Below, piece after piece: positions 1-38,158 of a DNA stretch of 38,158 nt. This DNA is from a candidate division WOR-3 bacterium (lineage in GTDB: Bacteria > Hydrothermota > Hydrothermia > Hydrothermales > JAJRUZ01), in assembly GCA_039804025.1 (NCBI GenBank), contig JBDRZP010000019.1:1-38158 (forward strand). The letters are read 5' to 3'. The notes beneath the pieces were generated by a model that had not been told where the DNA came from, did not search any database, and saw only the letters and a list, made by a program, of their open reading frames with translations. Position 1 is the first letter of the stretch, and each line of letters begins with the position of its first letter. The translations under genes were made by a program, and so were the position numbers.

Positions 1-728
1 ATCCTTTTCCTCTGGTATTCTTTCAAAAGGTTATTATAAATAAAAGGAACTGTTAAACCAGGTATTAATACAGAAAAAGTTAATAAAATTTTATCACCCA
101 TTGGAAACTTTGAAAAAATTATAATAAAAAGCAGTAATAAAGAAGAAAAAATAAAAAAGGCAAAAAAATTAAGGGAAAAAATTAAAGATAAAAAAGCAAA
201 AATATAAAAAAGTTTTACTTTAATATTAAAAGAAGAAAAAATAAGATAGAAGGCAAAAAGGAAAATGTAAAAAAAAGCAGAACCAAGATCAGGCTCAATA
301 AGAATAAGAAAAAATGGTAAAATATGCAAAAATAAAAGTTTAAAGGAATCAATGTATCCTCTTTTTTTGTTTAAAGAAAAAACCATGGAGAGAAAATAGA
401 TTAAAAGCGGTTTACAGGCATCAGAAACCTGAAAAGAAAAATTCCCTATAAAAAGCCACCTTTTAATTCCCTTTTCCTTTAGTAAAACAAACAGAAGAAG
501 AAAAATACTTATAGAAAAAAATATATATGAAAATTCCTTCCATTCAGGCAATTTTACTCTACTTAAAAAAATAAATACTACTAACCCAAGAAAAAAATAG
601 GTTATGTGCCTGTAAAAAAGGTAATCACCAAAGGACCTTGAAACTGAATAAATATTTAAAATTCCAAGAATAGAAATAAAAAGATAGGGAATAAAAATTC
701 TATTATAGGGATTTAAGATACCTCTCAT
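1..728 (-). CDS. rodA: RodA, SEDS peptidoglycan glycosyltransferase (3' end cut by window)
   Basis: Reading the minus strand from an ATG at 728 gives at least 242 codons without a stop, running off the window edge. The protein is strongly hydrophobic with many predicted membrane helices. SEDS-family landmarks are visible: KGIKRWLFIG followed by FSFQVSDACKP (family: GARRWL..G...QPSE..K) at about residues 82-104, EPDLGSA at about 138-144, and YQRKR at the cut end. RodA polymerises lipid II glycan strands in the elongasome together with the class B PBP encoded just upstream. The start lies inside the PBP2 gene (26-nt overlap), so the two are translationally coupled. The catalytic Asp region lies beyond the window. 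Confidence 0.9.
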   Translation of the reverse strand, partial: MRGILNPYNRIFIPYLFISILGILNIYSVSRSFGDYLFYRHITYFFLGLVVFIFLSRVKLPEWKEFSYIFFSISIFLLLFVLLKEKGIKRWLFIGNFSFQVSDACKPLLIYFLSMVFSLNKKRGYIDSFKLLFLHILPFFLILIEPDLGSAFFYIFLFAFYLIFSSFNIKVKLFYIFAFLSLIFSLNFFAFFIFSSLLLLFIIIFSKFPMGDKILLTFSVLIPGLTVPFIYNNLLKEYQRKR

Positions 729-2307
729 TAATCCAGTTTATGATTTTACCTGCCATTGGAGCAGCTATTTCACCACCCATTCCACTATTTTCCACTATTA
801 AATAAATAACAAACTTCGGATTTTCTAAAGGGAAAAAAGCTACAAACTGTGCATGATCTTTACCAAGCGGATTTTGAGCTGTTCCTGTTTTACCCCCAAT
901 ATTTATTCCCTTTATACTTGCAAGCCTACCTGTTCCCTTTTCACCCTGGACTACTCTGAAAATACCTCTTTTTAAAATTTTTATGTTTTCTATTTTAAAT
1001 GGCAATTCAAAATAATCCGTATTTAAATCTTTTAAAACGTGTGGTCTTCTTGCCTTTCCATCAAGTGCTATTGCTGAAAAAAGTAAAGCAATCTGTAAAG
1101 GGGTCATAAGAATCTCACCCTGACCTATACCAAGATTTAATGCATTACCTTCTCCATAACCATATTTACCGTATTTTTTTTCAAAATAAGAAAAAGTTGG
1201 AAAGAAACCCCTTTTTTCTTCAGGAAGATCTATTCCAGTTTTCTCAAAAATTTTTAAATTCTCAAAATAATTTAAAAATCTTTTTAACCCAATTCTTCTC
1301 GAAAGTTCATAAAAATAAACATCACAGGAAACTTCTATAGCCTTATAAAAATTAACAAATCCGTGTCCTTCCTCCTTCCAGTCTTTAAAAATTCTATTTC
1401 CAAATTTATACTCACCATTACATTTTATTACCTCACTTGTATCAATTAATCCCTCTTCAAGGGCAATTAAAGCTGTTATAACTTTAAAAATACTTCCAGG
1501 GGGATAAAGTCCCTGAATACATCTATTTAAAAGAGGATGAAGTGAATCCCTTATAATTTTTTCTAATTCTTCCTTTTCAGTTTTTCCAGTGAGAAGATTT
1601 AAATCAAAAGAAGGTTTTGAATATAAAGCATATACTTCCCCTGTATTGGGATCAAGTATAACACATGCCCCCTTTACATAAGGTTTAAATATAGAGTCAA
1701 TATATTTTCCAAGTTCAATATCAAGAGAAACTTCTATATCTTTACCATCAATAACTTCAATAGGTGGTCTTGTTTCCTTATTATATACCCTGCCCTTTGC
1801 ATCAATTAAAATAAACCTAAAACCATCTTTACCCCTTAACATATCATCATAAAATTTTTCAAGACCACTTTTACCTATTCTTAAAAGAGGATCTATTCCC
1901 TTTTCAACATCCCCTTTATCCGGCAAACCAGTGAAACCGATAGTTTGGGCAAAATGATATTTAAAAGGATAAAACCTATATAAAAAAGTATAAACACTAA
2001 AATATTTTGAAGAATCAGGGTCTTCAAGATATTTTGCAATCTCATCAAATTGAACATCTTCCATATAAACTGAATCTTCTTTTAACAATCTGAAACCTGT
2101 TCTCCAGAATGATAAAACTAAACCATTTCTATCAAGTATTTTACCCCGTTTAGAAGGAATCCTTATTTTTTTTGATTTAATCTCTATTGCTTTGTTTTCA
2201 AAAAATTCTCCTTTTAATACCTGATATTCAAAAAGTTTATAAATAAATAAAAGACAAAGAAAAATTAAAAAGAATCTTAAAATTTTATCATTAAAATCCT
2301 TTTCCAT
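703..2307 (-). CDS. mrdA: Penicillin-binding protein 2 (elongasome transpeptidase)
   Basis: 534 aa, shorter than the usual 600-650. It has one N-terminal membrane anchor (about residues 10-25), a PBP dimerisation-type domain (about 50-180) and a transpeptidase domain. The catalytic motifs are SIFK (Ser272, Lys275), SCD at 327-329 (the SxN box is SxD in many PBP2 proteins) and KTGT at 473-476. It cross-links glycan strands during side-wall growth and works with RodA, MreC and MreD. The position between mreD and rodA is the classical mre/mrd order. Its start overlaps the mreD end by 31 nt. The motifs are intact, so an active enzyme is expected. Confidence 0.95.
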   Translation of the reverse strand: MEKDFNDKILRFFLIFLCLLFIYKLFEYQVLKGEFFENKAIEIKSKKIRIPSKRGKILDRNGLVLSFWRTGFRLLKEDSVYMEDVQFDEIAKYLEDPDSSKYFSVYTFLYRFYPFKYHFAQTIGFTGLPDKGDVEKGIDPLLRIGKSGLEKFYDDMLRGKDGFRFILIDAKGRVYNKETRPPIEVIDGKDIEVSLDIELGKYIDSIFKPYVKGACVILDPNTGEVYALYSKPSFDLNLLTGKTEKEELEKIIRDSLHPLLNRCIQGLYPPGSIFKVITALIALEEGLIDTSEVIKCNGEYKFGNRIFKDWKEEGHGFVNFYKAIEVSCDVYFYELSRRIGLKRFLNYFENLKIFEKTGIDLPEEKRGFFPTFSYFEKKYGKYGYGEGNALNLGIGQGEILMTPLQIALLFSAIALDGKARRPHVLKDLNTDYFELPFKIENIKILKRGIFRVVQGEKGTGRLASIKGINIGGKTGTAQNPLGKDHAQFVAFFPLENPKFVIYLIVENSGMGGEIAAPMAGKIINWINERYLKSL

Positions 2308-2681
2308 GGCACAATATGTATTATAAAGAAAATTAAAAAAGAAAAAAGAAAAACTGTGTATCCCTTAAAAAAAATTAAAGGAATAAATAAAAAAACATCT
2401 CTTAATAATTTAGTAATTAAAAGAGAAAAATTTATCTTATTTCTTAAATAAGCATAAGCAAAGTAAATTAAAAGGAGTAAAAAAGTAAGGGGGATTTTAG
2501 AAAAGTAATCATTTAAAATACCAAAAATAAAAAGATAAAAAAAATTAAGTAATTTAATTTCATCAATAGTTAGAATATAAATTAATATAAAAGGCAAATC
2601 TATAAAAAATTCAGGAAAAAAAATTCTTATAAAAGGTAACAAAAAAAAGGAATTAAAAATAAAAATTAAAAATTTAATCAT
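2277..2681 (-). CDS. mreD: Rod shape-determining protein MreD
   Basis: 134 aa, almost entirely hydrophobic, with about four or five membrane helices and few conserved polar residues. Sequence alone would not identify it. The call rests on size, topology and its place between mreC and PBP2, where mreD is almost always found. MreD is an integral membrane partner of MreC in the elongasome. It overlaps mreC by 4 nt and PBP2 by 31 nt, so translation is coupled on both sides. Confidence 0.85.
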   Translation of the reverse strand: MIKFLIFIFNSFFLLPFIRIFFPEFFIDLPFILIYILTIDEIKLLNFFYLFIFGILNDYFSKIPLTFLLLLIYFAYAYLRNKINFSLLITKLLRDVFLFIPLIFFKGYTVFLFSFLIFFIIHIVPWKRILMIKF

Positions 2682-3340
2682 GGCTTAGGAGGAATAGTAT
2701 AATAAAATTCATACTTTTCAGGTTTCCATACAGGTTTAACATATATTTCATAGAATATTTCACCTTTTTTTTCAACAAAACTATCCACAATAAAAGCTGG
2801 AATACCCTTAGGAAAATTTTCAGTTAAACCAGAAGTATAAAGAGTATCTCCTTTTTTCAATTCTCCCCAGGTTGGATAAAAATTTACTATTCCTCTTAAT
2901 TCACCAGTTCCCTGGTATAATGATAAAATATTATACTTTGAAATCAAGGAGCATTTAAATTCCTTATTAAAAATTGTTATTACTTTTAAAAGATCTCCAT
3001 TTTTTTCAACTACTTTTCCAACAAGCCCTGCCTTTGAAATAACAACATCACCTTTTTCACCTTTTCCCTTAATTATAATATTTTCTGGATATGGAAAGTT
3101 ATCGTAGTAAAGGGGAAAATTAACAAATATTGGGACATTCTCATTTTTTCGCAGAGAAAACTTCAAGCCCTCAATTTTTTCTTTTCTTATGTAAAAAAAA
3201 GAATGTATTTCATTATAAAGGGATAAATAAGGATAAAAGATATAACTTTCTATTTTTCTATCAAGAAAATCCTTAAAATTTTTTTTAAAGGAAAGAAGAG
3301 AAAGAAGAATTAATAAAAATGCAAAAAAATTTTTATTCAA
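2678..3340 (-). CDS. mreC: Rod shape-determining protein MreC
   Basis: 220 aa, short for the family (usually 270-370), mainly because the coiled coil after the N-terminal membrane helix (about residues 5-18) is reduced. The periplasmic beta-barrel core is recognisable: AGLVGKVVEKNGDLLKVITI (about 104-123), the GTGELRG turn, GDTLYTSGL and FPKGIPAFIV. MreC binds PBP2 and switches on elongasome activity. It overlaps mreB by 8 nt and mreD by 4 nt. The truncated coiled coil may mean weaker self-assembly, which is inference. Confidence 0.9.
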   Translation of the reverse strand: MNKNFFAFLLILLSLLSFKKNFKDFLDRKIESYIFYPYLSLYNEIHSFFYIRKEKIEGLKFSLRKNENVPIFVNFPLYYDNFPYPENIIIKGKGEKGDVVISKAGLVGKVVEKNGDLLKVITIFNKEFKCSLISKYNILSLYQGTGELRGIVNFYPTWGELKKGDTLYTSGLTENFPKGIPAFIVDSFVEKKGEIFYEIYVKPVWKPEKYEFYYTIPPKP

Positions 3341-4385
3341 TAATTTTCTTTCTCTCTTTTAAAAGAACTTTTTCATAAAAAGATAAATTCTCAAGAATTT
3401 TACCAGCCCCCCTTACCACACAAGTCCTTGGATCATCCGCAATCCTAACAGGAAGACCTGTTGCTTCCTGTAATAAGGCATCTAAATTTTTAAGCAAAGC
3501 ACCCCCACCTGTTAAAAAAATCCCCCTGTCAATAATATCGGAGGAAAGCTCAGGGGGAGTTTTATCAAGAGCCTTTTTGGTAGCATCTATTATCTGTGAA
3601 AGAGGCTCTTTTAAAGCCTCTCTAACTTCAGAGGAAGTAATCCTTATAGTTCTCGGAACCCCCCTTACAAGGTCTCTTCCTCTTACCTCCATTTCTTTTT
3701 CCTCTCCAATGGGTATGCAATTTCCTATTTCTATTTTAATCTTTTCTGCTGTTTGCTCACCTATAAGCACATTGTATTTTCTCTTAACATACTCAACAAT
3801 TGCCTCATCTAGCTCATCACCGGCAGTTCTTATAGAAACATTTGAAACAATTCCATTTAAAGCAATAACCGCAATTTCTGTGGTACCACCACCTATATCA
3901 ATTACCATATTACCAACAGGTTCCGAAATTGGAAGACCTATACCCACAGCAGCTGCAATTGGTTCTGATACAAGAAAAACCTCCCTTGCTCCTGCTTGAA
4001 TTGCTGAATCTTTCACTGCTCTCATTTCAACCTCTGTAATACCTGAGGGAACACATATTAAAACTTTCGGATGCAAAAAAAGGGATTTTTTTGTAACTTT
4101 TGTAATAAAATAGTGAAGCATCTCCTGAACAAGAACAAAATCAGCAATAACTCCATCTTTCATTGGTCTTGCAGCTACAATTTCTCCTGGGGTCTTTCCA
4201 AGCATTTTTTTGGCTTCATTTCCAACAGCTATAACCTTACCTGATTCTTTTTCAACAGCAACAACAGAAGGCTCATCAAGAACAATCCCTTTTTCTTTTA
4301 AATAAATAAGAGTAGTTGCCGTTCCTAAATCAACAGCTATTTCATTACCAAGAAAAATATTAAAAAATTTAAAATAGTTTACCAA
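3333..4385 (-). CDS. mreB: Cell-shape actin homologue MreB
   Basis: 350 aa, the family's normal length. The actin-fold nucleotide motifs are clear: phosphate-1 loop AVDLGTATTLIYL (about residues 17-29), phosphate-2 loop VIDIGGGTTEIAV (about 162-174) and the adenosine motif FLTGGGALL near residue 290. The N-terminal stretch [13 protein letters not shown] looks like an amphipathic membrane-targeting helix. MreB filaments organise the PBP2-RodA elongasome on the inner face of the membrane. Its start overlaps the end of rpmC by 17 nt, so this cytoskeletal gene is translationally coupled to a ribosomal protein gene. No separate promoter is visible in front of it. Confidence 0.97.
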   Translation of the reverse strand: MVNYFKFFNIFLGNEIAVDLGTATTLIYLKEKGIVLDEPSVVAVEKESGKVIAVGNEAKKMLGKTPGEIVAARPMKDGVIADFVLVQEMLHYFITKVTKKSLFLHPKVLICVPSGITEVEMRAVKDSAIQAGAREVFLVSEPIAAAVGIGLPISEPVGNMVIDIGGGTTEIAVIALNGIVSNVSIRTAGDELDEAIVEYVKRKYNVLIGEQTAEKIKIEIGNCIPIGEEKEMEVRGRDLVRGVPRTIRITSSEVREALKEPLSQIIDATKKALDKTPPELSSDIIDRGIFLTGGGALLKNLDALLQEATGLPVRIADDPRTCVVRGAGKILENLSFYEKVLLKERKKIIE

Positions 4386-4566
4386 ATTTTTCTTTTAAAA
4401 TTGTTTTAACTCTTGCAATATCCCTTTTTATTTTTCTTATTTCCATAGGATTTTCAATGTTTCCAAGTACCTTCTTTGTCCTTAATTCAAATAATTTTTC
4501 TTTTAAATCTTTCAAAGTTTTTAAAAGTTCTTCCTCGCTCAATTCCCTAAGTTCAGAAATTTTCAT
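4369..4566 (-). CDS. rpmC: 50S ribosomal protein L29 (uL29)
   Basis: 65 aa, typical size. The two-helix hairpin of L29 is visible in [14 protein letters not shown] and the basic second helix ([18 protein letters not shown]). L29 sits near the peptide exit tunnel on the large subunit. It overlaps rplP by 4 nt upstream and mreB by 17 nt downstream. In most bacteria rpsQ and rplN follow here, so this gene marks the break point of the S10 cluster in this genome. Confidence 0.95.
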
Positions 4567-4982
4567 ACTCCGCCCTCCTTATAACTTACAAATCTTGTTT
4601 TTATTGGTAATTTATGAGAAGCAATTTCAAAAGCTCTTCTCGCAGATTCCTCAGGAACACCTGCCAGTTCAAATAAAATTCTTCCTCTCTTAACAACTGC
4701 TACATAATGGTCTACATTACCTTTTCCTTTCCCCATCCTGGTTTCAGCAGGCTTTTTTGTAACCGGTTTATCTGGAAAAATTCTAATCCAGAGCTTTCCA
4801 CCTTTTTTAAGAAATCTACCTATAGCAAGTCTACAGGCTTCAATCTGATTTGCAGTTATCCAAGCTGACTCCAGTGCTTTCAAGCCATATTCACCAAAAG
4901 CAAGATAGTATCCATCAATAGCCTTTCCCTTTCTTCTCCCCCTGTGCATTTTCCTGTACTTCATTCTCTTAGGTTGTAACAT
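4563..4982 (-). CDS. rplP: 50S ribosomal protein L16 (uL16)
   Basis: 139 aa, normal length. The start [20 protein letters not shown] is the canonical L16 N-terminus. [21 protein letters not shown] carries the family signature. L16 contacts the A-site tRNA elbow and the peptidyl-transferase centre. Position between rpsC and rpmC is as in the standard S10 operon. Confidence 0.98.
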
Positions 4983-4984
4983 AT

Positions 4985-5641
4985 TTAAACCTCCTCAAGT
5001 TCTGGTTTTTCAAGGATTTCACCTTTATAAATCCATACTTTTACACCTATGGTTCCATACCTTGTGAATGCTGTTGCAAATCCATAATCAATATCAGCTC
5101 TTATTGTTTGAAGGGGAACTCTACCCTGCATATAACCTTCCTTTCTTGCTATTTCAGCTCCCTGTATTCTACCCTTGCATTGAACTTTAATTCCCTTAGC
5201 ACCCATTCTAAAAGCCTGTGAAACAGCCCTTTTCATAGCCCTTCTATGAGATACCTGTTGTTCTATTCTTCTTGCAATTCCATCAGCAACAAGCTGTGCA
5301 TCCAGTTCAGGAACCCTTATTTCCTGCACATGAATTGTAATATTTTCATTCCTTAAAAGAGCCGAAAGCTCTTTTTTAACAAGTTCAATTTCTTTTCCTT
5401 TCTGTCCAATTACCATTCCAGGTGATGCGGTATGAATTGTTACAGTAATCTGTTCACCGGCTCTATCAATTACAATATCAGAAACCCTTGCATCCTTATA
5501 CCTTTCTCTAAGATACTGCCTGATCTTTATATCTTCCTCAAGATATTTAACATACTCTTTTTTTCTATCACTAAACCAGTGAGCCTTCCAATCTTTATAA
5601 ATACCAAGTCTAAAACCATAAGGGTGAACTTTTTGACCCAT
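4985..5641 (-). CDS. rpsC: 30S ribosomal protein S3 (uS3)
   Basis: 218 aa, normal length. It begins [14 protein letters not shown], has a KH domain with [12 protein letters not shown] at about residues 75-86, and a C-terminal S3 domain ([20 protein letters not shown]). It forms part of the mRNA entry channel with S4 and S5. It abuts rplP with a 2-nt gap and overlaps rplV by one base (ATAATG junction). Confidence 0.98.
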
Positions 5642-5991
5642 TATTTTACCTCCTCTACGATTACTGTAAAATGGGCAGTATGTCTTCTTGCGATAGCTGG
5701 GGAACCTCTAAAACCAGGTCTTAAAATCCTCCATGTAGGTCCTTTATCAGCTTTACACACCTTAACTAATAAATTATTTAAATCAACATCCTCAAACTTC
5801 ACCCCTTTTTTCACAGCCCATGAATTACAGGCAGATTTAACTGCTTTATATAAAAATTTTGCAGGTTTTTGAGGAAGAAAATAAAGAATATCAAGAGCCT
5901 GTTTAGCTGTTTTTCCTTTAACAAGCTCACAAATCCTCTTTGATTTTTTATATGAAGTTCTTAAATATTTTATTTTAGCAATCCCTTTCAT
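5641..5991 (-). CDS. rplV: 50S ribosomal protein L22 (uL22)
   Basis: 116 aa. Matches the L22 fold with the helical N-terminal part ([19 protein letters not shown]) and the C-terminal beta-hairpin region [14 protein letters not shown](A)..[10 protein letters not shown] that lines the exit tunnel. The hairpin arm is the site of macrolide-resistance mutations in other species. It overlaps rpsS by 4 nt. Confidence 0.97.
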
Positions 5992-6287
5992 TCTTTTTTA
6001 CCACCTTCTTTTTCAGCTTCTTTTTCCCTTTGCCCCTTATGACCTCTAAATGTTCTGGTTGGGGCAAATTCTCCCAACTTATGACCTACCATTAATTCAG
6101 TTATATAAACAGGAATAAATTTCCTCCCATTATGAACCTGTATTGTTAAACCAACCATTTCAGGAATAACTGTGCTTCTTCGGGAATAAGTTTTTATTGG
6201 TGTAGTATCTCCCTTTTGCTTGAGTTCCATTATTTTTTTTAAAAGCTTTGGATCAACATAAACACCTTTTTTACTTGACCTTGGCAT
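5988..6287 (-). CDS. rpsS: 30S ribosomal protein S19 (uS19)
   Basis: 99 aa from the ATG at 6287 ([19 protein letters not shown]), preceded by a good AAAGGAGAAAG Shine-Dalgarno. The open frame continues upstream for 47 codons inside rplB, but that stretch is unlike S19 and is out of frame with L2, so the downstream start is chosen. Signature: [20 protein letters not shown]19 binds the head of the 30S subunit with S13 and contacts the A-site finger. It lies 1 nt after rplB. Confidence 0.97.
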
Positions 6288-6288
6288 A

Positions 6289-7110
6289 TCACTTTCTCCT
6301 TTTAATGATAAATCTACTTGATGTTTTTCTTGGATTCCTTGTTTTTTTACCTTTTGTAATTTTTCCCCAGGGTGTTTTTGGGATTTTACCCTTTGTCCTT
6401 CCTTCTCCTCCACCATGAGGATGGTCACAAGGGTTCATGGCTGTCCCCCTTACATGAGGTTTTCTTCCCATCCATCTCATTCTACCTGCTTTACCTATAA
6501 CGATATTTTCATTATCAAGATTTGATACTCTTCCAAGAGTTGCGAGACACTTTATATTTATTAACCTCACTTCACCTGAAGGCAATTGAACATGAGCATA
6601 ATTTCCTTCCTTTGCTAATATTATAGCTGCACTTCCCGCTGATCTTACAAGCTGACCACCTCTTCCTGGAACAAGTTCTATATTATGAATTTCCATACCT
6701 TCAGGAATTTCTGCTAAAGGCAAAGTATTTCCTATCTTCAGAGGAGAACCAGGTCCTGAAACTATTTCATCACCTACTTTAAGACCCTCTGGAGCAAGAA
6801 TATACCTTTTTTCTCCATCTATGTAACACAAAAGAGCAATTCTCGCAGTTCTGTTTGGATCATACTCTATACTTAAAACCCTGGCAGGAATACCAAATTT
6901 ATCTCTTTTAAAATCAATTATTCTGTAAAGTCTTTTGTGCCCCCCACCTCTGAACCTTGCAGTAATTCTTCCCATATTATTTCTTCCGGCAGTCTTCTTT
7001 AGAGGAACAAGAAGACTTTTTTCTGGTTCTGTTTTTGTTATTTCCTCAAAAGTATATCCTGTCATAAACCTGCGGGAAGGAGTTACCGGTTTATATTTTT
7101 TTATTCCCAT
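6289..7110 (-). CDS. rplB: 50S ribosomal protein L2 (uL2)
   Basis: 273 aa, normal length. Motifs include [19 protein letters not shown] (about residues 43-61), [16 protein letters not shown] and [18 protein letters not shown] (about 222-239), which includes the conserved His near the peptidyl-transferase centre. L2 is needed for subunit association and peptidyl transfer. It follows rplW after a 9-nt gap that contains its Shine-Dalgarno (AGGAGG). Confidence 0.99.
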
Positions 7111-7119
7111 TTTTTCCTC

Positions 7120-7416
7120 CTATACACCTTCATAAAGTGGTATAGTTTCACCTTCTTTTAATTTAACATATGCCTTTTTCCATGAGGATGTTCTACCATA
7201 CAACCTGTGTCTTAACCTTTTAGGCTTTGGTTTTACTATCTGTGTTCTTACCTTTTCAACCTTTACTTTATATAAATTTTCAATAGCCCATTTTATCTCT
7301 TTTTTATTAGCATCCTTTCTTACTTTAAAAACATAATAATTGGACTTCTCTCTCAAAAAAGCTCCTTTCTCAGTAATTAGAGGCGAAATTATAATATCAT
7401 ATGGACTTTTATTCAC
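7120..7416 (-). CDS. rplW: 50S ribosomal protein L23 (uL23)
   Basis: 98 aa. Starts with the family pattern [16 protein letters not shown], followed by [19 protein letters not shown] and the [14 protein letters not shown] basic loop. L23 is at the tunnel exit and docks trigger factor and SRP. It overlaps rplD by 4 nt (ATGA). Confidence 0.97.
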
Positions 7417-8048
7417 CCTTCTATCCTCCCTCTTAATTTCAGAAATTCATTTAAACCATTTTCAGAAAAAACCACATATTGAGAATTTAAAATTTCATAG
7501 GCATTTACATCAATAGCCCTTTTGAACAATACACCTTCAATATTTCTAAATGCTAAAAATTTATCCCTCTCATTGTCCCCAAAAAGTAAAATTACCTTTT
7601 TATTTTTAAGAGAAAGATTGGAAAGAACTTTTTCACCTTCTTTTGTTTTTAATCCAATATTAGATAAACCACTTATTATTTTTAACCTCTCTTCTTTAGC
7701 TCTATCACTTAAAGCGATAAATAAAGCCTTTAACCTTGCTTTATAAGGAACCCTTATTGAAAAATCTCTTGGTCTTGGGCCAAAAACTATACCTCCCTTT
7801 CTCCATATGGGTGATCTTATTGAACCATGTCTTGCCCATCCTGTATGTTTCTGTGGCCAAGGTTTCCTTCCACCTCCACTTACCTCTCCCCTTGTTTTCG
7901 TCTTTGCAGTTCCTTCTCTCTGTCTTGAAAGATAATACTTAGTTACAAGCCAGAGAAGATGAATATTTGGCTTTAATCCAAAAATACTCTCCGGCAATTT
8001 TCTTTCACCAATTTCTTTACCTTCAAGATCATAAATTTTTGCTTTCAT
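7413..8048 (-). CDS. rplD: 50S ribosomal protein L4 (uL4)
   Basis: 211 aa. The basic tunnel-lining loop is present at about residues 45-82 ([20 protein letters not shown], then [17 protein letters not shown]), followed by [13 protein letters not shown]. In E. coli L4 also represses its own S10 operon. Whether it does so here is unknown, because no S10-type leader precedes rpsJ. It overlaps rplC and rplW by 4 nt each. Confidence 0.97.
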
Positions 8049-8692
8049 TTTATCCTTACCCTTTTTGGACTCCTTATAATTACAATACCACCCCTTGGTC
8101 CTGGAACCGAACCTTTAACACCTATAAGCTTATTTTCAGGATCAAGATATATAACTTTTAAATTATGAATAGTTTCCCTTTCATTACCATAATGACCAGC
8201 CATCTTTTTACCTTTCCAAACTCTACCTGGATCAGTTGTTTGTCCTATTGAACCTGGTCTCCTGTGGGACATGGAACCATGGGAAGCAGGACCTCCAGCA
8301 AATCCCCATCTTTTCACAACTCCGGAAAATCCTCTACCTTTTGTATAACCAATAACATCCACTATTTCTCCCACTTCAAATATAGAAGGACTTAATTCAG
8401 TGCCTACTTTAAATATTCCGGGATCAAACTCTCCCCTAACTTCCTTTATATCTTCAGCAGGGTATTCTTCTCTCTCACCAAAAACTTTTATAAATTCACC
8501 TAAAAGAGGTTTTTTAATTCTTTTTTTCTTCTTTTTTCCAATGCAGAGTTTGATAGCAGTATATCCATCTTTTTCCTTGGTTTTTAATCCAAGAACATAT
8601 ACATTATCCACATGCAAAAGAGTGGTAGGGGTAATCTCCTCCCCATATAATATTCTTGTCATACCAACTTTTCTTGCTAGAATAGCTTTCAT
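8045..8692 (-). CDS. rplC: 50S ribosomal protein L3 (uL3)
   Basis: 215 aa. Begins MKAILARKVGMTRIL. The signature GYTKGRGFSGVVKRWGFAGG at about residues 114-133 and the SHRRPGSIGQTTDPGRVWKG extension that reaches the peptidyl-transferase centre are intact. L3 is an early assembly protein of the 50S subunit. It overlaps rpsJ by 4 nt. Confidence 0.98.
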   Translation of the reverse strand: MKAILARKVGMTRILYGEEITPTTLLHVDNVYVLGLKTKEKDGYTAIKLCIGKKKKKRIKKPLLGEFIKVFGEREEYPAEDIKEVRGEFDPGIFKVGTELSPSIFEVGEIVDVIGYTKGRGFSGVVKRWGFAGGPASHGSMSHRRPGSIGQTTDPGRVWKGKKMAGHYGNERETIHNLKVIYLDPENKLIGVKGSVPGPRGGIVIIRSPKRVRIK

Positions 8693-9012
8693 TTTTCCAC
8701 GCTCACTTCAATTTTAACATCAACCCCAGCTGGAAGATCTAGCTTTGATAATTTTTCTACAGTCTCCTGAGTGGGATTTACTATCTCTATCAATCTCTTA
8801 TGAAGAGAATAGAAAAACTGCTCTCTTGAAGTTTTATGAACAAATGGACTTCTTATAACACTTATTAATGTTTTTTTAGTTGGAAGTGGTATAGGACCCC
8901 TTACATCTGCACCAGTTCCTCTTGCGGTTAATGCTATTCTCTTAGCAGATTTCTCTATTAATCTCGGGTCAAAACTCTTGAGTTTTATTCTTATTTTCTC
9001 TGTAAATGGCAT
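8689..9012 (-). CDS. rpsJ: 30S ribosomal protein S10 (uS10/NusE)
   Basis: 107 aa. Signature RIKLKSFDPRLIEKSAKRI at the start, then GPIPLPTKK and the VHKTSREQFFYSLHKRLIEI hairpin. Besides its role in the 30S head, S10 (NusE) joins NusB and NusG in transcription antitermination. It follows tuf by 4 nt with no promoter between, so the str and S10 operons are continuous here. Confidence 0.98.
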   Translation of the reverse strand: MPFTEKIRIKLKSFDPRLIEKSAKRIALTARGTGADVRGPIPLPTKKTLISVIRSPFVHKTSREQFFYSLHKRLIEIVNPTQETVEKLSKLDLPAGVDVKIEVSVEK

Positions 9013-9016
9013 AGTA

Positions 9017-10231
9017 TTACTCTATAATATCTGTAATAACACCGGCTCCTACTGTTCTTCCACCTTCTCTAATAGCAAACCTCAATTCCTTTTCCATAGC
9101 AACAGGATACATGAGTTCAACTTCAAGGTTTACATGGTCACCAGGCATCACCATCTCTCTTCCTTCTGGAAGTTTTATTGTTCCAGTAACATCAGTTGTT
9201 CTGAAATAAAACTGCGGCTTATATCCTGTGAAGAAAGGTGTATGTCTTCCACCTTCTTCCTTTGTAAGCACATAAACCTGCGCTCTGAATCTTGTATGGG
9301 GTGTTATTGAACCAGGTTTTGCAAGAACCATACCTCTTTCTACTTCATCCTTTCCTATACCTCTTAAAAGAACACCCACATTATCACCTGCTCTTGCCTC
9401 ATCAAGAACTTTTCTAAACATTTCAACTGAAGTAGCAACTGTTTTTCTTGTGGGTCCAAAACCAACAATTTCTATTTCTTCACCAGGTCTCAAAATACCT
9501 CTTTCAACCCTACCTGTTACAACTGTTCCTCTTCCTGTAATTGAGAAAACATCCTCAATTGCCATTAAAAATGGTTTATCAATTTCTCTTATAGGATCAG
9601 GAATATAATTATCCATAGCATCAAGTAATTCCCATATTTTTCCACAATGCTCACACTCTTTCTTTCCACAACCACACTTCAAAGCATTTAAAGCGCTCCC
9701 TTTAATCACCGGGACCTGATCTCCAGGAAACTCATACTTTTTCAATAGATCTCTCACCTCTTCTTCAACAAGATCAACTATTTCTGGATCATCAACTGCA
9801 TCAACTTTGTTAACAAAAACAACTATATAGGGGACATTTACCTGTCTCGCTAAAAGCACATGCTCTCTTGTCTGAGGCATAACTGAATCAACTGCTGAAA
9901 CTACAAGAATTGAACCATCCATCTGAGCAGCACCTGTTATCATATTTTTAATATAATCATGATGTCCGGGACAATCAATATGCGCATAATGCCTTTTTTC
10001 TGATTCATATTCAACATGAGCAAGATTAACTGTCAAAATCTTTGTCTCATCCCTTCTGAAAAGCTTTGCATCAGCTTTGGCTACCTGCTCATAATCCTGC
10101 TCCTGAGCAAGACCATGTTTTGCAAGAACCTTTGTAATAGCAGCAGTAAGAGTCGTTTTACCATGGTCAATATGACCTATGGTTCCTACATTAACATGAG
10201 TCTTTTTTCTTTCAAACTTGGGTTTACTCAT
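9017..10231 (-). CDS. tuf: Elongation factor Tu, divergent switch regions
   Basis: 404 aa. The G domain has GHIDHGKT (P loop, about residues 19-26), DCPGH (86-90), NKVD (141-144) and GSAL (178-181). Domains 2 and 3 look canonical ([28 protein letters not shown]). EF-Tu carries aminoacyl-tRNA to the ribosome. Two features are odd. Switch I reads [17 protein letters not shown] instead of the usual ..EEKARGITIN..HVEY and is about five residues longer, although the Mg-binding Thr is kept. Switch II reads DCPGHHDY and later VDSVMPQT where DCPGHADY and (A/T)DGPMPQT are usual. A four-cysteine cluster (Cys186, 188, 193, 196) sits after the G5 motif. The other frames contain stops, so a simple frameshift does not explain switch I. 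I recall roughly similar switch I variants in some planctomycetes. It has its own -10 box and leader motif. Confidence 0.95.
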
Positions 10232-10251
10232 TTTTCAAAAAATTTTTTAAT

Positions 10252-10268
10252 TAGGGGGTTGAACCCAT
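10252..10268 (-). promoter_or_regulatory. T-arm-like motif in the tuf leader
   Basis: The sense strand reads ATGGG-TTCAACC-CCCTA and matches GGTTCAANYCC exactly. Only three stem pairs form. A 14-nt core, TGGGTTCAACCCCC, is identical to that before mdh on the other strand. It lies about 8 nt after the predicted transcription start and 20 nt before the ATG. Confidence 0.55.
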
Positions 10269-10279
10269 CCGTGGGGTAT

Positions 10280-10308
10280 ATTATATCATCCCCAACAGTG
10301 AAATTTAA
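10280..10308 (-). promoter_or_regulatory. Probable tuf promoter
   Basis: A perfect TATAAT on the minus strand (10280-10285) lies in the 86-nt gap between fusA and tuf. The -35 at 17 nt is weak (TTAAAT). An internal tuf promoter inside a str operon is common in bacteria. The predicted start is near 10273. Confidence 0.5.
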
Positions 10309-10317
10309 AATAATATT

Positions 10318-12366
10318 TTAATATAAAATTTCTTTTTTTTCAAGTTTTAAAGGTCTAAATGCCTTCACCTTCATCCAGAAGCCTGCTCTACCCTTGGTAT
10401 GTGATCTAAGGATTGTAACATATCCAAAAGTATTCTTTAAGGGCATTTCAGCCACAACTTTTATCCAGTCTGAGTTCTGGAGCAGTCCCTTTTCCAGTAT
10501 AGTCGCTTCCCTCTGCATTAAATCCTGAATAACATTTCCCAAATATTCCTGAGGAACTGTAATTTCCACATAGGAATAAGGCTCAAGTAGAACAGGCTCA
10601 GCATTTTTTATTGCTTCCTTACCCGCCTCATGTATTGCTAATCTTAAACCTAAAGGTGTTAATTTTTCAATATTATATACTTTTTTTAAATTCATTTTCA
10701 CATTTATCATCGGATAACCAGCTATAATTCCAAAATCAAGAATTTCCTTCATTGAATTCATTGCGATTTCTTTTAATTCTTCAGTAAAATTTATACTGTT
10801 ATCTATAATTATTTCATTCCTCATAGCATCCATTATAGGCAAAACCTCAAGATTAACTTTTCCATATTGTTCTTCACCTCCTATACTTTTCTTCACCTCC
10901 TTTATAACTTCAGCTCTTTTTAATATACTTTCTCTATAATGAACTTGAGGTTTAAGTGCCCTGAATTCCAGTTTATAGTCCCTTCTCAATCTATCAAGTA
11001 TAATCTCAAGATGTAACTCACCCATTCCAGATATTATTATCTGACCCGACTCCTCATCTATTTTTAAACTAAATGTTGGATCTTCCTCCACCATCCATTT
11101 TAATCTTTCCTCAATCTTTTTTAAATCCTTCGCTGAAATAGGCTCTATTGCCTGTGAAACAACAGGTTCAGGGAAAAGCATCTCTTCATATAACACAGGA
11201 TATTCAGGGGAGCACAGTGTATCTCCTGTTCTCACATCCTTTGGTCCAACTATTCCAACTATTTCTCCACAGAGAGCTTCTTTTATTGCATTTCTTCTAT
11301 TAGCATGAAGTCTGTATAATCTTTGAATTCTTGTAAGTTCTTTTGTTCTTGGATTATAAATTTTTGAATTTTGAGTAATTTTTCCAGAATAAATTCTCAA
11401 ATAACATAATTTCCCCATATCCTCAAAAATTTGAACCTTAAATACAACTCCACTAAAATGATCCTCGGGTGAAGGGTATCTCAAAATTTCCTTTCGGGTT
11501 AATGGGTCAATTCCTCTAATTTCTCCTCTATCAATCGGGGAAGGCAAATATAGACATATTGCATCTATCAAAGGCTGAATACCTTTATTTTTTAAAGCAG
11601 AACCAATTAAGATAGGTAAAAATCTTTTCTCCAAAACACCTTTTCTTATAGCTTTATTAAGTTTAAGAGGTTCGGGAATTCCTTTTTCATAATACTCTTC
11701 CGTAATACTTTCATCAATTTCTGAAAGCATAATTATCATATCTTCATAAAATTTCTTTGCTTCTTCAGGCAAATCATCTATTTCATAAACTGAAAATTGA
11801 GTCCCTAATTCATCTTTATCCCATAAAATTTTTTTATAATCAACAAAATGATATACACCTAAAAAATCAGATTCAATTCCAACTGGCCATTCAAGTAAAA
11901 GAGGCTTTATATTGAATTTTTTCTCTATCTGATCCAAAACTCTTAAATGATCAGCGCCTTGTCTATCCATCTTATTTATAAAGGCAATTCTTGGAACATT
12001 AAACTTTTCCGCCTGTCTCCATATAGTTTCTGACTGTGGCTCAACACCTTCTACAGCGGAAAAAATTATAACAAGACCGTCAAGAATTCTCAAAGACCTT
12101 TCTACTTCTGCTGTGAAATCTACATGTCCTGGAGTATCTACTATATGGATTAAATAATCTTTCCATTCACAAAAAGTAGCTGCTGCTTGTATTGTAATAC
12201 CCCTTTCTTTTTCCTGTATCATATAATCCATGGTGGCTGTCCCTTCATCCACTTCCCCCATTCTGTGTATTCTTTGTGTGTAAAAAAGAATTCGTTCTGT
12301 GGTTGTTGTTTTTCCTGCATCTATATGGGCAGCAAAACCAATATTTCTTAGTTTTGTTAAATCCAT
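10318..12366 (-). CDS. fusA: Elongation factor G, divergent domain IV
   Basis: 682 aa from the ATG at 12366 (MDLTKLRNIGFAAHIDAGKT). A TTG three codons upstream (12375) is an alternative start. The GTPase motifs are standard: AHIDAGKT, ERGITIQ in switch I, DTPGHVDF and NKMDR. Domain III has SGMGELHLEI. Domain IV differs at both loops that reach the decoding centre. The loop usually GGRGQYG reads GGEEQYG (about residues 496-502). The tip usually GSYHDVDSS reads VYNIEKLTP (about 563-571), so the translocation His (His583 in E. coli) is missing. Domain V is recognisable (FGYVTILRSHTKGRAGF). It lies in the normal str-operon place. It may be the sole EF-G or one of two paralogues, and the window cannot tell. 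Confidence 0.92.
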   Translation of the reverse strand: MDLTKLRNIGFAAHIDAGKTTTTERILFYTQRIHRMGEVDEGTATMDYMIQEKERGITIQAAATFCEWKDYLIHIVDTPGHVDFTAEVERSLRILDGLVIIFSAVEGVEPQSETIWRQAEKFNVPRIAFINKMDRQGADHLRVLDQIEKKFNIKPLLLEWPVGIESDFLGVYHFVDYKKILWDKDELGTQFSVYEIDDLPEEAKKFYEDMIIMLSEIDESITEEYYEKGIPEPLKLNKAIRKGVLEKRFLPILIGSALKNKGIQPLIDAICLYLPSPIDRGEIRGIDPLTRKEILRYPSPEDHFSGVVFKVQIFEDMGKLCYLRIYSGKITQNSKIYNPRTKELTRIQRLYRLHANRRNAIKEALCGEIVGIVGPKDVRTGDTLCSPEYPVLYEEMLFPEPVVSQAIEPISAKDLKKIEERLKWMVEEDPTFSLKIDEESGQIIISGMGELHLEIILDRLRRDYKLEFRALKPQVHYRESILKRAEVIKEVKKSIGGEEQYGKVNLEVLPIMDAMRNEIIIDNSINFTEELKEIAMNSMKEILDFGIIAGYPMINVKMNLKKVYNIEKLTPLGLRLAIHEAGKEAIKNAEPVLLEPYSYVEITVPQEYLGNVIQDLMQREATILEKGLLQNSDWIKVVAEMPLKNTFGYVTILRSHTKGRAGFWMKVKAFRPLKLEKKEILY

Positions 12367-12443
12367 AGTTATCAATTTTTTAGAATGATTTTTAAGTAAA
12401 AATTATCTTCCCCCAGCTCCTCCCCAAATTCCATTTCAAATAT

Positions 12444-12914
<471 letters not shown>

Positions 12915-13295
12915 TTATCCCTCCTTCTTTTTTCTCTTCACACCATAAAGACTTCTTGAACTTGCTCTGTTTGCAACTCCTGCACAGTCATAAACTCCTC
13001 TTACTATATGATATTTAACACCAGGCAAGTCCTTAACTCTACCTCCTCTAACAAGAACCACAGAGTGTTCCTGCAAATTGTGACCTTCTCCAGGTATGTA
13101 AGCAATCACCTCTCTTCCGTTTGAAAGTCTAACTTTAGCCACCTTTCTTAAAGCAGAATTCGGTTTTTTAGGGCTTGTTGTATAAACACGAATACAGACT
13201 CCCCTTTTCTGGGGACATCCCTCAAGAGCAGGGCTTTTAGATTTTCTCTTTTTTGGTTTTCTCTTGTGTCTTACAAGCTGGTTAATTGTGGGCAT
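12915..13295 (-). CDS. rpsL: 30S ribosomal protein S12 (uS12)
   Basis: 126 aa, normal length. Motifs: [31 protein letters not shown] and [17 protein letters not shown], which includes the Asp that is methylthiolated in other bacteria and the lysines linked to streptomycin response. S12 is part of the decoding centre. It is the first gene of the str-S10-mre block. Its transcript start is predicted from a TTGAAT-N17-TATAAT promoter, and the leader carries a T-arm-like hairpin. Confidence 0.98.
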
Positions 13296-13315
13296 TTAAA
13301 ATTTTATCATCCTTA

Positions 13316-13332
13316 AAAGGGTTTGAACCTTT
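13316..13332 (-). promoter_or_regulatory. tRNA T-arm-like hairpin in the rpsL leader
   Basis: The sense strand reads AAAGG-TTCAAAC-CCTTT: a perfect 5-bp stem with a 7-nt loop that fits the T-loop consensus TTCRANY. It begins about 8 nt after the predicted transcription start. Four other leaders in the window share the GGTTCAANYCC core. It may act as an RNA element or as a near-palindromic DNA operator. Confidence 0.6.
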
Positions 13333-13345
13333 ATTTTGTGTATTA

Positions 13346-13374
13346 ATTATAATCTCAAAAAAATAAAAATTCAA
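13346..13374 (-). promoter_or_regulatory. Promoter of the str-S10-mre block
   Basis: On the minus strand TTGAAT (13369-13374) is followed after 17 nt by a perfect TATAAT (13346-13351), a sigma70-type promoter. Transcription would start near 13339, about 45 nt before rpsL. It is the only strong promoter seen for the whole 13.3-kb block apart from a -10 box before tuf. Confidence 0.75.
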
Positions 13375-13389
13375 ATATGCTATAAATTA

Positions 13390-13418
13390 TTGAAAAGAGG
13401 AAATATTTCTATTATAAT
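13390..13418 (+). promoter_or_regulatory. Promoter of tRNA-Thr and the tsaC operon
   Basis: TTGAAA (13390-13395), 17-nt spacer, TATAAT (13413-13418). Transcription would start at about 13425, only 2-4 nt before the mature tRNA 5' end. It is back to back with the rpsL promoter: the two -35 boxes are 15 nt apart and the units diverge. Confidence 0.8.
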
Positions 13419-13427
13419 AAAGAAACT

Positions 13428-13500
13428 GCCCGCGTAGCTCAGGCGGTAGAGCACTTCCTTGGTAAGGAAGAGGCCGCCGGTTCGAGTCCGGCCGCGGGCT
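13428..13500 (+). tRNA. tRNA-Thr (anticodon GGT)
   Basis: A full cloverleaf can be drawn. The acceptor is GCCCGCG paired with CGCGGGC (13493-13499), the D stem GCTC/GAGC, the anticodon stem CTTCC/GGAAG with loop TTGGTAA, the variable loop AGGCC, and the T stem GCCGG/CCGGC with loop TTCGAGT. Anticodon GGT at 13461-13463 reads ACC and ACU. The discriminator is T and no CCA is encoded. A37 follows an ANN-reading anticodon, so this tRNA is a substrate for t6A modification, whose first enzyme is encoded directly downstream on the same transcript. Confidence 0.97.
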
Positions 13501-13512
13501 AAATTTATTATT

Positions 13513-14598
13513 TTGGAAATTAAAATACCTCAAAAAAGTTTCAAAAAAGCTGTTGAAATTCTTAAAAAAGGGGGAGTTATAATAGTTCCCACAGATACAG
13601 TTTCCGGATTTGTTACTCCTTACTGGTCCTATGAGGGCGTAAATCGTATCTATAAAATCAAAAGAAGAGAAAAGGAAAAAGTGTTAGGACTTTTTATTTC
13701 TGATAACAAAGATATAAAAAAATTTGCAAAAAACATAACAGAAACAAGAAAAAGGATATTCCATAATTTATGGCCAGGGCAACTTACTTTACTTTTTAAA
13801 GCTAAAAATAATCTACCTGATTATTTAGTTCATAAGGAAAAAAAAACAGTTTCCTTAAGAATACCATCTCATCCCCTTATTTTAAAACTTATAAATGAAG
13901 TTGGACCTCTTGTTCAGACATCTTGTAACATATCAGGTGAGAAGGAAATTATAAAATATAGTGAAATTTTTGAAAAATTTGGTAAATATGTAGATTATGT
14001 ATACCCTCAAGATTCTTATGGAAATATCTCATCTACAATTCTTGATGTCTCAAAATATCCATTTAAATTAATAAGAAAAGGACCGGTTGGAATAAGTCAG
14101 ATTGAAAATGTTCTTTTAAAAAAAATAAAAATCTCAAAGGATATAAAAACAAATATTCTCTTTGTGTGCACAGGAAATACCTGCAGGTCACCTATGGCAA
14201 TGGGAATTTTTTATTCACTTTTAGATAATGAATTAAAAGAATTAGTAAATGTAAAATCAGCAGGGCTTGCAACTTATGATGGGCTTCCTATATCAGAAAA
14301 TACATTAAAAGTTCTTCAAAAATTTTACAATGTAAATCTATCTTATTACAGAACAAAAAAATTAAAAAAAGATGACCTTGATTGGGCTGATTTTATTTAT
14401 GTTATGGAAAAAAAACACTTGAGGGAAATCCAAAAAATGGGATATTACGAAAAGGTGAGACTACTTCATCCAGGTGAAGAACCATCTGATATACCTGATC
14501 CCTTTGGTAAAGAATTTAAATTTTACATAGAGGTTTCAAAAATTATAGAAGAAAGTATTAAAAAAATCCTTAAGGAAATTAAATACAGATATTCATGA
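13513..14598 (+). CDS. TsaC (threonylcarbamoyl-AMP synthase) fused to protein arginine phosphatase
   Basis: 361 aa from a TTG at 13513. The open frame extends back into the tRNA, which cannot be coding, so the start must lie after 13500. ATT codons at 13507 or 13510 are alternatives, and no Shine-Dalgarno is visible. Residues about 8-200 are a Sua5/YciO/YrdC domain (VPTDTVSG at 25-32, KRR at 50-52, TSCNISG at 136-142, SSTILD at 173-178). It makes threonylcarbamoyl-AMP for t6A37. Residues about 212-361 are a low-molecular-weight phosphatase with CTGNTCRS (Cys219, Arg225) and the general acid in DPFG (Asp329). The Thr in CTGNT is the residue that distinguishes YwlE-type arginine phosphatases from tyrosine phosphatases (CLGNI). 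In Bacillus ywlC and ywlE are near neighbours, which supports a real fusion. It overlaps purM by 4 nt. Confidence 0.9.
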   Translation: MEIKIPQKSFKKAVEILKKGGVIIVPTDTVSGFVTPYWSYEGVNRIYKIKRREKEKVLGLFISDNKDIKKFAKNITETRKRIFHNLWPGQLTLLFKAKNNLPDYLVHKEKKTVSLRIPSHPLILKLINEVGPLVQTSCNISGEKEIIKYSEIFEKFGKYVDYVYPQDSYGNISSTILDVSKYPFKLIRKGPVGISQIENVLLKKIKISKDIKTNILFVCTGNTCRSPMAMGIFYSLLDNELKELVNVKSAGLATYDGLPISENTLKVLQKFYNVNLSYYRTKKLKKDDLDWADFIYVMEKKHLREIQKMGYYEKVRLLHPGEEPSDIPDPFGKEFKFYIEVSKIIEESIKKILKEIKYRYS

Positions 14599-15560
14599 GA
14601 TACAAAGACGCAGGAGTAGATTTACAAAAGGCAGAAGATGTATCAAAAATATTTAAAATATTAACAAAACAAAAAGAAAGATTCTCCGGTATTTACGACT
14701 TTGGAGAATTTTTCCTTGCAGCCACATGTGATGGTGTTGGAACTAAAACTCAGGTGGCAAGATTAGCAAAAAATTATAAAATTTTAGGCGAAGATATTGT
14801 TAATCATTGTGTAAATGATCTTTTATGCCAAGGGGCAAAACCTCTATTCTTTCTTGATTACATTGCCTCATCAAATCTTGATTTGAAAATAGTAAAAGAA
14901 ATTGCAAAGGGAATGTTAAAAGCTTTGAAAGAAAACGGTAATATACCCCTTTTAGGTGGTGAGACAGCTGAGATGCCTGACATATACAATAAAGATGAAT
15001 GGGATATTGTAGGATTCTGTATAGGGATTATTAAAAAGGAAAACTTACTTCCAAAAAAAATTAAAATTGGTGATATTCTTATTGGATTTCCCTCAACAGG
15101 GCTTCATACCAATGGCTACTCTCTTGCAAGAAAAATTCTATTAAAAAAATATAATTTAGAAAAAAAATTCAATGGAAAAACTCTAAAAGAACTTTTACTT
15201 AAACCCCATAGAAGTTATTTTAATATCCTATACCCATTAATTGAAAAAAATCTAATAAAGGGACTTGCCCATATTACAGGTGGTGGAATTGAGGGAAATT
15301 TAAAAAGGATTATGCCTGAGGGACTGGGTTTTGAAATAGATATAAGGGAAATTGATAAACCCTTAATTTTTGATATTATTGAAAAAGAAGGAAACGTGCC
15401 AAGAGATGAAATGTTAAGGGTCTTCAATATGGGAATTGGAATGATAGCTGTAATAGATAATAAAGATTTTGATACAGTTAGAAACAATTTAATTGATGAA
15501 AAAATCAAGTTTTATATAATCGGGGAAATTATAAAAGGCAAAAGAATAATAATTTCCTAA
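14595..15560 (+). CDS. purM: Phosphoribosylformylglycinamidine cyclo-ligase (AIR synthetase)
   Basis: 321 aa. Begins RYKDAGVDLQKAEDV, then CDGVGTKTQVA (about residues 49-59), VNHCVNDLLCQGAKPLFFLD and GGETAEMPDIY, all hallmarks of PurM. It converts FGAM to AIR with ATP in purine synthesis. It overlaps the TsaC-phosphatase gene by ATGA, so it is coupled to it. No other pur gene is in the window. The only metabolic link to its neighbour is adenylate supply, which is inference. Confidence 0.97.
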   Translation: MRYKDAGVDLQKAEDVSKIFKILTKQKERFSGIYDFGEFFLAATCDGVGTKTQVARLAKNYKILGEDIVNHCVNDLLCQGAKPLFFLDYIASSNLDLKIVKEIAKGMLKALKENGNIPLLGGETAEMPDIYNKDEWDIVGFCIGIIKKENLLPKKIKIGDILIGFPSTGLHTNGYSLARKILLKKYNLEKKFNGKTLKELLLKPHRSYFNILYPLIEKNLIKGLAHITGGGIEGNLKRIMPEGLGFEIDIREIDKPLIFDIIEKEGNVPRDEMLRVFNMGIGMIAVIDNKDFDTVRNNLIDEKIKFYIIGEIIKGKRIIIS

Positions 15561-15591
15561 AATACTTTTATTTATTTAAAACTTAAAGTTT

Positions 15592-15621
15592 TTGAAAATA
15601 AAGTGTCTCTTACCTTATAAT
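15592..15621 (+). promoter_or_regulatory. Promoter of the gyrA operon
   Basis: TTGAAA (15592-15597), 18-nt spacer, TATAAT (15616-15621). Transcription would start at about 15627-15629, giving a roughly 68-nt leader before gyrA. No T-arm motif is present in this leader. Confidence 0.65.
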
Positions 15622-15626
15622 TTTTT

Positions 15627-15692
15627 ATGAAAAAACTTCTTGGAATTTTTTTATTTTTCTATTTTTATAAAGAAACCAAAAGGAGGAAATAA
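15627..15692 (+). CDS. Possible 21-residue leader peptide before gyrA
   Basis: An ATG lies 5 nt after the gyrA -10 box and opens a 21-codon frame, MKKLLGIFLFFYFYKETKRRK, ending 3 nt before the gyrA ATG. The peptide has a lysine start, a hydrophobic core and a basic tail. Its 3' end covers the gyrA Shine-Dalgarno (AAAGGAGG), so its translation could affect gyrA initiation. Other genes in the window show the same -10-to-ATG distance. It could equally be chance in AT-rich DNA. Confidence 0.3.
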   Translation: MKKLLGIFLFFYFYKETKRRK

Positions 15693-15695
15693 TAA

Positions 15696-18116
15696 ATGTC
15701 TGAAAGAATTATTAGTGCTCCAATAGAAGATGAGATGACCATAAGTTATATAGATTATGCAATGAGTGTTATTGTCGGAAGAGCTCTTCCTGATGTAAGA
15801 GACGGATTAAAGCCTGTTCATAGAAGAATTCTGTTCGCAATGTATGAAGCAGGTTTATTACCTACAAGGCCCTTCAAAAAGAGCGCAACAGTGGTAGGTG
15901 ATGTTCTTGGTAAATACCATCCTCACGGTGATATGGCAGTATATGATGCTCTTGTAAGAATGGCTCAGGATTTTTCCCTGAGATACCCTCTAATTGAAGG
16001 ACAGGGTAATTTTGGCTCAATAGACGGGGACCCACCTGCTGCTTACAGATACACTGAGGCAAGACTTTCAAAGATAGCAATGGAGATGTTAAGAGATATA
16101 GATAAAGAGGTAGTAGACTTTGTTCCCAACTTTGATGGAAGATTAAAAGAACCCGTTGTTCTACCCTCCCTTTTACCTAACTTAATAGTAAATGGCTCAA
16201 CTGGAATTGCTGTTGGTATGTCAACAAATATACCACCCCATAATTTAACTGAAACAGTTGATGCTCTTTTGTATTTAATAGAAAAACCCGATTGCAAAGA
16301 TGAAGAAATTTTTGAAATAATAAAAGGACCTGATTTTCCAACAGGAGGAATTATACTCGGAAAAAAGGGAATAATTGATTATTTTAAAACAGGAAGAGGA
16401 ACAGTCACTGTTAGAGCAAGATACTTCATTGAAGAGAAAGGAAGAAAAAAAATCATTTTCACTGAAATACCCTATCTTGTAAATAAATCCAGTTTACTTG
16501 AAAGAATAGCAGAACTTGTGAGGGAGAAAAAGATTGAAGGTATTCAAGATATAAGAGATGAATCAGATAGAGAAGGACTACGAATTGTTGTTGAGCTGAA
16601 AAAAGGAATCTCTGAAAAATTTGTTTTGAATCAGCTCTTTAAATATACTCAGCTTCAGGATCGTTTTGGAGTAATAATGCTTGCCCTTGTTGATAATGAG
16701 CCAAAAGTTTTATCTCTAAGAGAACTTCTCAATTATTATTTAAAACACAGAGAAGAGGTGACAATAAGGAAAACACAATTTTTACTTAAAAAAGCAGAGG
16801 AAAGGGCTCATATTATTGAAGGACTTAAGATTGCTCTTAAAGATATAGATAGGGTAATAGAATTAATTAAGAAATCAAAGGATCCAAAGGAGGCAAAGGA
16901 AAAATTAATGAAAGAATTTAAATTAACTGAAGTGCAGGCACAGGCTATACTGGATATGAAATTACAGACCCTTACAAGGCTTGAAATGTCAAAAATTGAA
17001 GAGGAATATGAAAAATTAATTAAGGAAATTGAAAGATTAAAAGGCATTCTGGAAAATAAAAGCTTATTAATGGAGGAAATTAAGAAGGAATTAATTGAAA
17101 TAAAAGAAAAATATGGAGATAAAAGGAGAACAGATATTGAAGAAGAAGAACCAGAAGAGATTGATATTGAAAAATTAATAAAAAAGGAAAAGATATTAAT
17201 TTTGCTTTCAAAAAATGGTTATATAAAAAGGGTTCAGGGCTCTTATTTAAAAACTCAAACAAGAGGAACACAGGGACAAAAGGGACTTTTACTTGACGAG
17301 GATGACTTCCCTGAGGATGTTTTTTATGCCTTCTCTCATGATTATGTAATATTTGTTTCAAACAAAGGTAAGGTTTATTCCCTAAAGGCTTATGAAATTC
17401 CTGAAAGTGGTTTAAGAGGCAAAGGGAAACCCGTTAATACAATTTTAAATTTATCTGAAAATGAAAAAATTGTTGACATGATTCCTGTTTCAGAATTTAA
17501 AAAAGGTTTATATTTATTCCTTGTCACAAAAAAGGGAATAATAAAAAAAGTGGATTTAGAACTTTTCAAGAATGCTGGTAAAAGGGGAATTATTGCTCAG
17601 GGATTAAAAGAAGGAGATGAAACCATTGATGGAATCCTTGTTAGAGATGAAGATGATATCATACTTTTAAAATCAAATGGACTTGCAACACGGATAAAAT
17701 CAAAAATAGTAAGACCTATGGGAAGAACAGGCTATGGTGTAATTGGTATAAACACAAAGGATGCGGAATGTGTCGCAGGAACTCTTATAGGAGGTGATTC
17801 TCTTCTTGTGGTAACAGAAAAGGGTTATGGAAAGAGGTTCAGTCCAAAAGAGATACAAGCAAAAGGGAGAGGAACAAAGGGTATGATTGTGCAGAAAATA
17901 AATGAAAAAACAGGAAAAGCAATATGGATAAGAAGTTTTTCTCCAAAGGATCATCTTGTTCTTTTAACAAGTTCATCTAAGCTTTTGAGGCAGAAAGCTG
18001 AGGATATACCATTACTTTCAAGGTCCACAAGGGGAGTAAAACTTATAAAGGTTAAAGAAGAAGATAAAATTGTAGGATGTGCAAGAATTCCTTATGAGGA
18101 GGAAATAGATGTTTAA
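15696..18116 (+). CDS. gyrA: DNA gyrase subunit A (type IIA topoisomerase A subunit)
   Basis: 806 aa. The breakage-reunion domain has [18 protein letters not shown] (about residues 29-46), GKYHPHGD (72-79) and the catalytic Tyr119 in AYRYTEAR. After a long coiled-coil gate (about 370-490) comes a C-terminal beta-pinwheel. GyrA cuts and reseals DNA with GyrB to supercoil it. Two points are odd. The position equal to E. coli Ser83 is Met80. The GyrA box that reads QRRGGKG in E. coli is QTRGTQG here (about 520-526), so wrapping may be weak and a ParC-like activity cannot be excluded. No gyrB is nearby. A strong AAAGGAGG precedes the ATG. Its end overlaps the next gene by 8 nt. Confidence 0.93.
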
Positions 18117-18729
18117 TTTTACTCTTTTTTTAATTTTTTCTGTAAATCCAGTTAAAGGAGCAATATTTTCCCTTTTAATTCCTGGACTTGGAGAAAAAAT
18201 TTATGGTAATGACAGAGAGTTTATAATTCTTTTTACAGGAGAAATTTCTCTTTTATCTTTTTATTTTTATGATTTTAAAACTAAAAAAGAAATAAGAGAA
18301 GATTATAAAATATTTGCTTTTAATAAAGCTTTTGCTTATGCTGGAACTGATGATGAAAATTACTGGAATGCTGTTGAAAATTACTATAATTATGATATTT
18401 ATTACGAATATCTTTTAAGAGAAGCAAGAGCTTTATATCCTGATAATCCTTTAATCTGGGAAGAGTATGCAAGGGAAAATTCTGTTCCTTACAGATGGGC
18501 ATGGAAAGATACAACTTCCTGGGATGAATTTTTACATAGAAGGGAAAGGGAAAGAAAAATTGAATCAAGGATGAAACTTTTTCAGGGCTTTATAATTTCC
18601 TATCATATTTTCTCCGCAATTTACACATTCATACATCTAAAATTAAAAGAAAAAAATAAATTTGAACTTAAAGGTGAATTTGAACCAGAGAAAGATAAAG
18701 TAAGTATAAAATTGATTTATAGATTTTGA
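18109..18729 (+). CDS. Secreted or membrane-associated protein of unknown function, DUF5683-like
   Basis: 206 aa, not firmly recognised. It has a short N-terminal hydrophobic stretch and a second one (about residues 18-50) containing [17 protein letters not shown]. This resembles the start of DUF5683 proteins of Bacteroidetes and related phyla (..LPGLGQ.Y.G). The middle is Tyr-, Glu- and Trp-rich ([22 protein letters not shown]), followed by a short hydrophobic helix and a charged tail. It overlaps gyrA by 8 nt and the amidase gene by 4 nt, so it is co-translated with both. No catalytic motif is evident. Confidence 0.75.
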
Positions 18730-19253
18730 AGTTGTATATTATAAAAAGGGAGGAGTGGTTAAAAAAGGGGCTCACAGGAAGGGTAAATAAAGTATTAAAA
18801 CACTCTTTTTATGTTATACATCATACGGCAACATCTCAGAAGGAATATAATGGAGATATAAACTATTTAGACAGAATGCACAGAGAAAGGGGTTTTTTAT
18901 TAATAGGTTATCATTTTATAATAGGGGTTGATGGAAAAATTTTCGAGGGAAGGAAAATAGGGGAAGAGGGTGCACATACTAAAAGATTCAATCATTCTCT
19001 TGGTATTGCCCTTATTGGAAATTTTGAAGAAGAAAATATTGAAATTAAGCAGATTGAATCTCTTTTAAATCTTATGAATTTCTTAGATAATCATTTTCTT
19101 ATTAAAAAATTTACCTTTCATTTTATCTTAAATGAAAATACTTTATGTGGAAGAAAAATTTATGAAAAAATAATAAAAAACAAAAATAAAAAATTTTTTA
19201 ATTTTCCAGAGGATTTATTTTATAATTTATTGTGGGTTCAACCCCCGAAATAG
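18726..19253 (+). CDS. N-acetylmuramoyl-L-alanine amidase, Amidase_2/PGRP fold
   Basis: 175 aa from a TTG at 18726 that overlaps the previous stop (TTGA). Conserved features are YVIHHTAT (zinc His32 or His33), GYHFIIGVDGKIFEGR (about residues 61-76), GAHT and NHSLGIALIGNF, and a closing HFILNENTLCG with His132 and Cys141 as the other likely zinc ligands. This matches T7 lysozyme/PGRP amidases that cut between MurNAc and L-Ala. No signal peptide is present, so a cytoplasmic role on anhydro-muropeptides (AmpD-like recycling) is more likely than wall lysis. The last codons double as the leader motif of mdh. Confidence 0.88.
   Translation: MKLYIIKREEWLKKGLTGRVNKVLKHSFYVIHHTATSQKEYNGDINYLDRMHRERGFLLIGYHFIIGVDGKIFEGRKIGEEGAHTKRFNHSLGIALIGNFEEENIEIKQIESLLNLMNFLDNHFLIKKFTFHFILNENTLCGRKIYEKIIKNKNKKFFNFPEDLFYNLLWVQPPK
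19198..19226 (+). promoter_or_regulatory. Probable mdh promoter inside the amidase gene
   Basis: A perfect TATAAT (19221-19226) lies near the 3' end of the amidase gene. The -35 at 17 nt is weak (TTAATT). The start would be near 19233, immediately before the T-arm-like motif. Confidence 0.45.
19232..19248 (+). promoter_or_regulatory. T-arm-like motif in the mdh leader
   Basis: The sense strand reads GTGGG-TTCAACC-CCCGA, an exact match to GGTTCAANYCC, with three stem pairs. It shares a 14-nt core with the tuf leader. It also encodes the last residues of the amidase (WVQPPK). It ends 25 nt before the mdh ATG and does not overlap its Shine-Dalgarno (AAGGAGGG). Confidence 0.55.
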
Positions 19254-19273
19254 AAATAAGGAGGGAAAATTAA

Positions 19274-20206
19274 ATGAAAGAAAAAGTTTATATAATCGGA
19301 GCTGGCTTTGTAGGTGCAGAATGTGCTAATGAATTGGCAAGAAAAGATTTCTGTGATGTTGTTTTAATTGATATTCTTGAAGGAATTCCTCAGGGAAAAT
19401 CCCTTGATATGACCCATGCTAATCCTATAAGATACATATCACCAAATATAAAAGGACAAAATAGTTATGATGGAATTGAAGAGGCAAAAGTAATTGTTAT
19501 AACAGCAGGTGTTCCAAGAAAACCTGGAATGACAAGAGAAGAATTACTTGATACCAATTTTAATATAATAAAAAGTGTAATAGGTGAAATAAAAAAGAAA
19601 AATAATCATGCAATTTTGATAATTGTTACAAATCCCCTTGATGCTATGACATATGCTGCTTACAAATTATCTGGTTTTGAAAGGGAAAGGGTAATTGGAA
19701 TGGCAGGTGTCCTTGATTCAACAAGATTTAGAGCTTTTCTTGCAATGGAGCTCGGTGTTGCCTATGAAGATGTTTCAGCAATAACACTTGGAACACATGG
19801 AGATTTAATGGTACCCCTTCCAAAATATGCAACAGTTGGGGGAATTCCAGTAAGTCATCTTTTACCAAAGGAAAAAATAGATGCAATTGTTGATAGAACA
19901 AGAAAAGCTGGGACTGAAATAGTTTCACTTTTAAAAACAGGCAGTGCCTATTATGCACCGGGTGTTTCAACAGCAATTATGGTGGAATCAATAATTAAGG
20001 ACAAAAAGAGAGTTCTTTCAGCATCAGTTTTGTTAAAAGGAGAATATGGAATAAAAGACATTTTTGTTGGAGTTCCTGTGGTTTTAGGAGAAAAAGGTGT
20101 TGAAAGAGTTATTGAAATGAAACTTGAGCCAGATGAAATGGAAGCTCTTAAAAAATCAGCGGAACATGTCAAAAAAATGCAGGAGGAAATAGACAGGAAG
20201 CTATAA
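19274..20206 (+). CDS. mdh: Malate dehydrogenase (NAD-dependent)
   Basis: 310 aa. Rossmann motif GAGFVG at residues 9-14, acidic Asp33 ending strand beta-2 (NAD rather than NADP), and active-site loop PRKPGMTR (Arg82 and Arg88). Arg82 marks malate rather than lactate specificity. TNPLD (about 119-123) and the catalytic His175 in GTHGDLM follow. It is the LDH-like tetrameric type common in thermophiles and anaerobes. It interconverts malate and oxaloacetate. It has a strong Shine-Dalgarno and probably its own promoter. Confidence 0.96.
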   Translation: MKEKVYIIGAGFVGAECANELARKDFCDVVLIDILEGIPQGKSLDMTHANPIRYISPNIKGQNSYDGIEEAKVIVITAGVPRKPGMTREELLDTNFNIIKSVIGEIKKKNNHAILIIVTNPLDAMTYAAYKLSGFERERVIGMAGVLDSTRFRAFLAMELGVAYEDVSAITLGTHGDLMVPLPKYATVGGIPVSHLLPKEKIDAIVDRTRKAGTEIVSLLKTGSAYYAPGVSTAIMVESIIKDKKRVLSASVLLKGEYGIKDIFVGVPVVLGEKGVERVIEMKLEPDEMEALKKSAEHVKKMQEEIDRKL

Positions 20207-20216
20207 ATTATAAATA

Positions 20217-20246
20217 TTGAATTGTTATTTACTTTACCGTTATTAT
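20217..20246 (+). promoter_or_regulatory. Leaderless-type promoter of the coiled-coil gene
   Basis: TTGAAT (20217-20222), 18-nt spacer, TATTAT (20241-20246), then 6 nt to the ATG at 20253. The TTG that could serve as an upstream start codon is the -35 box itself. Confidence 0.5.
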
Positions 20247-20252
20247 TTTAAT

Positions 20253-20522
20253 ATGGAGACTGGTTTAACTTTTATCGGTTTAGGATTTACACTTCTTGCA
20301 GGTGCTGTCACATATATGGCATGGAGAAATGGAAAAATTGTAAAGGAAAATACAAAAGTAATACTTGAAAAAATGGATGAGGGATTCAGAAGAATGGATG
20401 AAGGATTCAGAAAAATGTCAGAGAGGATGGATGAAGGATTTAGACTTATTGCTCTTCTTATTCTTGCTGAAACAAAGGAAGAAAAAAGGGAACTTGCAAA
20501 AAGAATTTTAGGAGAAAAATAA
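20253..20522 (+). CDS. Small membrane-anchored coiled-coil protein with MDEGFR repeats
   Basis: 89 aa from the ATG at 20253. One N-terminal membrane helix (METGLTFIGLGFTLLAGAVT) is followed by a helical domain with three copies of MDEGFR separated by 1 and 8 residues (about residues 41-64). It ends in a charged helix (ETKEEKRELAKRI). Such heptad-like MDE.F repeats occur in many small bacterial and archaeal proteins of unknown role and suggest an oligomeric coiled coil on the cytoplasmic face. No Shine-Dalgarno is present, which fits the leaderless promoter. It converges on dppA with only 16 nt between and no visible terminator. Confidence 0.75.
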   Translation: METGLTFIGLGFTLLAGAVTYMAWRNGKIVKENTKVILEKMDEGFRRMDEGFRKMSERMDEGFRLIALLILAETKEEKRELAKRILGEK

Positions 20523-20538
20523 TTTTATTTATTTTCTT

Positions 20539-21360
20539 TTAAACTAAATTACTTGCAAGACCTATCCAGGTCCTTAAAGCATAAAAGGCTTCAATTATGT
20601 TTTCGGCTTCATAACTTAAAGTTCTCGGTGAAACTCTTTTTGTTTTAGGCATAATCTCAGCAATATCAGCCATACCTGTATTTAGGAAATCTGCCTCTAT
20701 CTTAACTTTCCCAATTATTTTTAAAGGTTTTATAACTTTATTTTTATATTTATCAATCGCCTTTTTTATATTCAAATTTATTTCTTTTTCAATTTTTGAA
20801 AAGGAAAAATGCATTGCTGAAAATCTACCTCTTGCTTCTTTTGTAATAACATATTCAATCTCCGGAATAATTGCTCTTGCTTCCTTTATAACTTCATCAT
20901 CTCCTGTTAAAAATATTATTGGAACATCAAAATTTCCGGCTACATAGGCATTTATCGTAAACTCTCCCACAGGTTTATCGTTTATTCTTACTTCATAGAT
21001 AACTCTTCCAAAATAAGTATGGTCCAGAACCCCTCTACTTCCTGCTCTTGAATGATAGCCTAAAAAAATCCCTGCATCACACCCTTCAACACCTTCCACC
21101 ATTGAAAGTTTCTTTAAATTTCCTGTTATTAATCTAACATTTTCAGGAATTTCATCAAATAAAATATTGCTCATATCACCATGAGAATCATTAACAATAA
21201 TTTCCTCTACTCCATTTTTCTTTAAAGAATTAATAACAGATAAAAGATGATTTGTCATCCATTTTCTTGCTTTTTCGTAATCTTTTCCTTCTCTTCTTGT
21301 ATGGTCTAAAGATACAATACCTTCTATTCCCTCAATGTCAATTGATATAAAAACTCTCAT
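20539..21360 (-). CDS. dppA: D-aminopeptidase DppA (M55 zinc peptidase)
   Basis: 273 aa. Residues match the Bacillus DppA metal site: Asp8 and Glu10 (SIDIEG), His60 (NDSHGD), His103 (GYHSRAG) and Glu132 (GEFTINA). The family forms a decamer that releases N-terminal D-amino acids from D-Ala-D-Ala-type peptides and is linked to peptidoglycan peptide salvage. It starts directly after the stop of the small membrane protein gene and shares its promoter. The PGRP-type amidase across the convergent junction would feed the same salvage route, which is inference. Confidence 0.94.
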   Translation of the reverse strand: MRVFISIDIEGIEGIVSLDHTRREGKDYEKARKWMTNHLLSVINSLKKNGVEEIIVNDSHGDMSNILFDEIPENVRLITGNLKKLSMVEGVEGCDAGIFLGYHSRAGSRGVLDHTYFGRVIYEVRINDKPVGEFTINAYVAGNFDVPIIFLTGDDEVIKEARAIIPEIEYVITKEARGRFSAMHFSFSKIEKEINLNIKKAIDKYKNKVIKPLKIIGKVKIEADFLNTGMADIAEIMPKTKRVSPRTLSYEAENIIEAFYALRTWIGLASNLV

Positions 21361-21537
21361 TTACTTAAATTTCAAAAGTAGTCCAAGTGGAATTAAAACT
21401 AAATATCCGAGGACCATAAGGATAACTGAAAAGGTTTTATCACCGAACCAGAGGAAAACAAATCCTATAAGGGAGGAAATTAAACCTGCTGATAATAAAA
21501 TATAATTTTCTTTTTTGTAAGGTAGGGTATTTTTCAT
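21361..21537 (-). CDS. 58-residue two-helix membrane protein, DUF3098-like
   Basis: A small frame from the ATG at 21537 ends in TAA abutting the dppA ATG. The protein begins MKNTLPYKKENYILL and has two predicted membrane helices (about residues 12-31 and 36-55) joined by a short FGDKT turn. The PYKKENYILLSAGL start and the helix-turn-helix layout resemble DUF3098 of Bacteroidetes, but the family's longer middle segment is missing. Its -10 box lies 6 nt before the ATG. Function unknown. Confidence 0.7.
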   Translation of the reverse strand: MKNTLPYKKENYILLSAGLISSLIGFVFLWFGDKTFSVILMVLGYLVLIPLGLLLKFK

Positions 21538-21543
21538 GTTTTA

Positions 21544-21573
21544 ATTTTAGTAAAAAAAAGATTTAATTATCAA
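21544..21573 (-). promoter_or_regulatory. Leaderless-type promoter of the DUF3098-like gene and dppA
   Basis: On the minus strand TTGATA (21568-21573) overlaps the stop codon of the upstream TPR gene. After 18 nt comes TAAAAT (21544-21549), and the ATG follows after 6 nt. The spacing is the same as at tonB and the coiled-coil gene. Confidence 0.5.
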
Positions 21574-23198
21574 TATTCAAAGGGAATAAAATTTTTATTT
21601 TTAATCTTATAAAATTTAATATTATCTAAAGATCTTCCGAAGAGGTAAAATTTGTAAGCACCTTTATAATAAACGAGATTATTTAAAAAATTTAAAAAGG
21701 AATAAGCACCTCTAATATCTTTTTCAAAGGCATAATTGAGAATATTACCTATATCATAGCCAATATAAGCAGCTTCTCCAGGATAAAAACCATATTTTGT
21801 TTTAAATTCAGAGATAAACTTTTCAGAAACTGACCTATCCCAGATACCGGAACTTGCAAAAATTACCCTGTCTTCTACATATTTATTTGATTTTAAAGCA
21901 AAATCTTCTGTTGTGAATTTTCCTGTTGATATTATTTTTGATTTCAATCCCTTAAAAACCACTTGGGAAGAAAGGGAAATAAGGGACTCATCTGTTCCGG
22001 ATGGAAAGATAATAATTTCGGGTCCGAGTGTGTCTTTAAAAAATTTTATCATTAAATCAATTTTCTTTTGAAAATCAGGGGAATCAGGTGAAAACATTAT
22101 ATAAAGAATATCTTTTTTTTCTTTGAAAAATTCATATAAAAGGGATAGAATACTTTCACCTTCTTCAGTTCTTGGTATTAATACTGATATTCTCTGAAAA
22201 TTATTAGGAATTATAAATCTTTCTAAAATTGCTCTTATTTCCTGATATATAGAATTTGATAGAGTTACAATATTTTCACCAAATTCACAGGCTCTTATAT
22301 AAGAAAGTGCTGGTAAAATAAAGACTTTATCTTTTTTCTTTGCAAAATAAGGGAGTGCTGTATAAATATTTTTACTTAAAAGAGGACCAACCAAAACCAT
22401 AAAATCAGAGGAAAATAAAAGATGATTTTCAAGTAATTTAAAAGTTTGAAATGGGTCTCCTTTTGTATCAAAAATGCTTTTATCCTTATATTTAAAGGAA
22501 AGTTCAAACCCCCTCAGAAAATCTTTACCAAGAGAGCTATCAGGACCAGAGAGTGGGAGATAAAGAAAAATTGAACCTTTTTTTTCTCTTATAAAAGGAA
22601 TTTCAGGTTTTTTTCTTGTAAATATTTTTTCTATTTCCTTTGTTTTTTCATGTTCAGGATAATATTCTTTTAAAATATAGAAAATTTCTTCCTGTGCTTT
22701 TAAATCTCCTTCTTCTCTTGCTTTTTCAAAAGCAATAGAAAGCATTTCAGGGTATATTCTTTTATTTTGAAGTTTATTAAGATTTTTTAAAATTTCCCTT
22801 AAAGAAAGGGATTCTGCAAGCTTAAGTATTTTACCTTCTGATTCTCTAAAATAAGGAGAATCACCTGTTTTTACAATTTCAATATAAGTTTCGAAAGCTC
22901 TGAGCATAAAATTTCTTTTCTCATAACTTTTAGCAAGCATATAGAGAACCTGAACTTTATAACTGCTTTCAGAGTAAGTATTTAAAAATTTATTTGAATA
23001 AACTATAACTGAATCAGGGTTATTAAGAGTATAATAAACATATATTAAAAGATAATCAGTTTTTTCATTTGTTTTACCCTCTTTTAATAATCCTTTTAAC
23101 TCTCTCTCTGCTTCTTTTAGTCTATTATTTTTTATAAGCTCAATTATTTTAACATCTGTTTGATTTAAAAGAAATAAAAGAATAATAAATTTAAACAT
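21570..23198 (-). CDS. TPR plus periplasmic-binding-fold protein (LpoA/ABC substrate-binding-like)
   Basis: 542 aa with a short signal-like N-terminus (MFKFIILLFLL). Residues about 15-205 are TPR-like helical repeats (KNNRLKEAERELKGLLKEGK; YMLAKSYEKRNFMLRAFETY). Residues about 210-540 look like a type 1 periplasmic-binding fold (IFLYLPLSGPDSSLGKDFLRG, MVLVGPLLSKNI, AAYIGYDIGN), as in Leu/Ile/Val-binding proteins and in LpoA, the penicillin-binding protein activator that has the same TPR-plus-binding-fold order. The position upstream of dppA fits a wall-related job, but a transport receptor is also possible. There is no lipobox. The mRNA is probably leaderless. Confidence 0.8.
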   Translation of the reverse strand: MFKFIILLFLLNQTDVKIIELIKNNRLKEAERELKGLLKEGKTNEKTDYLLIYVYYTLNNPDSVIVYSNKFLNTYSESSYKVQVLYMLAKSYEKRNFMLRAFETYIEIVKTGDSPYFRESEGKILKLAESLSLREILKNLNKLQNKRIYPEMLSIAFEKAREEGDLKAQEEIFYILKEYYPEHEKTKEIEKIFTRKKPEIPFIREKKGSIFLYLPLSGPDSSLGKDFLRGFELSFKYKDKSIFDTKGDPFQTFKLLENHLLFSSDFMVLVGPLLSKNIYTALPYFAKKKDKVFILPALSYIRACEFGENIVTLSNSIYQEIRAILERFIIPNNFQRISVLIPRTEEGESILSLLYEFFKEKKDILYIMFSPDSPDFQKKIDLMIKFFKDTLGPEIIIFPSGTDESLISLSSQVVFKGLKSKIISTGKFTTEDFALKSNKYVEDRVIFASSGIWDRSVSEKFISEFKTKYGFYPGEAAYIGYDIGNILNYAFEKDIRGAYSFLNFLNNLVYYKGAYKFYLFGRSLDNIKFYKIKNKNFIPFEY

Positions 23199-23203
23199 AT
23201 TTA

Positions 23204-23209
23204 ATTATA
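23204..23209 (-). promoter_or_regulatory. -10 box 5 nt before the TPR gene start
   Basis: TATAAT on the minus strand, 5 nt before the ATG at 23198. No good -35 is visible, because that position falls in the T-run after the terminator hairpin. It would give a leaderless mRNA. Confidence 0.4.
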
Positions 23210-23224
23210 AGAAATTAAGTTTTT

Positions 23225-23255
23225 AAAATAAAACCCCTCCCAAATAAGGGAGGGG
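23225..23255 (-). terminator. Rho-independent terminator after the Asp-box protein gene
   Basis: In the minus-strand transcript CCCCTCCC-TTATTT-GGGAGGGG forms a perfect 8-bp GC-rich stem with a 6-nt loop (23234-23255), followed by TTTTATTTT. It lies 31 nt after the stop of the secreted protein gene and is the only convincing intrinsic terminator in the window. Confidence 0.9.
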
Positions 23256-23286
23256 GACTCTGAACAGCTACAAACTCTATCCTTAC

Positions 23287-25008
23287 TTATTCAGAAACAA
23301 GAAACTTGTAAGTTCCCTCAGATGAACCTCTGTATTTCAGTAAATATACTCCAGACTTTAAATTCTTAAATCTGAGTTCATTGGTTCCAGAATTTACAAA
23401 AAGATTCCTTGTTTCAACCTTCCTTCCATTCAAATCATAAAGCTCAAACACCATTTTCCCATCGTAAGGTGAAATAAATCTAACTGTTCCATTCCTGTAT
23501 ACATTACCACTAAATTTAAGCCCAGAACTCTTAACAAAAGACCTTGAACCCTCTCCAACACTCATAAGAGGATAATAACCTGTAAGAATATAAGTCTGAT
23601 CCACTGCTCCAAGCCTGTATACTCCATAGTGTATATCATAACCAGCCATAGCTCCATCCCATCCCTTCACAACATTAAAGAGTAACCACACCTTATCCCC
23701 TCCAAATACATGCTTCACTGTATGAACCTGATGCTCTATCTTATCATCCGTCGGCTGACCTGCTTCATCCCTTGTTATATTTATCGGCGCACTCCATGTC
23801 ACCCCACCATCCGTCGAATACTTAACATAAATATCAGTCCATCCATACCTTGAACCATCAACATAATCAATCGTATGATAACCAACATATGTAACATAAT
23901 AAACATTATTAACATGATCAATTGTTAACTCACAGTTAACAAAAGGAATATTCTCATCAGGATCAATCACTGTATATGTCGCTGTCGGAGTCACAAGATA
24001 AAGACCATTACCCGCAACAAAAGTATCCGCTGTCCCAAAAATAATAGGATTGGTAAATAAACAGGTTGTAGAGAAAAGCGCTACTGGTGTTGAAGCATCC
24101 AAAAGTGCAAAATCCCAATAATTAGTCCACCAGAAAGCATTAACAATATGTTGTGAATTATCATAAGAAAAAGTAAATGTATCAACAGGAATCTGCGCAT
24201 TAAGAACAATACTTGACCAGGTCGCACCATCATCATAAGAAACTTTTACTGTATCAGGACTTACAAGTGCTGCAAGTGTTCCACCTAAATAATCAGTATT
24301 CCAAGCTTCACCAGGATGGTTAGGAAATACTGTTGCTGGAGGATCTGGATCAATAAACCCTAACCTCCACCACCAGTGAGTAAAATAGTTATTATCAGCA
24401 CCTATCATCCAGTTTACATAATTGGCAAGGTCATTTGAACCAGTTGCAAAACTCTGAAAACCGACAAAGGGAGTCGTTGCATAATAATACTTTATAATAT
24501 TCCCCTGACTGAGGTCACCATCTGATGGAACAGTTGCTATTGAAGCACCATAACCAGGAGTAACATTTGCATAAGAGCATATGAATGTATCAGAGTTACC
24601 CATCCATGGACCAACCTGTGGATACCTTCCTCCACCATCATCATTGTATGGCCATACCCTGCTCCATGTCATTCCACCATCCTTTGTAAATGTAAGAGCT
24701 AATCTACCTGAACCTGGATAGTTTGGATTATCTGATAATCTTCTATAAGTGAAGAAAACACAGGATTGGTCAGGAGACGTGTTAATGGGTTTTTCAGCAG
24801 TATAAAGGGTTGAATACTGGTTGGGCATTGTATCAACAAACTCTATTGTTAAGGTGGTATATGCAGGAGGGGATGCAAGATAATAGTCAAGAGAACTCAC
24901 CACATCTTTCTCAATAACAAAATGTGTCTTCACAGTAGGAGTTATATAGCCTGCAAGGAGGAATGTAGTTATTAGCATTCCTCCTATTATTTTTTTATAA
25001 TTACTCAT
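23287..25008 (-). CDS. Secreted Asp-box (BNR/sialidase-like propeller) protein with T9SS-type C-terminal domain
   Basis: 573 aa. Signal peptide at about residues 5-25. Three Asp boxes (S/T-x-D-x-G-x-T-W) are visible: FTKDGGMTW (about 107-115), SYDDGATW (about 257-264) and YSTDGGVTW (about 397-405), typical of beta-propellers of the sialidase/BNR type. No Arg-triad or other catalytic site can be assigned, so it may be structural or ligand-binding. The last about 75 residues (FELYDLNGRKVETR, LKSGVYLLKY) form a type A-like T9SS sorting domain. It has its own promoter-like sequence, a leader motif, a strong AAGGAGG and a strong terminator, the layout expected of an abundant surface protein. Confidence 0.85.
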   Translation of the reverse strand: MSNYKKIIGGMLITTFLLAGYITPTVKTHFVIEKDVVSSLDYYLASPPAYTTLTIEFVDTMPNQYSTLYTAEKPINTSPDQSCVFFTYRRLSDNPNYPGSGRLALTFTKDGGMTWSRVWPYNDDGGGRYPQVGPWMGNSDTFICSYANVTPGYGASIATVPSDGDLSQGNIIKYYYATTPFVGFQSFATGSNDLANYVNWMIGADNNYFTHWWWRLGFIDPDPPATVFPNHPGEAWNTDYLGGTLAALVSPDTVKVSYDDGATWSSIVLNAQIPVDTFTFSYDNSQHIVNAFWWTNYWDFALLDASTPVALFSTTCLFTNPIIFGTADTFVAGNGLYLVTPTATYTVIDPDENIPFVNCELTIDHVNNVYYVTYVGYHTIDYVDGSRYGWTDIYVKYSTDGGVTWSAPINITRDEAGQPTDDKIEHQVHTVKHVFGGDKVWLLFNVVKGWDGAMAGYDIHYGVYRLGAVDQTYILTGYYPLMSVGEGSRSFVKSSGLKFSGNVYRNGTVRFISPYDGKMVFELYDLNGRKVETRNLFVNSGTNELRFKNLKSGVYLLKYRGSSEGTYKFLVSE

Positions 25009-25027
25009 TTAAAAACCTCCTTTTTTT

Positions 25028-25044
25028 ATGGGATTTGAACCCAT
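25028..25044 (-). promoter_or_regulatory. Perfect T-arm-like hairpin before the Asp-box protein gene
   Basis: The sense strand reads ATGGG-TTCAAAT-CCCAT: a perfect 5-bp stem and 7-nt TTCRANY loop, indistinguishable in form from a tRNA T arm. It ends 19 nt before the ATG and does not overlap the Shine-Dalgarno. No acceptor, D or anticodon arm is nearby, so it is not part of a tRNA gene. Confidence 0.65.
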
Positions 25045-25055
25045 TTTATTTTTTA

Positions 25056-25085
25056 ATTTTAATCAATCATTCATTAACTCTTCAA
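25056..25085 (-). promoter_or_regulatory. Possible promoter of the Asp-box protein gene
   Basis: TTGAAG (25080-25085), 18-nt spacer and TAAAAT (25056-25061) on the minus strand, overlapping the end of the TPR lipoprotein gene. The predicted start lies shortly before the T-arm-like hairpin. Confidence 0.4.
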
Positions 25086-25923
25086 TTTTTAAAAGAATTT
25101 TTAAACGAGAAAGAGGGTCAAAGGGATCCTGAGGATAATCATTCCAGCCAGAGAGTTTCAAAACATCAACTGCATTTCCGTATAGACCTTCCTTAAAATA
25201 AGCATAAGCAGCAGAACCAATAATATTTGTAAATTTTATAAAAGGATAATGAGGAAAATAAAAGGCTCTACTTCTCTTTGCAAGAGAATAGAGATATTCA
25301 GCAGCAAGTGAATTTTTGTCCTGAGCAAGATATATAAACCCTATGCCTGCCCAAGCCCATAAAAATTTATCATCTGTTCCCATCTGAGGCACATAATAGC
25401 TGTAATCTATAAAAGTTACTGTATCAGGAGCACTGCCTTTAAAGTAAACAAGGGTATCATCAAAATAAAAAGGAATTTTAACATTTGCAGGTGCTTCAAT
25501 TACACTTGAAACCCAAACAATATTTCTCTTTTTTGTCTTTATAGCCCAAGTCGCTCCATATGGAAGAGAAGGACCCTGAACTATTGTTGCAACCTCTTTA
25601 AATCTTTTTTCAACTAAAGAAATTCCATCAAGCGCAAGAATTAGAGAAAAATAAGAAAGTGCTGAACTAAGATCATAATTTTCTCTTTCAAGAAGCGTAA
25701 ATCCTTTACCAAGAAGTGCTTCTCTATCTTGAAGATTTAAAGTTATAAGAGAATCAAACCAGAATTCAGCATTTGCAAAATCTCCCTTATCATAATAGAA
25801 CCACGCTTTTTTAAGAAGTTCATCTCTTGATGGCTCCGGTGAAAATTCAGTCTCAACCTTTTTACAGGCTGTAAGAAATATCATAGAAACCAAAGTTAAA
25901 GATAAAAAGCTCTTCATTTTCAT
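25063..25923 (-). CDS. TPR lipoprotein
   Basis: 286 aa. The signal peptide ends in a lipobox LTAC (Cys20), so it is a lipoprotein. After it come TPR-like helix pairs (DELLKKAWFYYDKGDFANAEFWF, about residues 38-60; REALLGKGFTLLERENY, about 73-89; and more near 190-285). A beta-rich stretch interrupts at about 110-175. TPR lipoproteins often act as assembly or docking factors. Its place 11 nt behind a large secreted protein and in the PorV gene cluster suggests a role in surface-protein export or anchoring, which is inference. Confidence 0.8.
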   Translation of the reverse strand: MKMKSFLSLTLVSMIFLTACKKVETEFSPEPSRDELLKKAWFYYDKGDFANAEFWFDSLITLNLQDREALLGKGFTLLERENYDLSSALSYFSLILALDGISLVEKRFKEVATIVQGPSLPYGATWAIKTKKRNIVWVSSVIEAPANVKIPFYFDDTLVYFKGSAPDTVTFIDYSYYVPQMGTDDKFLWAWAGIGFIYLAQDKNSLAAEYLYSLAKRSRAFYFPHYPFIKFTNIIGSAAYAYFKEGLYGNAVDVLKLSGWNDYPQDPFDPLSRLKILLKIEELMND

Positions 25924-25934
25924 TTCAACCCTCC

Positions 25935-28900
25935 TTATTTAGAATCAAAAACAATAACTTTCTTTTTAATTGTTGAAAATCCCTCTATATCAGCTACTAT
26001 GAAATAAGTGCCCTGAGAAGGAATATTAAGAGTAAATTCATAAATTCCAGGCTCTTTTTCACCTTTAAGTAGTTTAGAAATCTTTCTTCCTGATGAATTA
26101 TAAATAGATAATTCAACATTCTTTTTAACAGGAATATAAAAGGAAATTTTTGCCTCCTCTTTCTTCATAATAGGTGGTGCTTTTATCAATGGAGTATTTA
26201 AACCTCCTCCGCCGCTTCTTACCTGGAATACTCCAAAAGTGTTTGTCTCAAAGAGGAATTTCCCCTCGTTCCTATCAACAATTCCTTCAACAGGAATCCA
26301 ACCAATCCCACTTTCATATCTGTAAAGGGTAACTCCCTCATTTTTCAATGAAGGATCAATAATCTCCACTCTAAAGTTAGAAGAAATTACTTTTCCATTG
26401 CGCCCAATTGTTATAATATCTGAATAACCTTCTGCTGAACCAGGAATAATGTAATCAAAAGCAATTTTATCATTTCTTGAAAGCGTAAGCATAAAGGAAT
26501 TATTGATATTGGATGGAATATTAACTTTAATAGAACCATCAGAAGAAGCAAAAATACCACCTCCAGTTACATAAAAAACAGGAACAGAAACAACAATATT
26601 GGTTCCATTTCCTGTTGTATCTTCCACATAAGCATTAAAGTTATATATAGCACTTTTCCTCTGAAGTTCCTTTGATGTGGTAAATAGAGCAATTGGAGCA
26701 GAACCTGCAAGGTTTGTAAGATTTTCATCAACATCAATAACCCTTCCACCTTCTGAAATTGTAAGCTCCACACCTTCCTCATTAACATCTTTATAAACCT
26801 TTCTTCTACTCCAGAGATATACATCAACAAAGTTATCAATAGCAGGGTTCTGGAAAACCATCAAAATGGGGTATGGAACTTCTAAATCTCTTCCCCTTGC
26901 CGTGCTGAAAACTCTTTCAAGATCAGTATTTACAACCACAATTTGCTGTTTCAAGGATACAGTATTATCATTCAAAAGAACAAAATATGTATGTCTCAAG
27001 GTATTATCAGGGAAAAGTTTAGTTACCTCTATTGTATTATCAACTTTATAATTTATATTCCAAACCTCAATAGGTGAAAACCAGTTTCCCTGAGCATCAA
27101 AATAGGAAGCATCATCGGGAAAACTAAATCTAAGTATATGTGTGCTTGCATCAGGATTATGATTATAAATTACATATGAAAAAGGCTCTTGTTCAATAAA
27201 TGCATATCTCAACTCTGTTGTAGATTCCTCTTTTGGGAAAGGAACAAATAAGGTATAATCCTTTTTTGCATTAGCAATTGCCCATTGAGAAATGTAAGGT
27301 TTAAATCTTTCTAAAGATGTTGAAGTGTCGCTAAAGAGTTCTTTAATTTTTGATATTCCATACTTTTCCTTTATATATTCTAAAAGGGTAAATATTCTTG
27401 CAGTGCTATATTCATTAGCCTCAGGTTCTCCTTCCCCGTGATACTTTGAAATATTATTCATATCTACATTTGTTCCAGTAGAATCATAATATTCAGTAAA
27501 ATCAAAAATACCAGGAATTCCAGTTATAGGAGCCTGATCCACCTCATATTTGTAATTACCTATTAATAGAGTAGCAAAACCTTTTCTTACAAGCTTATTT
27601 TCCTTTGGTTTTAAATTAAAGAGTCCCCTGTTGACAAACTGATAATCAAATACAAATTTCTTTTCAAGATCTGTAAGAGATAGAAAACCACCAACTTTTC
27701 CAAGTAGTTCAAAACCAACTTTTACATATATGGCATCTTTTAGCCCTTGACTATTATCCTGCCACTTATCATGCAAGGTAAAGAGGGATACAGGCATTAT
27801 ATCAGAAGGTTTGTAAGGAGGACTCCCGTCGGGATCAGGAGGAGTAACTAAATAAGGATTAATAACAAAATGGAAAGTATCTTCAGGATAAGAAGAACCA
27901 AAGTAATTTAAAAAAATAGATTTGATTTTTTCTAAATCTATATAGAGAGTATCACTAAATAAAGGTTTAAATGCAGAAAGGAAAGCATTTACAATCTCAT
28001 CAGCAACATTTATCCCTATCATAGTTGAAGTTTCAGGCTTTTGTGGGTCATACTGTTCCTCAATTCCAGGATTGAAATTCCACCCGTAATTACCTCCTCC
28101 CAAATCTTTAAGATAAAAAAGTCCTGCCTCACAAGCATACCATATTCTATTATAATTATCCGATTCAACATCAAAACCATTTAAAGCACCATAATTAAGA
28201 AATGCATTAAGACCTGATGTAAAATGATTTCCAAGGTCATCATAAACTCCCTCATTCCTTATAACAGCAAAGAAAGTTCCAAGACCTGGATAGGAACCTG
28301 AAGTTTTTTCAGTAAGTGAAATAACATCTTTGCCAGAAAAAGCATTTATTGAAACCCAGGTTAATCCATTATCATCAGAATAATAAGCCCCTGAAGTTGT
28401 CCCCATATATATTCTGCTGTTTGGTAATCCTGTCCCTTTAATTGAATTAATAGTTAAATTATTTATCTGAGTCCAGTTTGTTCCATCCCATCTAAATAAA
28501 CCTGAAGGGGTAGCAGCAAGAATAAAAGAACTTGTCGCATAAAGAATATCTACTCTCTCACTTAAATTACCCACTTTAGTCCAGGTTTGATAATTGTCAT
28601 TAATTTTAGCAAAATAAACACCATCACTTCTTCCAGCATAAATAATAGTATCAATCTTTCCAGTCACAAGCGAAATTGATAAAGGATTAAGATTCGTGTC
28701 TATTACTGAAACAGTAAATGTTGTTGAATTATATAACAAAATATTCCCCATAGAATCTACAGCAAAAACATTTTGAGGGATATAAACTGAACCACTCTTT
28801 TTATATGATACGTCAAAATCAATTATTTTACCAGGAATAATCTTTGAAAAGGCAAGAAGATTTGTATTATCAAGAGAAGATGTTCTATAAATACCTATTC

Positions 28901-29192
28901 CAGAAGCTATTAACCATCCATATTTCCTTTGAGGTAAATTACCGGATATTTTATTAATTTTAAATCTTTTTACTGGAATTTTTTCATAAGGAGTCCATAC
29001 AACAAAGTTCAAATCTTTTAAAGTTCCTCCTTCTTCATATTGAACTTTGTCAATTACCCTTGCAATTATATCCTGAGGATAAAAAGCAAGTGTTATACCC
29101 CATCTCAAGAAGATCTGTGATTTTTTTTGACCTATTGTATAAGAATGTAAAGGCAAAAAAAGTATCAAGGATAACAAAAATAATTTCTTCAT
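25935..29192 (-). CDS. Large secreted protein: propeller, degenerate metallopeptidase-like domain, T9SS-type tail
   Basis: 1085 aa with a signal peptide (about residues 1-18). Residues about 80-370 look like a beta-propeller (repeated GVYF, GLFRWDG, GAYYSDDNGLTW, GLFYLKD). Residues about 390-650 resemble the M6/M30-type metallopeptidase scaffold of secreted FCB-type proteins, with YSTARIFTLLEYIKEKYG and FKPYISQWAIANA. Where HExxH would be expected I read FVFDYQF (513-519), and where WVNEGLAE is expected, LVRKGFAT. No HExxH exists in the protein. A C-terminal Ig-like domain ends in a T9SS type A-like tail (about 1010-1085). It may bind rather than cut. It sits next to the PorV-like gene. Confidence 0.78.
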   Translation of the reverse strand: MKKLFLLSLILFLPLHSYTIGQKKSQIFLRWGITLAFYPQDIIARVIDKVQYEEGGTLKDLNFVVWTPYEKIPVKRFKINKISGNLPQRKYGWLIASGIGIYRTSSLDNTNLLAFSKIIPGKIIDFDVSYKKSGSVYIPQNVFAVDSMGNILLYNSTTFTVSVIDTNLNPLSISLVTGKIDTIIYAGRSDGVYFAKINDNYQTWTKVGNLSERVDILYATSSFILAATPSGLFRWDGTNWTQINNLTINSIKGTGLPNSRIYMGTTSGAYYSDDNGLTWVSINAFSGKDVISLTEKTSGSYPGLGTFFAVIRNEGVYDDLGNHFTSGLNAFLNYGALNGFDVESDNYNRIWYACEAGLFYLKDLGGGNYGWNFNPGIEEQYDPQKPETSTMIGINVADEIVNAFLSAFKPLFSDTLYIDLEKIKSIFLNYFGSSYPEDTFHFVINPYLVTPPDPDGSPPYKPSDIMPVSLFTLHDKWQDNSQGLKDAIYVKVGFELLGKVGGFLSLTDLEKKFVFDYQFVNRGLFNLKPKENKLVRKGFATLLIGNYKYEVDQAPITGIPGIFDFTEYYDSTGTNVDMNNISKYHGEGEPEANEYSTARIFTLLEYIKEKYGISKIKELFSDTSTSLERFKPYISQWAIANAKKDYTLFVPFPKEESTTELRYAFIEQEPFSYVIYNHNPDASTHILRFSFPDDASYFDAQGNWFSPIEVWNINYKVDNTIEVTKLFPDNTLRHTYFVLLNDNTVSLKQQIVVVNTDLERVFSTARGRDLEVPYPILMVFQNPAIDNFVDVYLWSRRKVYKDVNEEGVELTISEGGRVIDVDENLTNLAGSAPIALFTTSKELQRKSAIYNFNAYVEDTTGNGTNIVVSVPVFYVTGGGIFASSDGSIKVNIPSNINNSFMLTLSRNDKIAFDYIIPGSAEGYSDIITIGRNGKVISSNFRVEIIDPSLKNEGVTLYRYESGIGWIPVEGIVDRNEGKFLFETNTFGVFQVRSGGGGLNTPLIKAPPIMKKEEAKISFYIPVKKNVELSIYNSSGRKISKLLKGEKEPGIYEFTLNIPSQGTYFIVADIEGFSTIKKKVIVFDSK

Positions 29193-29205
29193 TTTTTAAC
29201 CTCCT

Positions 29206-30195
29206 TTATAAACTGAAGTTAATAGAAAATCTATTAACATCAGGCAAAATTCCCATATCATTAAAGGAATAATTAATCTTTATAGTTCCTAACCTTGTTG
29301 GTGCATTCAACCCAAAACCAAGTGAAAAACCTCCCTCGTTAAACTTTTCCTCTATTACCCTCTGACCTATAAGATAATAGTAGCCTGTTGAAATATAAAT
29401 TGTATTAAAATCAAATCTAATTCCTGCATGAAAACTCTCATTATAATCTGTTGGATGCAAAAGCTCTATAGCACCTGTTACCTTTAAAAACTTTGAAGTA
29501 TAGGGTTCAAAAGCAATTCCTAATTTAAAAGTCGTTGGCAAAGGATAGCTCATAAACTCCCTTTCATTTTCCCTCATATCACCTCCTTCATAAATATACT
29601 GAATATATTTACCATCAGGTTTAAGCTCAGGTCCAAGATTTAAAAATGCCATTCCAAGTTTTATTGTATAAAGTCCAGTATTAAAAAGAGTCCCAGCATC
29701 GAAAGCAACTCCCTGAGTTGAAGAATAGGGTCCGTAATTTTCTCTAACCATCTTAATAGATACACCTGCTGTAAATCTATCTGTAAAATACCTTGAATAG
29801 TTCAACCCAATCTGATAAGCATTATAACTGAAAGTATTTCCGGTAGGACCTTCAACAGTCCATTCTTCAAGATTTCCTGAGAAGAAACCAGAGAAAAATA
29901 AACCAAAATTCCCATAAAGCCCTTGACTTTTAACAAAAGAAAGATAAGGAACCTTTGTATCTTCAAACCACATAGTATAACCAGTATAAATTTCATAACC
30001 TTTTACATCAGCAGTTCCAGATGGGTTCCAGAAAACACTTGAAGCACCACTTGAAACAGCAGTGTAAGCACCACCCATAGACATTGCTTCAGGCAAAAGG
30101 GGAATAGAAAGAAAATCAGCACCCACAAATCCCACCTTTTGCTGTGCAAAAAGCAAAAGGGGGAATAAAAGAAGGGGAGTTAAAAACTTTCTCAT
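29206..30195 (-). CDS. PorV/PorQ-family outer-membrane beta-barrel
   Basis: 329 aa with a clear signal peptide (MRKFLTPLLLFPLLLFAQQ). Residues after it read SIPLLPEAMSMGGAYTAVSSGASSVFWNPSG, the typical N-terminus of PorV/PorQ and FadL-like barrels (first half of this motif at about residues 29-47). Amphipathic strands follow to a C-terminal FSINFSL. In T9SS PorV receives cargo from the translocon and hands it to the sortase. It is flanked by three secreted proteins with T9SS-like tails, which supports this role. No other T9SS core gene is in the window. Confidence 0.85.
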   Translation of the reverse strand: MRKFLTPLLLFPLLLFAQQKVGFVGADFLSIPLLPEAMSMGGAYTAVSSGASSVFWNPSGTADVKGYEIYTGYTMWFEDTKVPYLSFVKSQGLYGNFGLFFSGFFSGNLEEWTVEGPTGNTFSYNAYQIGLNYSRYFTDRFTAGVSIKMVRENYGPYSSTQGVAFDAGTLFNTGLYTIKLGMAFLNLGPELKPDGKYIQYIYEGGDMRENEREFMSYPLPTTFKLGIAFEPYTSKFLKVTGAIELLHPTDYNESFHAGIRFDFNTIYISTGYYYLIGQRVIEEKFNEGGFSLGFGLNAPTRLGTIKINYSFNDMGILPDVNRFSINFSL

Positions 30196-30209
30196 TAAAT
30201 TACCTCCTT

Positions 30210-32312
30210 TTAATCAAGTATTACAAACTTTCCAACCTTTGAATTACCTTCAGGAGTCTCAACTTTATAGTAATATAATCCTGAAGAAACCTTAACTCCG
30301 TTTTCATTTAAAAGGTCCCAGGATTCTGTCCCTGTTAAATTCTTATGGTCAAGCATCCTTACAAGTTTTCCACTGGCTGTAAATATATAAATCTTACAAA
30401 TAGGAGGAAGGTTCTGAAATTCAATTTTACTGTATAACTCAGTTGCAGACCATTTTGCTGAACCAAGGAAAGGATTAGGAACAACTTTTACCTGTGAAAG
30501 ATCTCCTTTTTCAGCAGGTTCCGTCGTAATATAAAGAGGAACTGCACTTCCATCAGGATTTTTCTTGTAATTCACCATTGGAGATTCAAGAGAATCCTCA
30601 TCCATTGCTGTCACAACATAATAGTAAGGAAATCCAACCTGTGCAGTTGTATCCACATAACTATGAGAGATTCTACCAATCTCATCTCTTTTTATATCTG
30701 CTAAGAGTTTAAAATTCCTTGGTTCAAAAATACTTCTATATACTCTATAAAGTAAAAAGTCAGGTCTTTGCTTTAAAGGATCCACATACGCTTCTGCAGA
30801 ATTATCCCATACAAGAAGAACACCTTTTTTTGTTAACTGATACTTTAAAAGTGGTGCAGGAGGCGGAATTGGGATTTTCCAGTGATTATCTTTTGCAGGG
30901 TCAAACTTTGGAGCTGTAGGATGAGCAGGGTCTCCAGGATTACCAGCATAATATGCCCTGTATGCCCACTCAAGTGTTTGTCTTGCACCTCTCAACCATC
31001 CCCTTCCCCAGTAATTATCCATTCCACCATCTAAACCCTGACCAACACCGGCAATCCATACAAATTTCAAAGTATCTCCACTTCTAAGGGTATATGGTCC
31101 AACTGTATTTAAAAATCTATAATCAAACTCTGATGCATTTAAATCATAGGGATGGGGAGCGTATCTATATCCCTGGGTTGCAGGATGTTTTCCTTTCATG
31201 TATCTGTATCTATCAAGGTCAGTTCCAGGGTCAGATTCCCAGTTCCACCACTGATGAGAAAATGGTCTCACAATCCTGCATGTGTCCCCATTATCAATCC
31301 ATATAGAATCAGAAACTGAGGGAGGAGTATAAATGAAAGCTCCAAAACAATAACCAGCAGACTTTCCACCTTCACCCTCATCATTTCCGGGAACAGCAGG
31401 ATCATCTCCATCATAAATATAACTCATACCATAGGGAATAAGATAACCTAAAACAGTATCATAAGTGTTATCCGGTTTTCTAACAGGTATCTTTGATACA
31501 CAGGTTGTTCCTATATGTTCCATCTCATCATCACCCCATATGAAGTAATTGTCATCTATACCATCTGAGAAAGTTAAGAATGAATCTTTTACTCCATAGA
31601 AGCTTACCTTATCAGAATGTGGTGGGAATTTAAAATTGTTGCTCCACTCATTATTTGTCCAACCTGTAAAATGAACAAGGTCATCAATATGCGGGTTACT
31701 TGCATCAGCACCGGAAACATCACAATCATACCACATCCCTACAAAAAAGGAATCTAACTGATTTCCTATACCTGGAATATCTGAAGAATCCTTATTAAAT
31801 GTTATATAAAGTTCATAGGCTATAAAATCATTGTAAGGTTCATTAGGCCAGGTAAGAACTCTCCATAAAACCTTTACACCAAGATGCCTACCAGGAGAAT
31901 TCCTTGAATTTGACTTACAATCATTAAAACATACAACAATATCAACAACTGACTTTCCAGGACCAACATACTCCTTAAAATTTTCACAAGGAGACCATTC
32001 ATTTGCTGTATAATCAGCCTGAGTTACATAATATTCATTACCAACCTTTGCCCCAACAAGAAAATAGGAAAGCCATAAGTAATAATTGTTTACTGCAGCA
32101 CCACCTGGCCATGATAATCCCCATAAATTACCAGCACCCTCCCCACCCATAAATCCATAATTACTCATCCAGTTCCAGGCTTCAGGTATTGTCTGGTTAA
32201 ATATCGCTCGAGGACCCTTTAAAACCTGAACTCCGCCTGACTTTGAGGTAATTTTATTGAAGGAAAAAACACTCCCAACCATCAAAAGGCTTATAAAAAT
32301 TAATCTCTTCAT
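30210..32312 (-). CDS. Large secreted protein with FN3-like and T9SS/FlgD-like C-terminal domains
   Basis: 700 aa with a signal peptide (about residues 1-17). The first about 490 residues are rich in Trp, Tyr, Asp and Gly and contain several Cys (about 108-132 and 198). I do not recognise a named family. An FN3-like segment follows (APLLKYQLTKKGVLLVWDNS to YYYVVTAMDEDS, about 490-580). A final Ig-like domain (VKVVPNPFLGS, CKIYIFTASGKLVRML, SSGLYYYKVET) is of the FlgD/T9SS type A kind. It is placed between the receptor and the PorV-like barrel, so it is probably a surface protein exported with them. No catalytic motif is seen. Confidence 0.8.
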   Translation of the reverse strand: MKRLIFISLLMVGSVFSFNKITSKSGGVQVLKGPRAIFNQTIPEAWNWMSNYGFMGGEGAGNLWGLSWPGGAAVNNYYLWLSYFLVGAKVGNEYYVTQADYTANEWSPCENFKEYVGPGKSVVDIVVCFNDCKSNSRNSPGRHLGVKVLWRVLTWPNEPYNDFIAYELYITFNKDSSDIPGIGNQLDSFFVGMWYDCDVSGADASNPHIDDLVHFTGWTNNEWSNNFKFPPHSDKVSFYGVKDSFLTFSDGIDDNYFIWGDDEMEHIGTTCVSKIPVRKPDNTYDTVLGYLIPYGMSYIYDGDDPAVPGNDEGEGGKSAGYCFGAFIYTPPSVSDSIWIDNGDTCRIVRPFSHQWWNWESDPGTDLDRYRYMKGKHPATQGYRYAPHPYDLNASEFDYRFLNTVGPYTLRSGDTLKFVWIAGVGQGLDGGMDNYWGRGWLRGARQTLEWAYRAYYAGNPGDPAHPTAPKFDPAKDNHWKIPIPPPAPLLKYQLTKKGVLLVWDNSAEAYVDPLKQRPDFLLYRVYRSIFEPRNFKLLADIKRDEIGRISHSYVDTTAQVGFPYYYVVTAMDEDSLESPMVNYKKNPDGSAVPLYITTEPAEKGDLSQVKVVPNPFLGSAKWSATELYSKIEFQNLPPICKIYIFTASGKLVRMLDHKNLTGTESWDLLNENGVKVSSGLYYYKVETPEGNSKVGKFVILD

Positions 32313-32329
32313 AATTTAATTCCTCCTTT

Positions 32330-35300
32330 TTAAAATCCACCTATTTCAAAGTAAAAACCAATTCTTGTCTGTCTTCTCGGCTCCCATACACTCAAATCCT
32401 TTACCTCACCCTCAGGGTCTTTAAACTGGTCATACCAGTTTTCATCAGCAATACCTCCAAGATTTTTTGTATTAAAGACATTATAGATATCCATAAAAAC
32501 CTGTAAATTACCTTTCCATAGAGGGAAATTCTTAAACAACCTAAGGTCAGCATTCTTTGTGGAAGGCAATCTCCTTGCATTAATAAGCTCAATTGCATCT
32601 CTCTCAGACCTTATAGGAGGTGTCCATGGGAATCCAGAACCATAAGTAAACTGAAGTGTTACTCCCCAATCAGAAATACCAAGAAATCTCTTATTTTGAG
32701 GAACAATCCATGAAAATATAGCATTTACAGAATGGGTTTGGTCCCAATCAAGAGGTGATTCCTTTGGAGGAAGAGGATATCCAAGCCACTGCCAGTAATA
32801 ACCAAGATAAGGAGAAGAGAAAGAACCTTTTGCTACCTGGAAGGTATAGTTTATATTAAGGGATAAATAGGGAATAAATAAACCACCTGGTCTTTTCACT
32901 ATCTCAACGCCAATTCCTCTGGAAGAACCATAATCCTCATTATAAAATGTTGTTACATTTGTTAATGGGTCAACTTTATAAAACTTTGTCCTCGCCCAGT
33001 TCTGAATATCCTTATAGAAAGCTGTTATATCAATTATAAAATCTGTTGTAAAACCATGCTTAACTCCTAACTCATAGGAAACAGTCTTTTCTGGTTTTAA
33101 TCTTGGATTTCCAATTATTGGAAATGCACCTGTCACAATATAATTGAAATTTGTCTGGTTATAAGGTGGTATCTGGTAATAATGTCCATAGGTAAAATGA
33201 AGAACATCTCTCTCAGTAATTGGATGAGAAACACCAACCCTTGGAGATACAATCCAGTAAGGCTTTGTATTTTCTGCCTCTGAAAAATATTTCACTCCGT
33301 AAACAGGATCTGTTATAAAGGCATCCTGTGGTCTTGATTCAAGAATCGGTGAATAGTATCCATCATTATCTATTAAATCAAATCTCACTCCAACCCTTGC
33401 CCACATTCCCTCCATTTCAATTTTATCTCTGAGATAAAAGGCTACCTGATAGGGATTTACCTTATGGGAATTCAGGAAATCAACAAAAGTATAAGTTGTA
33501 TCAAAAGGTCTTTTTGAAAGTGGTGGATTAACCATCTGTAGATAAATATTTCCACCTGAAGCAAAATCTACATCATATACCATCAAATTAATCTTTTTAT
33601 ATTCAGCACCAACTAAAAGTTCATGACCTGGAGCAGTTTTTGTTTTCTTTGTAAGCTGAGCTGTCATCTTCCAGGAAAAGGTAAGATGGGAATTTCTCAT
33701 ATACCCCCACTGGTCCCTATCAAAATTGTGAGGATATGGTAAATAAAGATTACCAACAGAAAGAATTGTATCCAAAATCTGTGAACCTGAAGGAAGAGAA
33801 TCTATCCTTTCATATTCAAAAAAGCGCCAGTCAGGTTTAATTGGATAAGGATAAAGACGACCCTGCATATCTACAAAAGTATCAATTTTACCATCTGGTA
33901 ACTTAACTACAATAACATCAAAATCCTGAACAAAACTCTGCCCCCATCCATACCTGTTTAAAGGAGCTCTCGGATCAGTTGGCCACCATTCAGGATGTGC
34001 AGCACTCTGACCCGGATAAAAACCGTAAACAAAATCTTCCCACCAGTAGAAAGGAAGTTCCACATAACCCTCTTTTTCATTAACATTGAAATATTTCCTA
34101 TCAACCTTGGTCATTTTAGCAACCGAATCTATTCCATACCAATAATTGTTATCTATAATCCACTTACCCTGAATTGAATCATAATAAACTTTCTTAAAAT
34201 AATCAATGTCTATCTCAGCAAATCCATCAAGATCCCTGTCATCAAAATCATCTACACCATCACCATCAATATCCTCAAAAATATTCCTCTTCTGGTCTCT
34301 TACAAAATAACCTACATTAATTTCATTCATATACTTTTGAGCAACAAGCCAGTTTATTCCACCTGAAAAACTTGTTAATTTCCTTAAAAACTCATAAGTC
34401 AAATCAGGCATAAATCTAAACTGAGGATCATAAAGTCCAAATCTTTCATATCTGTAGAATCCTGTTAAATATAAAAGGAGATATTGTGTTGGTCTTGTAT
34501 CAACTCTAAAAGATAAACCCCAGTTTTTCATTCTCTTATTCTCATCCGAGTACACAGGGAACCTTCCTTTGTTGGTTTGATAATCACCACTTATAAGAAA
34601 ATTAGCAGTTTTTCTATTAAAAAAGGGCACCGGACCTGATAATGAAAATTCATTTAAAATTTCATCTCTTCTGTGTCTTTTACCTGTTGTAGCCTTCATA
34701 TCCCTGTTATATCCAAGTAAAAAGTCTCTTATGTAATCTCCCCTTTCTGCATTTAAAAGTCCATTAATTTGATCACCAAGAAAACTCAAATTTGTTGTTG
34801 AAAATCTGTAAGCAAAATCATATTTTTCCCCGCCTCCCTTTGTAACCAAATTAATTGTTCCTCCTGCTGCTGCTCCCTGATCAACATCAAAACCACCTGT
34901 TGAAACACCAGCTTCCTCCATTGCAAGAAGTGGAATTCCAGGGGCAGTAAAAGCTGTAAAGGGATCTCTCACCTCAACTCCATTTACAACATAAACAACT
35001 TCATCAGGTCTTGAACCCCTTATATGAAGTCCTCCCCTTTCCACAACACCCACTGAAATTTCAACAACACTCTGAATATTCATAACAGGAATCTGGGTTA
35101 CTTCCTCACCCTTCATTATCTTTCTTGATTCAGGAAGATCAGGTCTTATCAGTTTTTCCTTAGCTTCAACAACAATTGGCTCCACCTCAACTGTTGTAGG
35201 CTTTAACCCTATATTCACCTCTATTGTTCTATCAGCCTCAACAATTACTCCTTTAACCAAACCTGGCTGATACCCAGCATATGTTACCTCTATATTGTAT

Positions 35301-35512
35301 GTTCCAGGAGGAACATTTAAAATCACATAATAACCTTGATCATCGGTATAAGCACCCAATTGCGTCCCGGCTAACTTAACTACTGCAAAAGGAAGACCCT
35401 CACCGGTCGTGGCATCTGTTACACGACCGGAAATTTTACCGGTTGTTCCTGCCCATAGGATAGTTAAAAAAACACCTATGAGCAGAAAAATACTTTTTAC
35501 CTTTAGATCCAT
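32330..35512 (-). CDS. TonB-dependent outer-membrane receptor with CarboxypepD-like N-terminal domain
   Basis: 1060 aa. Signal peptide (about 1-22), then a carboxypeptidase regulatory-like beta-sandwich (GKISGRVTDATTGEGLPFA to about residue 105), a probable TonB box EPIVVEA (about 111-117), a plug domain (GLHIRGSRPDEVVYVVNGVE, about 161-180) and a barrel ending in Phe. A very long extracellular loop at about 405-560 carries DIDGDGVDDFDDRDLDGF, a calcium-binding repeat of the thrombospondin type 3 kind. It imports a bulky ligand that cannot be named. No SusD partner is present, unlike Bacteroidetes SusCD pairs. The energising tonB-exbBD genes lie directly upstream. It starts with a strong AAAGGAGG. 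Confidence 0.92.
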   Translation of the reverse strand: MDLKVKSIFLLIGVFLTILWAGTTGKISGRVTDATTGEGLPFAVVKLAGTQLGAYTDDQGYYVILNVPPGTYNIEVTYAGYQPGLVKGVIVEADRTIEVNIGLKPTTVEVEPIVVEAKEKLIRPDLPESRKIMKGEEVTQIPVMNIQSVVEISVGVVERGGLHIRGSRPDEVVYVVNGVEVRDPFTAFTAPGIPLLAMEEAGVSTGGFDVDQGAAAGGTINLVTKGGGEKYDFAYRFSTTNLSFLGDQINGLLNAERGDYIRDFLLGYNRDMKATTGKRHRRDEILNEFSLSGPVPFFNRKTANFLISGDYQTNKGRFPVYSDENKRMKNWGLSFRVDTRPTQYLLLYLTGFYRYERFGLYDPQFRFMPDLTYEFLRKLTSFSGGINWLVAQKYMNEINVGYFVRDQKRNIFEDIDGDGVDDFDDRDLDGFAEIDIDYFKKVYYDSIQGKWIIDNNYWYGIDSVAKMTKVDRKYFNVNEKEGYVELPFYWWEDFVYGFYPGQSAAHPEWWPTDPRAPLNRYGWGQSFVQDFDVIVVKLPDGKIDTFVDMQGRLYPYPIKPDWRFFEYERIDSLPSGSQILDTILSVGNLYLPYPHNFDRDQWGYMRNSHLTFSWKMTAQLTKKTKTAPGHELLVGAEYKKINLMVYDVDFASGGNIYLQMVNPPLSKRPFDTTYTFVDFLNSHKVNPYQVAFYLRDKIEMEGMWARVGVRFDLIDNDGYYSPILESRPQDAFITDPVYGVKYFSEAENTKPYWIVSPRVGVSHPITERDVLHFTYGHYYQIPPYNQTNFNYIVTGAFPIIGNPRLKPEKTVSYELGVKHGFTTDFIIDITAFYKDIQNWARTKFYKVDPLTNVTTFYNEDYGSSRGIGVEIVKRPGGLFIPYLSLNINYTFQVAKGSFSSPYLGYYWQWLGYPLPPKESPLDWDQTHSVNAIFSWIVPQNKRFLGISDWGVTLQFTYGSGFPWTPPIRSERDAIELINARRLPSTKNADLRLFKNFPLWKGNLQVFMDIYNVFNTKNLGGIADENWYDQFKDPEGEVKDLSVWEPRRQTRIGFYFEIGGF

Positions 35513-35528
35513 AAATTTACCTCCTTTT

Positions 35529-36134
35529 CTATTTTGTTAATTTAAATATAAAAGGAATAACAACCCTAACCGAAACAGGGATACCTGCCTGCTTGGCAGG
35601 TTTAAAAATACACTGTAATGCAGCCTTTTCTATAGGTTCTCTAAAAATCTCATTATCAACCACTATGCTCTCAATTTTTACCACCCTTCCATCCGGTCCA
35701 ACTATTACCAATGCCCTACCCTTACCCTGTATACCAAGCTGTCTTGCCACCTCTGGATATTCAGGCTCAACCTTTTTAATTAAAACAGGCTTTTCCTCAA
35801 CTTCATACTCATTGAAAACCTGACCTGGTTCAGGAGTTGGTAGTGTAATATCTTCAATTTCGCCTGTTGTTTCTCCTATAGTCTCTTGAACATTCTCTTC
35901 CTCAGGTTCTGCCTCCTCTATCTCAACTGCTATCTTCGGTTTAGGCGGAGGTTGAGGAAGCTCAAGTTCCATAGTTTCCTGTTGTATATTCTCAACAATT
36001 ATTTCCCTTGCACCCTTCGAAACATACGGATTTACACTTACTTTTAGCCCTAAAAATAAAAGTATAAAAAATATAAAAGTTATTGATAGGGCTATTTGAA
36101 AAATAAGATCATATTTTTCTCTTGGATCAAACAT
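35529..36134 (-). CDS. tonB: TonB energy-transducing protein
   Basis: 201 aa. One membrane helix (about 11-32), a short linker with Pro- and Glu-rich stretches (PQPPPKPK at 60-67, acidic 70-104), and a C-terminal TonB domain (PEYPEVARQLGIQGKGRALV, about 124-143; FKPAKQAGIPV near 177-187). It links the inner-membrane ExbB-ExbD motor to the receptor encoded 16 nt downstream. It has a perfect TTGACA -35 and a -10 box 6 nt before the ATG, so it can be expressed apart from exbB-exbD as a leaderless mRNA. Confidence 0.95.
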   Translation of the reverse strand: MFDPREKYDLIFQIALSITFIFFILLFLGLKVSVNPYVSKGAREIIVENIQQETMELELPQPPPKPKIAVEIEEAEPEEENVQETIGETTGEIEDITLPTPEPGQVFNEYEVEEKPVLIKKVEPEYPEVARQLGIQGKGRALVIVGPDGRVVKIESIVVDNEIFREPIEKAALQCIFKPAKQAGIPVSVRVVIPFIFKLTK

Positions 36135-36140
36135 TTTAGT

Positions 36141-36170
36141 ATTTTAATGCAAAAATTATTAATTTGTCAA
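36141..36170 (-). promoter_or_regulatory. Leaderless-type promoter of tonB
   Basis: A consensus TTGACA (36165-36170), 18-nt spacer and TAAAAT (36141-36146) on the minus strand, with 6 nt to the ATG at 36134. No Shine-Dalgarno lies between. This is the best -35 box in the window. Confidence 0.65.
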
Positions 36171-36179
36171 GTAAAATTT

Positions 36180-36593
36180 TCATTTTTTCTCAAAATCAGT
36201 TCTAAAACTTACCCTTAAAGCCTTTGCACTCCTTAAGGCTTCAGTCACCATATTTACATACCTATACTCCACCCTCTTATCTGCCATTATCATGGTCAAA
36301 AGCTGAGGATCTTCAAAAACAAGTTGTTGAAATTCCCTTTTGATAAAATTTGTATCAGCAGGTAAATCATGAACAAAAATATCTCCCCTGTTAGAAATCC
36401 AGATATAAGCAAGATGCTTGTGCTTTTTAATTCTCTGTGTCTGCTCAGCCTGAGGAAATTGGAGTGTCTTTAAACCCTTTTCCTTTCTAAAAACAGTTGT
36501 TAACATAAAAAATATAATAAGTAAAAAAGCAATATCAGCCATTGAGGCTGTTGGAATAACTGGTCTTGGTTTTTCAATTCTTTCAATTTTCAT
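36180..36593 (-). CDS. exbD: ExbD/TolR-family protein (second copy)
   Basis: 137 aa. Starts with a cytoplasmic tail, then PTASMADIAFLLIIFFMLTT (about 14-33), which carries the proton-pathway Asp20 in the only membrane helix. The periplasmic domain follows (AYIWISNRGDIFVHD, MIMADKRVEYRYVNMVTEAL). It overlaps the first exbD gene by 4 nt. The two copies share the helix almost exactly but differ strongly in the periplasm, so a heteromeric ExbD pair is likely. Confidence 0.93.
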   Translation of the reverse strand: MKIERIEKPRPVIPTASMADIAFLLIIFFMLTTVFRKEKGLKTLQFPQAEQTQRIKKHKHLAYIWISNRGDIFVHDLPADTNFIKREFQQLVFEDPQLLTMIMADKRVEYRYVNMVTEALRSAKALRVSFRTDFEKK

Positions 36594-37096
36594 GCTTCCC
36601 CTCCAATACCTTTAATAGAAATTTTCCTTGGAATTCTCTCATCCTCATCTAATATTCCATTTCCATTCTTATCAAGGAGTCCCTTTTTCCACATTGTTGA
36701 ATCAGCTTTTTCATAGGCAAGTAAAACTTCATCAAATACATCTATCATTACATTGTAAGGTGCCTTAATATTCGTTTTAATAAAAATAACAAGTTTATCA
36801 GGGTTATTGAGTATCTCCTCTTTTATTCTTCCTCTCAATTCACTAAAAGGAGTCTCAGTTAATTCATCCCTTAAGAAAATCCTACCTTCAGGATTTATAA
36901 ATATAGATAAAAGATTCTCCTTTTTTATTTTTACAACACTTTCTTCCGATTTTTCAGGCAAAATAAGTTTTAAGCCTCTATCCCTTGAAAATATTGTGGT
37001 AACCATAAAAAATATGATCAAAAGGAAAGCAATATCAGCCATTGAGGCTGTCGGAATTTCAGGTTCATACTTTATTTTCTTTCCTATAACAGGCAT
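36590..37096 (-). CDS. exbD: ExbD/TolR-family protein with an EF-hand-like loop (first copy)
   Basis: 168 aa. The PTASMADIAFLLIIFFMVTT segment (about 15-34) holds the conserved Asp21. A periplasmic ExbD domain runs to about residue 130. After it comes a C-terminal extension, about 30 residues longer than its neighbour copy, containing LDKNGNGILDEDE. Residues 142-153 fit an EF-hand calcium loop: Asp142, Asn144, Asn146, Gly147, Leu149, Asp150, Glu153. It lies 4 nt after exbB. The loop would face the periplasm. Confidence 0.93.
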   Translation of the reverse strand: MPVIGKKIKYEPEIPTASMADIAFLLIIFFMVTTIFSRDRGLKLILPEKSEESVVKIKKENLLSIFINPEGRIFLRDELTETPFSELRGRIKEEILNNPDKLVIFIKTNIKAPYNVMIDVFDEVLLAYEKADSTMWKKGLLDKNGNGILDEDERIPRKISIKGIGGEA

Positions 37097-37100
37097 ACTA

Positions 37101-37769
37101 TTATTTTACCTTTGATTCAAGAATGTATTCAATTAAAGTATTTGCTGCTTCCTCCATTTCTTTTGAAAAGGCGTTTATCCTGGAGGAGAAAAATGTATGA
37201 AAAATAACAATAGGTGCTGCTATTAAAAGACCTGTTGCTGTTGTAATCAGAGCTTCTGAAATTCCTGAAGCAACAAGGGTAGGCTCCACCTCACCTGCTG
37301 CCGCAACTGCTGCAAAAGCCCTTATCATACCTGTAACTGTCCCCAGGAAACCTAAAATAGGAGCAAGTGTGGTAAAGGAAGCGAGCCATAACATACCCCT
37401 ATCAAGAAAAGCAAGTTCTACAGATGCCCTTCTTGCCACATTTTCCTCAATTATCTCTCTTGTTTCTCCTGCTTTTTCAAGAGCAGCCTGGCAAATTTTC
37501 GCCACAACTGAAGCATTCCTTGAACAAAACTCCATTGCTGCACCAACTCCTTCACTCTCAATGATATCAATTACTTCCACTACAAACTTTCTTGGATTTA
37601 CCCTTAATCTGAATAATGTGTAAAACCTTTCTATAATAACTGCAAGGGCGAGAATTGCTATAATTAAAAGTAGCCACATTACTCCTCCACCTTTATGGAA
37701 ATAATCAACCATTCCCTGAACCACACCTTGTGCCTGATACATTAACAAAATTGGAATTATACCTTTCAT
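37101..37769 (-). CDS. exbB: ExbB/TolQ/MotA-family proton channel protein
   Basis: 222 aa from the ATG at 37769. An in-frame TTG at 37805 coincides with the predicted transcription start, so it is not used. Three membrane segments are seen: VMWLLLIIAILALAVII near residues 31-47, ASFTTLAPILGFLGTVTGM and ITTATGLLIAAPIVIFHTFF. The second and third carry the conserved GTVTGM and TATGL pore motifs. It forms the stator with ExbD and drives TonB with the proton gradient. It heads the run exbB-exbD-exbD-tonB-receptor. Confidence 0.94.
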   Translation of the reverse strand: MKGIIPILLMYQAQGVVQGMVDYFHKGGGVMWLLLIIAILALAVIIERFYTLFRLRVNPRKFVVEVIDIIESEGVGAAMEFCSRNASVVAKICQAALEKAGETREIIEENVARRASVELAFLDRGMLWLASFTTLAPILGFLGTVTGMIRAFAAVAAAGEVEPTLVASGISEALITTATGLLIAAPIVIFHTFFSSRINAFSKEMEEAANTLIEYILESKVK

Positions 37770-37789
37770 TTTAGTTTTTAAAAGGATTT

Positions 37790-37806
37790 TCTGGAATTGA
37801 ACCAAG
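37790..37806 (-). promoter_or_regulatory. T-arm-like motif in the exbB leader
   Basis: The sense strand reads CTTGG-TTCAATT-CCAGA, an exact match to GGTTCAANYCC with four stem pairs (one G-U). It sits at the predicted 5' end of the transcript, about 21 nt before the ATG. Confidence 0.55.
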
Positions 37807-37810
37807 ATGT

Positions 37811-37839
37811 ATTATAAAAAAATTTTTAAAGGTTTTCAA
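37811..37839 (-). promoter_or_regulatory. Promoter of the exbB-tonB-receptor operon
   Basis: TTGAAA (37834-37839), 17-nt spacer and TATAAT (37811-37816) on the minus strand. The start would be near 37804, giving a leader of about 35 nt. It also rules out the TTG start at 37805. Confidence 0.75.
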
Positions 37840-37844
37840 CAACT

Positions 37845-38158
37845 TCATCTTGAGACCCAGTAAAGATAAATAGATGTTGCAAAAAAGGAAAAAACAGCAC
37901 TTATAAGGAAAAGTAAATTTTCTAAAAAAGTGAGTTGAAAAGAATTAAGTAAAATTTCAAAAAGTTCAAAACCTGCCACCTTTAATCTTGGATATACAAA
38001 AATAATTTTATAAAAATGAATCAGAGAAGCAAAAAGGAGAGAAATTGCACCCAACATTGGAAAAAGAGTAAGAAACCTTGGTTTTCTTAAAAGAGAAAGC
38101 ATCCTGGAAAGAATTCCTGAAAAATAAAAAAGAGAAAACATAAATAAAATTGTTCCAG
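37845..38158 (-). CDS. Partial membrane protein of unknown function
   Basis: At least 104 codons are open from the window edge to a TGA at 37845. An ATG at 38141 exists, but the frame stays open upstream of it, so the true start may lie outside the window. Three or so hydrophobic segments are seen (FPMLGAISLLFASLIHFYKI, FLENLLFLISAVFSFFATSI). No family is recognised. It ends 6 nt before the exbB -35 box and is probably the last gene of a separate unit. Confidence 0.6.
   Translation of the reverse strand, partial: GTILFMFSLFYFSGILSRMLSLLRKPRFLTLFPMLGAISLLFASLIHFYKIIFVYPRLKVAGFELFEILLNSFQLTFLENLLFLISAVFSFFATSIYLYWVSR

Follow-up and report, generated by a model that had tools for sequence, protein, structure and literature searches.

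The fusion gene and its two domains

The stretch of DNA analysed here (the window) comprises 38,158 nt from a candidate division WOR-3 bacterium. Within it, a single forward ORF of 361 aa, running from TTG 13513 to the stop at 14598, encodes a TsaC domain followed by a YwlE-type low-molecular-weight phosphatase domain (Table 1). The reading frame is open over 13459-14598, and a mechanical ORF call had started it at TTG 13459, within the preceding tRNA; we rejected that start because TTG 13513, 12 nt past the 3' end of the tRNA-Thr, is kept at this place in four genomes, with TTGGA conserved in 4/4 genomes of the same family. An assembly join or a frameshift artefact was also rejected, since the identical single-ORF layout recurs in ~100 independent genomes. 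The fusion ORF is thus neither a chance frame nor the product of an assembly join.

Table 1. Features of the tsaC-ywlE locus, in window coordinates
Feature	Position	Strand	Basis
tRNA-Thr (GGT)	13428..13500	+	ARAGORN; directly 5' of fusion
tsaC-ywlE fusion gene	13513..14598	+	ORF, Pfam domains, conserved start, dN/dS 0.10 vs nearest relative
TsaC (Sua5/YciO/YrdC) domain, predicted TC-AMP synthase	13555..14082	+	PF01300, TIGR00057
KxR half of TsaC catalytic tetrad, K50/R52	13660..13668	+	alignment; tetrad per PMC10321239
SxN half of TsaC catalytic tetrad, S137/N139	13921..13929	+	alignment; tetrad per PMC10321239
Interdomain segment, ~31 residues from R188 to C219 in WOR-3 members	14083..14154	+	modelled with high confidence
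YwlE-type low-molecular-weight phosphatase domain	14155..14568	+	PF01451; YwlE structures; Foldseek
P-loop CTGNTCRS, Thr at position 5	14167..14190	+	sequence
General-acid motif D329-P-F-G	14497..14508	+	alignment to YwlE structures
purM	14595..15560	+	TIGR00878; overlaps fusion stop by ATGA

At loci L006-L009, tRNA-Thr also lies directly upstream of the fusion and purM downstream of it. The tRNA is probably co-transcribed with the fusion gene, and purM is likely to be translationally coupled to it via the ATGA overlap. ANN-codon-reading tRNAs are the substrates of t6A modification; across the loci compared for this feature (the window, L006-L009, L010, L012, L014, L016 and L021), a t6A-type tRNA-Thr(GGT) stands directly 5' of the fusion in genomes of WOR-3 families f1 and f2, whereas in f3, f5 and f11 it lies within ~0.7 kb of the fusion, as a member of a Thr-Tyr-Gly-Thr tRNA cluster. 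Elsewhere in the window, the region 23287-35512 carries type IX-like secretion signals, namely a PorV-family protein (29206-30195) and, for the products of 23287-25008 and 25935-29192, weak matches to Por_Secre_tail; a TonB-dependent receptor and tonB/exbD/exbB genes lie next to these.

Each domain of the fusion belongs to a known family. The N-terminal one matches PF01300 over the whole profile (residues 15-190, E 1.7e-44) and passes the curated cutoff of TIGR00057 (L-threonylcarbamoyladenylate synthase) with 162.5 bits against 123.2; the C-terminal one matches PF01451 (LMWPc), again over the whole profile (residues 215-352, E 1.3e-24). The Pfam search found no SUA5 domain (PF03481) in the fusion, in which LMWPc comes straight after TsaC. 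An AlphaFold2 model of the whole protein reached a mean pLDDT of 96 and a pTM of 0.90, and its Foldseek matches were Sua5/TsaC and YwlE. An earlier sequence-only reading of this DNA, which saw a complete Sua5/YrdC domain and a complete phosphatase in one frame, is borne out by the two whole-profile matches.

The catalytic tetrad KxR/SxN and the threonine-site residues of TsaC have been defined previously (PMC10321239). In the window protein, K50, R52, S137, N139, T27/T29, S174 and R188 are all present. None of them varies more than slightly among 22 aligned fused proteins with 30-68% identity to it, and no variation at all was seen at K50, S137, N139, S174 and R188, with R52 close behind. The phosphatase residues C219, R225 and D329-P330-x-G332 are invariant in the same alignment, and of 124 fused proteins, 123 retain C219/R225. 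Both active sites thus look intact, as had been claimed. Judged by its sequence, the TsaC domain is a catalytically intact, predicted TC-AMP synthase; its standing as the genome's sole TsaC besides HypF lends indirect support to the predicted formation of TC-AMP from Thr, HCO3- and ATP. In a comparison with a 96%-identical relative, dN/dS came to 0.115 in the TsaC portion and to 0.085 in the phosphatase portion; therefore, both fusion domains are under purifying selection.

The P-loop residue singled out by the sequence-only reading, Thr at position 5 of CTGNTCRS, is indeed the published determinant of phosphoarginine selectivity, Thr directing the enzyme to phosphoarginine and Ile to phosphotyrosine (PMC8001253). 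Of the best four PDB sequence matches of the phosphatase, three are YwlE entries, and every LMW-PTP ranks below these; Foldseek aligned the domain to 4egs (TM 0.90) and 4etn (TM 0.88), and the DPFG acid loop is common to the fusion, B. subtilis YwlE and Geobacillus YwlE. Scores stayed below the cutoffs of the models for LMW-PTP of the Wzb/PtpA type (PRK10126, 45.7 bits against 243; Thr, not Ile, at PX5) and for thioredoxin-type arsenate reductase ArsC (PRK13530, 30.5 against 215 bits).

Across the 124 fused proteins, position 5 is occupied by Thr in 76, Ser in 23, Cys in three and Ala in one, and by Leu, Ile, Met, Val, Arg or Lys in the other 21; bearers of such odd residues include WOR-3 families f3, f13, f30, f33, f35, f36 and f37. 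Since Ile, Leu, Met, Val or Arg occupies the position in f3, f13, f30, f35, f36 and f37, the specificity may drift. Fused phosphatases with an odd position 5 tend towards families with a low-scoring, divergent McsB, a weak correlation over 27 families (p 0.02) that we did not use as evidence; a co-drift of kinase and phosphatase specificity is possible.

Partner genes, distribution and association with McsB

In the genome that contains the window (2.12 Mb in 47 contigs, 95.6% complete), a profile search detected LMWPc in the fused copy only. TsaC-like domains are two in number, that of the fusion and one in a 762-aa frame; we take this frame to be HypF, given its length and an additional match to the TsaD family. 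The genome also encodes TsaD and a TsaB-like protein. The McsB-like arginine kinase and ClpC, which the sequence-only reading had proposed to look for, were both found. The full-length McsB (353 aa) matches the Geobacillus McsB structure 6fh1 with E 6.7e-74, so that an orphan phosphatase without a kinase was rejected, and ClpC matches its B. subtilis counterpart with E 1.8e-276. The ClpC N-domain keeps Glu in both repeats (GTEH/GSEH); the Glu of these TEH/SEH repeats we take to be the phosphoarginine docking residues. An McsA-like gene with a UVR motif precedes and overlaps mcsB. In Bacillus, mcsA-mcsB lie beside ctsR and clpC, whereas in this genome (G000:C16 1415-7370, locus L181) they do not; upstream of them are genes for a peptide release factor, for a class II tRNA synthetase (probably lysS) and for an ABC permease and its ATPase.

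The same two-domain order is widespread and not peculiar to this organism. We found the fusion in ~100 of 147 WOR-3 (Candidatus Stahlbacteria) genomes, and a scan of GTDB genomes revealed it also in Planctomycetota, Omnitrophota, Aerophobetes and one Gemmatimonadota bin. Bacillota possess Sua5-YwlE fusions with the SUA5 domain in between; separate but neighbouring genes of the ywlC/ywlE type are common in Bacillota loci, where the neighbourhood mentioned by the sequence-only reading is indeed seen, and a Caldithrix bin has tsaC and the phosphatase as overlapping ORFs. In a two-domain tree, both intact Bacillota fusions group with a Bacillota separate-gene pair (support 97-99%), apart from the TsaC-YwlE fusions, and hence there were at least two fusion origins. 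Relatives with two genes and a stop between, named beforehand as the case against the fusion, are confined to f23 and some f27 WOR-3 lineages, where the phosphatase is free-standing; the tether can therefore eventually be lost and is dispensable there. No paper within the open-access literature that we searched reports the fusion; publication elsewhere or plain database annotation is possible, and sequence databases probably display the TsaC-YwlE architecture.

Among good WOR-3 genomes (completeness >=90%, contamination <=5%), the fusion occurs in 70 of 80 with McsB and in 1 of 13 without it (Fisher 1.8e-8), a p-value that overstates the number of independent events because the McsB-less genomes represent few clades (families f6, f7 and f12). 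Four of the ten good McsB-positive genomes without the fusion have a free-standing YwlE-like protein (G096 and G097 of f23, G106 and G107 of f27). The good McsB-negative genome with the fusion is G144, both same-genus relatives of which have McsB. LMWPc proteins in the McsB-less WOR-3 families are short and arsenate-reductase-sized, or absent. In f6 and f7, ~320-410 aa frames of Sua5 length with a strong TsaC domain stand where the fusion would be expected, possibly the outcome of a replacement by transferred Sua5.

In other phyla, McsB is present in 25/26 fused, 10/11 adjacent-gene and 1/13 TsaC-only genomes (fused vs TsaC-only, p 4e-8). The sole McsB-less genome of these 26 is an Eubacterium bin (L222), whose Sua5-LMWPc fusion (3899-5437) is also alone among the fused proteins in having a broken P-loop; this pseudo-phosphatase is a mirror image of the pseudo-TsaC cases described below. 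The control genome of B. subtilis was negative for PF00217 (McsB) and PF02861 (Clp_N) and was unusable as a control, other Bacillaceae being positive; B. subtilis has McsB and ClpC, which suggests that this control genome is masked or incomplete. Overall, we infer from the sequence features and the co-occurrence with McsB that the phosphatase domain is specific for phosphoarginine.

Fused domains that lost the TsaC residues

Most TsaC catalytic residues are lost in 25 of 124 fused proteins, and in all 25 the phosphatase residues are intact. The bearers of such pseudo-TsaC domains are WOR-3 families f24, f26 and f27, two f21 members and seven planctomycetes. This loss of TsaC residues beside an intact fused phosphatase, in several lineages, is new here. 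A second, separate TsaC/Sua5 is encoded in 22 of the 25 genomes, the remaining three being incomplete bins, as against 1 of 89 genomes with complete-tetrad fusions (L198). Besides the fusion, the other complete-tetrad genomes hold only HypF or HypF fragments, one partial match at a contig end in the L185 genome being left unclassified. Thus, an intact fused TsaC is normally the sole source of TC-AMP. Both states can be met within the same genus, G068 having an intact fused TsaC and G069 a separate Sua5 along with a dead fused TsaC.

For the N part of the pseudo-TsaC domain, dN/dS could be computed in eight WOR-3 pairs (f24/f27) and lay at 0.20-0.40, which disfavours neutral decay. The TC-AMP duty has moved elsewhere, yet dN/dS is low, and therefore the dead domain is still selected while attached; in WOR-3, attachment seems to matter beyond t6A chemistry. 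The dead domain of f24 and f27 is recognisable through its last 60 residues. Aligned to TsaC with hhalign, pseudo-TsaC gave a probability of 98 for the whole domain and 37 without the last ~60 residues, so that its N part is recognised mainly via position and size; the AF2 model of the pseudo-domain was poor there (pLDDT 40-75), and Foldseek listed phosphatases only. The repeated pseudo-TsaC domains can serve as naturally occurring mutants that have lost the chemistry but not the attachment.

Possible role of the attachment and comparison with known systems

t6A is an essential, universal tRNA modification, in which TsaC performs the first step, and arginine phosphate is a bacterial 'degrade me' mark on proteins. 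To our knowledge, arginine phosphorylation has been studied almost only in Bacillota. Our results extend the joint presence of a YwlE-type phosphatase and McsB (plus ClpC in the case of the window's own genome) to Gram-negative phyla, most of them uncultured, where this phosphatase is physically joined to the first enzyme of t6A synthesis. We consider it likely that the fusion is a bifunctional enzyme, in which TsaC tethers or controls a phosphoarginine phosphatase opposing McsB-ClpC. The TsaC domain would be the cell's only threonylcarbamoyl-AMP synthase, supplying TsaD/TsaB for t6A37 in ANN-decoding tRNAs, and the YwlE-type domain would erase the phosphoarginine marks written by McsB, pulling clients back from ClpC-ClpP. 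The attachment would itself be of use: TsaC would act as a platform for the phosphatase, most plausibly by keeping it near the t6A machinery; this positioning or regulating role of TsaC we infer less surely than the specificity for phosphoarginine.

B. subtilis TsaD is phosphorylated on the arginine R282, the R282K substitution removes a ywlE-deletion effect, and t6A-linked regulation is affected by both TsaD-R282 phosphorylation and YwlE (PMC7546277). Thus, the link between t6A and arginine phosphate at which the sequence-only reading had hinted already has genetic support, and the dependence of the YwlE effect on TsaD-R282 makes a proposed connection between McsB-ClpC and t6A directly testable. 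Overall, the recurrence of the fusion in several phyla, almost only alongside McsB, suggests a physical link between translation fidelity and protein clean-up. It is tempting, albeit tentative, to suppose that TsaC is a targeting or allosteric module, which binds or senses TsaD/TsaB, tRNA, ATP or threonine and steers YwlE, and which recurrently turned into a pseudo-TsaC/YwlE regulator after a second TsaC/Sua5 was present. If so, this regulator would couple translation fidelity to McsB-ClpC protein quality control.

Since both domains come from one conserved neighbourhood, the fusion could also be a by-product of co-expression: the enzymes would be independent, and the ywlC/ywlE fusion would merely fix their co-expression and stoichiometry, with no mechanistic meaning. 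Such a collapse of an operon fits the neighbouring genes of Bacillota, the overlapping ones of Caldithrix, the presumed joining of YwlE to the next operon gene, rpiB (4egs, deposited as 'RpiB'), and the return to separate domains in f23 and in part of the f27 genomes. However, co-expression alone predicts the loss of a dead domain, whereas in WOR-3 f24, f26 and f27 a dead, full-size TsaC is under purifying selection beside a working TsaC/Sua5, and pseudo-TsaC is present, by residue loss, also in f21 and several planctomycetes. The selected pseudo-TsaC argues against this plainest rival, to which we attach a rather low probability.

It seems improbable that the phosphatase, instead of being phosphoarginine-specific, is of an ordinary kind that acts on protein tyrosine or on a broad range of substrates, or else is an arsenate reductase. 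The hydrophobic position 5 in some WOR-3 families would suit this, and LMW-PTP and arsenate reductase profiles do match, weakly and far under their cutoffs; yet Thr at position 5, the YwlE-like DPFG loop, the YwlE-led PDB matches, the tight co-occurrence with McsB, and the McsB-less families with a short, arsenate-reductase-sized LMWPc or none all speak against it. An action on a compound used or made in t6A synthesis (e.g., a phosphorylated small molecule or a tRNA end), with only indirect McsB co-occurrence, would accord with the attachment to TsaC and with the tRNA-Thr directly 5' in f1/f2 lineages. We regard it as very improbable, given that lineages devoid of McsB rely on a separate TsaC/Sua5 for t6A and have no such phosphatase, that the phosphatase stays intact in pseudo-TsaC lineages without attached TsaC activity, and that its fold is that of a protein phosphatase.

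Finally, the fusion may be compared with known systems. YwlC (Sua5) and YwlE of B. subtilis belong to the same enzyme families, with Thr in the P-loop and McsB/ClpC in the genome; they are separate proteins, whereas the fusion is a single polypeptide, whose TsaC consists of one domain and has no SUA5 domain attached. The closest solved relative of the phosphatase domain is Thermoanaerobacter YwlE 4egs (34% identity, at the TM of 0.90 given above), deposited as 'Ribose 5-phosphate isomerase RpiB'; from the deposit name, we take it to be YwlE joined to a neighbouring operon enzyme, which would be RpiB there and is TsaC here. Sua5 of P. abyssi and S. tokodaii and T. maritima TsaC2 combine, as the fusion does, a KxR/SxN TsaC domain with a second domain. 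In Sua5, the C-terminal domain is the Rossmann-like SUA5, in contrast to the phosphatase of the fusion, and two Bacillota loci (L254 and L258) carry TsaC, SUA5 and phosphatase domains together. In HypF and TobZ, a TsaC-like domain is fused to a Kae1-like domain (PMC10321239). These share with the fusion the presence of a TsaC-like domain in a multidomain protein, but differ in their carbamoyl-phosphate chemistry and unrelated partner, and HypF is a separate protein in the window's own genome.
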